Assembly: GCA_947625725.1 (NCBI GenBank) | Contig: CANQPI010000010.1 | Location: 1 to 53,128 of the forward strand | Length of the DNA stretch: 53,128 nt | Direction: 5' to 3' | DNA from: an uncultured Clostridia bacterium | GTDB taxonomy: Bacteria > Bacillota > Clostridia > Christensenellales > CAG-314 | Part shown: in pieces, positions 1 to 53,128 of the stretch | Position numbering within the stretch: the first letter of the stretch is position 1 | Layout: each line of letters starts with the position of its first letter | Program-made: the position numbers and the translations under genes | The notes under the pieces: generated by a model | What the model was told of the DNA's origin: nothing | The model's input: the letters and a program-made list of their open reading frames with translations, nothing else | The model's database searches: none

Positions 1-1
1 A

Positions 2-3000
2 GCCAACCCCGGCAGACACCTCAACACCGCATTGGAAGTAGATTTCTACAACGTGGGCGGCGTTGTGGCGGAAGTAGACGACGTTCCGTATCAAATTTAT
101 ATTCTCAACGCAGACGGCTCCATCTACGCCGTGTTCCACTACACGCTGCATTCGGGGGAAGGCAACTATGCTCACCTCGGACCATGCAACGACGACAATC
201 ACGACGTGAGCGGAGATCACAAACACATGCACTTCTCCTACGAAGCAAACGGCACGATCAAATGGGGCTGGGACAACAGTAAGGTTGAGGTAGACGGCAG
301 CAAATCCGTCGGAGATTGCATACAAGAACTGCGCAACGCGTTTACAAACGTAGGAAAGCACACTTTGGTGCTTGTGTTGGACAACGCCAACTACATCATC
401 GACGGCACGGGCAATGCCTTTACCGATAGAGTTACAAAACCCGATTGGTACAAAGTGGAAGACAAAATCAGTCAAAGTTTCACCTTTGAGATAACCAAGG
501 CAACACTCAACCCCTTCTTGTTTGATAGTAAAGACAATACAGCCAAAACTCCTATCACCGGCAGTGGTTTGCAAATTCCGTTCGACGGCAAAACTCACAG
601 GTTGTGGGTGTGGTTTACCAACAACGCAAACACAAATGTTTTGCCGGATAACCAAACACCCGAAAGCGACAAGAACGCGCTTACTGCCACCAACTATTGG
701 GCGCAATTTGGCTACAGCGGTTGGGCTGGCCCGTTTGACAACAGTACCACCGTTGCGGACGGCACGCACAACTACGTTGATGTCGGCACTTATACGGTGC
801 ATATCGCCCTCAAAGCGGACGGCAACTTCCAATTTGTCGGCGGAGCAACGGAAATGACGTTGACCTACAACATCAACACGTTGGCAATCACCAAAAACTT
901 GTTGAATTTGGATCTGTCACACGGCAATTACACAATGGACGCTGACGCGATCACGGGCAACTTTGTGTATGTTGCAAGCGCTTGGGAACCCGTCACGGGA
1001 GTGTATATCAAAGTGGGTGGCGTAGAAACGCCACTTACGACCGACTACTACTCGTTGCAGTACATCAACAATGTCAACAAGGGCACGGCAACGGTGCAAA
1101 TTTCCGGTACGCGCAATTACAGCGGTACAATTTCGTTGACGTTTGAGATTTCACCCAAGCCGCTCGGTACGGCGAAATATAACGACGAGGATATTTCGGG
1201 CAAAAACGACGCTGAAATCGCAGAAATTTTGCTTGCGGGAACCAAGTTTGTGTACAACGGATCTCGGCAAATAATAAACGTTGCGTTCACCTACTCGCCG
1301 ACAGGTTTCTCCGCAGTTTCGATGACTTCTGCCGACTACACATTGTCTTACTATGTTTACAACGACACATTATATAGTTGGGAACCGACAAATTTGGATA
1401 GTATTGTAAACGCGGGAACCTATCGTGTTGTTGCGACAGGAAAAGGCAACTACACACACACCTATGTGGTGGAGTTTACCGTTGGCAAGGCTACGGTGGC
1501 ATTGGTTGCGCCTTCATCCAAAACCTACAACCGCAAAGAACAAGACGCGGATATCTTCTTCACCAATCTGGACGGCAACAGCGTTGTGCCCAAGAACTTT
1601 ACAACGTCCTACGCTGTGAGCACAGAGCAAACGTTGAAGAGACCGGACAATGGCAATCCGAACGCTCAATTGGGCGACAACAGAAAACCCTACTATGCAG
1701 GCAAGTACGACGTTACCGTCACCTTGACGGGCGACGATCTCAAAAACTTCCAATTCCGCGCTGAAGATTGGGACGAAGCCGCTCCCAAATTCTCCAACTC
1801 GACAAAGGGTGAGTTTGAGATAACTCAACTTGCCGTGTTCGCAGTGCAAATGCTCACGACCGCAACGTACAACGGTCAAACGCACTTCTTCGGCGACGGC
1901 GGCAATAGTATCTATGACGGCAACGGCGCTTGGACGTTGACATTTACTGCCATGGACGGCAGAACGAACGTCAGCAAAATAGGCTACACAATCAAATACA
2001 CAACTCCCGACGGCAAAGAAGTTGTAGTAAGGTTCGGCGGAGATTTAGTCGACGACAAATTTACCTACGACGGTGTAACAAAGTCGTTTGACGAGTTGAA
2101 GGCATACAACTTGTTCCGTGACGTGGTGTGGAGCGACGGTCGCATTGGCAGTTACAACTACACGGCGTCCTTCGACCATGCAAACTTTATCTTCGCCGAG
2201 CAAGCGGGCGGTACTTCCCCGAGTATGCCCTGCACGTTCACAGTAACTCCCGCAGTGATAAGGCTTGACAACTTTGCAAGCAAGGCGTACAACGCATCGG
2301 AGCAGGAGCCTGATATACACTTCTCGTTGGTAAACGCTATTGACAAGTTGAGCGACGAAATAGTCAACGACGAGTTGAACGATAGGGACAAGTTGAACGA
2401 TAGGGATAGGCATTACTCCCTTGTGTATGCGCCGCGTCGTGACACAACCGCAAAGTTGGGCGACAGCAATAAGCCTCTTGACGCGGGCATCTACAATGTT
2501 ACTGTTACACTTTCCACACACAACTATGCGTTCAACGCCTACGGCGAAGCGGAATATTCGCAACAGTTCCAGATCACTCCGTTGGATATCAGCACATTGA
2601 CACTTGATGAAGATATTGTGTTCACTTTGGAAAACAAAGTGTACACAGGCGACGCCATCACCACCGTGATCACACAAGTGATAGTGACCATTGGCGACAA
2701 GACCATTACCTTCAAGCAGGGCGCAAAAAACGAAAACGAAGTTGAGTTGACCGATCAGTTCACTATTATCGGTTACAACAACAATATTCACGCAGGCACA
2801 GCCACCGCAACCATACAGGCGAGCGGCAACTTCACCAACAGCGGCGAGGTACAGCACAATTTCGAAATCAAAGCGCGTAACATTGTTGTCCGTATCGAGA
2901 ACCGTAGCTCCGTTTATGGAGAAAACCTCACTCTTAGCGATGTTGAGGGCATCGGTTGGTCGCTTGTCGATCCCAAAGACTACTACGTCAAGTATGGCGT

Positions 3001-6000
3001 CACGTGGAATTGGGAAAGCGACTACAGCAACGTAGAAAGCGACTCCAAGCATTACATAGTGTACCGTACCGACAACCTTGGTATCTCTCTCGATATCAAC
3101 GGTGGCAAATACAACAACGGCGTGTTGCTCTTTGGTACCTATTCGATAACCGACCACAGCACTCCTTCTTTGTCTGATTCCGACTACAACATCACCTTTG
3201 TGGGTGATTGGGCAGGCTCGGACGACTACGACGGCAAGGCGGGTACCTACACAGTCGACAAGCGCGAAATCACCATTACGCCCGTTGACAAAAACAGTAT
3301 CTACGGCGAAAAGTCAGTGTCCGCTATCAACGAAGAGTTGAGCGATCAAAGCGCTTGGAACGCAACTTCCGTCTACGCAGGCGACGCAATTTTGTCCGCC
3401 GACCTTGAAGCCCTTGCAAAGTGCATAAGCTTTGCGGTGCAGTACGTCGACGCGTCAGGCGCCACAAGCGGTTACTTGTTCGCAAACACTTACAAAGTGG
3501 TGGGCACCTTTGCCGAACACGACAATGACGTTTGCAACAACTACTCTGTCACGTTTAGCGGTAGTTGGGAAGGCGGAACAGACGGCACCTACACCGTCAA
3601 CAAGAGACCTATCACGTTGACCATCAACAAGGGCGTGCTCAGTTACGAGTACAGAGCAGACGAAGTAGACGATCTTATTGAGTTTGGTAAAACTTACAAA
3701 ACGCCTTGGACGCTTGACAAGGTCTTTGTGGCGACTCCCGGTAACGACTCTAACGGCACGCCATTTGCCACAGCGTTGTTTGGAGAGGACACTCTTGCAT
3801 CACTGGGCATCACCCTTGGCAAACAAAGCGGTCTTAACGTCGGCAACTACAACGTAAACGGCAACGCAACCAACCCCAACTACGAAGTGACGTTTGAAGG
3901 CATGGAAAATGCGTTGGAGATCACTCCGCGCCAAATCGTCATACACATCAACGACAAAACCAGCGTGTACGGCGAACTCGAAGTTGTAGGCTCGGCAGAG
4001 GGCAAGGACGCCGATTGGTACGCAATGCTTGCAAAAACAAGCGCGTATTGGACGGAAAGTTTGAGCAGTGACGAGGCACAACGCATTGATCTCGGAAACA
4101 TCTCGGGCGCTGAAAGCCTTGGCGTGACGCTTACCAAGGAGTTGGGCGCAAGCGTAGGCGTTTACTACATCACGGGCGTTTCCACCAACGGCAACTACCA
4201 AGTCACTTGGGAAGGCAATTGGGATAAAGACGGCGACACGGACAAAGATCCCACAAACGACGGCAAAGCCGGTGTGTACACAATTACACAACGCAAAGTA
4301 AAGATAATTGTGCTGGGACAGAGCGGCGTATATGGCAACAACCAACACGCTGGTATCGAAGCAGTCAAAAACATCAACTGGAAAGTTGACGGCACCGCGG
4401 GCAACGATTTCAAATCGCTGTTATCCGCAGACGACCTCGACATTAAGTTGACATTGGTGTACACAGACGATAAGCTCAGCAACGCAGGACAAATCAATGT
4501 TGGTTGGTACACAATTCGCGCAACATACAGCAACGCCAACTACGACGTGACATTTGTGGGCAACAACGCCAACTTGAAAGATGCGCAGTATGTTGAGGGA
4601 TTGGTGGAACAAAGCAATATCACACCCAGAACCGGCGACTACGGGTACGATATGGACAATATGTACTATGTGTTTGCTCGTCGTTTGACGGTAACTATCA
4701 ACCCGCAAACCTCCGTGTACAACGGCAAGAGCAATGCTCCGGAGTTGCACCAAGGAAAAGAATGGTGGAGCGTTACCAACGTACTCAACGGCAGTGTTCC
4801 GCCGATCGTAAAGGGCGACGACATCACTTTGTCTGTTGAACTTGCGTGGGCGACAGAATACAAAGAGTGGAATGTCGGTACATACGATATCGTTGCCAAG
4901 ATCGGCACAACTCATCCGAACCCCAACTACGTAATCGACAAAACCAGCGTAAAAGGCGTATATACTATCACCCCCAAAGCAATTTCCGTACTTATCACGG
5001 ACGAGGGACAAAATCACGAATATGACGGAACATCTGCCGAACACAATTTGAAAAAAACGGTAGAAACAAATTACAGGTTGGCAGACGGCTTTGAGTTGGC
5101 AGACGGCGACAAACTCGGAGATTTGGGTATCACCCTTTCGACGAGCAACTCGTCCAACGCGGGTACTTATCAAATCAACGGTAGTGCAACCAACGGCAAC
5201 TACACTGTGACCTTTGTTGGTAGTTGGGAATCCAACAACGAAGCAAAACCCAACGGCACAGGCGGTACGTACACCATCACGCCGAGAAAACTGACCGTGG
5301 AAATCAAAGACCACATCTCCGTCTACGGCGAAACTTTGGAGGATCTGAAAGACAAGAGTAACTACACAATTTACCACAATCGCGTGGCAGAGAACGCGTT
5401 GGTTGGTAGCGACGACCTTGGTATCACTTTGACCAAGTCGGGCGGCAGAGATGCAGGCACGTATGCCATCACAGGCAGTTGGAACAACAACAGCAATTAC
5501 GAAGTTACCTTTACGGGCAGTTGGAGTGCAGACGACTCCGACAAGGACCATGCGGGTACTTACACGATTACACAACGTCAACTCAACGTTCACGTCAACA
5601 ACCAAGGCGGCGTGTTCGGAGGATTGACCTACACCAACCTCAACAAGTTGCAAGGAACTTCCGACAAAGAAAACGGTTGGTACATCATGGGATTTGCAAG
5701 TACCGACGGTATCAGCGAATACAACCAAACCAACAAAAACCATGTGATATCCGGCGACTCGTTGCAGATCGACCTCATACTCAACAACGATACGTCCAGC
5801 AGTTCTCACACGGGAAGATGCGCTATCTCTGCAACCTGCGGAAACAGCAACTACAAGGTGACATTCTACGGCGATTGGGATGGATCTGACGAACACAAGG
5901 GAACTGCCGGTATATTCGAAGTTTCCAAGCGCAAGATCACCGTTACCGTTTTGGACGTTACGAAGAGTTACGACGGCACGGAGCAATCCGTTGACAGCCG

Positions 6001-9000
6001 AAAAAACTTCGGCTGGACGGAACAAGTTACCAACGACCCCGACAACAACACCGTAACGTTTGTGCCTTATCGCGACAAGTTTGCACCTGAAATGGATGTG
6101 TCGGTGAGCGTTTCGGGAGCCAAGAACGTTGGCATCTACGCAATACACATTGTTATCACTCGCGACGGAGAAGTTATCTTCGACAGTGCAGAAACAAAAC
6201 TTGGCGAAAACGTCACATTGAACGAGGACGGCTCGGTGACTGTTTCCACTAACGAGTACGAAATCACGGTGAAGGGCAGTTGGGAACGCACGGGCGAAGC
6301 AAACGACCCGCAAATTTCCAAAGCGGCAGGCACGTACACGATCACCAAGAAAAACGTCACGTTGACGATCGAGGACTACACGGATACCTACGGCGAGATC
6401 ACGTTGGAGCAAATCAATGCGATACTCGCAAATCAATACGACCCCGCTTGGAACGACCTTGCAGGAGGCATTGTTACCGACGATTTGGAATTCATCAAAC
6501 AAGCGATAACGCTGACGGTCAGAAAAGGCGCCGAAAAGGAAAGCGATGGTCTTGGCGGGGGCTATATCAACGCAGGCACCTACTACATACACGGCTTATT
6601 CGACGATAGCGAAAACGACGTGTGCGGCAACTACAACATCACGTTTACAGGCACGCGCAGTACTGCCGAAACGGGTATCCTCACCGTAAACAAACGCAAC
6701 ATTGGTTTGCGCATCAATGACAAGAGTAGTAACTACGGCGACAAGGACCCCGTTTGGGACTACACCGAAGTACTGATGGGTGGAACAACAGGCTCTGCAA
6801 TTCTGGAAGGCGACAAGGCAAAATTTAAAGAGGCTATCAAGTTTGAAATTCTCAGCCAAGAACTAAGCGGCGCGAACAAACTCAAAGTCGGCAACTATCC
6901 TATTTGGATGAGTATCGACGAGAAAAAAGATACTGACAGATTTATCGCAAACAACTACAATATTACATTCAGCGGACTTTGGAGCGGTAGCGGCGACAAA
7001 GATGGCGTACTATTGGCACAATGCGCAGGCGTGTACACGGTACTCAAAAAGAATATCACCGTAACAAACATCACGGGCGACCTTGAAAGCGAGTACGGCG
7101 ACGAAGTACCCACCGTTTGGAATTACACAAAAAACGAAGGCGACATTTTGGACGGCGACAAAGTGACAGTGGTGTTCTCTACCCGCGCAAATGCAAAGGC
7201 TGATGTTGGCGAGTATCTCATCACCGTTAACTTGGGCGGCGATGGCGCGGACAACGGCAACTACTCGATGACGGTGAGTTGCACCGTATATTACACAATT
7301 GTCACTCGCAAACTCACCGTCAACGTGGAGCAGGACCACACAATAGTATATGGTGACGAGGAAACTCTTCCCAAAATCACGACGACCCGCACCAACAATG
7401 ACGCCGACAAGAGCAATTGGTTGGTGGAAGGCGACAACGTCTTGTTCAATATCACACTCACGAGTGAAATGCGCACCAACGAAGGTCACTTGCGCGTGAA
7501 GAGCGGCGGATATAACTTTGTTGTGTATATGCACGGCGACGGCATATCCAACTACGAAATCAATTCCAACGACTGGAGTACTGCCACGTACACTGTAACG
7601 GCGCGCCCCGTAAAAGTAACCATCGGAAACGCGTCTGCCGTCTACGGCGAAAGAGAAGCCAAACTCGATTATACAGTTGAGAATGCCGTACCGTCAATCA
7701 GCACATTCGGAACAAGAGAAATCGCGACAGGCGGAAGAGGTTTGATTAAGGATGACGAAGCTGCTGTTCTCAACATTATCCTTACTCGTAGCGGACTGAA
7801 CAGCGGCAGTAACGACGCGGCATACTACGCCATAACAGGTCAATCTACCTCAACGGACTATGCCGTGACGTTTGTAGGCGAATGGGGCACGGGCGAAACC
7901 GAGGGCTTGGATAGCGCAAACGACGGCAAAGCGGGTATTTACCAAATCACCAAGCGTCCCATTCGTATTGAAATTTACAACCAGTCGGCAGTATATGGCG
8001 AAGTCATTAACGTTGGATCTATTCAAGGCGTCAACTGGAATGTGCTGGACGCTGAAATCGTGGACGACAACCACCAGTACTACGATCTCAAACCGGGCGA
8101 CAATCTCGAACTTAAATTGTATCTGACCGACTACTCCGACAGCACCTACAAAGTACGTCCTCGCGGCGAATACAAGCTTCAATACACAGTGGGCAACGAC
8201 AACTACGACGTTACGGTAGTGTCTACTCCGTTGGATGCATCGCAACAAGAGTACTATACGGAAGACTACAAGACCGCTCGCGCCGACGGCGTCGGCAGAT
8301 GGGGGGCGCGCTCGCCCATCACCATCGCTTTGAGCCAAGCCAACCACGGTTACTTCTTTGTGACGGTGCGTACGGTGTATGTAAACATCAAAAATCAAAG
8401 CGGAGTCTACGGCGACAAATACAATTTGTTACAAACCTCCTCAGGCGACAGCCCTGCTTACACGGTATCGTTGGCGGCAGGCTTGACGGGCGCTAACTTT
8501 GTGGACGGTTTGAGCGTAACCTTCTCGTTGGTAACCACGGCGTACGGCGTAGGAGACAAGGGTCAATCGAGCGGCACGCTCTCCTATGCGGGGAAGTACC
8601 CCATTTTCGGCGACAAAATAAAAGCAAGCCGTGACGGCGCGCAATTGGAAGACAACGATCCCATTCTCACCAATTACAGCTTTGAGTTCACGGGTGAGTG
8701 GACGGGACATGAAGAATACCCCAGCGGAAGCACATACGCAAATCGCGTGGGTGTGTTCACCGTAAAAATACGCAACGTCGTGGTTCGCGCCAATGACGTA
8801 AGCGCAGTGTACGGAACATACAAAGACCTCAACACCGTTGGCGGTACGTTCTTGTTGAACAATCAAAAGGGATACTTCGCCAATGCGACAAACAGTAGCG
8901 GTAGCGCATTTGTAAACGGCGATGAAAACTTGATGGGATTTGCGCTTTCCGTGAAATACAACGGTAGTGACCTCAGCACAGGTCGTGCGCTAAAAGTGGG

Positions 9001-12000
9001 AACTTACACAATTGTTCTTACTTCAAACCCGTCAACGGAAGATGACAAAGAAAAGGCTGTAAACAGTTATTCTATCACGTTGGAAAACGCCACTCTCACC
9101 GTTACCAAGGCAAACATCAACATCAATATCGCAAGCGGACAGTACAGCACCTACGGCGACGAACTCAGGTCGGACATGGTTCAATGGGACAGCAAGGGGC
9201 AACAAGACAAACTGTACACCGTTGTTGGCGGCGGTTATGTGGAGGGCGACGTGCTTGATTTCACCTTGCTCACCTCGCTTATCGACTACTTCGACGGAGA
9301 TAGATACAAGCCTCTTGACGACGGCAACTATCCCGCTGCCGGCAACTATCCCATTTATGTGACCAGTTGGACCAATGCAGGCGACAATGCCAACTACAAT
9401 ATGCCCACTTACACGGGCAGTTTCACGGGCGGTATCGATCGCGACGACGACCATCTAGCCAACATTGCAGGTATCTACACAATTCGCAAAAAGACGGTTG
9501 AAGTCGCTATCGACGACAAGACGGTAGAGTACGGCGACGAGTTCGGCAAATTTACTTACCACTTGCCCACAGATTGGAAAGTGGGCAGTGACATTGACGA
9601 GAGCATCCGCATTGATCTTTCGGTCGGAGTAACAGCAGGCGTATCCGTCGGCACCTACGCCATCTCGGGGACCTACGCCAGCGCCAACTACGAAGTAAAA
9701 TTTGTAGGCAGTTGGTTGAACAAAGAAGCGGGCACTCTTACGGTGAGCGCACGCAAGATCGTGGTGGTACTCAGACCGCAAACATCCGTCTACGGCGACA
9801 ATCCCAGCGCAAGCAGTACGACGGGCTATTGGTTTGTGGTCAAGGGCAACACCAAAGTTACAGCCGATACGCTGTCCACATCGAATGAATGGCGGACGGT
9901 ATTCGGCGTCAACACAATAAAAGACTTGTATGAACTGCTTGTAACACTCACCAAAGGCACAACAGCCCGTGATACCGAATACGGCAAAGACGGCAACGGA
10001 TTGTACGGCGGCGTCTATGACATCATAGGACAATGCAACAATAGCAATTATAAGGTGACTTTCACCAAGTTTGTGAAGGAAGATACAGACTACGGCACAA
10101 TTACCGACAACAGCTGGGGAGAATATAAAATCACCCCGCGCGAGATCACGATAGAAGTGTTGCCTCGCGAAGCGGTTTACGGATCCGTTGATGAAGCCAA
10201 GTACGGCGCAGTTCTCAACAACACAAAGGGAGTCGCTTGGCGCTATGCCGACGGCAGTAAAGAATTTGTAACGGGACACGAGCAGTATCTCAGTTTCTAT
10301 CTCGCAACAAACAAAAAAGTAACGAATGCTCTCTATGCGCCTGTCGGATCTTACCCGATAGTGGGCTTCTGGGCAGAAGACATTGACGAAGACAATTCGT
10401 TGTACCGTCTTAAAGAGTTGTGCTACAACGTGACGTTCGTCGGCGCATGGAACAGTGACGACGACACCGTCAATAACGGACATGCGGGTATTCTCACCGT
10501 AAACGAGGCGACTATCTTGCAAAACGATCGTCAAGCAAATGACGACGAAACATTCAGCGGAACGCTTTGGAACAGGACGGAACTGTATCGCGGCGGCGAC
10601 ATTAGTTACAGCCTCAAAGTTACTGCGGAGTATCTGATCTTCGCAGGCGACGTCAAGTTTGACCCGCAGACCTTGATCAACAATTACGACGGATCTGAGA
10701 TCGATTACGTCGGCGCAAAGATCACATACAAAGACCTGTACCGCGACAACGTTATGTTCAAGAACGGCGCGCTGGATGAAGCCGACCTCTCCGTAAAAGA
10801 TTACGGCTTGTGGAAGGTGACTGTGGTAGTGGAAAACGACAACCACAAAGTCGGAGAGTTTACTCTTACTCTCAACATCATGCAAGCAAACTTGGTGGTA
10901 CACCTCAACGGCGAAATGTTCAGCAGACCTTACGGCACTTACATGGCGGAAGGCAAAGACGTTGTCAGCGACGCGGCGTCATTCGAGCAATTCAAAGCCG
11001 ACCTCAAAGCATGGCTGTTCGCAACAGGCGACATGCAGGTGATCGATCTGATAGACGGTGCGGAAAACTTGTTTAACGGCGACTTGACCAGATTGATCGA
11101 GTACTTGCTGAGGGACAGCACCGTAACCGTAACAATTGATATGACGGAACAAAACGTCAGCACGGGCGGCTACATCGGAGCGTTCAACTACAACATCAAG
11201 TTCAACACTACGGGCAACATCAACATCAGTTTCGACAAGACTTACACGGTGGTGGAAATCACCAAGGCGAATATCGGCGTTGAATGGACCGCTGACCCGG
11301 ACGATCAACCGGAAAATAAAGTGGATAAATACGAGGGCGAAAGCGCCAAGTATGACTTCCGCTATGATGGCGAAGCGCACATGCTCGTACCCAAGACATT
11401 GAATGTTTTGGCAGGCGACCTTGTTGCAGACGGCACCTATTCGACGGCTTGCTACCGCAAACAAGGCAGCAGTTGGAACAGCGTTCTGGAAATTCGCGAC
11501 GTCGGCATTTATCGCATATCCATTGTGGTGGACTTCAACCCGAACAGCACCAACAATGCGGATATCAACAACTACAATGTTGTACTGCTTGACGTTTATG
11601 TGGAAATCAAAGCCGTAAATATCACGGTAAAAATCAACGACCAAAGCAACGAGTACGGCGAGGAAGAAATCGACGTCAACGCATTGGAGAACGCTTGGAC
11701 GATCGTTGAGGGCGGCGAGGCATTGCCCGAGGGCGAAAACCTGCTGATCACACTCACGATACAAGCCTTTACGGGTGACAGACGTCACACCGGTTCGTAC
11801 AGTATCACGGGTCGCTCGGATAACGACAACTATGTCGTAACCTTCGTCGGCAGTTTCGGCGAAACGGCTCTCGGCAGGGGCGACGGCACAGGCGGTACCT
11901 ACACCGTTACCAAGCGCAAGGTAATTGTCAATGTACACGACATCACGTTTGCCTACGGCGACGTCCTGCCGGATGACTTTATTTCGCTCGGCTCGGTAGC

Positions 12001-15000
12001 GTACACAACGTCGCGTCCCGACAGTCCTGCGGGTTACGCAATGCAAGCGCAAGCCTCCACAGTACCCATCTTCCCGGACGATCAGGGAAATCTCGCTCTG
12101 CACATCAAGTTGATGGTAACAGACGACAGTTCCTACACTTCAACGGGTTATCTCAAAGCAAATTCCGACGGGTACAGATTGGAATGCACCTACAACAAGG
12201 ATAGCGACTACGACATCACGTTTGTGGATGACCGCGGCGAAATAGCGGAGAGTATGACTCACTACGCCAAACTCTTCATCACCAAGCGCGACCTCAACGT
12301 CAACATTCAGACCAGAGTGGTAACTTACGGCGACGACCGTCCCACAATGCCCATGAACTACACGGTTACGGGTTGGGCGGCAGAGGACGCCGATTGGTTC
12401 ACAACTGCGCGCGATACCGAGGCTTCGTTCCTCAAATTCACCGTTCTCAACGCCGTTACGCATGCCGAGTTGGACGAAAGCAAACGTTACGACCCCGTTG
12501 GACGTTACATCATTGTTTTGCAGAGCAACACGGCGGCGTCGCACGAAATCGGCAGCAACTATGACATTACCGTCTTGGGCGAGTGGAGCGACGATACGTA
12601 CTTCACCGAACAAAACGGCAAAGCGGGCAGTTACACCGTCAATCCGCGCGTAATATCCATAACGATGTTTGACGCAAGCGGCGAATACGGCGACGGTACG
12701 CTCGGCAGCATAGCCGCCAAGATCGAGTGGACTTTGAACAGCACCCTCGCCGACGGCGAAACGCTCGACGATCTCAAACGTTGGCTTACCGTTGACGTAA
12801 GCGACGTGTTCCTGCCCGACGGTCACACCAAGAGCGTAGGAAACTACACCGTACGCGCAACGCTCAGTACCGCAAACTACACGCTGGACGGCACGATAAC
12901 GGCTCAGTACAAGATCGTTCCGCGCGAGATCAACATCAGAGTGTTGGATCAAGACAGCGAGTACGGCGATTGGCACAGCCTGTTTGTCGCAAGCAAGGGC
13001 CACGACGTCGGTTGGGTAGCCGAGCGCACCTATGCGGACGCAGACGGCATAGCGTATCCCACGGACCAAATTGTCACCGCCATCAAACTGACGACAGGCA
13101 TTGCCGATACGGTATTTGTAGACGACTATGCAAACGCGATAAGCGTTGTTGAGTCCACGTTGAGTATCGACGGCAACTACCATATCAACGGTGTGTTTGC
13201 AGGTACGTTGCACGTAGTGCCTCGTCAAATTGCAATTCACGTCAACTCACAGACCAGCGAGTACGGCGAAGAACACGTGTTCAGCAAAAAGTACGGCAAC
13301 AAAGAAGAGTGGCTTGCAGGTCAAGCGGATTGGTACGCCGATCGCTTGAACAAGACGGAATTTTCCGACAACAACGTCGTTGTGTTGGATACCGACATCA
13401 ATGCGATCAGTCTTTCCTGCGATATAGACCGCACAAGTCCGGCAGGAACGTATCAACTGAATGCGGCGTTCAACAATCCCAACTACAAAGCCGTAGTGGT
13501 CGAGGGCGAGTACACGATCACCAAGCGTGAGATCACGGTGATCATACTCAACTCATCAAGCGAATACGGCGACGCGCTCAGTACGCTCGACTATCAAGTC
13601 AGCCGCACCGGCGGAAACGCTCTTGTCAACGGCGACGTACTCGATATCACGCTTGCCGCCGTCAAATCCAACGGCGCACCCGTGGACGAACATACCGCCG
13701 TCGGAACATATCCGATAATCGTTTCGGCAAGCAACAACGCCAACTACGAGATAACGTTTGCGGGCAATTACGAGGGCGTTTTGCCCGACGGACGCGTCGG
13801 CGACGCGGCAGGTATCTACACGGTGAACAAACGCCGCATAGTAATTACGTTCAGCGGCGAAAGCGAATACGGCGATCCTTACGATCCGCACGGAGCAAGT
13901 TACCGCGCCGACGGCAAGTCCGGACCTGCGATCGTCAACGGCGACGACCTCGGATACACGTTCGAGTGGATAGACGATCCTCAAAGTTACCTTTCGGGCG
14001 CTTACCCCGCAGTGGGCGATTACAAGTTGAGAGTTCACAAGCCCGAAACGCCCACTCCCGCTCAAAGCAACTACGAGATATTGGATGACGAAAGCGGCGA
14101 GAGCGTCTACCGCATTGTACCGCGCAGAATAACGCTGGTTGTCAAGGATCTGCACAACACCTACGGCGAACCGTTTGACGATCCCGAAGCCAAGATCTCC
14201 GATATGGTAGAAGCCGTTCGCACGAGTTCCAAACCCGGTGACGCAATACTCAACAACGACATTCAGTACTTCTCGCTCAAAGTGATCGACGGCGACGTGG
14301 CGAAGTTGACGGAAGGCAGACCTTTCTACGTAGGCTCTTACAACTACAACTTGCGCTACACAAGCACCAACCGTAACTACGAAATCACCGTTGATTACGG
14401 CAACTACATTGTCGATCCCAGACCCGTAACGGTCCATATCGACAGCAAGACGAGCAAGTACGGCGAGGATATCGAACAATTGACGTTCAGCGAGGTACAA
14501 GGTTTGCTCGACGGCGACGACCTCAACATCGAACTGAGCGTACTGTGGCTGGACGAACTGTTGGGATTGGAATTCCACAACACAGGCATCTACGCCATCT
14601 CCGCCAAGTACGACAACCCCAATTACAGCGTCACATTCGACGGCGCGTTGGGCAAGTACGGCGCTTACGACATTGAAAAAGCCGACAACCTGTTTACCAA
14701 GGGTTACACGGGCGACGGCGAGATCGACATAGGCGACCCGTTCGAAGCGGACGAACTTCCCACCGCAAAGTGGGGCAACGACGGAGTCAGATTGGAGTAC
14801 TACTTGGACGAAGCAATGACTCAACTCGCGGACTTCGACGACATAGTCAATGCCTCTACGGGAACCTACTACGTCAAAGTAACAGTGGACGAATCGCTCA
14901 ATTGGAAGAGCGCAGTAACGAGTTTCGTGGTGAACGTAGTCAACAAACTGTCCTTGCCGGACGGATTGGACATCACGGCGTACGTACTGATTTACGCGTC

Positions 15001-15082
15001 ACAGTTTGTAATTCTCACCTGCGCGTTGATATTCATCAAACGCAGAAAGGGAAACAAAAATAAAAAAACCAACAATCAATAA
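2..15082 (+). CDS. Giant MBG-repeat surface protein, C-terminally membrane anchored (5' end outside window)
   Basis: The reading frame is already open at the left edge, so the N-terminus and any signal peptide are missing; about 5026 residues are visible. The first ~900 residues hold Ig-like units with YNG/YDG cores. About thirty repeats of roughly 90-160 residues follow, each with a [S/T]xYGE or [S/T]xYGD core, then an AGTYxI and NYxVTF-type strand pattern, ending in AGTYTITKR or similar. This pattern matches the MBG (mucin-binding-like) repeat family of bacterial surface proteins. The last ~40 residues form one hydrophobic helix followed by KRRKGNKNKK, which implies an outside repeat region and a cytosolic basic tail. 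No LPXTG motif is seen, so anchoring is by the helix. A structural or adhesive role is inferred. The next gene starts 21 bases downstream, suggesting one operon. Confidence 0.9.
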   Translation, partial: ANPGRHLNTALEVDFYNVGGVVAEVDDVPYQIYILNADGSIYAVFHYTLHSGEGNYAHLGPCNDDNHDVSGDHKHMHFSYEANGTIKWGWDNSKVEVDGSKSVGDCIQELRNAFTNVGKHTLVLVLDNANYIIDGTGNAFTDRVTKPDWYKVEDKISQSFTFEITKATLNPFLFDSKDNTAKTPITGSGLQIPFDGKTHRLWVWFTNNANTNVLPDNQTPESDKNALTATNYWAQFGYSGWAGPFDNSTTVADGTHNYVDVGTYTVHIALKADGNFQFVGGATEMTLTYNINTLAITKNLLNLDLSHGNYTMDADAITGNFVYVASAWEPVTGVYIKVGGVETPLTTDYYSLQYINNVNKGTATVQISGTRNYSGTISLTFEISPKPLGTAKYNDEDISGKNDAEIAEILLAGTKFVYNGSRQIINVAFTYSPTGFSAVSMTSADYTLSYYVYNDTLYSWEPTNLDSIVNAGTYRVVATGKGNYTHTYVVEFTVGKATVALVAPSSKTYNRKEQDADIFFTNLDGNSVVPKNFTTSYAVSTEQTLKRPDNGNPNAQLGDNRKPYYAGKYDVTVTLTGDDLKNFQFRAEDWDEAAPKFSNSTKGEFEITQLAVFAVQMLTTATYNGQTHFFGDGGNSIYDGNGAWTLTFTAMDGRTNVSKIGYTIKYTTPDGKEVVVRFGGDLVDDKFTYDGVTKSFDELKAYNLFRDVVWSDGRIGSYNYTASFDHANFIFAEQAGGTSPSMPCTFTVTPAVIRLDNFASKAYNASEQEPDIHFSLVNAIDKLSDEIVNDELNDRDKLNDRDRHYSLVYAPRRDTTAKLGDSNKPLDAGIYNVTVTLSTHNYAFNAYGEAEYSQQFQITPLDISTLTLDEDIVFTLENKVYTGDAITTVITQVIVTIGDKTITFKQGAKNENEVELTDQFTIIGYNNNIHAGTATATIQASGNFTNSGEVQHNFEIKARNIVVRIENRSSVYGENLTLSDVEGIGWSLVDPKDYYVKYGVTWNWESDYSNVESDSKHYIVYRTDNLGISLDINGGKYNNGVLLFGTYSITDHSTPSLSDSDYNITFVGDWAGSDDYDGKAGTYTVDKREITITPVDKNSIYGEKSVSAINEELSDQSAWNATSVYAGDAILSADLEALAKCISFAVQYVDASGATSGYLFANTYKVVGTFAEHDNDVCNNYSVTFSGSWEGGTDGTYTVNKRPITLTINKGVLSYEYRADEVDDLIEFGKTYKTPWTLDKVFVATPGNDSNGTPFATALFGEDTLASLGITLGKQSGLNVGNYNVNGNATNPNYEVTFEGMENALEITPRQIVIHINDKTSVYGELEVVGSAEGKDADWYAMLAKTSAYWTESLSSDEAQRIDLGNISGAESLGVTLTKELGASVGVYYITGVSTNGNYQVTWEGNWDKDGDTDKDPTNDGKAGVYTITQRKVKIIVLGQSGVYGNNQHAGIEAVKNINWKVDGTAGNDFKSLLSADDLDIKLTLVYTDDKLSNAGQINVGWYTIRATYSNANYDVTFVGNNANLKDAQYVEGLVEQSNITPRTGDYGYDMDNMYYVFARRLTVTINPQTSVYNGKSNAPELHQGKEWWSVTNVLNGSVPPIVKGDDITLSVELAWATEYKEWNVGTYDIVAKIGTTHPNPNYVIDKTSVKGVYTITPKAISVLITDEGQNHEYDGTSAEHNLKKTVETNYRLADGFELADGDKLGDLGITLSTSNSSNAGTYQINGSATNGNYTVTFVGSWESNNEAKPNGTGGTYTITPRKLTVEIKDHISVYGETLEDLKDKSNYTIYHNRVAENALVGSDDLGITLTKSGGRDAGTYAITGSWNNNSNYEVTFTGSWSADDSDKDHAGTYTITQRQLNVHVNNQGGVFGGLTYTNLNKLQGTSDKENGWYIMGFASTDGISEYNQTNKNHVISGDSLQIDLILNNDTSSSSHTGRCAISATCGNSNYKVTFYGDWDGSDEHKGTAGIFEVSKRKITVTVLDVTKSYDGTEQSVDSRKNFGWTEQVTNDPDNNTVTFVPYRDKFAPEMDVSVSVSGAKNVGIYAIHIVITRDGEVIFDSAETKLGENVTLNEDGSVTVSTNEYEITVKGSWERTGEANDPQISKAAGTYTITKKNVTLTIEDYTDTYGEITLEQINAILANQYDPAWNDLAGGIVTDDLEFIKQAITLTVRKGAEKESDGLGGGYINAGTYYIHGLFDDSENDVCGNYNITFTGTRSTAETGILTVNKRNIGLRINDKSSNYGDKDPVWDYTEVLMGGTTGSAILEGDKAKFKEAIKFEILSQELSGANKLKVGNYPIWMSIDEKKDTDRFIANNYNITFSGLWSGSGDKDGVLLAQCAGVYTVLKKNITVTNITGDLESEYGDEVPTVWNYTKNEGDILDGDKVTVVFSTRANAKADVGEYLITVNLGGDGADNGNYSMTVSCTVYYTIVTRKLTVNVEQDHTIVYGDEETLPKITTTRTNNDADKSNWLVEGDNVLFNITLTSEMRTNEGHLRVKSGGYNFVVYMHGDGISNYEINSNDWSTATYTVTARPVKVTIGNASAVYGEREAKLDYTVENAVPSISTFGTREIATGGRGLIKDDEAAVLNIILTRSGLNSGSNDAAYYAITGQSTSTDYAVTFVGEWGTGETEGLDSANDGKAGIYQITKRPIRIEIYNQSAVYGEVINVGSIQGVNWNVLDAEIVDDNHQYYDLKPGDNLELKLYLTDYSDSTYKVRPRGEYKLQYTVGNDNYDVTVVSTPLDASQQEYYTEDYKTARADGVGRWGARSPITIALSQANHGYFFVTVRTVYVNIKNQSGVYGDKYNLLQTSSGDSPAYTVSLAAGLTGANFVDGLSVTFSLVTTAYGVGDKGQSSGTLSYAGKYPIFGDKIKASRDGAQLEDNDPILTNYSFEFTGEWTGHEEYPSGSTYANRVGVFTVKIRNVVVRANDVSAVYGTYKDLNTVGGTFLLNNQKGYFANATNSSGSAFVNGDENLMGFALSVKYNGSDLSTGRALKVGTYTIVLTSNPSTEDDKEKAVNSYSITLENATLTVTKANININIASGQYSTYGDELRSDMVQWDSKGQQDKLYTVVGGGYVEGDVLDFTLLTSLIDYFDGDRYKPLDDGNYPAAGNYPIYVTSWTNAGDNANYNMPTYTGSFTGGIDRDDDHLANIAGIYTIRKKTVEVAIDDKTVEYGDEFGKFTYHLPTDWKVGSDIDESIRIDLSVGVTAGVSVGTYAISGTYASANYEVKFVGSWLNKEAGTLTVSARKIVVVLRPQTSVYGDNPSASSTTGYWFVVKGNTKVTADTLSTSNEWRTVFGVNTIKDLYELLVTLTKGTTARDTEYGKDGNGLYGGVYDIIGQCNNSNYKVTFTKFVKEDTDYGTITDNSWGEYKITPREITIEVLPREAVYGSVDEAKYGAVLNNTKGVAWRYADGSKEFVTGHEQYLSFYLATNKKVTNALYAPVGSYPIVGFWAEDIDEDNSLYRLKELCYNVTFVGAWNSDDDTVNNGHAGILTVNEATILQNDRQANDDETFSGTLWNRTELYRGGDISYSLKVTAEYLIFAGDVKFDPQTLINNYDGSEIDYVGAKITYKDLYRDNVMFKNGALDEADLSVKDYGLWKVTVVVENDNHKVGEFTLTLNIMQANLVVHLNGEMFSRPYGTYMAEGKDVVSDAASFEQFKADLKAWLFATGDMQVIDLIDGAENLFNGDLTRLIEYLLRDSTVTVTIDMTEQNVSTGGYIGAFNYNIKFNTTGNINISFDKTYTVVEITKANIGVEWTADPDDQPENKVDKYEGESAKYDFRYDGEAHMLVPKTLNVLAGDLVADGTYSTACYRKQGSSWNSVLEIRDVGIYRISIVVDFNPNSTNNADINNYNVVLLDVYVEIKAVNITVKINDQSNEYGEEEIDVNALENAWTIVEGGEALPEGENLLITLTIQAFTGDRRHTGSYSITGRSDNDNYVVTFVGSFGETALGRGDGTGGTYTVTKRKVIVNVHDITFAYGDVLPDDFISLGSVAYTTSRPDSPAGYAMQAQASTVPIFPDDQGNLALHIKLMVTDDSSYTSTGYLKANSDGYRLECTYNKDSDYDITFVDDRGEIAESMTHYAKLFITKRDLNVNIQTRVVTYGDDRPTMPMNYTVTGWAAEDADWFTTARDTEASFLKFTVLNAVTHAELDESKRYDPVGRYIIVLQSNTAASHEIGSNYDITVLGEWSDDTYFTEQNGKAGSYTVNPRVISITMFDASGEYGDGTLGSIAAKIEWTLNSTLADGETLDDLKRWLTVDVSDVFLPDGHTKSVGNYTVRATLSTANYTLDGTITAQYKIVPREINIRVLDQDSEYGDWHSLFVASKGHDVGWVAERTYADADGIAYPTDQIVTAIKLTTGIADTVFVDDYANAISVVESTLSIDGNYHINGVFAGTLHVVPRQIAIHVNSQTSEYGEEHVFSKKYGNKEEWLAGQADWYADRLNKTEFSDNNVVVLDTDINAISLSCDIDRTSPAGTYQLNAAFNNPNYKAVVVEGEYTITKREITVIILNSSSEYGDALSTLDYQVSRTGGNALVNGDVLDITLAAVKSNGAPVDEHTAVGTYPIIVSASNNANYEITFAGNYEGVLPDGRVGDAAGIYTVNKRRIVITFSGESEYGDPYDPHGASYRADGKSGPAIVNGDDLGYTFEWIDDPQSYLSGAYPAVGDYKLRVHKPETPTPAQSNYEILDDESGESVYRIVPRRITLVVKDLHNTYGEPFDDPEAKISDMVEAVRTSSKPGDAILNNDIQYFSLKVIDGDVAKLTEGRPFYVGSYNYNLRYTSTNRNYEITVDYGNYIVDPRPVTVHIDSKTSKYGEDIEQLTFSEVQGLLDGDDLNIELSVLWLDELLGLEFHNTGIYAISAKYDNPNYSVTFDGALGKYGAYDIEKADNLFTKGYTGDGEIDIGDPFEADELPTAKWGNDGVRLEYYLDEAMTQLADFDDIVNASTGTYYVKVTVDESLNWKSAVTSFVVNVVNKLSLPDGLDITAYVLIYASQFVILTCALIFIKRRKGNKNKKTNNQ

Positions 15083-15103
15083 CACAAAGGCAGGTAGAAA
15101 AAA

Positions 15104-17668
15104 ATGTTAAATCTGATGTTAGACAAAATGAAAATCTTCGGTTTTGAATTCGATTGGCCTCTCGAAAGCGCATTATTTTGGCTTTTGATTGTGCAAGTTG
15201 CACTGATAATGTTTATGGTACTTGTCTTTGCAATATTGATCAAACGCGTCGGCACAAACAAGATCGTTGTGGACACCAAACCCAGCGAACGCACATTGAC
15301 AGGTCTTACTCTCGACCTGTCAATGGTCAAGCGCAAGTTCGACGTCGGCGAGCAATTTAACGCAGACGGTTTGATAGTTACCGCAAACTACAACCTCGAA
15401 CCGATGAGCGAACCGTTGCCGAAATTTGCGGTATTTACCCCCGATACGTTGGAAACTCTCAAACAGCAAGGTCCTATCGACGTTTGTTACGTGTTGGCGG
15501 GTGACACTTCGGCAGAGGGCAAGGTATCCGTAACCGTTTGCTATCAAGGACAGCAAGCCGCCTACACGATCTCCGTCGGCGAAAAGGACGAAACCGTTGC
15601 CGCTCAACCGCAAGCGCAACCTCAACCCGTTGTTCAGCAACCCATTTACATAGCGGCGCCGTTTGTTCAACCTCAACCCGAACCTCAACCCGAGCCGCAG
15701 GAAGAACCTCGCGTATTGCTTGGTTTGGATCTCGATTTGAGCGCGGTACGTCGCGAGTTTACCGTTGGCGAGGACTTTACCTGCGACGGTATCGTTGTCA
15801 CTGCAAACTACGACAAAGAACCTCTTTCCGAACAACTTGACAACCTTATCGTCGTTACGGACGAGGCGTACAACAATATTGTCGCAAGTTCCGACGGCGA
15901 CGTGGTCGGTTGCTACGTTATCCAACCCGAGTTTGCCGAGGAGGGCGTTTGCCCCGTTACGGTACGCTTCGGCGACGCGCAAGCAAGTTACAACGTCAAC
16001 GTTACTATGCCTCAACCCGAGGAAGAACCCGAACCCGAGCGCGCGCTTGTCGGTATCACCTTGGATCTGGCTGTCGTTCAGCGCGAATTTACCGTCGGCG
16101 ACGAGTTCAACTGCGACGGATTGCTCGTTACCGCAAACTATACGGCGGAACCCGTTGCGGAAAATATTGCGGACTACACCTTGGTGAACGAGGAGGAGTT
16201 CGGCCGTCTTGCGGAAGCAGACGAACTTGACGGTTGTTACGTCGTCGAACCGGATATGTCCAAAGAGGGCAAATATACCGTTAGCGTGCGTTACGGAGAG
16301 CAGACCGCACCCTACACGATAGCGGTAAACGAACCTGCCGTCGAGGAAGAAGATGAACCCGAAGAAGAAGTCGTGGATATCAAATCCATTTTCGACGAGG
16401 AAGACGATCGCGAGCCTGTGGGTATAACCATTGACGTAGAGGTCGTACAGAGAGAGTTCAATGTTGGCGACGAGTTCAACTGCGACGGATTGCTTATCAC
16501 AGCCAATTTCGACAAAGATCCCTTGACGGAGAGTATCGTCGATTACTCGATAGTGGACGAGGAACTGTTCCACCGCATTGCCAGCGCAAGCGAGATCGCG
16601 GGCTGCTATGTAGTCAAACCCGACATGAAACAACCCGGCAAAAAAGCCGTTTCCGTCAGGTACGAAAAATTTACCGCTTACTACACGATAGCCGTAGGCG
16701 AACCCGAGCCGGAAGTAGAACCCGAACGTGTTTTGCAGTACATCAGCCTCAACACCGACAACGTTCAAAAGGAATTTGTCGAGGGCGACGCGCTCAACTA
16801 CGACAATTTGGAAGTAACGGCGCACTTCAACGTAGAGCCGTTGGAAGAAAACATTACGGACTACTCCGTTGTTGCTCCCGATATGAATCAACCCGGCACG
16901 CCGACGGTATCGGTAGTGTTCCAGGATCGCACGGTCGGCTACCGTATCACGATCGCGCCGTTGCCCGAGGAAGAACGCAGAAAGCGCGAAGCGGTCATTA
17001 TCGAAGAAGAATCCGCCGAGGCAGGCAGATTGCGCTATGACAAGAGTTTTACCGCGCGTATCATTCAATCGGACGACGAAATCAAAAATTGGTACACCGA
17101 GATCAAGAACGAATTGCTGTCCTACAAAAAGGCGAAATGCCGCATGAGTTGGAAGCGCGAAACGTTCAAGGTGGGCAAGGAAGTCGTCGCCAAACTGTCC
17201 TTCCGCGGCAAAACCATGTGCTTGTTCCTTGCGTTGGACGTAAACGACTACGCAGACAGCAAGTACCAACTCGAAGACGTATCCAACATACCTTCCAATG
17301 CCGACACTCCCGCCATGTACCGCCTCAAAAGCGCCAAGCGCATCAAGTATGCGGGCGATTTGATTGCCGCCGTTATGGAAAAACACGACGCTCCGCGTAT
17401 CGAACGCGAGTCGGAAGACTACTACATGCCGTATGAGGGCATTGTGGAACTGATCAAGAAAGGCCTTGTCAAGCGCGACATCAAGTCCGCCGAGGACGAA
17501 GCGATCTTCAACCAAGGCAAGTCTGTCGAGGAGCAACCGCAAACCGAGTCCGCCGAGCCTGTTGAAATCGCCCCCGGTCTGTACGTAACAAGCCGCGCCG
17601 CAGATGAAAAGGCAGACGAGGCGGCCGCAACCGAAGCACAACCCTCCGAGGACGATCCCAAGGAGTGA
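15104..17668 (+). CDS. Membrane protein with five Big_3-like Ig repeats and a conserved C-terminal domain
   Basis: 854 residues. One transmembrane helix lies at about residues 22-46. Five repeats follow, at roughly 65-155, 200-300, 315-410, 440-525 and 535-615. Each opens with a variant of LDLxxVxREFxVGDEFxCDGL and VTANY, which resembles bacterial Ig-like group 3 domains. Linkers are rich in Pro, Gln and Glu. Residues ~640-770 form a separate, basic, well-conserved-looking domain (RYDKSF start, SWKRE and GKTMCLFLALD segments) of a kind I associate with clostridial membrane proteins but cannot name. An acidic tail ends the protein. Basic residues IKRVGTNK after the helix suggest, by the positive-inside rule, that the large C-terminal part could be cytosolic. 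The first ATG is used; the Shine-Dalgarno (AGGCAGG) is moderate. It is probably co-transcribed with the giant gene 21 bases upstream. Confidence 0.85.
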   Translation: MLNLMLDKMKIFGFEFDWPLESALFWLLIVQVALIMFMVLVFAILIKRVGTNKIVVDTKPSERTLTGLTLDLSMVKRKFDVGEQFNADGLIVTANYNLEPMSEPLPKFAVFTPDTLETLKQQGPIDVCYVLAGDTSAEGKVSVTVCYQGQQAAYTISVGEKDETVAAQPQAQPQPVVQQPIYIAAPFVQPQPEPQPEPQEEPRVLLGLDLDLSAVRREFTVGEDFTCDGIVVTANYDKEPLSEQLDNLIVVTDEAYNNIVASSDGDVVGCYVIQPEFAEEGVCPVTVRFGDAQASYNVNVTMPQPEEEPEPERALVGITLDLAVVQREFTVGDEFNCDGLLVTANYTAEPVAENIADYTLVNEEEFGRLAEADELDGCYVVEPDMSKEGKYTVSVRYGEQTAPYTIAVNEPAVEEEDEPEEEVVDIKSIFDEEDDREPVGITIDVEVVQREFNVGDEFNCDGLLITANFDKDPLTESIVDYSIVDEELFHRIASASEIAGCYVVKPDMKQPGKKAVSVRYEKFTAYYTIAVGEPEPEVEPERVLQYISLNTDNVQKEFVEGDALNYDNLEVTAHFNVEPLEENITDYSVVAPDMNQPGTPTVSVVFQDRTVGYRITIAPLPEEERRKREAVIIEEESAEAGRLRYDKSFTARIIQSDDEIKNWYTEIKNELLSYKKAKCRMSWKRETFKVGKEVVAKLSFRGKTMCLFLALDVNDYADSKYQLEDVSNIPSNADTPAMYRLKSAKRIKYAGDLIAAVMEKHDAPRIERESEDYYMPYEGIVELIKKGLVKRDIKSAEDEAIFNQGKSVEEQPQTESAEPVEIAPGLYVTSRAADEKADEAAATEAQPSEDDPKE

Positions 17669-17731
17669 TCGACTTCATTCGACGATCGGTCAAACAGACC
17701 TTTGTAACAATCGAATAACAGCATTTACCAC

Positions 17732-17764
17732 AACGGGAACGCCTGCAAACGGCGTTCCCGTTTG
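17732..17764 (+). terminator. Hairpin terminator after the surface-protein operon
   Basis: A perfect 12-bp stem, AACGGGAACGCC with GGCGTTCCCGTT, around a 7-base loop, 64 bases after the stop codon. The T tract after it is short, so termination efficiency is uncertain. Confidence 0.7.
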
Positions 17765-17844
17765 ATCATAGTCAAACGCCAATTTGCTCCGCGCAATGCG
17801 GATAGTGCCTAAGCGTATCTCGTCTTTTTCGCCGCTCCTTTTCC

Positions 17845-17873
17845 TTGCGTTTTTTTACTCACGGTGCTAAAAT
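17845..17873 (+). promoter_or_regulatory. Promoter for the oligoendopeptidase gene
   Basis: TTGCGT, 17-base spacer, TAAAAT. It lies just upstream of the AGGAG and ATG at 17903. It also shows that an upstream in-frame GTG at 17864 would fall inside the promoter and is not the start. Confidence 0.55.
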
Positions 17874-17902
17874 ATATGTATTCAAGTCAAAGGAGCGACC
17901 CA

Positions 17903-19579
17903 ATGGTAAAAATATCTCAAATCGTCTACACCCGCCCCGACAAGGAACAAGTTTTGGCGCAACTTGCGGATTTCAAACGCCGTTTCGACGGCGCGCGCTC
18001 CGTCGGCGAGTTTTACTCCGTCCACGAGGACTACAAAAGGTACAGCGAGGCATTGGATACAAACATGCGCATTGCCTTTATACGTTTCACTCAGGACACG
18101 CGCAACGAGTTCTACGCCGCCGAGCAGGACTACCTGGACGAAATCTCGCCCGAAATCGCCGTTGCCAACGCCGAGGTCGTCAAGTGTTACCTCACTACCC
18201 CGTTCCGCGAGCAGTTGCAACAGCGTTTTCCCAAAGTGATGTTTGTCAACTTGCAAATGGCGGTGGACGCGTCCGATCCGCGCCTTGTTCCCTACCAAAT
18301 CGAGGAAAACAAACTCACCACGCAGTACAGCAAGTTGCTTAGCGGCATTGTAATCGATTTTGACGGCGAGAAACTGCCCATGAGCGGCATTTCCAAGTAC
18401 TTTACTGTATCTGACCGAGCGTTGCGCAAACGCGCCTACACGGCTTGGGGACAGGCTATCGAGGACAACGCGGCGGAGTTGGACGACATCTACGACAAAC
18501 TCGTCAAGGTGCGCACGGCAATGGGGCGCGCGGTCGGGTTGCAAAACTACTCTCCCCTCGGATACAAGCGTATGCAACGCAACTGTTACGACAAACAGGA
18601 TATTGCCAAGTTCCGCGCCAACGTCCTCAAATATTTGGTGCCGCTTGCAAGCAAAATACGCGCCAAAGTGGGGCGCGATCTCCATCTCGGACGTCAGTAC
18701 CTCTACGACAACAGCGTGTACACCGCGGTAGAGCCCAAACCAATCGGCACGCCCGAGCAAATGTTTGCCGCGGCGTCGCGCATGTACAACGCAATGTCGC
18801 CGCAAACGGGCGAGTTGTTCGACAAAATGGTGGCAAGCGAGTGTTTTGACGTCATGTCCCGCCAAGGCAAGGAGGGCGGCGGTTACTGCGAGGGTTTGCC
18901 CGCCTACAAGTTGCCGTTCATTTTTTCCAATTGGAACGGTTCTGCGGGCGACGTGGACGTTTTGACGCACGAGTTCGGTCACGCGTTGGAGTTTTACAAG
19001 AGTTTTTTCATCGACAGCGAGTTTCTCAGCAGCGTAAGTATGGAAACAGCCGAGGTACACAGCATGTCGATGGAATTTTTGGCATATCCCTGGATAGACT
19101 TGTTTTTCGGCGAGCAAACGCCCGAGTACAAGTTTACGCATATCGGCGGCGCGGTCACGTTCATACCCTACGGAACTATCGTCGATTGTTTTCAGCAAAC
19201 CTGCTACGACAACCCCGACATGACCCCCGCCCAACGCAACGAACTGTACAACAAGTTGGAACACGAGTTTTTGCCCCACATGAATACGGAGGGCTTGCCC
19301 GCTTTCCAAGATGGACGCCGTTGGCAACGTCAAGCGCACATTTACCAAAGCCCGTTCTACTACATAGATTACTGTTTTGCGCAATTTACGGCGTTGCAAT
19401 TTCTTGCGCTATCTCAACAGGACTACAAGGCGACCTTTGACAAGTACATCAAATTTCTCGATTACGGCGGCACCAAAACCTTTACGGAGTTGTTGCAAGC
19501 GTGCGATCTGCTGTCCCCATTTGAGGAGGAAAGTTTCAAGTTGGTCGTCGCCTCTTGCGAAAAGTTGCTCGGTTTGTAA
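17903..19579 (+). CDS. M3 family oligoendopeptidase (PepF-like zinc metallopeptidase)
   Basis: 558 residues, close to the usual M3B length. It is a cytosolic zinc peptidase expected to cleave short peptides. The zinc motif HEFGH is at residues 356-360. The third zinc ligand is probably E384 in AEVHSMSME, which matches the family AEVASTFNE pattern 28 residues after the first His. There is no signal peptide. The start is chosen at the ATG preceded by AAAGGAG seven bases away; an upstream GTG would add 13 residues but overlaps the promoter. It is a single-gene unit ending in a strong terminator. Confidence 0.93.
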   Translation: MVKISQIVYTRPDKEQVLAQLADFKRRFDGARSVGEFYSVHEDYKRYSEALDTNMRIAFIRFTQDTRNEFYAAEQDYLDEISPEIAVANAEVVKCYLTTPFREQLQQRFPKVMFVNLQMAVDASDPRLVPYQIEENKLTTQYSKLLSGIVIDFDGEKLPMSGISKYFTVSDRALRKRAYTAWGQAIEDNAAELDDIYDKLVKVRTAMGRAVGLQNYSPLGYKRMQRNCYDKQDIAKFRANVLKYLVPLASKIRAKVGRDLHLGRQYLYDNSVYTAVEPKPIGTPEQMFAAASRMYNAMSPQTGELFDKMVASECFDVMSRQGKEGGGYCEGLPAYKLPFIFSNWNGSAGDVDVLTHEFGHALEFYKSFFIDSEFLSSVSMETAEVHSMSMEFLAYPWIDLFFGEQTPEYKFTHIGGAVTFIPYGTIVDCFQQTCYDNPDMTPAQRNELYNKLEHEFLPHMNTEGLPAFQDGRRWQRQAHIYQSPFYYIDYCFAQFTALQFLALSQQDYKATFDKYIKFLDYGGTKTFTELLQACDLLSPFEEESFKLVVASCEKLLGL

Positions 19580-19590
19580 CTAAAAAAATT

Positions 19591-19616
19591 CGCACCCGCG
19601 CGGGGTGCGTTTTTTA
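19591..19616. terminator. Bidirectional terminator between convergent genes
   Basis: GC-rich hairpin CGCACCC-GCGC-GGGGTGCG with an A tract on the left and a T tract on the right. It serves the peptidase gene on the plus strand and overlaps the stop of the minus-strand gene. Confidence 0.85.
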
Positions 19617-20036
19617 TTGTCCGAAAGTTATTTTCGGTATATCTATGGGGCGCGGTCTAAGTCGCGCAAGTTCTTTCAGCAGTTGCGCAATGGCTTGTTC
19701 GCGCTCCTCGCCTTGCAGTTCGGCAATGGCTTGTACCTGTTTCATAACCTTTGGGTTGCGCGACACGACAACTCTGTCCACTTCGCATTGAGCGGTAACT
19801 TCGTCCGTCAACTGTTTTACAAATTTGCTGTAATCGCTTTTTGTCGCAAAATTTTCCGTCTTTATCGCAACTATCGCGTTGCGTTGCCAAACTACGCATT
19901 TGGCTTGGGTCACTTTTTCGTTTTGTTTTGCCAAGTCGCAAATTTTCGCTTCGCAATCGGTTTCGGCAAACGCCGCGGGAGCAACCGTCAGCGCAAGCGC
20001 AAACAAAGCGAGCAATGCAACGATAAATTTTTTCAT
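19614..20036 (-). CDS. Secreted YhcN/YlaJ-like protein
   Basis: 140 residues with a clear Sec signal peptide (MKKF, long hydrophobic core, cleavage expected after AFA). The mature part has two nearby Cys residues, then a strand-helix pattern (VWQRNAIVAIKTENF, a helix, then CEVDRVVVSRNPKV). This is reminiscent of the YhcN/YlaJ family, spore-associated lipoproteins in Bacillus, but there is no lipobox here, so the protein should be exported and processed by signal peptidase I. A strong AAAGGAGG precedes the ATG. The match to the family is from motif memory and is moderate. Confidence 0.65.
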   Translation of the reverse strand: MKKFIVALLALFALALTVAPAAFAETDCEAKICDLAKQNEKVTQAKCVVWQRNAIVAIKTENFATKSDYSKFVKQLTDEVTAQCEVDRVVVSRNPKVMKQVQAIAELQGEEREQAIAQLLKELARLRPRPIDIPKITFGQ

Positions 20037-20159
20037 TTTTGCCTCCTTTGGAGAACTTTTTCTCCGCTTGCGGCTAGTATCTGCAATTTTGTGTAATTTA
20101 TTACACTCTCGCCGTTTTTTCGCGGCGACGGCGTTTTACAATGGTACGGAGGTGGTTTT

Positions 20160-20333
20160 ATGAATTCGGTTTTGCCTGTAATAATTGTTTGCGGCGCGGG
20201 TATTGTCGCGTGTTTGGTCTACATAGCGGTAGTGTGCGTCAAAGCGCGGCGCAAACGTCCGCGCCGAGTGCAGGAGTTCGAGGTAGAGGAGGACGTCCTC
20301 ACTCTCAAATTGAGCAAACGTCGCAAACGCTAG
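20160..20333 (+). CDS. Small single-pass membrane protein (57 residues)
   Basis: Supported by GGAGGTGG at the right distance before an ATG. The N-terminal helix (about residues 4-28, rich in V, I, A, G and C) is followed by a basic stretch KARRKRPRR, an acidic EFEVEED patch and a basic LSKRRKR tail. That predicts an outside N-terminus and a cytosolic C-terminal tail. It is divergent from the YhcN-like gene with 123 bases between the starts. I do not recognise a family. The strong ribosome site and charge layout favour a real gene. Confidence 0.6.
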   Translation: MNSVLPVIIVCGAGIVACLVYIAVVCVKARRKRPRRVQEFEVEEDVLTLKLSKRRKR

Positions 20334-20425
20334 TTTTTGTTTTGTCGCAGCGGCTTGCGTTCGGCGGCGTGTTTGGCGCATTTGGGCGGCATTGTACCAA
20401 AACGCAGTTAATTTGCGGTTTGGTA

Positions 20426-20454
20426 TTGAATTTGGGTTTGGGATATGGTATAAT
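20426..20454 (+). promoter_or_regulatory. Promoter for deoC
   Basis: TTGAAT, 17-base spacer, consensus TATAAT. The predicted transcript start is near 20461, giving a leader of about 100 bases before deoC. Confidence 0.7.
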
Positions 20455-20460
20455 AAAATT

Positions 20461-20562
20461 TATCCACGACCTTGCCTGCCAACAGGCAAAGGTCGGACAG
20501 TTCAACCTGTCGGTTGCCTGCCGATAGCGCGGCTGTCAAACAACAATATCGGAGGACAAAAC
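20461..20562 (+). promoter_or_regulatory. Structured 5' leader of deoC with mutually exclusive pairings
   Basis: TTGCCTGCC occurs at 20472 and 20514, and CAGGCAA at 20483-20489 can pair with either copy. GACAG (20496-20500) can likewise pair with CTGTC at 20507 or at 20533. CCGATA (20521-20526) is complementary to TATCGG (20547-20552), which covers the first two bases of the GGAGG ribosome site. This resembles a translational switch, but no known riboswitch class is recognised. Confidence 0.4.
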
Positions 20563-21213
20563 ATGACAAAACAAGAAATGGCAAAAATCATCGATCACAC
20601 GCTTTTGAAACCTGCAACGACGTCGCAGATCGTCGCGCTGTGCAACGAGGCAAAGCAGTACGGTTTTGCGTCCGTATGCGTCAATCCCTGTCACGTCAAG
20701 ACCGCCGCCAAGGAATTGGACGGCACCGACGTCAAGGTTTGCACGGTAATCGGCTTCCCCTTGGGCGAAAACACTACCAAAGTCAAAGTTTTCGAGGCAA
20801 AGGAAGCGATCAAAAACGGCGCAACGGAGATCGACATGGTTATCAATCAATCTTTGGCTAAATCCAACGCTTGGAAGAAAGTGGAAAAAGAAGTTTCCGC
20901 CGTCAAAAAGGCTTGCGGAGATGTGCTTTTGAAAGTTATTTTGGAAACTTGCAATCTCAGTCAAAAGCAAATTATTTCCGCCTGCAAAGCCTGCGTTGAC
21001 GCGGGCGCGCAGTACGTCAAGACGAGTACAGGCTTTGGCAGCGGCGGAGCAACCGTCGAGGCAGTCAGCCTCATGGCAGATCTGGTACACCCCTACGGAC
21101 TCAAAGTAAAGGCGAGCGGCGGTATCCACAACTACGAGGAGGCTAGCGAAATGGTGCGCAACGGCGCAGATCGTATCGGCGCAAGTTGCGGCGTGGCTAT
21201 TTGCAAAGACTGA
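20563..21213 (+). CDS. deoC: Deoxyribose-phosphate aldolase
   Basis: 216 residues, the normal DeoC length. It catalyses reversible cleavage of 2-deoxy-D-ribose 5-phosphate to glyceraldehyde 3-phosphate and acetaldehyde in deoxynucleoside salvage (cytosolic class I aldolase). Visible motifs are IDHTLLKP at the N-terminus, CTVIGFPLG, EIDMVIN, the Schiff-base lysine in VKTSTGF (K153) and the proton-relay lysine in VKASGGI (K183). The ATG follows CGGAGG by seven bases. It is monocistronic, with its own promoter and terminator; no other deo genes are adjacent, so regulation may act through the leader. Confidence 0.96.
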   Translation: MTKQEMAKIIDHTLLKPATTSQIVALCNEAKQYGFASVCVNPCHVKTAAKELDGTDVKVCTVIGFPLGENTTKVKVFEAKEAIKNGATEIDMVINQSLAKSNAWKKVEKEVSAVKKACGDVLLKVILETCNLSQKQIISACKACVDAGAQYVKTSTGFGSGGATVEAVSLMADLVHPYGLKVKASGGIHNYEEASEMVRNGADRIGASCGVAICKD

Positions 21214-21235
21214 CTCGCAAATCGTTACCAAACAA

Positions 21236-21268
21236 GGACTGTTGCAAATTTGCGACAGTCTTTTTTTT
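21236..21268 (+). terminator. Terminator of deoC
   Basis: GACTGT/ACAGTC stem extended by TTGCAAATTTGCG in the centre, followed by eight T residues. Confidence 0.85.
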
Positions 21269-21609
21269 GCGCAAATTTTCGGTATCGGCGACAGATACAA
21301 GGTCTGCTCGCCGCGGCAAGAAGTATCGGCGAGCGCGTGGGTGCTGACTAACGAGAGCGGCGACGAAGGGACGAAGTGTATCTCTCCTTGACAAAACGTC
21401 CGTACACGCGGGCGTTTATGTTCCGATCGGCAAGATTGTGACAAGTTGCGGCGTGGTTTGGGGCGGGGTCGCCCGCGCTACGCGGCGGTAAATGGTAAAT
21501 TTGTGCATTTTTGCCCTAGCGGTATAACATAATTGCGGGTTTACAGGACAAAAGTATAGCATAATTGCAATTTTATGGGGCAAAAATGCAACAAATTTTC
21601 ATTTTGGTA
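21269..21609. repeat. Non-coding region with a 13-bp inverted repeat and paired 14-bp direct repeats
   Basis: No gene is supported here. TGCATTTTTGCCC (21504-21516) and its exact complement GGGCAAAAATGCA (21578-21590) are 61 bases apart. Between them, TATAACATAATTGC (21523-21536) and TATAGCATAATTGC (21555-21568) repeat with a 32-base period, about three helical turns. They sit just upstream of the lipoprotein promoter and look like regulator or recombinase sites. The GC-rich part at 21290-21470 shows nothing else I can name, apart from a 15-base echo of the deoC 3' end near 21440. Confidence 0.5.
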
Positions 21610-21640
21610 TTGACAAGACGGGACGGGGGGGGGGTATAAT
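21610..21640 (+). promoter_or_regulatory. Promoter with a G10 tract in the spacer (possible phase-variable promoter)
   Basis: Consensus TTGACA (21610-21615) and consensus TATAAT (21635-21640) are separated by 19 bases, of which the last ten (21625-21634) are all G. The optimal spacer is 17. Slippage in the G tract would change spacing and so expression of the surface lipoprotein downstream, as known for Neisseria porA and opc. Confidence 0.7.
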
Positions 21641-21713
21641 CAAATTCGCGGGAACGGCGGTGCATAACTATCTGTACCCCCGTCCCCGTAATACTCACCT
21701 TACAGGAGGAAAT

Positions 21714-24335
21714 ATGAAACAAAAAAGATTAGTTGCTTTGTTGCTTGTATTGGCAATGCTGTTTGCGGTAGTTACGGTAATTGCCGCTTGCGACAAGCAC
21801 GAATGTAAACATGTATGCGAAACCTGCGGCAAATGCACGGACGCAACTTGTACAGACCCCGCATGCAAGGACAAATGCCCCGGACACGAAACCGCTCACG
21901 TCTGCGGACACGTTTGTCCTACTTGCGGCAAATGCACGGATAGCACCTGCACCGACCCCGTCTGCGCGGACAAGTGCGAGGGACATCAAACGGTAGACCC
22001 CGACAAGGGCAAGACCAAGGATAACCCGCTCACTCCCGACGAGGCAATTGCTCTAATGAAACAAGCGGGTAGCGGCGTTGTGGTAGGAGCGGCAGAAAAG
22101 CAACAGTACTACATTCAAGGTGTGGTAAACGCAGGTTCAACGGTGGATACTCAATACCACGAGTGGACTTTTACTCTCGGAACAGGTACAGACAAAGTAT
22201 CTTGCCAAGCAACAATAGACAGTAGTGTAACAAACAAACCCTCTGAAACAAACGGCGCATTGGACGGCGCAACGGTAATAATACACGGTTTCCTCGAACT
22301 GTACAGCGGCAGGTATCAATGTTCATATCTTCCCGCAAGCGCAAGTCCCACGGGCAACAAGTTTACGCCCAGCCTTGTGGAGATAACGATCCCTGTTGGC
22401 GAAGTCGAATCTGTTTCTATTATGAACGGAATTGATTATGCAAACTCAACGGCATATCTGCTACCGATAGAGGGCAATTCGATTAGTTTTTCTGCCAAAG
22501 TAAACCCCTCCAACGCACCGCAGGACATTGTGTGGTCGGTAACAAACGGCGACGTAGCGACCGTTACAGCAAACGATACCACAGAGGAAGCACCTGCAAG
22601 CGCACAGGTTACATACAAAGGTCAAACAGGTAGCGTAACGCTTACCGCAACGGCAAAGGGTACAAACATTTCCGCCACCGTCACTGTGGAATTTCGCGAT
22701 GTGCATGGCGGCAAAGAGAGCGATCCTCTGACTGTTGATGAGGCTATTGCAATTATGGAGGCAAAACCGGGTGAATATCTGAATGCCGACGACAGAGGAC
22801 ACGGTTACTATATCCAAGGAACTGTTGCTAGTGGTTCAACCGTAGCAGGAAGCGGCACTTGGTCTTTCACTCTTGCGGGCACCGACAACAAGAGCATAGA
22901 TTGTTCTGTGGAAGGCAGCAAACTCAACGGTATCAAAATTCCCAATATGGCAGGCGGCTTGGACGGCTGTCAGATATTGCTCTATGCAGAACGGATCACG
23001 TATGTCAATGACGCCCACACGGCAAAAGGCAACACGAATGAGTTGAAATCCTGCACATTCCCCGCCCTCACGGCGATAGAGATCGAGGCGGAGCAAACGG
23101 AAGTGACTATTCCCAATTCCGTTGAAATAACGGTCAAGAGCATAACTCCCGCCAATGCGGTATTCGAAAACGTCGAATGGCTGACTTCCGACGAAACCAA
23201 GGCAACCGTAACGGGCGACGAGAGCAAAGCCACAGTTACTGCCGTTGCCGCAGGCGAAGTGAAAATTTCCGTCAGATATGCCAATATTACTTCCAATGAA
23301 ATAACGTTAAATGTTAGCCAAGAACAACAAGCAATCAAAGCAACTTATGATTGGACGGACAAACTCACGGCGGATACTGTATGCAACAATACATATTATC
23401 ATTACAATTTGCCAAACGATACAGATATACTCAGTTCCTACATTAATGTCTGGACACCGGGTCAAACCGAAATAACCGAATTCAAAACAAAAAATGCTTT
23501 CGAAGCAGGAGAAGAGGGTAAAGGAATAGGCTATTTTGCTCATCCAAGACGTGACAATTCATGTACTATCAGTATAGTAACACAGCATCAAATCAAAAAA
23601 TTTACGCTCAAACTTATTCCGTATAGTGACGCAACAACGATACAGTTTTCCGTCAACGGTCAACCCTATCAAAAAGATAAAACAGATCAAGATAATTGGG
23701 ACGGCAAAGTAAGTAGTGCGTTCGAAGTTTCATTTGAGTTTAACCAAGCCACACAAAATATAGAATTATCAACAGTTTGGACAACGGGCAACAATTTTGC
23801 AATAGTAGGTATAACGTTTGAAACAGAGGCAACAAGTTCAATGGCCGACGTGTTGGATTGGACGGACAAACTCACAGCGGATACCGTATGCAACAACACG
23901 TATTATCATTACAATTTGCCAAACGATACAGATATACTCAGTTCCTACATTAATGTCTGGACACCGGGTCAAACCGAAATAACCGAATTCAAAACAAAAA
24001 ATGCTTTCGAAGCAGGAGAAGAGGGTAAAGGAATAGGCTATTTTGCTCATCCAAGACGTGACAATTCATGTACTATCAGTATAGTAACACAGCATCAAAT
24101 CAAAAAATTTACGCTCAAACTTATTCCGTATAGTGACGCAACAACGATACAGTTTTCCGTCAACGGTCAACCCTATCAAAAAGATAAAACAGATCAAGAT
24201 ACTTGGGACGGCAAAGTAAGTAGTGCGTTCGAAGTTTCATTTGAGTTTAGCGAAGCCACACAAAATATAGAACTGTCAACAGTTTGGACAACGGGCAACA
24301 ATTTTGCAATCGTAGGCATGACTTTGGAGTGGTAA
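21714..24335 (+). CDS. Multidomain surface lipoprotein with Cys-rich head, Ig-like domains and duplicated C-terminal module
   Basis: 873 residues. The lipoprotein signal ends in the lipobox IAAC with C26 as the likely lipidated residue. Residues 26-95 hold two tandem Cys-rich units containing CETCGKCTD or CPTCGKCTD and a DKC(P/E)GH end, perhaps metal-binding. Two OB-fold-like segments (YIQGVV and YIQGTV, followed by WTFTL or WSFTL) alternate with two Ig-like segments of the Big_2 type (VWSVTNGDVATV; VEWLTSDETKATV). Residues ~546-714 and ~715-873 are nearly identical copies of a beta-rich module starting DWTDKLTADTVC. The ATG follows AGGAGGAAAT. Location is the outer face of the membrane; the ligand is unknown. 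Its promoter has a G10 spacer. Confidence 0.9.
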   Translation: MKQKRLVALLLVLAMLFAVVTVIAACDKHECKHVCETCGKCTDATCTDPACKDKCPGHETAHVCGHVCPTCGKCTDSTCTDPVCADKCEGHQTVDPDKGKTKDNPLTPDEAIALMKQAGSGVVVGAAEKQQYYIQGVVNAGSTVDTQYHEWTFTLGTGTDKVSCQATIDSSVTNKPSETNGALDGATVIIHGFLELYSGRYQCSYLPASASPTGNKFTPSLVEITIPVGEVESVSIMNGIDYANSTAYLLPIEGNSISFSAKVNPSNAPQDIVWSVTNGDVATVTANDTTEEAPASAQVTYKGQTGSVTLTATAKGTNISATVTVEFRDVHGGKESDPLTVDEAIAIMEAKPGEYLNADDRGHGYYIQGTVASGSTVAGSGTWSFTLAGTDNKSIDCSVEGSKLNGIKIPNMAGGLDGCQILLYAERITYVNDAHTAKGNTNELKSCTFPALTAIEIEAEQTEVTIPNSVEITVKSITPANAVFENVEWLTSDETKATVTGDESKATVTAVAAGEVKISVRYANITSNEITLNVSQEQQAIKATYDWTDKLTADTVCNNTYYHYNLPNDTDILSSYINVWTPGQTEITEFKTKNAFEAGEEGKGIGYFAHPRRDNSCTISIVTQHQIKKFTLKLIPYSDATTIQFSVNGQPYQKDKTDQDNWDGKVSSAFEVSFEFNQATQNIELSTVWTTGNNFAIVGITFETEATSSMADVLDWTDKLTADTVCNNTYYHYNLPNDTDILSSYINVWTPGQTEITEFKTKNAFEAGEEGKGIGYFAHPRRDNSCTISIVTQHQIKKFTLKLIPYSDATTIQFSVNGQPYQKDKTDQDTWDGKVSSAFEVSFEFSEATQNIELSTVWTTGNNFAIVGMTLEW
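23349..24335 (+). repeat. Recent 507-bp tandem duplication inside the lipoprotein gene
   Basis: The copy starting at 23349 and the copy starting at 23856 are offset by 507 bases (169 codons, frame kept). From about 23395 on they differ at only a handful of bases (for example AATTGG versus CTTGGG, and AACCAA versus AGCGAA). Near-identity at silent sites implies a very recent duplication or gene conversion. Confidence 0.95.
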
Positions 24336-24410
24336 AACCTACCTATCAACCAATTTGCTTTTCATTGTGTTTTTCTCCGACTGCGCGCATGAGGTTGGAA
24401 AAAACGCGCA

Positions 24411-24442
24411 AGGGACTGTGCAAAATGCACAGTCCCTTTTTT
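24411..24442 (+). terminator. Strong terminator after the lipoprotein gene
   Basis: Perfect 12-bp stem AGGGACTGTGCA / TGCACAGTCCCT with a 3-base loop, followed by a T run. Confidence 0.9.
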
Positions 24443-24484
24443 GCAAATGCGCTCAATTTGCGCTTTCGGCATAGAGCAAATTTA

Positions 24485-24610
24485 TCAAATCGACAAACTC
24501 GGTAATTTTTTGTATGGCAAAGTTCCGTCAACTTTGTCCAACGCGGCGGGCGTAACGTTATCGGCGGCAAGCGGTGCAAATTTCGGCGCGGGCAATTTTT
24601 CATTAAATTT
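24485..24610 (-). pseudogene. Possible remnant of a lost minus-strand gene (3' end)
   Basis: On the minus strand this interval reads as a coherent coding tail (LPAPKFAPLAADNVTPAAL, then DKVDGTLPYKK) ending in TGA at 24485-24487, but it is preceded by an in-frame stop and has no start. Together with the terminator to its left this may be what is left of a decayed gene. The rest of 24443-24621 shows nothing else. Confidence 0.25.
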
Positions 24611-24621
24611 TTTTCAAATGC

Positions 24622-24650
24622 TTAACAAATATCCCAAATCGTATTATAAT
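24622..24650 (+). promoter_or_regulatory. Promoter for the marR-type gene
   Basis: TTAACA, 17-base spacer, consensus TATAAT, ending 30 bases before the ATG at 24681. A longer open frame upstream is excluded because it would span this promoter. Confidence 0.65.
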
Positions 24651-24680
24651 AAAATTCGAAATAGAATTTTTGAAGCGAAT

Positions 24681-25109
24681 ATGGACGAAAAAGAATTTTT
24701 TTACAAGTTAGGCAGACTCATTTACCGTATCGACGGAGCGTATGAGGCTTACGGGCGCAACGGCAAAATAGGCTCTCCCAATCTTTTGTGGATACTGTAT
24801 GCTTTGAACGACGGCGGCAAACACAGTCAAAAGCAACTTTGCGACGAGTGGGCTATCCCGCGAAGCACGGCAAACACGATAATTAAAGATTTGGAAAGCA
24901 AACGCTACGTAACGCTTTCTCAAATCAAGGGAGAACGCCGAGAATTGCTTGTATCCCTCACGGCGGAGGGCAGAAAGTATGCGGACGGCATTTTGTCCGA
25001 CCTGTACCAGAGGGAGAAGAACATCTATGACAACATTCACGACCCCGACGAATTGCTTGCCGCTTTGCAGGATTTGGCGGCAAAGGTGCAGTTGATTGCA
25101 AAAAAATAA
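24681..25109 (+). CDS. MarR-family transcriptional regulator
   Basis: 142 residues, the typical MarR size. A winged helix-turn-helix is visible: SQKQLCDEWAIPRSTANTII as helix-turn-helix, then the wing (RYVTLSQIKGERRELLVSLT) and a C-terminal dimerisation helix. It should repress or activate neighbouring genes in response to small molecules or redox stress. It lies 22 bases upstream of the carboxymuconolactone decarboxylase-cupin gene in the same direction, the usual arrangement of a regulator with its target. The ribosome site is weak (GAAGCGA), consistent with low expression. Confidence 0.88.
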   Translation: MDEKEFFYKLGRLIYRIDGAYEAYGRNGKIGSPNLLWILYALNDGGKHSQKQLCDEWAIPRSTANTIIKDLESKRYVTLSQIKGERRELLVSLTAEGRKYADGILSDLYQREKNIYDNIHDPDELLAALQDLAAKVQLIAKK

Positions 25110-25131
25110 TTCTAATACAAGGAGTAGCACA

Positions 25132-25888
25132 ATGAAAAAGATCACACAGACGGCAGGAAGAAAATCGCTCGGAGAGTTTGCCCCCCGACTTTGCGCATTT
25201 CAACGACGACGTTCTATTCGGCGAAAATTGGAACAACGGCGATATCGACCTCAAAACGCGGTGCGTTATCACCGTGGTCGCATTGATGTCGTCGGGCATT
25301 ACGGACAGTTCTTTGAAATACCACTTGGAAAACGCCAAGAGCGCAGGCGTTAGCAGGAGCGAAATTGCCGCGATCGTAACGCACGTCGGGTTTTACGTCG
25401 GTTGGCCCAAGGCTTGGGCGGTATTCAACATGGCAAAGGATATTTGGACAAGCGACTGCGAAACTGCGCAAGCGGCGCACCAAGCGCAAATGATATTTCC
25501 TATCGGCAAACCCAACGACGGTTTTGCGCAATATTTTACGGGAAAGAGTTACCTCGCGCCGATCAGCACAGAGCAAGTCGGCATATTCAACGTGACGTTC
25601 GAGCCGAGTTGCCGCAACAATTGGCATATCCATCATGCCGCCGAGGGCGGCGGACAGATACTTGTTTGCGTTGCGGGGCGCGGATACTATCAGGAGTGGG
25701 GCAAAGAGGCGATCGAGTTGAACGCGGGCGATTGTATCAACATTCCCGCGGGAGTCAAGCATTGGCACGGCGCGGCGCGGGATAGTTGGTTTTCGCATCT
25801 TGCTATCGAAGTGCCGGGGAAAAACTGCTCGAACGAATGGTTGGAACCCGTGAGCGAGCAACAATACGCAAATTGCCCGAATTTTTGA
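25132..25888 (+). pseudogene. Carboxymuconolactone decarboxylase-cupin fusion, frameshifted in a C6 tract
   Basis: ATG at 25132 follows AAGGAG. The frame gives MKKITQTAGRKSLGEFAP and then leaves the family at the run of six C (25181-25186). The family sequence (DFAHFNDDVLFGENW onward) resumes in the next frame and runs to 25888. Deleting one C restores a 251-residue protein. Part one (about residues 20-115) is a CMD/AhpD-like helical domain (AIVTHVGFYVGWPKAW). Part two (about 130-235) is a cupin with HIHH, a central glycine-rich turn and PAGVKHWHG. Related fusions are putative redox or detoxification enzymes, often next to MarR regulators. The shift could be a true mutation, slippage-based switching or a sequencing error. 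Confidence 0.85.
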
Positions 25889-25938
25889 CAGGCGTTGCAC
25901 AAACCCGCACTTTTGACAGGCGTTGTACAAACCCGTCA
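25883..25938 (+). repeat. 28-bp tandem repeat at the 3' end of the cupin gene
   Basis: Two copies of TTTTGACAGGCGTTG[C/T]ACAAACCCG plus about four bases (25883-25910 and 25911-25938), with about three differences. The first copy contains the TGA stop codon of the cupin frame. Confidence 0.8.
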
Positions 25939-25942
25939 ACAA

Positions 25943-26057
25943 AGACTGCGGCGACGAGCGAACAGGAGCAAAGAAAAAAGGAGCGCGCGTGTTGCGAGTT
26001 CCTTTTCTGTTGCGACACAAAGCGAAGTCGGCGCAATGGTCTACCTGTCGGGACTCG
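25943..26057 (-). repeat. Inverted copy of the tRNA-Arg 3' end and its downstream flank (left arm)
   Basis: Read on the minus strand, the last 21 bases of tRNA-Arg(CCG) including CCA (26057-26037) are followed by a flank that matches 31143-31236 with only a few mismatches or indels. The tRNA copy is broken: beyond the match the T arm is replaced by the palindrome CGGGACTCGTCCCG (26049-26062). The remaining 26063-26260 holds no gene I can support. Confidence 0.88.
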
Positions 26058-26260
26058 TCCCGTAGGGTAAGTGAAACGAAGTGGAGCGCTACGTTACGCC
26101 AACTTTTCTGCTTTTCTTTGTCTTATATGTTCGACAACCCACAGCATAAGGTTAAATCTGACACAGGGAAATAATCTCCTTGCCTTTTTTATAGTCTATT
26201 AATGGATGTAAGACAATTCATTTTATGACTTCCCGTAATAAATGGAGAATCATTTTATTG

Positions 26261-27298
26261 TCATTTAGAACTACCATTTTTCAATTCGTTATATTTCTTT
26301 TCTGTTTCGAGTAAAATAGTCTGCGCTTGATATGGGATGCGACCCAACCAATCAGGTCCTATATTTACCATAAAATTTACACCAAGTTTTTCTAATTTAA
26401 GGCGATATGAAGCCAATTTATCCGGAGATACCCACTTTTCAGCTAAAGCAGAATAGCCCCATGAACAATTCAAACTGCATATTGATTCATAAAGTCCGTA
26501 TGGACTTCGTTTGAATCCCCAAATTGAATTATTGTCAGACGAAAAAGATTTGGGGATTTCGTCGGGGATTTCATTATCTCCTAGTGTGACATAATCAAAT
26601 ATGCCATTTCCCAACCTTGAATTTACAAGGCAATTGGGTTGAAGTCTTTTTACCGTGTCATATATAATTTGGCTTTGCTCAGTGGTGGAATCCAAAGGCA
26701 TATCAAACCAAGCCAAGAAAACATCCCCATAATTTGTCATGAGTTCTTCTATTTGCGGCAGCATTTTCGAATAAAACAATCGTGAAAAATCTTTTTCATC
26801 TTTATTGGGGAAATCCCACGAGTTATCCCACGAAACACCGGCCGATCCGGTTGGATCGATGGTGTAACCTCCTCCATCTTTTTCATTCCAATCAATACAT
26901 TGCGAATAATAGAATCCAAGTTTTAATCCATGCTTTTTGCACGCATCAGCTAATTCTTTGATGATATCTCGTTTACAAGGTGTTGCATCATAAATATTAA
27001 ATTTGTCTACTTTTGATTTAAAAAGTGCAAACCCCTCGTGATGTTTAGCTGTAATAACAATATACTTCATTCCGCATTTCAATGCAAATTCGCAAATCTC
27101 ATCAGCATTGAAGTAAATTGGATTGAAAACTTCTGCAAGTCGCTTCATCTCATGTACAGAGATCTTCTGATTGGCTTGTATCCATTCCGCATAATAAGGA
27201 CCTTTTTTACCATTATAATATCCGCCCAATAATGAATAAAGCCCAAAATGTATCATTAATCCATACTTTAACTCTTTGAAGAGTGCGATGTTATTCAT
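26261..27298 (-). CDS. GH29-type alpha-L-fucosidase, compact and cytosolic
   Basis: 345 residues, shorter than usual secreted GH29 enzymes (about 400-600), with only the catalytic barrel and no signal peptide. Family motifs are GLMIHFGLYS near residue 13, KHHEGFALFKSK at 85-96, GFYYSQCIDW at 128-137, and the nucleophile region FLAWFDMP with D199 as the expected catalytic Asp. The usual WFDGGW motif is altered to WFDMPL. The ATG follows GGAGGAGG and overlaps the upstream gene's stop region by eight bases, so translation is coupled to the STAND gene. Low GC compared with the backbone suggests transfer. Intracellular hydrolysis of fucosylated oligosaccharides is the plain reading; the pairing with an NTPase is unusual. 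Confidence 0.88.
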   Translation of the reverse strand: MNNIALFKELKYGLMIHFGLYSLLGGYYNGKKGPYYAEWIQANQKISVHEMKRLAEVFNPIYFNADEICEFALKCGMKYIVITAKHHEGFALFKSKVDKFNIYDATPCKRDIIKELADACKKHGLKLGFYYSQCIDWNEKDGGGYTIDPTGSAGVSWDNSWDFPNKDEKDFSRLFYSKMLPQIEELMTNYGDVFLAWFDMPLDSTTEQSQIIYDTVKRLQPNCLVNSRLGNGIFDYVTLGDNEIPDEIPKSFSSDNNSIWGFKRSPYGLYESICSLNCSWGYSALAEKWVSPDKLASYRLKLEKLGVNFMVNIGPDWLGRIPYQAQTILLETEKKYNELKNGSSK

Positions 27299-30200
27299 TG
27301 ATTTTTTCCTCCTCCGATTTAAAATATTTGATCATTTCAGTAAGTACTGCATTATTTCTTTTTTCTTCTGACAACATTTCGAAATATGAAAAAGCAATTT
27401 TTTTATAATGCAAGTACAATGGAGAATTGTTTAGGCGTAAATAAATTAGCGAGCATAGTAGATTATACCTCAAATAAGTTTCTTCATCATTGTAATCCTT
27501 TTCTTTATGTATATATGCAATATCGATGTTGCCTTTCTCGATATAGTTTTGCACATTACTTGTTATGATGGCATCGTTTTCATATACATATTGCAACAAA
27601 AAATTATAACATTTTACTAAATCGGGCAAATATATCCCGATATTTTTCCTTGCGCATTCCGAGTACATATCGATCGCTTGTTTGATTGAATAAATACTTT
27701 GTTCAACATTATTCATATCGCGATAATAGTAAAACCAGCATAATTGCAAAAAAGGTTCGGTCCTACATTTAAAATCAGATGGTTCACAATTAACAATTTC
27801 ACGAGATACGTAATCAAGGATGCGCTTTTGAATATCAAATTTTTTTGCAGAGTTAGCAATGTTGCAATAACAGATATATTCCGACAGCAGACCTATTTTA
27901 CTTATGATTGATTTATCATTTTCATGAATAATTCTTGCAAATTTAATTACTTTATCGTAAACATCCAAAGCCTCATCATTTCGGTTTTGATTCCAAAGTA
28001 ATGTTGCATATTTTCCAAGGCACTCAACATAATCATTCAATTCACGCATAACATCGGTATCTATACTTTCATCATACAACAAAATGGCTTTTTTAAAATA
28101 AAATTCACTCTGAGCATAGTTATTAAAAATAAGTTCGTCTAATCCGGCATTGGTATATAAAAAAGCCGTTCTTAATTTTTTTTCTCTCGAAATAGTCAAA
28201 TTAAATTTGGAAAAATCATCAATATGCTTTATTATTTCCAACTCTTTTCGATTTTCAAAGTAATTTTGGGACCATGACAACTTTGCCGGAATTAATAGAA
28301 TTGCATCAAAAAGAATTTCAATTTTATCTTTAGATATGTATTTTGAAGATAAAATAGAATTCAAACAGCAATAATAAACATTGTCCTCAATGCTTGAAAA
28401 GTCAAATTTATCGGTTGAAACCTGAACAATTTTTCCTATTAGGTAGTCTATTGTTTCAGCGACTTTATGATCGAATATGCGTGCGATCGTTTCTTTTCGT
28501 TCAATATGATCAAGTGTAAAATAAGTCCCTTCTTCGCCTCTGGAAGTTCCCAAAAAAAGTTTCATGGAATTGATAAATCCCAAGAAAGCAAAATTCAAAT
28601 TATCATTCCCTGATAATACGGCCAATTCATTTAAAGTAACAGGTCGATCGACCAAAGCCAAACAGGCAAGAACATTAATAAATTTTTCATAATATTTTGA
28701 ACCGTAATATTGTTTTATTGACTCAAAATATTGCTCATATAATTTTTCGTCAAAATTCAAATCATCTATGCAAATAGTAGTGATGCCGTCGGCTATATAC
28801 TCTTTCAATGCTATCTTTATCAATTCTCTAATCAAAGAAAGGTTGAGAATTGATTTATCTTGAAGTTGATTAAATTTTTCATCTGTTTTATCAAAATCTG
28901 CATCAAAAACCATACCGTTCTTTTTACAAAACAGGCGGCTTTTTTTAATAATATATAAGTCGTAGAAACTCTTTACAAACTGTAAATAATTTTCATCGTT
29001 TTGCGTAAAGCACGAAACTTCACCTGAGAAAGATTTAAGAAATTGTCTGCAAGAAAGTGAAAGCGTTTCTTCGTTACAAATGCGGCATGTAATCAGAACA
29101 TATACCCCGTCAATTAAATCTTCGACATTGGGTATAAAGTCCAATATATTTTTCCCTTGTTGTTGATTCAGCTCATCTATGCCGTCGAAAATAAACAGCA
29201 GTTTTTTATCAGCATAGTATTTTTTCTTGTATTGATTCAAAAAATCCGCAAACGCCTCATTCGGCTTATCGCTATTAATGTCTAACCTAAATGTATTATT
29301 TGCTATTGTGGTATCCTTTGTAAGTTTACGCATTTGATCTTCGACGAATATCGAGAAATCATCCACTCTTGAATTGTATGTCGAATTTATATAAAATGCC
29401 TTGACGCACAAATCATCTATATATATTTTATCAATGGAAAATGGATCGAGTCCACGCACAAAAAAGCTTTTTCCCATTCCCTTTTCCATTTTAAGCATAA
29501 AAACATTTTTGGGCTTTTGTATCTTTTTTTCGAGCCAATGCACCAAAAAGTCAGGGACAAGGTATTCGCCGGAAGACAAAAATTCCTCACATAAATTGCG
29601 TTCTTCAACAGTGTAAGTTGCCAAATCGTTTGAGAACTCTGTCGCAGATATAGAATTTTCAATGTATAGATTGTTTAATTCAGTTATATCTACAGACATC
29701 TTTAAACTTTGAATATATTCGATAATATCTGTTTTCTGAAGTTTTTTTATGTATCTGTCAAATAAATATAGGCCATCATTTCTCAAATCAAAGAAAGGAT
29801 AAAGCGGGTATTTATTTTCTGCTATTTGCAAAAATAGTCTTCCATTACAGAGGTTAATATCACTACAAATACCTTCTAATCTGTGCCCAAGCGAATCAAC
29901 AAATTTAATTGCTTGGAATATTTCTCGATTTTTAGAAAAAAAAGTCGTCAACTCTTTAAGTTTAGATGCCACATCGTCATATAATTCGCTGTCGTTTAAT
30001 TGTCTGGCTGCTCCATGTGCAATTGTAGTGTTGCGCCAATTAACAATGTCGCCATTCCTATCAGAGTTGACAAGCTTACGCACACATGCTACGAGATCAA
30101 TAACTTCTTGCGGAATAGATGAGTTGCACTCAACAACACTTTTAGACAAATTAAGTAAATAACGCCAATCACCCAAAGAAAGAGGTTTAGACATCAAATA

Positions 30201-30524
30201 GTAAATTAATTCTTTTGATTTAACATCTTGATTTTGTTTGATTGCAAAAGAAGCTACTATCAATACGGGCACGCGAATCAGTAACTCGTATAAATCTTTT
30301 ATTTGAAATACAATCCCATAAATTTGTTTACTATCCAAAAGGTCTTCAACAATTTTATATTCTTGTGCCCAAATAGTATTGAGATTTTCAGCAAAATTCA
30401 CATCAAAGTAATTTCGAGATTTTAATAGTATTTCGTTCCATTCACGCTCACAACATGGACAACAATATTTTTTTTCGATAAATTCAAGTTCTTCTTGGCA
30501 ATTAGGACAAACTAATTTTTCCAC
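27291..30524 (-). CDS. Zinc ribbon - HEPN-like - STAND/NACHT NTPase - TPR-like protein
   Basis: 1077 residues, GTG start after TAGGAG. Residues 1-30 form a zinc ribbon (C6xxC9, C22xxC25). The helical region 40-230 contains R164-N-T-T-I-A-H170, an Rx5H motif typical of HEPN RNase-type domains. A P-loop lies at about 345-353 (EKGMGKSFF); its first glycine is replaced, which is atypical. Walker B is at 441-451 (KLLFIFDGIDEL), followed by VLITCR, the sensor seen in NACHT ATPases. A winged-helix-like segment follows, then alpha-helical repeats resembling TPRs from about 800 to the end. Such architectures are used in stress or phage sensing with effector activation. No membrane segment is seen. The gene is AT-rich and has its own promoter. 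Confidence 0.82.
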   Translation of the reverse strand: MEKLVCPNCQEELEFIEKKYCCPCCEREWNEILLKSRNYFDVNFAENLNTIWAQEYKIVEDLLDSKQIYGIVFQIKDLYELLIRVPVLIVASFAIKQNQDVKSKELIYYLMSKPLSLGDWRYLLNLSKSVVECNSSIPQEVIDLVACVRKLVNSDRNGDIVNWRNTTIAHGAARQLNDSELYDDVASKLKELTTFFSKNREIFQAIKFVDSLGHRLEGICSDINLCNGRLFLQIAENKYPLYPFFDLRNDGLYLFDRYIKKLQKTDIIEYIQSLKMSVDITELNNLYIENSISATEFSNDLATYTVEERNLCEEFLSSGEYLVPDFLVHWLEKKIQKPKNVFMLKMEKGMGKSFFVRGLDPFSIDKIYIDDLCVKAFYINSTYNSRVDDFSIFVEDQMRKLTKDTTIANNTFRLDINSDKPNEAFADFLNQYKKKYYADKKLLFIFDGIDELNQQQGKNILDFIPNVEDLIDGVYVLITCRICNEETLSLSCRQFLKSFSGEVSCFTQNDENYLQFVKSFYDLYIIKKSRLFCKKNGMVFDADFDKTDEKFNQLQDKSILNLSLIRELIKIALKEYIADGITTICIDDLNFDEKLYEQYFESIKQYYGSKYYEKFINVLACLALVDRPVTLNELAVLSGNDNLNFAFLGFINSMKLFLGTSRGEEGTYFTLDHIERKETIARIFDHKVAETIDYLIGKIVQVSTDKFDFSSIEDNVYYCCLNSILSSKYISKDKIEILFDAILLIPAKLSWSQNYFENRKELEIIKHIDDFSKFNLTISREKKLRTAFLYTNAGLDELIFNNYAQSEFYFKKAILLYDESIDTDVMRELNDYVECLGKYATLLWNQNRNDEALDVYDKVIKFARIIHENDKSIISKIGLLSEYICYCNIANSAKKFDIQKRILDYVSREIVNCEPSDFKCRTEPFLQLCWFYYYRDMNNVEQSIYSIKQAIDMYSECARKNIGIYLPDLVKCYNFLLQYVYENDAIITSNVQNYIEKGNIDIAYIHKEKDYNDEETYLRYNLLCSLIYLRLNNSPLYLHYKKIAFSYFEMLSEEKRNNAVLTEMIKYFKSEEEKINE

Positions 30525-30553
30525 GACAAAAAACTCCTATCATTTTTTAAAGT

Positions 30554-30582
30554 ATTATAGCATATAAATCTCGCTTTTACAA
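30554..30582 (-). promoter_or_regulatory. Promoter of the STAND-fucosidase operon
   Basis: On the minus strand: TTGTAA, 17-base spacer, TATAAT, with the -10 ending 30 bases before the GTG start. The -35 and -10 are identical to those of the operon at 47077. Confidence 0.65.
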
Positions 30583-30650
30583 TATAAAAACCGAACGCCA
30601 AAGAAAAAACTAAACCAATCTACTTAACGGTGGTTTAATTTGTTCTACCG

Positions 30651-30804
30651 TGGTGCTGGTGGTGGGACTTGAACCCACACGTTGTTTCGTCTTTGACGAA
30701 GGTTCTTTGAACCACCACATCGGATTTTGAGTCCGACGCGTCTGCCCTCAGCCGAGGGAGCATGGCGACCGAACGCCACGGAGCGTAGCGAAGTATTTCA
30801 CCAC
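30651..30804 (-). pseudogene. tRNA-Leu-like gene expanded by hairpin insertions and lacking its 5' acceptor strand
   Basis: Minus strand. The anticodon arm (anticodon CAA), T arm, 3' acceptor strand and CCA match the intact tRNA-Leu at 30842-30927. About 29 extra bases in the variable region form two perfect hairpins: TTCGTC-TTT-GACGAA (30686-30700) and GGTTC-TTT-GAACC (30701-30713). About 48 extra bases in the D region include CCCTC/GAGGG (30745-30758) and TGGCG/CGCCA (30763-30778). The 5' acceptor GCTGGTG is replaced by a T-rich stretch, which is the terminator tail of the intact tRNA upstream. It is probably not an active tRNA. Confidence 0.8.
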
Positions 30805-30834
30805 AAAAAAAATGCAAGCCTCAAAAAGACTTGC
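30805..30834 (-). terminator. Terminator of tRNA-Leu
   Basis: Minus strand: GCAAGTC and GGCTTGC arms around a TTTTTGA loop, then a run of eight T. Confidence 0.75.
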
Positions 30835-30841
30835 ACTATTT

Positions 30842-30927
30842 TGGTGCTGGTGGTGGGACTTGAACCCACACGTTGTCACCAACATCGGATTTTGAGTCCG
30901 ACGCGTCTGCCATTTCACCACACCAGC
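30842..30927 (-). tRNA. tRNA-Leu (anticodon CAA)
   Basis: 86 bases including encoded CCA. The acceptor stem GCTGGTG/CACCAGC is complete, the anticodon loop is CTCAAAA, the long variable arm expected for Leu is present, and the T loop TTCAAGT is intact. Confidence 0.93.
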
Positions 30928-31066
30928 ATAATTTGCTTTTACACTATACCACATCTTGAACAATTTATCAACAATTTTGAGCAATTTTTCAAAACTTTTT
31001 GTTGATTGCATATCAAACTTTTTATTGCAGAAATGATTTTTGTGTGATACAATAAAAATAAACCAT

Positions 31067-31142
31067 CTACCTGTGGTCTAATTGGATAAAATTACGCCCT
31101 CCGACGGCGTCGTTTCGGGTTCGAGTCCCGACAGGTAGACCA
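31067..31142 (+). tRNA. tRNA-Arg (anticodon CCG)
   Basis: 76 bases including CCA. Acceptor CTACCTG/CAGGTAG, anticodon stem ACGCC/GGCGT with loop CTCCGAC (anticodon CCG), T stem TCGGG/CCCGA. The D stem is weak. It reads codon CGG. Confidence 0.9.
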
Positions 31143-31236
31143 TTGCGCCGACTTCGCTTTGAGTCGCAACAGAAAAGGAACTCGCAACACGTGCGCTCCT
31201 TTTTCTTTTGCTCCTGTTTGCTCGTCGCCGCAAGTC
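31122..31236 (+). repeat. tRNA-Arg 3' end plus downstream flank (right arm of inverted pair)
   Basis: The T arm, the 3' acceptor strand and ~94 bases downstream recur as an inverted copy at 25943-26057, with roughly nine positions in ten matching. The flank contains short imperfect palindromes and T tracts that could act as the tRNA terminator. The two arms bracket about 5 kb. Confidence 0.88.
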
Positions 31237-31298
31237 TTTTTTAGACTTGCATTTTTTGTTCACATCTCGTCGATTTGTAATGTATGTGTAATTTTGTA

Positions 31299-31327
31299 TT
31301 GTTTCGCAAAAATTTTTATGATATAAT
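31299..31327 (+). promoter_or_regulatory. Promoter for the aldo/keto reductase operon
   Basis: TTGTTT, 17-base spacer, TATAAT, 27 bases before the ATG. Confidence 0.6.
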
Positions 31328-31354
31328 AACTCATATCAAAAGCGGAGCAAGATT

Positions 31355-32479
31355 ATGAACAAATTTTTTGCGGAAGTAAACAAAAATTTCGGTTTGGGTT
31401 GCATGCGTTTGCCCGAGCGTGACGGCGCAATCGACGTCGATCAAGTCAAGCAAATGGTGGATGAGTTTATCGACGGCGGTTTCAACTATTTCGACACCGC
31501 GCACGGTTATCACAGTCAACGCAGCGAACCCACGCTCAAAGAGTGTCTTACAAGTCGTTATCCGCGCGACAAATACGTTTTGACGGACAAATTGACCGAC
31601 TTCTTTTTCAAATCAAACAAGGATATTCGCCCTTTGTTCGAAATGCAGTTGCGGCAGTGCGGCGTGGAATATTTCGACTTTTATCTGATGCACGCGCAGA
31701 GTCGCAAAAATTACGACTTTTTCCGTCAATGCAACGCTTACGAAACGGCTTTCAAACTCAAATCCGAGGGAAAAGTGCGACACGTCGGCATATCTTTTCA
31801 CGACACCGCAGACGTTTTGGACAAAATATTGACGGACTATCCCGATCTGGACGTAGTGCAGTTGCAACTCAACTATCTCGATTGGGACGACCCCGCCGTT
31901 CAATCGCGCGCCAACTACGAGGTATGCGTCAAACACAACAAACCTGTAATTGTTATGGAACCTATCAAAGGCGGTCATCTTGCCAAACTGACGGAGAGCG
32001 CGTCCCTGTTGGTAAACGCCTTGAACGTCAGCCCCGCAAACCTCGCGTTGAGGTTTGCCGTTTCCCTTGACAACGTGTTCATGACGCTATCAGGCATGAG
32101 CAATATAGCGCAACTGCGCGAAAACGTGTCACTGATGAAAAACTTTGCGCCGCTGACCGAACGCGAACTTCGCGTTGCGCGATCCGTCGCGGCTTTGATC
32201 AAAGGCGAAAATATCATTCCCTGCACCGCCTGTCGTTACTGTGTGGATGGTTGTCCCAAACACATTTCCATACCCGATCTGTTTGCCTGTCTAAACGCCA
32301 AGAGGCATTTCAACGATTGGAACGCCGACTTTTACTACAACAATGTTCACACCAAGGGACAAGGCAAAGCAGGCGATTGTATCAAGTGTGGCAAGTGTGA
32401 ACGCGCTTGCCCGCAAGGTTTGCACATTCGCGAACTTTTGAACGACGTGGCGGCGGAGTTCGAGCGCAAGTCCGATTGA
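31355..32479 (+). CDS. Aldo/keto reductase with C-terminal 4Fe-4S ferredoxin domain
   Basis: 374 residues. Residues 1-260 form the AKR barrel: GLGCMRLP near the start, FDTAHGYH with the catalytic Asp/Tyr pair, and FYLMHAQSR with the active-site His. Residues ~285-350 carry two cluster motifs, CTACRYCVDGCP and CIKCGKCERACP. Family members use NAD(P)H on aldehydes or ketones; the iron-sulfur tail suggests coupling to ferredoxin-level electron transfer in an anaerobe. A thioesterase gene follows nine bases later, so they are probably co-expressed. The substrate cannot be told from sequence. Confidence 0.92.
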   Translation: MNKFFAEVNKNFGLGCMRLPERDGAIDVDQVKQMVDEFIDGGFNYFDTAHGYHSQRSEPTLKECLTSRYPRDKYVLTDKLTDFFFKSNKDIRPLFEMQLRQCGVEYFDFYLMHAQSRKNYDFFRQCNAYETAFKLKSEGKVRHVGISFHDTADVLDKILTDYPDLDVVQLQLNYLDWDDPAVQSRANYEVCVKHNKPVIVMEPIKGGHLAKLTESASLLVNALNVSPANLALRFAVSLDNVFMTLSGMSNIAQLRENVSLMKNFAPLTERELRVARSVAALIKGENIIPCTACRYCVDGCPKHISIPDLFACLNAKRHFNDWNADFYYNNVHTKGQGKAGDCIKCGKCERACPQGLHIRELLNDVAAEFERKSD

Positions 32480-32488
32480 GGTTGCATT

Positions 32489-32902
32489 ATGACAGTTCCT
32501 TATGTACACAAAATTCAATATTACGAAACGGACAAGATGGGCGTCACTCATCACTCCAACTATGTGCGTTTTATGGAAGAAGCGCGCGTAGACTATCTCG
32601 ACCAAATAGGGTATAGTTTTGGGCGTATGGAAGCGGAAGGGCTTGTTTCTCCCGTTGTTTCCGTCAACGTTCGCTATGTCAAGCCGACTTTCTTTGGCGA
32701 CAAGATAGAAATAGCGGTGAGTTTGTCGGAAATGACCGCCGCAAAAATGCGCATCGGCTACACAATGACCTGCAACGGCGAAATTGTGTGTCAAGCCGAG
32801 AGTTTGCATTGTTTTGTGGACAAAAATTCTCGCCCCATATCGCTAAAACGCGCCAAACCCCAACTGTTTGAGTTGCTGTCGTCTTTGGTGCAAAACAACT
32901 GA
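32489..32902 (+). CDS. Acyl-CoA thioesterase, hotdog fold (YbgC/4HBT type)
   Basis: 137 residues, the normal size. The catalytic motif YYETDKMGVTHHSNYVRFME includes the Asp and the HxxY segment typical of 4-hydroxybenzoyl-CoA thioesterase-like enzymes, followed by V(R)YVKPTFFGD. It hydrolyses acyl-CoA thioesters, with exact specificity unknown. It is the second gene of the operon with the aldo/keto reductase and ends at a strong terminator. Confidence 0.92.
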   Translation: MTVPYVHKIQYYETDKMGVTHHSNYVRFMEEARVDYLDQIGYSFGRMEAEGLVSPVVSVNVRYVKPTFFGDKIEIAVSLSEMTAAKMRIGYTMTCNGEIVCQAESLHCFVDKNSRPISLKRAKPQLFELLSSLVQNN

Positions 32903-32924
32903 CAAAAGTAAATTTTTATAATTA

Positions 32925-32960
32925 AAGTCCGCTTTAACGTCAAAGCGGACTTGTTTTTTT
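32925..32960 (+). terminator. Terminator after the thioesterase gene
   Basis: Stem AAGTCCGCTTT / AAAGCGGACTT with a short loop, then a T-rich tract. Confidence 0.88.
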
Positions 32961-33021
32961 GCTATCATGCTCGGCATGCGTTGCAAAGCGTTGACAAAAC
33001 ACTTTCGCGTTACATCGGTTG

Positions 33022-34173
33022 TTAATAAATCAAACCGCAAAGCAGTTGAGTTCCCACCAAAACGGCAAGGAAAGAAAAGTTTATTATCAAAAACGTCGCG
33101 ACGTAACGTTTCAACGCTTTGTGATCGTGTTTGCGAAATTCGTTCAGCGTGATGAGGCTCGCAAGCGACGCTATGGGCGTACCCAGACCTCCGATATTTA
33201 CCGCAACAAGCAGGTTAGCCCAATCTTCGGTAAATTTGGATAGCAACACCGCCGTGGGAACGTTGCTTATCACCTGACAGCATGCCACTCCCACAAGCAA
33301 AGGCGATTTGCTCACTATCTCGGACAAAAATTTGCTCACCGCGCTGATACGCGCCATATTGCCGCTAAACACAAAAAACGCGGTAAAAGTTATCAACAGA
33401 GCGTAGTCCACGTGTCCCAACGCTTTTCTGTCGAGTATCAACATTGCGATCAACACGACGGCAAACACTATGTACCAAGGCAGCACGTCAAAAACGATCA
33501 GTAGCGACAACACAAACAATGCCGCGTAAACAATACTGCGCCACACGCAGGGGTGGTGTTCCTGCTCGGCATAAAGTGTGATTTTGTCTTTTTTTACAAA
33601 CAAACACACGGCGATTATCAACAACAGCGCAACTACGCAAGGAATAGCCATTGTTTTTACAAAGTCGCCGAAACTCACGTTAAAGTAATTGTACAGGTAA
33701 ATATTTTGAGGATTTCCAAACGGGGTCAACATTCCGCCGAGGTTTGCGGCAATGTTTTGCATAACAAACACAACGGGCATTTTGTCCTTGCGATTGCAAC
33801 TGTCCAACACGATATACCCCAACGGCAAAAACGTGATAAGCGCCATATCGTTAGCCATCACCATCGAGCCGAAGTACGTTATGAACACCAACGCAAACAC
33901 CGTATTGCGCAAATTGCCGAATTTGAGAACGATCTTTTTTGCCAACCACCCGAAAAAGTTTATGTTTTTGTAAGCGGCTACTACGGCAAGAGTGCAAAAC
34001 AGCGTGGACAGCGTGGACAAATTGAAGTAACCCAAATACTCGCGGTCAAACGGCACAAAAAAACAAGTAATGGTCGCAAGCAAGACCGCTACGATAGGCA
34101 TCAGGTTTTTGACGATAAATTTACCGATTCCCGCTGCGGGAAGTCGGCGTTTTGTTACGACTTTCGTACTCAT
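33022..34173 (-). CDS. SLC13/CitM-ArsB superfamily anion transporter
   Basis: 383 residues with about ten to eleven membrane helices. Signature segments are FGNPQNIYLYNYF in the first half and SNVPTAVLLSKF in the second half, the two re-entrant loop motifs of the ion transporter (IT) superfamily. Likely substrates are di- or tricarboxylates or similar anions; direction and ion coupling are unknown. An ATG at 34242 would add 23 residues, but a good promoter lies inside that extension, so the start at 34173 is preferred. That gives a very short leader with weak AACGG. It is a single gene on the minus strand. Confidence 0.85.
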   Translation of the reverse strand: MSTKVVTKRRLPAAGIGKFIVKNLMPIVAVLLATITCFFVPFDREYLGYFNLSTLSTLFCTLAVVAAYKNINFFGWLAKKIVLKFGNLRNTVFALVFITYFGSMVMANDMALITFLPLGYIVLDSCNRKDKMPVVFVMQNIAANLGGMLTPFGNPQNIYLYNYFNVSFGDFVKTMAIPCVVALLLIIAVCLFVKKDKITLYAEQEHHPCVWRSIVYAALFVLSLLIVFDVLPWYIVFAVVLIAMLILDRKALGHVDYALLITFTAFFVFSGNMARISAVSKFLSEIVSKSPLLVGVACCQVISNVPTAVLLSKFTEDWANLLVAVNIGGLGTPIASLASLITLNEFRKHDHKALKRYVATFLIINFSFLAVLVGTQLLCGLIY

Positions 34174-34189
34174 TTTTGTACCGTTGCAA

Positions 34190-34218
34190 ATTGTAGAACT
34201 TTGTTGTTTTTTAGTCAA
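34190..34218 (-). promoter_or_regulatory. Promoter of the anion transporter
   Basis: Minus strand: TTGACT, 17-base spacer, TACAAT. The predicted start is near 34183, ten bases before the chosen ATG. Confidence 0.55.
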
Positions 34219-34444
34219 GCGTATGACGGCGATATTTTTCATTTTTTTTTACCGAAATGCCGTTTGAATTTCTTATAATCTCGTTGCGCCTACACTGTAT
34301 GCCAAAGTTGCGCGCAAAGTGCAAATCTGCGTTGACTTGCGTCATTTTCGTCGCGTCGGGGCGCAATTTGCGCCGTCAATTTGTCAATAATTGCCGTATG
34401 AAAAATTTTTCCTACGTAAAATTGAAAATTTTTGCAAAAATAGG

Positions 34445-34473
34445 TTGCAATTTGCTTTGCAAAAGAGTAAAAT
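34445..34473 (+). promoter_or_regulatory. Promoter of the copper operon
   Basis: TTGCAA, 17-base spacer, TAAAAT. Between it and the ATG at 34505 lies a G-rich run and GGGTGTACCC (34493-34502), whose GGGT/ACCC arms could be part of a CsoR site overlapping the ribosome site. The operator assignment is tentative. Confidence 0.55.
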
Positions 34474-34504
34474 ATACACATACACGGGGAGGGGGTGTAC
34501 CCAA

Positions 34505-37015
34505 ATGAAACAAAAATTCAACGTTACGGGTATGACCTGTTCGGCATGTTCGGCGCATGTGGAAAAAGCCGTTGCCAAACTCAAAGGCGTCCAAAACGTT
34601 ACCGTCAGTTTGCTCACCAACAGTATGAGCGTGGAGTATGACGAAAAATTGCTTTCGTCAAAGGCAATTTGCAACGCCGTCAAAAAGAGCGGCTACGGCG
34701 CAAGCGTAGCGGACGAGGCTGTCAAAGTCGCGCCCGTCGCAAAACCGCAAAACGGAGTCAGTTTGACAAGGTTGTTGGTGTCGCTTGTTTTTTGCGTGAT
34801 TTTGATGTACTTTTCCATGGGCGGCATGATAGGATTGCCTTTGCCGAATTTTCTCAACGGGAGCGAAAACGTTGTTTCGCTTGCGTTGTTGCAATTGGTT
34901 TTGTGTATTCCCGTTTGGTTCGTCAATTTTCCGTACTTTTCGGTAGGTTTCAAGCGTTTGTTCAAAGGTTCGCCCAATATGGACACTTTGATCGCCGTCG
35001 GCTCATCTGCCAGCGCGATCTATGCGCTCGGCGTAACTTTTGTAATGAGTTTTGCCCTCGGCAAAGGGGATATGGCGACGGTGGAAAAATATCACCACAT
35101 GCTTTACTTCGAGTCGTCTGCCATGATACTTGCGTTGGTGGATCTGGGCAAGTATTTCGAGGGGCGCAGCAAAGTCAAAACAGGCGACGCGCTGGCAAAA
35201 TTGCGCAAACTCGCTCCCGACAAGGCGTTGTTGCTGGTGGACGGCAACGAGGTGGAGGTGGACGGAAAATCCCTCAAAGTCGGGGACGTGGTTTCCGTAA
35301 AGGCGGGAATGTCTTTCCCCGCCGACGGCAAGATCGTTTTCGGCAGTTGCTTTGCGGACGAAAGCAGCGTCAGCGGAGAGAGCCTGCCCGTCGAAAAGCA
35401 AATTCAGTCCTTTGTGATAGGCGGAACGGTGTGCGTCGGCGGCTATGTTCGGGTGGAAATTTCCACCGTCGGACAGGACAGCGTTTTGGAAAAAATCATA
35501 CGCCTCGTCGAGGAAGCCGGCACGTCCAAAGCGCCTATTCAAAGGTTGGCGGACAAAATTTCCGCAGTTTTTGTGCCTATCGTCATGTCGATAGCGCTCG
35601 TTACGTTTGTCGTGTGGCTTTGCGTGGGACGTCCGTTGTCCGACGCGCTTAATTTCGGCGTATCCGTGTTGGTAATATCCTGTCCGTGCGCGTTGGGACT
35701 TGCAACGCCCGTAGCAATAATGGTGGCGACGGGCAAAGGCGCGGAAAACGGTATTTTGGTAAAGAACGGCGAAATTTTGGAACGCCTCTCCGACATAAAA
35801 CAAGTCGTTTTGGACAAAACGGGCACGGTAACTCTCGGCAAACCCTATGTAAAGAGTTTCGAAACAAAAATCGACGAGGAGGAGTTTTTTGCCTTGGTCG
35901 GCGGGATCGAAAAGCAAAGCGAACACCCGTTGGGCAGGGCAGTTGTCGAGCGCGCCGAACAAATGGGCGTAACGCTTGTCGCTCCGACGCAGTTTACGAC
36001 GTTGCCCGGTCGCGGAGTGGTGGCGAAAGTCAACGGAAAGATATATGCCGTTGGCAACAAACGTCTGATGACGGAACAAAATGTGTCGGAAACCGCTTAT
36101 GATAAAACGTTCCAAGCCTATTCGCAACAGGCGCTTACGTGCATTTGCGTTGCTTGCGACGGCGAATTTATCGGCACGATCGGCGTGGGCGACGAAATCA
36201 AACCCACGTCCAAACAGGCGATAGTTTTGCTCAAAGATCTCGGTGTACAACCCATATTGCTGACCGGTGATAATGCCGTCGCCGCCAAAGCGGTGAGCGA
36301 CGAGTTGGGCATAGAGGAATTTTATGCCGAAGTTCTTCCCGATCAAAAGGAGCGTAAAATTCGCGAATTGATGAGCAAAGGCGTGACCGCCATGGTTGGG
36401 GACGGTATCAACGATGCGCCCGCTCTTGCGCGAGCCGACGTGGGGTTTGCGGTGGCAAGCGGATCGGATATTGCAATGGACAGCGCCGACGTATTGCTTG
36501 TCAAAAACGACGTTCGCGACGTGGCTACCGCTATACGACTCAGCCGCAGAACCAAGACCAACATCAAGGGCAATTTGTTTTGGGCGTTTTTCTACAACGT
36601 CTTGGGTATCCCGCTTGCGGCGGGAGTGCTGTCGATGGCTCCCGTCAATCTGACGCTCAGCCCCATGATCGCCGCCGCGGCAATGAGTTTGTCAAGTTTG
36701 TTTGTGGTATCCAACGCGCTCACCCTCAGATTTTTCAAGCCGATTACGGATAGATCCGTAAAAATACACAATACAAAAATACCAAAGGAGGTAAAAACAG
36801 TGAAGTATCGTATATCTATCGAAGGAATGATGTGCGACCATTGCACGGCGCGCGTGCAAAAGGCGTTGCAAGAAACGCGCGGCGTGATCGGCGCGGAAGT
36901 CGATTTGAACGGCAAATGCGCGACAGTCGAGGCTCGGGACAAAATAAAGCCCGCGGCATTGCAAAAGGCGATCGAAAACGCAGGTTATCAAGTAACGGAG
37001 GTGCAAACGCTATGA
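34505..37015 (+). CDS. copA: Copper-translocating P-type ATPase fused to a C-terminal CopZ-like domain
   Basis: 836 residues. The N-terminal HMA domain has MTCSAC (C12, C15). Membrane helices follow, then the CPC ion channel motif (near residue 393), DKTGT phosphorylation site (near 437), SEHPLG for ATP binding and GDGINDAP (near 632). It exports Cu(I) across the cytoplasmic membrane. After the last helices a linker leads to a second complete HMA domain at 766-836 with MMCDHC (C777, C780), where most CopA proteins end. AAAGGAGG followed by an in-frame GTG lies in this linker. The stop overlaps the csoR start (ATGA). The ATG at 34505 follows GGGAGGGGG. Confidence 0.95.
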   Translation: MKQKFNVTGMTCSACSAHVEKAVAKLKGVQNVTVSLLTNSMSVEYDEKLLSSKAICNAVKKSGYGASVADEAVKVAPVAKPQNGVSLTRLLVSLVFCVILMYFSMGGMIGLPLPNFLNGSENVVSLALLQLVLCIPVWFVNFPYFSVGFKRLFKGSPNMDTLIAVGSSASAIYALGVTFVMSFALGKGDMATVEKYHHMLYFESSAMILALVDLGKYFEGRSKVKTGDALAKLRKLAPDKALLLVDGNEVEVDGKSLKVGDVVSVKAGMSFPADGKIVFGSCFADESSVSGESLPVEKQIQSFVIGGTVCVGGYVRVEISTVGQDSVLEKIIRLVEEAGTSKAPIQRLADKISAVFVPIVMSIALVTFVVWLCVGRPLSDALNFGVSVLVISCPCALGLATPVAIMVATGKGAENGILVKNGEILERLSDIKQVVLDKTGTVTLGKPYVKSFETKIDEEEFFALVGGIEKQSEHPLGRAVVERAEQMGVTLVAPTQFTTLPGRGVVAKVNGKIYAVGNKRLMTEQNVSETAYDKTFQAYSQQALTCICVACDGEFIGTIGVGDEIKPTSKQAIVLLKDLGVQPILLTGDNAVAAKAVSDELGIEEFYAEVLPDQKERKIRELMSKGVTAMVGDGINDAPALARADVGFAVASGSDIAMDSADVLLVKNDVRDVATAIRLSRRTKTNIKGNLFWAFFYNVLGIPLAAGVLSMAPVNLTLSPMIAAAAMSLSSLFVVSNALTLRFFKPITDRSVKIHNTKIPKEVKTVKYRISIEGMMCDHCTARVQKALQETRGVIGAEVDLNGKCATVEARDKIKPAALQKAIENAGYQVTEVQTL
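36800..37015 (+). CDS. copZ: Putative internally initiated CopZ copper chaperone (in frame within copA)
   Basis: GTG at 36800 is preceded by AAAGGAGG (36784-36791) at good spacing and is in frame with copA. Initiation here would give 71 residues beginning KYRISIEGMMCDHC after the start residue, the length and layout of free-standing CopZ. The site looks like a former copZ gene fused to copA whose ribosome site was kept. Both a fused and a free chaperone may be made. Translation from this site is inferred. Confidence 0.5.
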   Translation: MKYRISIEGMMCDHCTARVQKALQETRGVIGAEVDLNGKCATVEARDKIKPAALQKAIENAGYQVTEVQTL

Positions 37016-37269
37016 CGGCGGACAAAGCAAAGGTCACGCGCATGCTCAAAACCGCGCGCGGACAAATGGACGGTATCCTCAAAATGATAGACGACAACCG
37101 TTATTGCATTGACATCTCCAATCAAATAATGGCTTGTCAGGCAATATTGTCGCGAGTCAACAAAGAAGTGCTTCATGCGCATTTGGCAAATTGCGTGCTT
37201 AGCGGTAACGGCGAACAAAGCAAGGAAAAACTAGACGAAATCGCAAAAATTTTGGATCAATTGCTTTGA
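37012..37269 (+). CDS. csoR: CsoR-type copper-sensing repressor
   Basis: 85 residues, all-helical DUF156/CsoR family. The Cu(I) ligand set is present with exact spacing: C32, H57 and C61 (25 and 4 apart, as in Mycobacterium CsoR C36/H61/C65). It should release operator DNA on binding Cu(I) and so induce copA. Start ATG overlaps the copA stop as ATGA, after CGGAGG, so it is translationally coupled and autoregulated with the pump. Confidence 0.93.
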   Translation: MTADKAKVTRMLKTARGQMDGILKMIDDNRYCIDISNQIMACQAILSRVNKEVLHAHLANCVLSGNGEQSKEKLDEIAKILDQLL

Positions 37270-37442
37270 CGACTCGATCGGTTATTAGACTACGTATCGC
37301 AAACCGTGATTGAACGAGATATGCAACGTTTCGATTACATCTGCCCGCCATAAGGACATTTGTACAAACGAATGTGTCGTTCGCAAATACGCCCAAAATT
37401 AAAATGCGGACAGTCGCAAACGGTTTTTGTTGCACAACAAAT

Positions 37443-37473
37443 TTGAAAGAATTGCCGTATCCCTAAATATAAT
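37443..37473 (+). promoter_or_regulatory. Possible promoter before yqfC
   Basis: TTGAAA and TATAAT spaced by 19. The -10 sits inside an inverted repeat TATCCCT / AGGGGTA (37458-37480). If used, transcription would begin at or next to the yqfC ATG. In 37270-37442 nothing firm is seen. Confidence 0.4.
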
Positions 37474-37479
37474 AGGGGT

Positions 37480-37755
37480 ATGAGCAATTCTTTTTTACAA
37501 TGCGTTTCCAACATTTGCGGTTTGGAAATGGCAACTTTGGTCAAGGACTACAAATTTTCCGTTTTCGGAGGGCGTATCGCCGTCGTGGAAGGACACAAGG
37601 GTATAGTCGAGTATAATACCGAACGGGTATCGTTCGCTTTGAAAACGGGCGTTTTGCGCGTTTGCGGCGAAGATTTGCGCATAAAGGGTTTGGAAAAAAA
37701 TTTTGCCGTCGTTGAGGGTATTGTGCGCTGCGTAGAGGTTGAGAATGAAAAATAG
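37480..37755 (+). CDS. yqfC: Sporulation protein YqfC (YabP/YqfC family)
   Basis: 91 residues, the normal length. The core FGGRIAVVEGHKGIVEYNTERV and the following LRVCGEDLRIKGL match the family. YqfC is a mother-cell sporulation protein in Bacillus, paired with YqfD. The stop overlaps the start of yqfD by 11 bases. The ribosome site is poor, and the -10 is so close that the transcript may be leaderless. Confidence 0.88.
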   Translation: MSNSFLQCVSNICGLEMATLVKDYKFSVFGGRIAVVEGHKGIVEYNTERVSFALKTGVLRVCGEDLRIKGLEKNFAVVEGIVRCVEVENEK

Positions 37756-38827
37756 TTGCAAAATAATATTTGAGGGACTCAACGTCGCCGCTCTCCTGAC
37801 GGCGTTGTGCCGAGCCGACGTCAAAGTATTGAGCGTTGAACGCAGCGGGAAAAAATGCGCGATCCAAGTTCCGTCAAGTTGCGAGCGGCATACTATTGCA
37901 ATATTAAAAGAAAGGTGCTATAATATACTTGGTATAGAGTTTTTCGGTTGGGCAAATGTCAAACGAATTTTGAAAAAAAGATTTGTTTTGCCGTTAGTTT
38001 GTTTGCTCGCCGTGACGACTCTTGCGGTATCTTCGCAATTCTGCCTCAAAATAGACGTTACGGGCGATTTCGATCCGCAAACGGTTCGCGAGGCATTGCT
38101 TGCGGACGGCATAAAACTTGGTGCCAACCTGCGGAAGTCGGATCTCAACGCTGTCCAAAACGATTTGACAAACAAATTGGGAGCGATGTACGCAACGGTT
38201 ACTCGCTCGGGGAGCGTTCTGTACGTAAACGCCGTAGCGAAAAAAACGATTTCGCCTCCTTTGGATATGCGCGCGGCGCGCGACATTGTAGCGACACGTT
38301 CGGGTACGGTGACGTCGATCGTGTGCGAGCAAGGTACTCCGTTGGTAAAGGTTGGCGATACGGTAAGCAGTGGCGACGTGTTGATCCGCGGCAAAAGAGT
38401 TTTCAACGACGGCGTTGAAGAAGACGTCTACGCTCTCGGACAAGTAACGTTGCAGTTGACCGCAACGGGTTTTGCGCAATTTGACGGCACGCGCGTCGAG
38501 GTTTACGAAACGGGCAATACTTTCAAGGCTACGGGAGTGGTGATCTTTGGCAAGGAATATATCCGTCCCTGCCCGTTTGAGCAGTACGTCAAGGAAACGA
38601 CGATCACAAGCCTGTTTCCGCTGAATCTCAAAATTTGCAAAAATATCTTTCGCGAAACAAAAACGCGTAGAGTTCCCGCGACAATGGATCAATGTATGGA
38701 CGAACTCAAACGGCAAGCGTACTCGAATGCGACGGAAGTTTGCGATTTTGAAATTGTCCGTTGCGAGTACACGGTTCTTGCGGACGGCGTATCCGCAACG
38801 CTATACGGAGAGATAAAAATAGAGTAA
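37745..38827 (+). CDS. yqfD: Sporulation protein YqfD
   Basis: 360 residues. An N-terminal soluble part (about 1-75) is followed by one membrane helix (FVLPLVCLLAVTTLAVS) and a large C-terminal domain with GTVTSIVCEQGTPLVKVGDTV and GVVIFGKEYIRPCPFEQYV. This is the YqfD architecture. It acts in the mother cell during spore formation; its biochemistry is unknown. The ATG at 37745 is chosen over a TTG two codons upstream, since it overlaps the yqfC end. The phoH gene follows 15 bases after the stop. Confidence 0.9.
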   Translation: MKNSCKIIFEGLNVAALLTALCRADVKVLSVERSGKKCAIQVPSSCERHTIAILKERCYNILGIEFFGWANVKRILKKRFVLPLVCLLAVTTLAVSSQFCLKIDVTGDFDPQTVREALLADGIKLGANLRKSDLNAVQNDLTNKLGAMYATVTRSGSVLYVNAVAKKTISPPLDMRAARDIVATRSGTVTSIVCEQGTPLVKVGDTVSSGDVLIRGKRVFNDGVEEDVYALGQVTLQLTATGFAQFDGTRVEVYETGNTFKATGVVIFGKEYIRPCPFEQYVKETTITSLFPLNLKICKNIFRETKTRRVPATMDQCMDELKRQAYSNATEVCDFEIVRCEYTVLADGVSATLYGEIKIE

Positions 38828-38842
38828 TTCGGAGGAATATAG

Positions 38843-39793
38843 TTGATTTCCCAAAAAATCGAAGTAGACACAATGGACGAGTTGATGAAGTTGTTCGGTC
38901 CTTTTGACGAAAACATAAAAGCCATTTGCACGGCTTTTGACGTCAAAGTGGTAATGCAGGACGGACAAAGCAGTCTTTACGGCGAAGAAAACAGCGTTGC
39001 AATGGCGCTGGACGTGGTGGACAAGCTCAGGGACTTCATTCACAACGGCGACGGCGTAGATATCGGACGGGTCAATTATCTGTGCGATTTGGCAAAGTCG
39101 GGTATGCTCGGCGAAGCGGATGAGTTGATGGGAGATGTGGTCGCAATTACATCTCGCGGCAAACCCATCAAATGCAAAACCGTCGGACAAAAGAAATACG
39201 TCGATTTGATGAAGAAAAATACCATTACTTTCGGCGTAGGTCCTGCGGGAACGGGCAAAACCTATTTGGCGGTCGCAATTGCGGTCAACGCCTACAAGTC
39301 CAAGCAGGTAGACAAGATAATTTTGACCAGACCCGCGGTGGAGGCGGGCGAGAAGTTGGGTTTTTTACCCGGCGATTTGCAGGAGAAGGTCAATCCGTAC
39401 CTGCGTCCGCTCTACGACGCATTGCAGGAGATGTTGGGCGTAGACAGTTATTCCAAGATGATGGAACGCGGCACGATCGAAATTGCTCCGCTTGCGTATA
39501 TGAGGGGCAGAACGCTGTCCAACGCGTTTGTCATTTTGGACGAGGCGCAAAATACCACTCGCGAACAAATAAAAATGTTTTTGACAAGATTGGGCGAAAA
39601 CAGTAAAATGGTAATAACGGGCGATCTTACTCAGATCGATCTGCCAAAAGGTCTGACTTCCGGACTGAAACACGCAATAAAAATTTTGAAAGATATCGAG
39701 GATATAGGAATAATTCGCCTTAGCGAAAAAGACGTTGTGCGCCACCCGTTGGTGCAAAAGATCGTCAAGGCATACGAAACAGAGGAAAAGTAA
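38843..39793 (+). CDS. phoH: PhoH-like ATPase
   Basis: 316 residues. Walker A is GPAGTGKTYLAVA and Walker B is AFVILDEAQN; MVITGDLTQIDLP follows. The N-terminal ~90 residues form the KH-like extension typical of the YqfE/PhoL group. A TTG start is used, eight bases after CGGAGG; an ATG ten codons later has no ribosome site. Proposed roles in related bacteria concern RNA or ribosome maturation together with YbeY, which fits its position here. Confidence 0.92.
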   Translation: MISQKIEVDTMDELMKLFGPFDENIKAICTAFDVKVVMQDGQSSLYGEENSVAMALDVVDKLRDFIHNGDGVDIGRVNYLCDLAKSGMLGEADELMGDVVAITSRGKPIKCKTVGQKKYVDLMKKNTITFGVGPAGTGKTYLAVAIAVNAYKSKQVDKIILTRPAVEAGEKLGFLPGDLQEKVNPYLRPLYDALQEMLGVDSYSKMMERGTIEIAPLAYMRGRTLSNAFVILDEAQNTTREQIKMFLTRLGENSKMVITGDLTQIDLPKGLTSGLKHAIKILKDIEDIGIIRLSEKDVVRHPLVQKIVKAYETEEK

Positions 39794-41226
39794 TGAGAAA
39801 AACAAAAAAAATCACCAATATCAAGTGGAAAAGCATCGTATTCAGTTATATAGCGATCTTTATCGTGTTTTCCGCTTTGACTATTTTGGCAAACTACGAA
39901 CGCCTGACATTGCTCAGAATAGGCGTGCAGTTGTCAACGCTTGTGATAATGTTCTTTGCGTTGGGGCTGTACACATATTTTGCGGATGTGGCGGTTATGG
40001 AAAGTACGCGCAAAACCTGGGCGATGTTTGTAACTATGTTGGTCGCATACGGACTGATACAACTCGCACCCCTTTGGGACTACGTGATAAACCTTGTTCC
40101 CTTTGCGCTTTGTTCGCTTATACTTTCTTTGATCGTTTCGGGCAAATGCGGCTTTTTTGCAAACTTTATGGTCATAATGGTTTGCTTTATGCAAGATATC
40201 AATTGGCAAACCTCGGCAACCGTCGCTACGGAAAATTTCTTCTATTTGTTGTTCAGCGGCTTGATCGAGGCGGTGTTCGCTTCGTTTGTTTTGGGCAAGC
40301 ATTATCGCAGATTGCGCTATTTGATCGTAGGATTGATCTTGGGTCTTATTTCCGTAATTTGCGCCACGATCAGTTACCTTATGTTCAGCGACGAGTGGTC
40401 GTGGACGGAATGGGGCGTCAAAGCGGCGTGCTCTTTCGCCAGCGGTATAATAGGCGTAATGCTTATGTTTGTGTTGGTGCCGCTCTTTGAAAAAATATTC
40501 AACGTGAGTTCGGTATTCAGATTTTCCGAAATAGCCACATCCGACAGCGAACTGATGCGCAAACTGTTTGAAAAAGCGCCAGGGACGTTCAATCACAGCA
40601 TTACGGTCGCGACCTACGTCGAAGCCTGCGCGGCGGCTATCGGCGAAAGCGCCGTTATGGCGCGCGCGGCGGCATATTACCACGATATCGGCAAGATGAA
40701 GAACCCGAGTTATTTTGCGGAAAATCAATTCAGCGGTATCAATCCCCACGACAGCATGACTCCCGAAGCCAGCGTAAACATGATCAAATATCACACGCTG
40801 AACGGACTTGCCATTGCCAAGGAATACGGACTTCCCAAGGAAGTACAATCGGCAATAGTGGAACACCACGGCACAATGCCCATAAAGTATTTCTACCTCA
40901 AAGCCCAAAAGTACACCGACGGCACGCTTCCTTACGACGGTTATTGCTACGACGGTCCCAAGCCCTCCAACAAAATTTCCGCAATTTTGATGATTTGCGA
41001 CGCTGCCGAAGCGGCATTGCGCGCCAGCGGCGACAAGAGCAACGCGGAAAAAATCGTCAACGACATTGTTGAGGAACGCATGGCGTTCGAACAGTTTTCC
41101 GATTGCGACATTTCGTTGAAGGAATTGGATATAATCAAGAGTACGATTATTTCTACTTTTGCAGGCATAAGGCACAAGCGCGTGTCCTATCCCGATGTCA
41201 GACTTTTCGGAGATCAAGCCAAATGA
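39793..41226 (+). CDS. pgpH: PgpH-type HD-domain c-di-AMP phosphodiesterase, short form
   Basis: 477 residues, against about 700 for the usual PgpH/YqfF. The seven-helix membrane part and the cytosolic HD domain (FNHSITVATY, then AAYYHDIGKM, HHG and ICDAAEAA) are present. The N-terminal extracellular sensing domain and its leading helix are absent: the membrane bundle starts near residue 13. It hydrolyses the second messenger c-di-AMP. The ATG shares one base with the phoH stop, and the stop overlaps the ybeY start, so the operon is tightly coupled. Confidence 0.88.
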   Translation: MRKTKKITNIKWKSIVFSYIAIFIVFSALTILANYERLTLLRIGVQLSTLVIMFFALGLYTYFADVAVMESTRKTWAMFVTMLVAYGLIQLAPLWDYVINLVPFALCSLILSLIVSGKCGFFANFMVIMVCFMQDINWQTSATVATENFFYLLFSGLIEAVFASFVLGKHYRRLRYLIVGLILGLISVICATISYLMFSDEWSWTEWGVKAACSFASGIIGVMLMFVLVPLFEKIFNVSSVFRFSEIATSDSELMRKLFEKAPGTFNHSITVATYVEACAAAIGESAVMARAAAYYHDIGKMKNPSYFAENQFSGINPHDSMTPEASVNMIKYHTLNGLAIAKEYGLPKEVQSAIVEHHGTMPIKYFYLKAQKYTDGTLPYDGYCYDGPKPSNKISAILMICDAAEAALRASGDKSNAEKIVNDIVEERMAFEQFSDCDISLKELDIIKSTIISTFAGIRHKRVSYPDVRLFGDQAK

Positions 41227-41726
41227 CGATATATTTTACCAACGTCGGGTATCACAAACACAAAATAAAATACGTATTGGACGGAGCGTTGAAATATCTG
41301 AAACAGCCGTCCCGTCACATAGAAATGTCGTTGTCGGTGGTCACTCCCGAGGAAATTCGCAAATTGAACGAGCAATTTCGCGGCGTGGACGCAGTCACCG
41401 ACGTGCTGTCCTTTCCCACGCTCGATCTGGGCAAGCAACAGTTGGATCATCTCAACTTGCCCGCCGACGCGATTAATTCTCGCACGGGCAAACTCAATAT
41501 CGGCGATGTTGTTATTTGCTTTGATCGCGCCAAGGAGCAAGCCCGCGAGTACGGACACAGTTTAAAGCGGGAAATTTGTTTCCTTTCGTTGCACGGTTTG
41601 TTGCATTTGTTGGGCTATGACCATGTGGAACAGTCGGACGAGGAGGAAATGAACAGATTGCAAGAGGAAATTCTTGCCAAAATGCACATAACAAGGGATA
41701 CGAAATGGCAAAGACGGGATTCATAG
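41223..41726 (+). CDS. ybeY: Endoribonuclease YbeY (16S rRNA maturation)
   Basis: 167 residues. The metal site LHGLLHLLGYDH (HxxxHxxxxxDH) near residues 125-136 is intact, preceded by the FRGVDAVTDVLSFP motif. YbeY takes part in 16S rRNA 3'-end processing and ribosome quality control. It starts at an ATGA overlap with pgpH; its own 3' end overlaps era by 22 bases. Confidence 0.95.
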   Translation: MTIYFTNVGYHKHKIKYVLDGALKYLKQPSRHIEMSLSVVTPEEIRKLNEQFRGVDAVTDVLSFPTLDLGKQQLDHLNLPADAINSRTGKLNIGDVVICFDRAKEQAREYGHSLKREICFLSLHGLLHLLGYDHVEQSDEEEMNRLQEEILAKMHITRDTKWQRRDS

Positions 41727-42595
41727 CGATAGTGGGACAAGCCAATGCAGGCAAATCTACCTTGCTCAATTCGCTTGTCGGACAAAAGGTATCCATAGTA
41801 TCGCCAAAGCCGCAAACCACCAGAGAAAATATTATTGGCGTATGGACGGACGAAGACAGTCAGATGGTGTTTGTGGATACGCCGGGTTTTTTGCGTAGCA
41901 AAAACGCTCTCGGCGCCTACATGCTCAAAAGTATCGACAATGCGGTGCAAGATGTCGATTGCATATTGATAGTTATCGACGGACACGACGGTATCGACGA
42001 CAAAGAACTTGCTCAAATCGAAAAGTATCGCAAAAACGGCGTGCCTATTGTGGTCGCCGTCACGAAAACGGACATTTCTCAGCCCGAAAAACTCATGCCG
42101 GAACTTGCAAAATTAAACGGCGTGCAGGGTATAGCGGAAGTATATTGCGTATCCGCAAAACGTAACCGCGGCGTGCAAGAACTCAAACAAGCGCTAAAAA
42201 AATACCTTTCCGGTACGGAAATGTATTTTGACGAGGATGACGTGACCGACAAGAGCGTACGGTTTTCCGTGAGCGAGATCATTCGCGAAAAGGTCTTGCT
42301 CGCCTGCGACAACGAAATTCCTCACGGCGTCGGCGTGGAAATAAATCACATGCGCATAGAAAACGATTCGTGGGATATCGACGCCAATGTAATTGTGGAA
42401 AAAGCCTCTCACAAACCTATCGTATTGGGCAAACACGGCGCGATGATCAAAAGTATCGGCATACATGCCCGAGAAAGCGTCGAAAAACTTTTGGGATCCA
42501 AGGTGTTTTTGACTCTTTGGGTCAAAGTCAAGGAAGATTGGCGAAACAATCCGTCCATGTTGAACGAACTTGGTTATTCTAACCGTCGCAAGTAA
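41705..42595 (+). CDS. era: GTPase Era
   Basis: 296 residues. The G domain has G1 GQANAGKST, G3 DTPG and G4 TKTD. A C-terminal KH domain follows (IVLGKHGAMIKSIGIHARESVE), which binds the 3' end of 16S rRNA during 30S assembly. The usual GRPNVGKS is GQANAGKS here, a mild variation. The gene starts inside ybeY. The dgkA and cdd genes, which separate ybeY and era in Bacillus subtilis, are absent. Confidence 0.96.
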   Translation: MAKTGFIAIVGQANAGKSTLLNSLVGQKVSIVSPKPQTTRENIIGVWTDEDSQMVFVDTPGFLRSKNALGAYMLKSIDNAVQDVDCILIVIDGHDGIDDKELAQIEKYRKNGVPIVVAVTKTDISQPEKLMPELAKLNGVQGIAEVYCVSAKRNRGVQELKQALKKYLSGTEMYFDEDDVTDKSVRFSVSEIIREKVLLACDNEIPHGVGVEINHMRIENDSWDIDANVIVEKASHKPIVLGKHGAMIKSIGIHARESVEKLLGSKVFLTLWVKVKEDWRNNPSMLNELGYSNRRK

Positions 42596-42648
42596 ATTTT
42601 TTGTATATTACGCTGTCTTTTTACGCAAAATCTACTTGGGAGGTTTGC

Positions 42649-42783
42649 ATGAAAGACGCCGTTTGGAAATTATTTCGCGAAACGGGCAACCCCGTTTACT
42701 ATTTGTTCTACAAGGAACTTACACGAGATGGACGTAACGACAAAGGCTCTGGTCCTGAGAGCGACGGACTACAAAGAAAGTGA
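42649..42783 (+). CDS. yqzL: YqzL-like small protein
   Basis: 44 residues, ATG after GGGAGG. The core KDAVWKLFRETGNPVYYLFYKEL fits the YqzL family, which sits between era and recO in many Firmicutes. Function unknown. It runs 56 bases into recO in another frame, which lengthens its C-terminus (RDGRNDKGSGPESDGLQRK) compared with the usual end just after YKEL. Confidence 0.8.
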   Translation: MKDAVWKLFRETGNPVYYLFYKELTRDGRNDKGSGPESDGLQRK

Positions 42784-43450
42784 CAAACTTATTTTGCTGT
42801 ACTCCTTGGAGTACGGCAAAATTACCGTTCACGCCAAAGGCATTCGCAAGGGTAATGCCAAGTTGAAATTTGCAGCCGATCAGTTTTGTTTCGGACAGTA
42901 TGAACTTTCCAAAATCGACGACCGTTTTACTCTCAAAACGTGCGAGCAAATGGAAAGTTTCTTTTCGTTGAGAGAGGATGTATTTGCTTACTACGCCGCC
43001 TGTACCGTTGCGGAGAGCGTAATGGAATTTACCGAGGAAGGGCAAAGCGAACCCCAAGTTTTTGTGGAAGCGTTGAGGGCGTTGACTTGCTTGACCGACG
43101 GTACGGAGCCGACGCTTGTGGCATTGCGCTTTTTGCTTGGTTTTTTGCGGTTGGAAGGATATCCTCTGCAATTGAGCAACTGCATTGTTTGCGGTGCGGA
43201 AAGCGAAAAACTTTTTTTGGATCGGCAGTGCGGCGGGTTGGTATGCGATAGTTGCCGTAGCGCCGACTGTACTCGCGTGACGTTGCGTACTCTTGCCGCT
43301 TGCAAAATGGTGCAAGACATGCCTTACGACAAGTTAAAAAATATCGATTTTACGCAAGAATTGCTCAAAGACGCCCTGAGATTTTGTTCGAAATACATAT
43401 CTTTCAATCATTATCCGCTCAAAAGTTTAAGCGAATTGTTGGCATTGTAA
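42728..43450 (+). CDS. recO: DNA repair protein RecO
   Basis: 240 residues. An N-terminal OB fold (TKALVLRATDYKESDKLILLYS) is followed by a helical domain and the four-Cys zinc site CIVC...C...CDSC near residues 155-180. It helps load RecA at gaps in the RecFOR pathway. The start lies inside yqzL. This is the last gene of the plus-strand block, with a terminator 10 bases later. Confidence 0.94.
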   Translation: MDVTTKALVLRATDYKESDKLILLYSLEYGKITVHAKGIRKGNAKLKFAADQFCFGQYELSKIDDRFTLKTCEQMESFFSLREDVFAYYAACTVAESVMEFTEEGQSEPQVFVEALRALTCLTDGTEPTLVALRFLLGFLRLEGYPLQLSNCIVCGAESEKLFLDRQCGGLVCDSCRSADCTRVTLRTLAACKMVQDMPYDKLKNIDFTQELLKDALRFCSKYISFNHYPLKSLSELLAL

Positions 43451-43460
43451 AATATTTATG

Positions 43461-43488
43461 AAAAATCCCGTTCGATAACGGGATTTTT
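43461..43488. terminator. Terminator after recO
   Basis: AAAAATCCCGTT and AACGGGATTTTT arms; an A tract on one side and a T tract on the other allow use in both directions. Confidence 0.88.
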
Positions 43489-43564
43489 GTGATTTATTCT
43501 GCTTTGTTGCAAACTTACGGTTTTGTCTGTCGGATCGAACGATAATTTTCAAAATACGCTTTGC

Positions 43565-45463
43565 CTAAGACGTAATTTTGCGGTTAGCCGACTTGTTTTT
43601 TCCCAAAAACATTGCGCGCATCGAATTGAGTATCGCCAACACGCAAACTCCGACGTCGGCAAGTATTGCGACTATCATGCCCAGACCGAACATCAGTTTG
43701 TCCAACACGCCCAATAGCGTCAACAGCAGTACGGCAAATTTGATCGCAAGGGACGCGGCGATATTTTCGTTTACTATGTTCAATGTTTTTCGCGCAATGA
43801 GTTTGGCGGTGGAAATGGCGGCGGGATCGTCTTGCATCAACACAACGTCGGCAGCCTCTATTGCCACGTCGCTACCCATTGCGCCCATGGCTATGCCTAC
43901 GTCGGCTGTCGCCAATACAGGCGCGTCGTTTATGCCGTCCCCGACGAAAGCGACAACGGACTTGGGGCTCGATTTGAGTTTTTCCAACTCGGCGACTTTG
44001 TCCTGGGGCAGAAGTTCGGCGCAATAGTCGTCAACGCCCAATTTATGCGCCGCAAATTCGGCTGTTTGCGCGTTGTCGCCCGTCAACATAATTGTAGAAC
44101 ATCCGTTTTTGCGGAGAAGCGCAACGGCTTCGGCAGCGTTTTCTTTGAGTTGATCCGCAATGACGATGTACCCGACGAATTGGTCGTTCTGCGCCACATA
44201 AACGGTCGTTCCTCCCGACGGAGCGGCGGGGCAATTCACTCCGCGTTCGCTCAACAATTGCCCGTTTCCGCACAGAATAGTGCCGTTTGCGGTTTTTGCA
44301 ACAATCCCTTTGCCCGCTATTTCCGTAATTTCGGCTTCCGACGTCGCTTTTGCCGTTTTGCAAATCGATTGAGCAATGGGATGATTGCTGTATTGTTCGG
44401 CAATCGCCGCAAGTTCCAATACCTGCCGACGTTGCGATTCGGGATACACCTCGGTTACTTCGAAGTTTCCCTTTGTCAGCGTACCCGTTTTGTCCAGCGC
44501 GACGGTGTTGACTTTGGCAAGCAGTTCGAGGTAATTGCTCCCTTTGACCAAAATGCCTTGTTTGCCCGCCGCGGCTATTCCGCCGAAAAATCCCAAGGGA
44601 ACGCTTATAACAAGCGCGCACGGACAGGACACAAACAAAAACATCATTGCTCTTTTGAGCCAGACGAACCAATATTCGCGGTTGGCGTAGTTTCCCGTAA
44701 CGAGAGGCGGCAGTAAGCCTACCAATATCGCCAGGCAAACGACGATAGGGGTGTAGTACTTGCTGAACTTGGTAATAAAGTTTTCCGCAGGCGCTTTGTT
44801 GGACGTGGCGTTTTCCACCAAATCGAGAATTTTTGCAACGGTGCTGTTGTCGTAAGTGCCCGTGGCGGATACGTACAGCACGCCGTCTTTGTTTATGCAA
44901 CCGCTGATAACGCTGTCGCCGACTGTGACTCGGCGGGGCAGGCTTTCTCCCGTAATGGCGGAAGTGTCTATATTACATTCGCCTTTTTGCACAACGCCTT
45001 CCAGCGGAATGCGATCGCCCGCTTTTACCACAAAAATTTCGCCCACGGCTATTTCGGACGGATGTACGGTTTGTTCGACGTCGCCGCGCAGTACGGTGGC
45101 TTCTTCCGGGCGAATATCCATCAACGCCGCAATATCTCTCCTGCTTTTGCCCACGGCATAGCGTTGAAAAACTTCGCCGATTTGATACAGTATCATCACG
45201 GCGGCGGCGTCCGCGTATTCGCCTATAACAAATGCTCCTACCGTTGCAATTGTCATCAAAAAGTTTTCGTCGAAAATCTTGCCGTGAAAGATATTTGTTA
45301 CCGCAAGCCAAAGCACGTCGTATCCTGCAACGATATATGCCGCCGCAAAAATGAGCAATTCTATCCAAAATTGCGGATTGACGGTGTATTTGACGACAAT
45401 TCCCGCAATTGCCACTGCGGTCGCAACGGCAATGCGTATCAAAGATTTTTTGTTTTTGGACAT
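43565..45463 (-). CDS. cadA: Cd/Zn/Pb-exporting P-type ATPase
   Basis: 632 residues. Motifs: TGESLP, the ion-channel SCPCALVISVPLGFFGGI characteristic of the Zn/Cd class, DKTGTLTKG, SNHPIA, and GDGINDAPVLATADVGIAMG. It pumps divalent soft metals out of the cytosol. No N-terminal metal-binding domain is present; that domain is encoded by the separate small gene just upstream. The start is one base after the HMA gene stop, so the three genes form one operon. Confidence 0.93.
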   Translation of the reverse strand: MSKNKKSLIRIAVATAVAIAGIVVKYTVNPQFWIELLIFAAAYIVAGYDVLWLAVTNIFHGKIFDENFLMTIATVGAFVIGEYADAAAVMILYQIGEVFQRYAVGKSRRDIAALMDIRPEEATVLRGDVEQTVHPSEIAVGEIFVVKAGDRIPLEGVVQKGECNIDTSAITGESLPRRVTVGDSVISGCINKDGVLYVSATGTYDNSTVAKILDLVENATSNKAPAENFITKFSKYYTPIVVCLAILVGLLPPLVTGNYANREYWFVWLKRAMMFLFVSCPCALVISVPLGFFGGIAAAGKQGILVKGSNYLELLAKVNTVALDKTGTLTKGNFEVTEVYPESQRRQVLELAAIAEQYSNHPIAQSICKTAKATSEAEITEIAGKGIVAKTANGTILCGNGQLLSERGVNCPAAPSGGTTVYVAQNDQFVGYIVIADQLKENAAEAVALLRKNGCSTIMLTGDNAQTAEFAAHKLGVDDYCAELLPQDKVAELEKLKSSPKSVVAFVGDGINDAPVLATADVGIAMGAMGSDVAIEAADVVLMQDDPAAISTAKLIARKTLNIVNENIAASLAIKFAVLLLTLLGVLDKLMFGLGMIVAILADVGVCVLAILNSMRAMFLGKNKSANRKITS

Positions 45464-45464
45464 A

Positions 45465-45683
45465 TCAGATCCTCAGTTTGCAATCAGGTTCGGTCTTTCT
45501 GACGGCAAGACGTATTTGTTGCAAAATTTCTTCCGCACGTTCGTCCTCGATATCCAAAGTCATTCGTTGAAGTATAAAATTGATCGAACAACTGTGTACG
45601 CCGTCTATTTGTCTTATGCTTCGTTCCATTTTCGCCGCGCAATTTGCGCAGTCGAGATCTTGCATTGCAATTATCTTTTTCAT
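45465..45683 (-). CDS. Stand-alone HMA heavy-metal-binding domain protein
   Basis: 72 residues. It begins MKKIIAMQDLDCANCAAKME with the metal-binding CxxC (C12, C15); the preceding Asp of DCANC is typical of Zn/Cd-type HMA domains. It is probably a metallochaperone, or a split-off N-terminal domain, for the ATPase encoded directly downstream. AGGAG precedes the ATG. Three bases separate it from the arsR-type gene. Confidence 0.9.
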   Translation of the reverse strand: MKKIIAMQDLDCANCAAKMERSIRQIDGVHSCSINFILQRMTLDIEDERAEEILQQIRLAVRKTEPDCKLRI

Positions 45684-45686
45684 AGG

Positions 45687-46040
45687 TCACTCCTTTATAT
45701 GTTCAAGTGCCAAGTTGATTATACTTTGCACGTGATCGTCATCTAAACTGTAATAAATTTCCTTGCCGCAACGCCTGTTTTTGACGAGTTTTGCTTGCCG
45801 AAGAATACGCAATTGGTGCGATACCGCAGATTTTGTCATGTTTAGCACCGCGCCGATGTCGCATACGCACATTTCCGCTTGCGCCAACGCCGACAAAATA
45901 CGGATACGGGTGGAATCTCCGAAAATTTTGAACAGTTCGGCAACGTCGTACAATTCGTTTTCATCAGGCATATCCAGATTGACCTGTTCGCATATTTCGT
46001 CATGAACATGATTTTCTTGACACAACAATTCTTCTTCCAT
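45687..46040 (-). CDS. cadC: ArsR/SmtB-family metal sensor (CadC-like)
   Basis: 117 residues, winged helix. Both known metal sites of this family are intact. The alpha3N type has C7, C58 and C60 (CVC) with C17 or nearby His available. The alpha5 type has a D-x-H pair and, 11 and 14 residues after that His, H and E (DDDH...LEHIKE). It should repress its own operon and release DNA on Cd, Pb or Zn. The first gene of the operon, it has a matching operator upstream. Confidence 0.92.
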   Translation of the reverse strand: MEEELLCQENHVHDEICEQVNLDMPDENELYDVAELFKIFGDSTRIRILSALAQAEMCVCDIGAVLNMTKSAVSHQLRILRQAKLVKNRRCGKEIYYSLDDDHVQSIINLALEHIKE

Positions 46041-46064
46041 AATTACCTCGCAAAAAACAAACGA

Positions 46065-46080
46065 TTGAATAATTGTTCAA
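46065..46080 (-). promoter_or_regulatory. SmtB/CadC-type operator
   Basis: TTGAACAATTATTCAA on the minus strand, with TTGAA/TTCAA arms and a 6-base centre, matching the known ArsR/SmtB operator core TGAAxxxxxxTTCA. It lies just downstream of the -10, in a position to block transcription. Confidence 0.8.
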
Positions 46081-46088
46081 CTGTTTTT

Positions 46089-46117
46089 ATATTATGCCCT
46101 TTACAAAAACTTGTCAA
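46089..46117 (-). promoter_or_regulatory. Promoter of the cad operon
   Basis: Minus strand: consensus TTGACA, 17-base spacer, TAATAT, immediately before the operator. Confidence 0.75.
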
Positions 46118-46291
46118 GCGTTTTTTGAAAATATTTCGAAAATATTTTTATATGGCGTAAAGGTGGTGATGTGAGTCCGTTCGGGCGGTATTCTCGACAA
46201 TAAACGAAAAAACAAAGGTGTAACAGTTTGAATGATCGGACAATAGTATGAAAGTAGGGGGCTTGACCCCACAAAGTACAAGGAGAGTAGT

Positions 46292-46537
46292 ATGAGTTGT
46301 TGGTCAAATAATTGTTGCTGTCACAACGAAAGCAACACTAACACAGTAATCATCGACAGGGGACTGCGCGGTCCTCGCGGCTTTACAGGTCCGCAAGGCA
46401 TAATGGGGCCTCCGGGAGCAACGGGCGCAACCGGTCCCACCGGTCCGATCGGTCCTCAGGGTATTCAAGGCTTGATCGGTCCTACCGGTCCTGTCGGAGC
46501 AACGGGAGCAACGGGAGCAACAGAACAAGTAATATAA
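46292..46537 (+). CDS. Short collagen-like (BclA-type) protein, probably truncated
   Basis: 81 residues. The Cys-rich N-terminus [14 protein letters not shown] is followed by 18 uninterrupted Gly-X-Y triplets (GLR to GAT), then EQVI and stop. Exosporium or surface proteins of this kind normally continue into a trimerising C-terminal domain of over 100 residues, which is missing. AT-rich sequence of different character starts right after the stop, suggesting that the 3' part was lost or replaced. AAGGAGAG precedes the ATG. A short GGGG-CTTGA-CCCC hairpin lies upstream (46257-46270). Confidence 0.8.
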
Positions 46538-47076
46538 GGGAAAAGATAATATATAGTCAAAGCTTCAAAATATGGAAAAACTAGAACGTATAAACCCTAC
46601 CGAAGGATGTCGGGAATGTATTAAACTTTTAATACTATTTTTTTATGATACAATATAGTTATTTAATATTAAAATATTGCGTTTAATATAGAACTCAGAC
46701 ATATGACAGTTAAGATGTTGCAATAAAGTAATAATGTTAGTATAATTTAATGTTTTTTTCGCGAAAGAAGAATTTAATATATTCGCGTGCGAAACGGATA
46801 GGGTGATTTATACGATATTCAACAAAAAAAGCTCAATGACTGTACGGGCGACAACACATAATATGAATAACATAAACTCACCATGCAATGTGGTGTCTGT
46901 CAGTCAAGACAGATTTCCTTATATAGGATTATACAGAAAACATAGTTTCTTGACGAAACAGTATGTATTGTACTATTTTGATATAGGTACTTGTAATTTT
47001 TTGTAAGATATGCTATAATTAATCATAATTATAGAATCAATTTTTAATTCAAAAAAACAAGCACGGAGGTTTTTCT
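46538..47076. other. AT-rich intergenic region at the start of the right-hand island
   Basis: No supported gene. A 28-codon frame at 46572 and a 67-codon frame at 46803 lack ribosome sites and recognisable sequence. The only clear element is the promoter at 46991. GC content drops sharply relative to the region before 46537. Confidence 0.6.
46991..47019 (+). promoter_or_regulatory. Promoter of the four-gene operon
   Basis: TTGTAA, 17-base spacer, TATAAT, 57 bases before the first ATG. Confidence 0.7.
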
Positions 47077-47754
47077 ATGAAGGCAAAGCTTATTGTGATG
47101 TTAACCTTGAACGACAAGACTATCACTAATGCCTGTGATGTTTTTGAAGAATGCCGTGAGTTGCCTGTTGAGTTTTGGGGTTTCAAAAACGTGGGTATTT
47201 CGGAAGATAAGTTGCAAAAACTGGCATTCGCAATAAAAATGGCAAAGAAAAAAGCTGTGATGGAGGTCGTAACATATTCCGAAGAATCTTGCCTAGCGGC
47301 TTCGAAGTTTGCAATAGAAAATGGCATTGATTACCTTATTGGCTCAATTTATTCTCAAAGAGCCCAAGATTTACTTTCACTTTCTTCAATTCAGTACTTT
47401 CCTTATGTGGGACGAGTATGTGGCAGTCCAAGTGTGCTGTCGGGTGGCATAAAAGAGTTAGTTGAGGATGCCAATAGATTATGTGCGAAAGGAGTTAACG
47501 GGGTTAATTTATTGGCTTATCGTAATAATGAATGTAGTCCCTTTGATTTGGCTCAGGAGATAGTTAAACAAGTTGATACAAAAGTTATTGTTGCGGGGAG
47601 TATCAATAGCGTGGCGAGATTAAAAGAGATCAACGCAATTAACCCTTGGGCTTTTACAATGGGCGGTGCATTGTTCCATGGGGACTTTGTTGAAGGCTCT
47701 GGCATCAGGGCGAACCTAATAAAAGTTTTGGATGAAATGGAATCTATTATTTAA
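47077..47754 (+). CDS. TIM-barrel protein of unknown substrate (HisA/NanE-like fold)
   Basis: 225 residues. Alternating strands and helices with phosphate-binding style ends are visible: VAGSIN near 175 and FTMGGALF near 195, as in HisA, NanE and related ribulose-phosphate-binding barrels. Other marks are PVEFWGFKNVG, MEVVTYSEESC, IDYLIGSIYS and GRVCGSPSVLSGG. I recall similar uncharacterised Firmicutes proteins but no assigned reaction. No signal peptide. ATG after ACGGAGG. It is the first gene of an operon with a flavoprotein-like fusion, a membrane protein and a HAD phosphatase. Confidence 0.75.
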   Translation: MKAKLIVMLTLNDKTITNACDVFEECRELPVEFWGFKNVGISEDKLQKLAFAIKMAKKKAVMEVVTYSEESCLAASKFAIENGIDYLIGSIYSQRAQDLLSLSSIQYFPYVGRVCGSPSVLSGGIKELVEDANRLCAKGVNGVNLLAYRNNECSPFDLAQEIVKQVDTKVIVAGSINSVARLKEINAINPWAFTMGGALFHGDFVEGSGIRANLIKVLDEMESII

Positions 47755-47796
47755 GTCAGAAAAAATAACAATTAAAAATACCGAGGTGGTATCGTG

Positions 47797-49491
47797 ATGA
47801 ACATATCAATTTCAGAGGCGCAAAGGTATACGTCGCCCAATTGGGTTTCTATAATCTGTGCGACGAAACCAGATGGGAGTACAAATTTAACTACAATATC
47901 TTGGTGGTCATTTTTAGCCAATCATCCTGCAATGATAGGCTTTTCTATGAGCAAAAAAAGCTACACTGGTGAGCTTGTTAGGTTAAACGGCAAGGCCGTT
48001 TTATGTATTCCGAGCGAAACAATTGCAAAAGAGGTGTATGAGTGTGGGCATATAACCGGAAGAAACGAAGATAAAGCTAAAAAGTTCGGGATACATTTAT
48101 CGGGAACAGATATTAAATACCCGACACATAGTAAATTGATTTTTTTCTGTACGCTTAAAAATGCGGTGGATGTAGGCGATCATATATTTCATGTTTGCGA
48201 AGTAAATGACATTCTGTATAATGAAACAGAAACACAAGTGTATGCTTGGAATGGCTATTCTGAAATTGCTTCACTTGGAATAGATCCGTTCAACTGCTCA
48301 ATGGAACAGGCGTTTAGTGCTTTCTCTAAAAAGGCCTTTGGTCTTAACGCCGATCAACGCTATGTATATAATATACAAACACAAAGCAATTTAATAAAGC
48401 AACTTTTACTTAATGGGAAACAGGAATTATCATTGCACTTCACATATTTGCCAAGAATTATTGGTTTAAGGGCTGTCGCCGATCAGAGAGAAGTGATTTA
48501 TCAGAGAGGCGTGCTGACTTTTGTTATGAAAGACGGAATGTGCCATGTAACGTCACAATTAGATGTGAGTTCGCAGGGAGTTCCTACTGAATACGAAGGT
48601 TTTGCCGTGATAACTAACCCTTTCAGTACAGGACCAGCGTGTACATGTTTTTTGAGAGAAATAAATAATGCTTTTGGCATATTTATTTTGTTTTCATTTC
48701 GTTTGTCATCAATAGAAAATGTTATTAAACGGAAAATACGCATTTCAGAATGTATGGCTGTTAGAAAAGACGATGGTACTTCATATGTTTATAGGCTTAT
48801 TTTGTCTGAAAATTTCATTAATGACGATGATATGAGATATTTTGAGGGTTATTTGAAAATGGGGACGAATGAAAATACTTCTTCAGGCAGTGAATTGAAT
48901 ATCTTGATTAGGAAGAGTTACATTGACATCGCTGAGAGGTATTTTACAATGTCTGCAAGTTCATTTCTGCCCCAAGAGATGACCATTTATGATGATTTAG
49001 AGAAACACTTTGGGGGATTGAATAAAAATAATTTTGCTACACTAATAAAAAAAGTAAAGCAAAGTAATTCTGTCTCAGAGGATTTGTTCACAATTAATCC
49101 TGCTGATTTTAACATAAAGAATAAGGACCACATACTATTTTTGGGATGGCTACGAAAACATGGATTATCGGCAAGACATGACAAAGTAGAGAATATATTG
49201 GATGATAATATTGAGGAAGTTCACAAAACGATTTATCCTAATCTTTATGGTATTTCATGTGATAGTGTGGGAGAAAGAACACAAAACTATTGTAATATGA
49301 AAAAGGAGATTATTTCCTTTTTATCAACGGAGTTGTCAGATGATAGAGTTGGTCGCTATAATGAAAAAGCACAAAAAATGCTAATGCAATGGGGTAAGCG
49401 ATGTAATGCATGTTCCGAAATGAATTCGAAGTGTGAAGTTTTAGCTTATTACAATAGCACAGAAGAAGAGCGGAGAAAAAAACTATCGTGA
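47797..49491 (+). CDS. FMN-binding split-barrel (flavoredoxin-like) domain fused to a large unknown domain
   Basis: 564 residues from the ATG at 47797 (a GTG one codon earlier is possible); GAGGTGG precedes. Residues 1-165 match the flavin reductase/flavoredoxin fold (VSIICATKPDGSTNLTTISW, IGFSMSKKSYTGELV, then ITGRNEDKAKKFG). Residues ~185-400 form a beta-rich region and ~400-564 a helical region with CNACSEMNSKC near the end; I recognise neither. Normal flavoredoxins end near 190 residues, so the extension of about 375 residues is unusual. The stop overlaps the next start (GTGA). Confidence 0.75.
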   Translation: MNISISEAQRYTSPNWVSIICATKPDGSTNLTTISWWSFLANHPAMIGFSMSKKSYTGELVRLNGKAVLCIPSETIAKEVYECGHITGRNEDKAKKFGIHLSGTDIKYPTHSKLIFFCTLKNAVDVGDHIFHVCEVNDILYNETETQVYAWNGYSEIASLGIDPFNCSMEQAFSAFSKKAFGLNADQRYVYNIQTQSNLIKQLLLNGKQELSLHFTYLPRIIGLRAVADQREVIYQRGVLTFVMKDGMCHVTSQLDVSSQGVPTEYEGFAVITNPFSTGPACTCFLREINNAFGIFILFSFRLSSIENVIKRKIRISECMAVRKDDGTSYVYRLILSENFINDDDMRYFEGYLKMGTNENTSSGSELNILIRKSYIDIAERYFTMSASSFLPQEMTIYDDLEKHFGGLNKNNFATLIKKVKQSNSVSEDLFTINPADFNIKNKDHILFLGWLRKHGLSARHDKVENILDDNIEEVHKTIYPNLYGISCDSVGERTQNYCNMKKEIISFLSTELSDDRVGRYNEKAQKMLMQWGKRCNACSEMNSKCEVLAYYNSTEEERRKKLS

Positions 49492-50018
49492 AAAAGAGTA
49501 AATATATGGAATTGGCTACTAAAATATCAGATTGTAAGATTTCACAAAAAGCGATCGTGATCTTGATTTCTGCACACCCAAATATGTATTTGTTTTTCTC
49601 TGGTGTATTTGTTTCAATTGCGGGAAGTGTTGCATTGGAGTCAATTTCTCTTAATTACAGTCCAGATAATAGTGTATATATAGCTTTGCATTTTATCTTA
49701 ATTGCATTAAGCTTTATAGCAACAATAATTTTGGCACATATAGCAGACCTGGCACAAAAAACAGACGCTTCTCTTGCTAAAGAATATAGTCGTTTAACTT
49801 TTGATACTAATGCGGCTGAGGATAAAAAAAATCAGTTTGAAAACTCGCTCAAAGAGGCATATAATATCTCGGAAGATATGAATAATAAACGCCTTACTTT
49901 TGCTTTAGGGCGTACATACATTTTGAGGTTAATGTGTTTTGTGGTGTCGATAATTTGCGTGGCCTTAATAATTGCAATGACTTTAGTGAATCAATGTTTA
50001 GGCGGCGTTTTCCACTAA
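49488..50018 (+). CDS. Three-helix membrane protein, SLATT-like layout
   Basis: 176 residues, GTG start overlapping the preceding stop. Helices are predicted at about 31-50, 62-84 and 146-169. Between the second and third is a charged helical segment (~88-142), probably cytosolic. Two closely spaced helices followed by an amphipathic region recall the SLATT membrane effectors of bacterial conflict systems, but the match is only in layout and no motif proves it. It may equally anchor the flavoprotein fusion to the membrane. Confidence 0.6.
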   Translation: MKKSKYMELATKISDCKISQKAIVILISAHPNMYLFFSGVFVSIAGSVALESISLNYSPDNSVYIALHFILIALSFIATIILAHIADLAQKTDASLAKEYSRLTFDTNAAEDKKNQFENSLKEAYNISEDMNNKRLTFALGRTYILRLMCFVVSIICVALIIAMTLVNQCLGGVFH

Positions 50019-50070
50019 AACATTCATGTATTACAGAGTTTTTTACTTGAAATAAAATAGAAAGGAGATA

Positions 50071-50913
50071 ATGATGGAGAAGAAAACCACTTTATATGTG
50101 TCAGATTTAGATGGAACATTATTAGATCAGAATGCGAAACTGTCCGAATATTCTGTGAATGCTATTAATGTAATGATTGAAAGGGGACTTAATTTTTCTA
50201 TTGCAACAGCGCGATCGTTACGACCAGTAATGAAAATGGTGGAAGGACTAAAAATTAGCATTCCAATTATTTTGCTAAATGGGGTCTTAATTTTTGATAC
50301 AAATAAGGAAGAGTATATTAAAGTCAATAAAATACCATCGAAAAATGTTTCGGAGATTATTCGAGCCATTAAAGCATATGATGTTTCTGGCTTTATGTAT
50401 GAGTTGGAGGACAATGGAAATTTTAATACTTATCATGAGTTCATGAAAAACGACCCTGTGCCTAAATATATTTTAGAAAGAGCGTTGAAGTACGATTCTG
50501 TTCAGCCACCAAATGGTCTTTTGGACGTATCATTAGATAATATTGTCTATTTTACTTTAATAGATACCCATGAAAGGCTATTGCCACTATATAATTTTTT
50601 CTCTCAGCAAGGTGGGATAAAACAAGAATTTTATAAAAATGTTTATAATCCGGAGTTTTGGTTCCTTGAAATATTTAGTGAACAATCTTCAAAGAAGTTG
50701 GCGGTTGAATTTTTAAGGGAAAAATATAACTTTAAGCGTGTGGTCGGATTTGGGGACAATAATAATGACTTTCCATTATTTGAGGTTTGCGATGTAAGGG
50801 TTGCAGTTGAAAATGCTACGCCAAAATTAAAAGAGGCGGCAACACATATTTGCGGATCAAATAATGATGATGGCGTGGCAAAGTGGCTTGAAGAAAACTT
50901 TGATAATGATTGA
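50071..50913 (+). CDS. HAD-superfamily phosphatase, Cof/IIB type
   Basis: 280 residues. Motif I is VSDLDGTLLD (nucleophile and acid Asp), a cap domain lies in the middle, and motif III/IV is VVGFGDNNNDFPLFE. Cof-type enzymes dephosphorylate sugar phosphates, flavin or pyridoxal intermediates. ATG after AAAGGAG, 52 bases after the membrane-protein gene. Its place behind a TIM barrel with phosphate-binding features hints that it processes a phosphorylated metabolite of the same pathway; this is inference. Confidence 0.9.
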   Translation: MMEKKTTLYVSDLDGTLLDQNAKLSEYSVNAINVMIERGLNFSIATARSLRPVMKMVEGLKISIPIILLNGVLIFDTNKEEYIKVNKIPSKNVSEIIRAIKAYDVSGFMYELEDNGNFNTYHEFMKNDPVPKYILERALKYDSVQPPNGLLDVSLDNIVYFTLIDTHERLLPLYNFFSQQGGIKQEFYKNVYNPEFWFLEIFSEQSSKKLAVEFLREKYNFKRVVGFGDNNNDFPLFEVCDVRVAVENATPKLKEAATHICGSNNDDGVAKWLEENFDND

Positions 50914-50931
50914 TAATATATAAAATTTAAT

Positions 50932-50962
50932 GAAAACGACCCCTTGAAAAGGGATCGTTTTC
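50932..50962 (+). terminator. Terminator of the four-gene operon
   Basis: GAAAACGA..CCCTT / AAGGG..TCGTTTTC hairpin, 19 bases after the HAD stop codon, with the T-rich arm as tail. Confidence 0.8.
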
Positions 50963-51004
50963 ATATATAGTAAAAACTGAAAACATCTTTTTTATTTAGA
51001 TCTA

Positions 51005-51105
51005 CGCCAAATGCAAATGTTGGCGCGATTCTTAATTAGAGGTGTGGTGGAAATGACGACGTTTTGGGATAAACGCCAAGAGCGCTCCATTCTCATCTCA
51101 GATAT
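51005..51105 (-). pseudogene. Degenerate copy of a gene 3' end and its hairpin (left direct repeat)
   Basis: Read on the minus strand this is a broken copy of 53006-53109. It carries the sequence around AAAACGTCGT, the CCACACxxCTAATTAA stop region and the hairpin CGCCAA/TTGGCG (51005-51025), but small indels destroy the reading frame. It lies five bases after the stop of the minus-strand partner gene. Confidence 0.75.
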
Positions 51106-51109
51106 TAAA

Positions 51110-51736
51110 TTAATTAAAATAGATTCCCCGCTTATTATTCTCATAATGTCTAAATAACGGTAATTTTCTAGCTATAATGGCTTTTAACGTGTCTAAAATT
51201 GAATCAGATATTATTTCTATTCCCAATTCTTTCTTTAACTCAGATGTGGATTTCGTTTTTGCATCATTTACGCATTCATATATTGTCTCAAATAAAGTGT
51301 TGAAATCCCTATTCTCGTTAGATTGTAACTCTTTTAGATTCACTAAAACCTTATGATTGTAATCAATCCGTCCTTTGTTAACGTTAAATAACAGTAATTC
51401 AGGGTTTCCAGAATAGCGGTAGTGCGGAATAATTTCATTAAAATAATTTATAAATTCAACATACCATTCTGGGCAAAAGTTTACGTCGCATCCGATAATA
51501 GAGAAAGCCCGAGTATTGTATTTTGGACACCATGTATCTGTTTTCAAATAGCCGGGGAGATAAAAATCGAACAAATCATCACTTTGTACATGAAAGTAAT
51601 CCATGTGATTAAGTATTGGTAAAGCCACGTTATCAGTAGGATATGCCAATAAAATACCCACTATGGTTTGTTGAATATTATGGTAACGATAATATACATT
51701 TTGTTGAAAGCCTTCCAAAGATCCTGCTGGATTCAT
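51110..51736 (-). CDS. Unknown protein paired with an MBL hydrolase
   Basis: 208 residues, with no signal peptide or membrane helix. Visible marks: an N-terminal aromatic-rich part (FQQNVYYRYHNIQQTIVG), then FDFYLPGYLKTDTW, FSIIGCDVNFCPEWYVEFINYF, and a helical C-terminus (SELKKELGIEIISDSILDTLKAIIARKLP). No family is recognised. AGGAGG precedes the ATG. It starts 48 bases after the MBL gene stop on the same strand, so the two are probably co-transcribed and functionally linked. Confidence 0.7.
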   Translation of the reverse strand: MNPAGSLEGFQQNVYYRYHNIQQTIVGILLAYPTDNVALPILNHMDYFHVQSDDLFDFYLPGYLKTDTWCPKYNTRAFSIIGCDVNFCPEWYVEFINYFNEIIPHYRYSGNPELLLFNVNKGRIDYNHKVLVNLKELQSNENRDFNTLFETIYECVNDAKTKSTSELKKELGIEIISDSILDTLKAIIARKLPLFRHYENNKRGIYFN

Positions 51737-51783
51737 AATTCCTCCTATGTTTTAAATATTGCTTGTTTATTTTAATGTTGTAT

Positions 51784-52953
51784 TTACTCTATTTCCAAGT
51801 CGTCATTAGTGTATTTTATTTTCTTCAAAACGACCTTGCCTTTTTTGATTACATTATTTGTGACCAAAGTCAGTATATTTCTTGTGGATAGAAGATTAAG
51901 CACCGTTTGATTGGGATGTGTGTCTTGGGCACGGCCAAAATTTGCATTTCCGTGGGAGATTATGGCAACTTTTGGGGAAACACTTTCTAAAATTTTATTA
52001 TCAAGATTTTTTCCGCTACCATGATGAGGGACTTTGAAATAATCTGCATAGATTGGTCGCTCTTGAATCAACCTGTAAAATACTTTTTTACTTGCGTCTC
52101 CGCCCAAAAGATAAGTACAATTTCTGTGTGCAAGCATAACCACAAGACAGGCATCATGAGACAACATCTTATATTGCTCGATAATTGTTTCGAGATGCGC
52201 TTTGTCCGATTTATTGTTAAATGCTGACATTTTGGAATGGTTACGGAATATAAAATTTAAGACCATTTGACACCCAACCCGCATCATGGTCGAAGTTTGT
52301 TCATAATTTTGCTCTGGTCGGTTATATATAAAATCACGATTAAATGCATGATCTACACCATACGAATTACGCTCTGCATTGACATAATTGATAAAACTTT
52401 TGGCGAAGTCATCTTCAAACAGCTCTTCAACGATTTTTTCCATTTTGTAAAATTCGTCATCATCCAACCAATCTCGCCGAACTAATGGAAGAAGTGGATT
52501 CCAAAAATGGATATGATTGCAAAGCGACAGCCCGTCGTAGGCAAAGGTAATGCGAATTTGTTGATTGTCCAATATGTTTCTTAAAATGTGCTGGACCAAA
52601 TCAATATCGATAAGTTCTTTCTTCAATTCTTCACACTCCGTCGCCACACTCATACCTTTCAAATTCATAATTGCTTTTGCAATCAACCAAATTTCGTTAA
52701 AGCAAAATGGTAAAATAATTTCTTTTATTTGATTGATACATGGGAACATGTATGAGATTCCATAAATATGGTCCCTGTGGCTATGTGTTAAGATAAGATG
52801 AACGTTATCTTGCTGCCCAATCTCTTTGGAAATGTCAAATTGTCCGTTTCCAAGATCAACAAAAAAAAGATCATTGTCAAACTTACAACCATAGTTCGGA
52901 CGGAACGTAAGGCAATCTCCTTGGTGTACATTCAAAACTTTCAAAAAAGCCAT
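51784..52953 (-). CDS. ComEC/Rec2-like metallo-beta-lactamase-fold hydrolase
   Basis: 389 residues. It begins LKVLNVHQGDCLTF, the ComEC-type opening strand, and has the metal motif HSHRDH at 57-62, LLGGDA, PHHGSGKN and ISHGN. These are the hallmarks of the MBL domain found at the C-terminus of ComEC and in free-standing proteins near conflict systems. Here it is free-standing and has no membrane helices. A likely role is hydrolysis of phosphodiesters in nucleic acids or nucleotides. ATG at 52953 is chosen (GAGGA five bases upstream); a TTG four codons earlier is possible. Confidence 0.87.
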   Translation of the reverse strand: MAFLKVLNVHQGDCLTFRPNYGCKFDNDLFFVDLGNGQFDISKEIGQQDNVHLILTHSHRDHIYGISYMFPCINQIKEIILPFCFNEIWLIAKAIMNLKGMSVATECEELKKELIDIDLVQHILRNILDNQQIRITFAYDGLSLCNHIHFWNPLLPLVRRDWLDDDEFYKMEKIVEELFEDDFAKSFINYVNAERNSYGVDHAFNRDFIYNRPEQNYEQTSTMMRVGCQMVLNFIFRNHSKMSAFNNKSDKAHLETIIEQYKMLSHDACLVVMLAHRNCTYLLGGDASKKVFYRLIQERPIYADYFKVPHHGSGKNLDNKILESVSPKVAIISHGNANFGRAQDTHPNQTVLNLLSTRNILTLVTNNVIKKGKVVLKKIKYTNDDLEIE

Positions 52954-53005
52954 AGTAATCCTCAAATTGGTTTAATTTTTAAAACGCACATTGCTATTTG
53001 GATTT

Positions 53006-53109
53006 CACCAAATACAAATGTTGGTGTGATTTTTTAATTAGGCGTGTGGTAGGGGATAACGACGTTTTGGATAAACTCCAAGAACGTCCCGTCCTCATCC
53101 GCAGATATT
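53006..53109 (-). repeat. Right direct repeat flanking the MBL module
   Basis: Matches 51005-51105 in the same orientation at roughly four bases in five, about 2.0 kb apart. It contains the hairpin CACCAA/TTGGTG (53006-53026) and the last 24 codons of the minus-strand frame that enters from the right edge. Confidence 0.8.
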
Positions 53110-53128
53110 TCCGAGTAGTTCATAATGT
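53034..53128 (-). CDS. C-terminal end of a minus-strand gene cut by the window edge
   Basis: Minus-strand frame ending in EFIQNVVIPYHTPN and TAA at 53034-53036. An ATG lies at 53123 without visible ribosome site, so this is more likely the tail of a larger gene than a 29-residue one. Family not recognised. Its degenerate echo at 51005-51105 shows that the sequence existed before in a second copy. Confidence 0.5.
   Translation of the reverse strand, partial: IMNYSEISADEDGTFLEFIQNVVIPYHTPN

Follow-up and report, generated by a model that had tools for sequence, protein, structure and literature searches.

Introduction

The closest described counterparts of the promoter analysed here are found in Neisseria. 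At porA, a poly-G tract lies between the −35 and −10 boxes upstream of a surface-protein gene, and the spacing imposed by this tract is described as setting transcription (PMC7864442). A homopolymer between the −10 and −35 boxes is likewise described as changing the expression of fetA, and for N. gonorrhoeae NCCP11945 three transcriptionally phase-variable genes are given (PMC5320596). In Treponema pallidum, the promoter region of the surface-protein gene tprL likewise contains a poly-G tract, and its description includes reporters with 8 and 10 Gs (PMC7864442). On a larger scale, many surface-gene repeat tracts per genome make up the phasomes described for Campylobacter, Helicobacter and Neisseria (PMC6321876, PMC2823697, PMC5953494).

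A gut commensal provides a further parallel, in that replication slippage at a G tract is described as controlling a surface structure, the pilus of Bifidobacterium breve (PMC9187656). Within the Clostridia, phase variation is described for Clostridioides difficile, in the form of the invertible promoters of pdcB and pdcC and the phase-variable cmrRST (PMC11868660). Our search of the open-access literature (PubMed Central) returned these invertible promoters and, within the text that it covers, no poly-G spacer promoters in Clostridia. This fits the remark in an earlier interpretation of the same DNA, referred to below as the sequence-only reading, that phase variation of this type is little described in this class.

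The locus described here places a homopolymer between the −35 and −10 boxes of a lipoprotein gene, and the same arrangement is met at 12 other loci of its genome.

The window promoter and its lipoprotein gene

The window, by which we mean the whole analysed stretch of 53,128 bases, is contig C10 of a genome (G000) of 1.68 Mb in 39 contigs. On the forward strand, a consensus −35 box TTGACA (21610..21615) is followed by a 19-base spacer (21616-21634) and a consensus −10 box TATAAT (21635..21640). The spacer consists of a fixed part of nine bases, AGACGGGAC (21616..21624), and a G10 tract (21625..21634) that was located by a run search in the window and is the proposed slippery switch. Both consensus boxes and the 19-base spacer ending in ten Gs were already part of the sequence-only reading, and its coordinates are exact. 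Within the 53,128 bases there is no other run of eight or more Gs or Cs, and an order-1 Markov model derived from the window predicts 0.01 G runs of ten or more on both strands together.

Downstream of the promoter, a ribosome-binding site AGGAGG (21704..21709, + strand) precedes an 873-amino-acid open reading frame (21714..24335, + strand, ATG at 21714). The product has a signal sequence, a lipobox IAAC and a Big_2 Ig-like domain, and the 3′ end of the gene contains, by eye, two near-identical repeats of about 480 bases each. This agrees with the earlier description of the gene as one for a repeat-bearing surface lipoprotein. The leader in between is predicted to form a stem-loop in the 5′ UTR (21648..21689, + strand; −26.7 kcal/mol, z −3.9). 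A relative of the locus in the congener G019 has a predicted hairpin at the matching leader position (−21.4 kcal/mol, z −3.7), and GTGCATAACT is common to both hairpins.

The region upstream of the −35 box (21500..21609, + strand) is repeated, with DNA matches of 94-97% at the promoter copies on contigs C30, C33 and C38. Part of it is also present terminally on contigs C2 and C14, both of which stop there. At the C14 end, a stretch that by eye resembles the window upstream region contains, near position 1308 of the extracted segment (L016), a C10/G10 run in place of the short mixed sequence of the window.

A set of G-tract promoters in one genome

The genome contains 37 rows of G tracts of at least eight bases, corresponding to 36 loci since one locus appears at both ends of C39. 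Their lengths are G8 in five rows, G9 in ten, G10 in 20 and G11 in two. Tracts of at least ten Gs account for 22 rows (21 loci), where 0.31 are expected, so that tract length exceeds the expectation from base composition. TTGACA is found 2-12 bases upstream of 13 of the 36 tracts, compared with 0.18 expected by chance. These 13 loci lie on C3, C4, C7, C10 (the window promoter), C11 (two), C14, C15, C23, C30, C33, C38 and C39, and they share an architecture of TTGACA, a tract of 9-11 Gs and a −10-like box. A fourteenth tract, also on C3, is preceded by TTGACG instead.

The promoters on C10, C30, C33 and C38 are near-copies of each other. Counted once, they leave ten promoters, and the genome therefore holds at least ten candidate loci, as judged by their sequence. 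When the genome was searched with the DNA of the window promoter region, the promoters other than the four near-copies were not matched, which suggests several independent origins of the architecture.

Twelve of the 13 downstream genes can be read, the gene on C33 being cut by the contig end. Ten of them encode lipoproteins and the other two encode products with a signal-like start: a 2,907-amino-acid protein with a signal sequence on C39, and a 60-amino-acid signal-like product on C7 that precedes what we take to be the gene for ribosomal protein S2. The TTGACG locus on C3 also leads into a lipoprotein gene. Domains found in the products are BspA-type LRR_5, Flg_new (the Listeria-Bacteroides repeat), MBG, Big_2 and DUF6273; a domain scan of ten products left one without a match.

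Ordinary consensus promoters of the same genome served as a control (30 loci from 62 rows, of which 27 remain after removal of three without a gene). Only four of these 27 lead to lipoproteins, or five on inclusion of one LPGC case, and for nine the product is secreted or a membrane protein of any type. A heuristic of our own, applied alike to both promoter sets, supplied the gene calls and the signal classes. The enrichment of lipoproteins (10/12 versus 4/27) corresponds to a Fisher P of 8e-5, or 2e-4 with the LPGC case included. With the near-copies taken as one family, eight of ten are lipoproteins (P = 4e-4). The same tendency is seen in the named genomes: after exclusion of 12 of 125 sites that were too short to be read, 79 of 113 G-tract promoters precede secreted or membrane products, whereas ordinary promoters from these loci do so in 4 of 19 cases, four of 23 having no gene (Fisher P = 1.4e-4). 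The genes downstream of the tracts are, by their sequence, surface or host-interaction determinants. Not all members of the gene family are placed under such a promoter, since no G tract lies upstream of two related lipoprotein genes, which start at C4:8827 and C16:3716 (L096 and L097).

Several other repeats were observed in this genome. Near position 2214 of segment L089 (G000:C2:3500-9500), the coding sequence of another lipoprotein has a G9 tract directly behind its lipobox with the frame open, and this tract is a candidate for reading-frame phase variation. At position 2617 of L075 (G000:C23:1-5500) and near position 2231 of L093 (G000:C3:78000-84500), the frame stops soon after the tract or begins just before it, and these tracts look like reading-frame switches. 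The two ends of contig C39 (L078, 11,142 bases) share an overlap of 66 bases together with the G tract, and the contig is perhaps circular or a collapsed repeat; its 2,907-amino-acid protein carries MBG/InlB repeats, and by eye the contig also encodes a lipoprotein and an ATPase-like protein. The promoter-like string TTGACACGGAATACCCGAATACCTATATAAT is present in eight identical copies (C2, C6, three on C9, C25, C31 and C35), which perhaps belong to a repeated element.

Spacer lengths

Measured by eye to the nearest −10-like box, the spacers of the G-tract promoters in this genome are 14 (C14), 15 (C11), 17 (C39), 18 (C4, C7, the other C11 site and C15), 19 (the four near-copies) and 20 bases (C23); that of the first C3 site is ambiguous. 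Ordinary TTGACA/TATAAT promoters of the genome, in a search limited to spacers of 15-20 bases, have a spacer of 17 in 41 of 55 distinct strings, of 16 in nine and of 18 in three (68 rows less six poly-G rows and seven duplicates of one repeated string). Among ordinary promoters in the loci of the named genomes, searched over 12-22 bases, 17 is found in 14 of 27.

G-tract spacers, also searched over 12-22 bases, are distributed differently. With perfect boxes, the 125 sites of the named genomes comprise 2 of length 14, 13 of 15, 19 of 16, 7 of 17, 31 of 18, 37 of 19, 12 of 20 and 4 of 21. The 46 distinct sites from the order (50 less four duplicate poly-G strings) comprise 1 of length 12, 4 of 15, 11 of 16, 2 of 17, 16 of 18, 7 of 19, 4 of 20 and 1 of 22; the two sets may share genomes and are partly dependent. 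The scarcity of 17 is present within classes, with 1 of 25 perfect-box sites titled as Clostridia and 0 of 23 titled as Bacilli. When tract lengths are shuffled among the loci (122 distinct strings), 17.0 are expected at spacer 17 and 7 are observed (P = 0.0016).

Compared with those of ordinary promoters, the spacers of G-tract promoters are thus clearly different, with their centre lying one or two bases away from 17. Scarcity of 17 is not a universal rule: it is clear with perfect boxes and weak with one −10 mismatch. In the latter class, among the matches listed, the peak is at 18 (33/83) and 17 occurs in 11 of 83, a weak deficit (permutation P = 0.06, drawing on 105 non-TATAAT strings among the matches listed). 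The scarcity may reflect a predominance of weak states, or a poly-G tract may shift the best spacing to 18. The porA promoter is strongest at a spacer of 18.

For the window promoter, we predict that the assembled form is weak or off because its 19-base spacer is two bases over the usual 17, and that the loss of one or two Gs would raise its activity. The sequence-only reading had taken 17, reached by loss of two Gs, as the ideal. Spacing of 17 is indeed usual for ordinary promoters, but the optimum of a G-tract promoter need not be exactly 17.

Distribution across genomes

Within the genus, 18 of 25 genomes contain the pattern TTGACA-N2..12-G8, while a reversed-pattern control matches one of 25. 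The remaining seven congeners have no match to this pattern, so the trait is not universal in the genus. It is found in 22 of 41 genomes of the family and in 103 of 396 genomes of the order, spread over 41 of 142 genera (reversed control 2/396). If TATAAT is required directly after the tract, 50 sites in 34 of 396 genomes remain, and if TANNNT is required 76 of 396 genomes of the order remain; the reversed control is zero in both cases.

A scan of species genomes gives at least 118 stretches with the pattern. Among 80 titled rows of the matches listed, 24 are Clostridia and 19 are Bacilli by a count of titles. Many of the matches listed come from rabbit, deer, chicken or sheep samples, and a few are named gut isolate genomes. 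A few others among the matches listed belong to Saccharibacteria, spirochaetes, Streptobacillus, Helicobacter, Blautia and others, and the single matches in distant phyla may be due to chance. One rabbit (Lapin) MAG contig, titled as an uncultured Clostridia bacterium, and the congener G008 match at 100% identity along 862 bases, which identifies at least this member of the genus as gut-associated Clostridia. Phages were also considered as carriers; in the IMG/VR viral collection the full G-tract promoter pattern is present in only two stretches (L265 and L266). The matches listed for one genome of the order, G402, include six G8 promoters that agree in their spacer and have TACAAT, and at one contig end of this genome TTGACA is followed by 20 Gs; its G8 promoters are possibly a multicopy element.

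That the tracts result from chance or from an assembly or sequencing artefact, such as the false poly-G of two-colour chemistry, hardly deserves credence. Some contigs do end at or near tracts (G018:C10, G018:C15, G402:C5 and, in the present genome, C33 and C39), as an artefact would predict, but for 11 of the 13 loci the nearest contig end is over 900 bases away. The tracts are positioned between promoter boxes, they occur at homologous places of different genomes, and they are present in independent assemblies that include a few named isolate genomes. Both chance and artefact are contradicted by the near-zero reversed-pattern controls and by the run-length expectation.

The pattern is strand-biased. 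A poly-C version is found at six distinct sites in five of 25 genomes of the genus, compared with poly-G in 18 of 25; its control matches in three of 25, and none is present in the genome studied here. Poly-C spacers are at background level. So marked a bias towards G, as opposed to C, in the −35 to −10 reading direction would suit a regulator binding site or a G-quadruplex that controls a surface regulon. We nevertheless consider this very improbable. At most sites of the genome the tract adjoins the −10-like box while the other spacer bases vary by locus and its distance from the −35 box ranges from 3 to 9 bases, which is unlike an operator. A canonical G-quadruplex is built from four runs, and a single run of 8-11 Gs does not have this form. 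Given the variation in spacing and in spacer bases, we reject both as the main function of the tract.

Tract length between homologues and mismatch repair

At some loci of related genomes, tract length differs by one G between otherwise conserved homologues. In the pair G375/G276, from two species, the tracts are G10 and G9, the flanks are identical at 140/145 and 239/248 positions, and the fixed part of the spacer is shared. The tracts of G301/G244 are G8 and G9, with flank identities of 110/120 and 187/248, and the rabbit MAG contigs L185/L195 also have G8 and G9 (139/146 and 214/238). These pairs come from 20 homologue comparisons that were chosen by hand, partly because they differ, and several of which have poorly conserved flanks. 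In a systematic comparison (17 pairs with four flagged, two of the flagged being one site counted twice), two of 15 real homologous pairs differ in length and 13 agree.

At the window locus itself, four paralogues within the genome and the G019 relative all have G10; G005:C1 has G9, in flanks that have diverged from the window locus. Lengths are also equal in L305/L306, L307/L308/L309, L226/L230, L231/L240, L257/L258 and G008:C37/C51. At both ends of C39 the tract is followed by an identical stretch of 66 bases, with at least 11 Gs at one end and exactly 10 at the other, a difference that PCR or sequencing stutter could explain. The check for length variants in related genomes proposed in the sequence-only reading therefore gives a divided answer, with one-G differences at some loci and equal lengths at others, including the copies of the window locus.

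MutS and MutL, which restrain slippage, are encoded in the genome (MutS_I and MutL_C matches). The tracts would consequently have to slip despite mismatch repair, or do so at modest rates. Loss of mismatch repair as a general cause is rejected, as MutS_I is found in 54 and MutL_C in 58 of 61 genomes searched, including this one. Neither domain was found in the congener G019, which has eight promoter sites among the matches listed, nor in G029 and the half-complete G042, which have no such promoter site; as G019 has sites whereas G029 and G042 have none, no repair-loss rule emerges.

Equal lengths and encoded repair proteins are what would be seen if the tract gave each promoter a fixed, graded strength, through spacer length or an A-like poly-G geometry, in a tuned regulon of weak lipoprotein promoters without switching over ecological time. 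The uniform G10 of the paralogues and the congener relative, the several homologous pairs of equal length and the presence of MutS and MutL all agree with this. Against it, a tuned regulon has no need for spacers ranging from 14 to 20 within one genome, runs of ten or more Gs are far above expectation, and some conserved relatives differ by a single G. We therefore regard fixed strength as unlikely.

Proposed mechanism

Slippage-driven transcriptional phase variation of the porA/fetA type, acting at many loci as a surface-protein phasome, is in our view the best explanation of these observations, with a probability of roughly 85%. The phase variation proposed in the sequence-only reading gains support from the comparison: 13 loci, signal-bearing products, near-zero controls, odd spacers and one-G differences all point to it.

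In this mechanism, replication slippage at the tract would add or remove one G per event within a population. Each added or lost G would shift the −35 box relative to the −10 box, and the changed spacing would turn transcription of the lipoprotein gene up, down or off in single lineages. With at least 13 such promoters, a clonal population could display many combinations of surface proteins. The benefit may be bet-hedging against immunity or phages or between niches.

In a wider form of this proposal, poly-G spacers would serve largely uncultured Clostridia and Bacilli of the gut as a surface-protein lottery that spans the genome. The usual spacer length would be one or two bases off the optimum, so that most copies are expressed weakly or not at all and a single slip increases the expression of the locus concerned. 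We judge the odds of this wider form to be about even. If it is true, multi-locus SSR phasomes based on promoters rather than on reading frames would form a large class, so far overlooked, in bacteria other than the classic pathogens. Clonal populations would then vary at their surface, as a protection against antibodies or phages, and the switching would escape comparisons of consensus MAGs. A review's question on multi-locus phase variation outside pathogens becomes testable in this genome, where one DNA pattern picks out about a dozen candidate switches that are measurable in existing metagenome reads. The distribution of spacer lengths is in addition a natural data set on the selection of promoter spacing. 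Counting of length variants in metagenome reads is described for mycoplasma tandem repeats (PMC5476646).

Comparison with known systems

The kind of mechanism proposed here is already known; within the reach of open-access searches, novelty lies in the host group, the scale (13 loci) and the pattern of spacing. The likeness to porA is one of architecture, with no homology expected: here the boxes are perfect consensus sequences, the genes encode lipoproteins of Clostridia and there are 13 candidate loci per genome. In the Campylobacter, Helicobacter and Neisseria phasomes the tracts lie mainly within genes, whereas the main site in the present case is the promoter spacer. The tract of fetA is poly-C, whereas here it is poly-G and poly-C is at background.

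The sequence-only reading had placed opc beside porA as a gene switched by a poly-G spacer. This holds for porA, but opc is described as having a poly-C tract that overlaps the −35 region (PMC7864442). The tprL tract, according to the same account, overlaps the −10 region and leaves the spacing unchanged (PMC7864442). In B. breve the tract is described as lying between two open reading frames, where it alters the reading frame and not a promoter (PMC9187656). The C. difficile promoters are described as undergoing site-specific recombination, in contrast to the homopolymer slippage proposed here (PMC11868660). In number, the 13 candidate promoters of this genome compare with the three transcriptional loci given for gonococcal NCCP11945 (PMC5320596).
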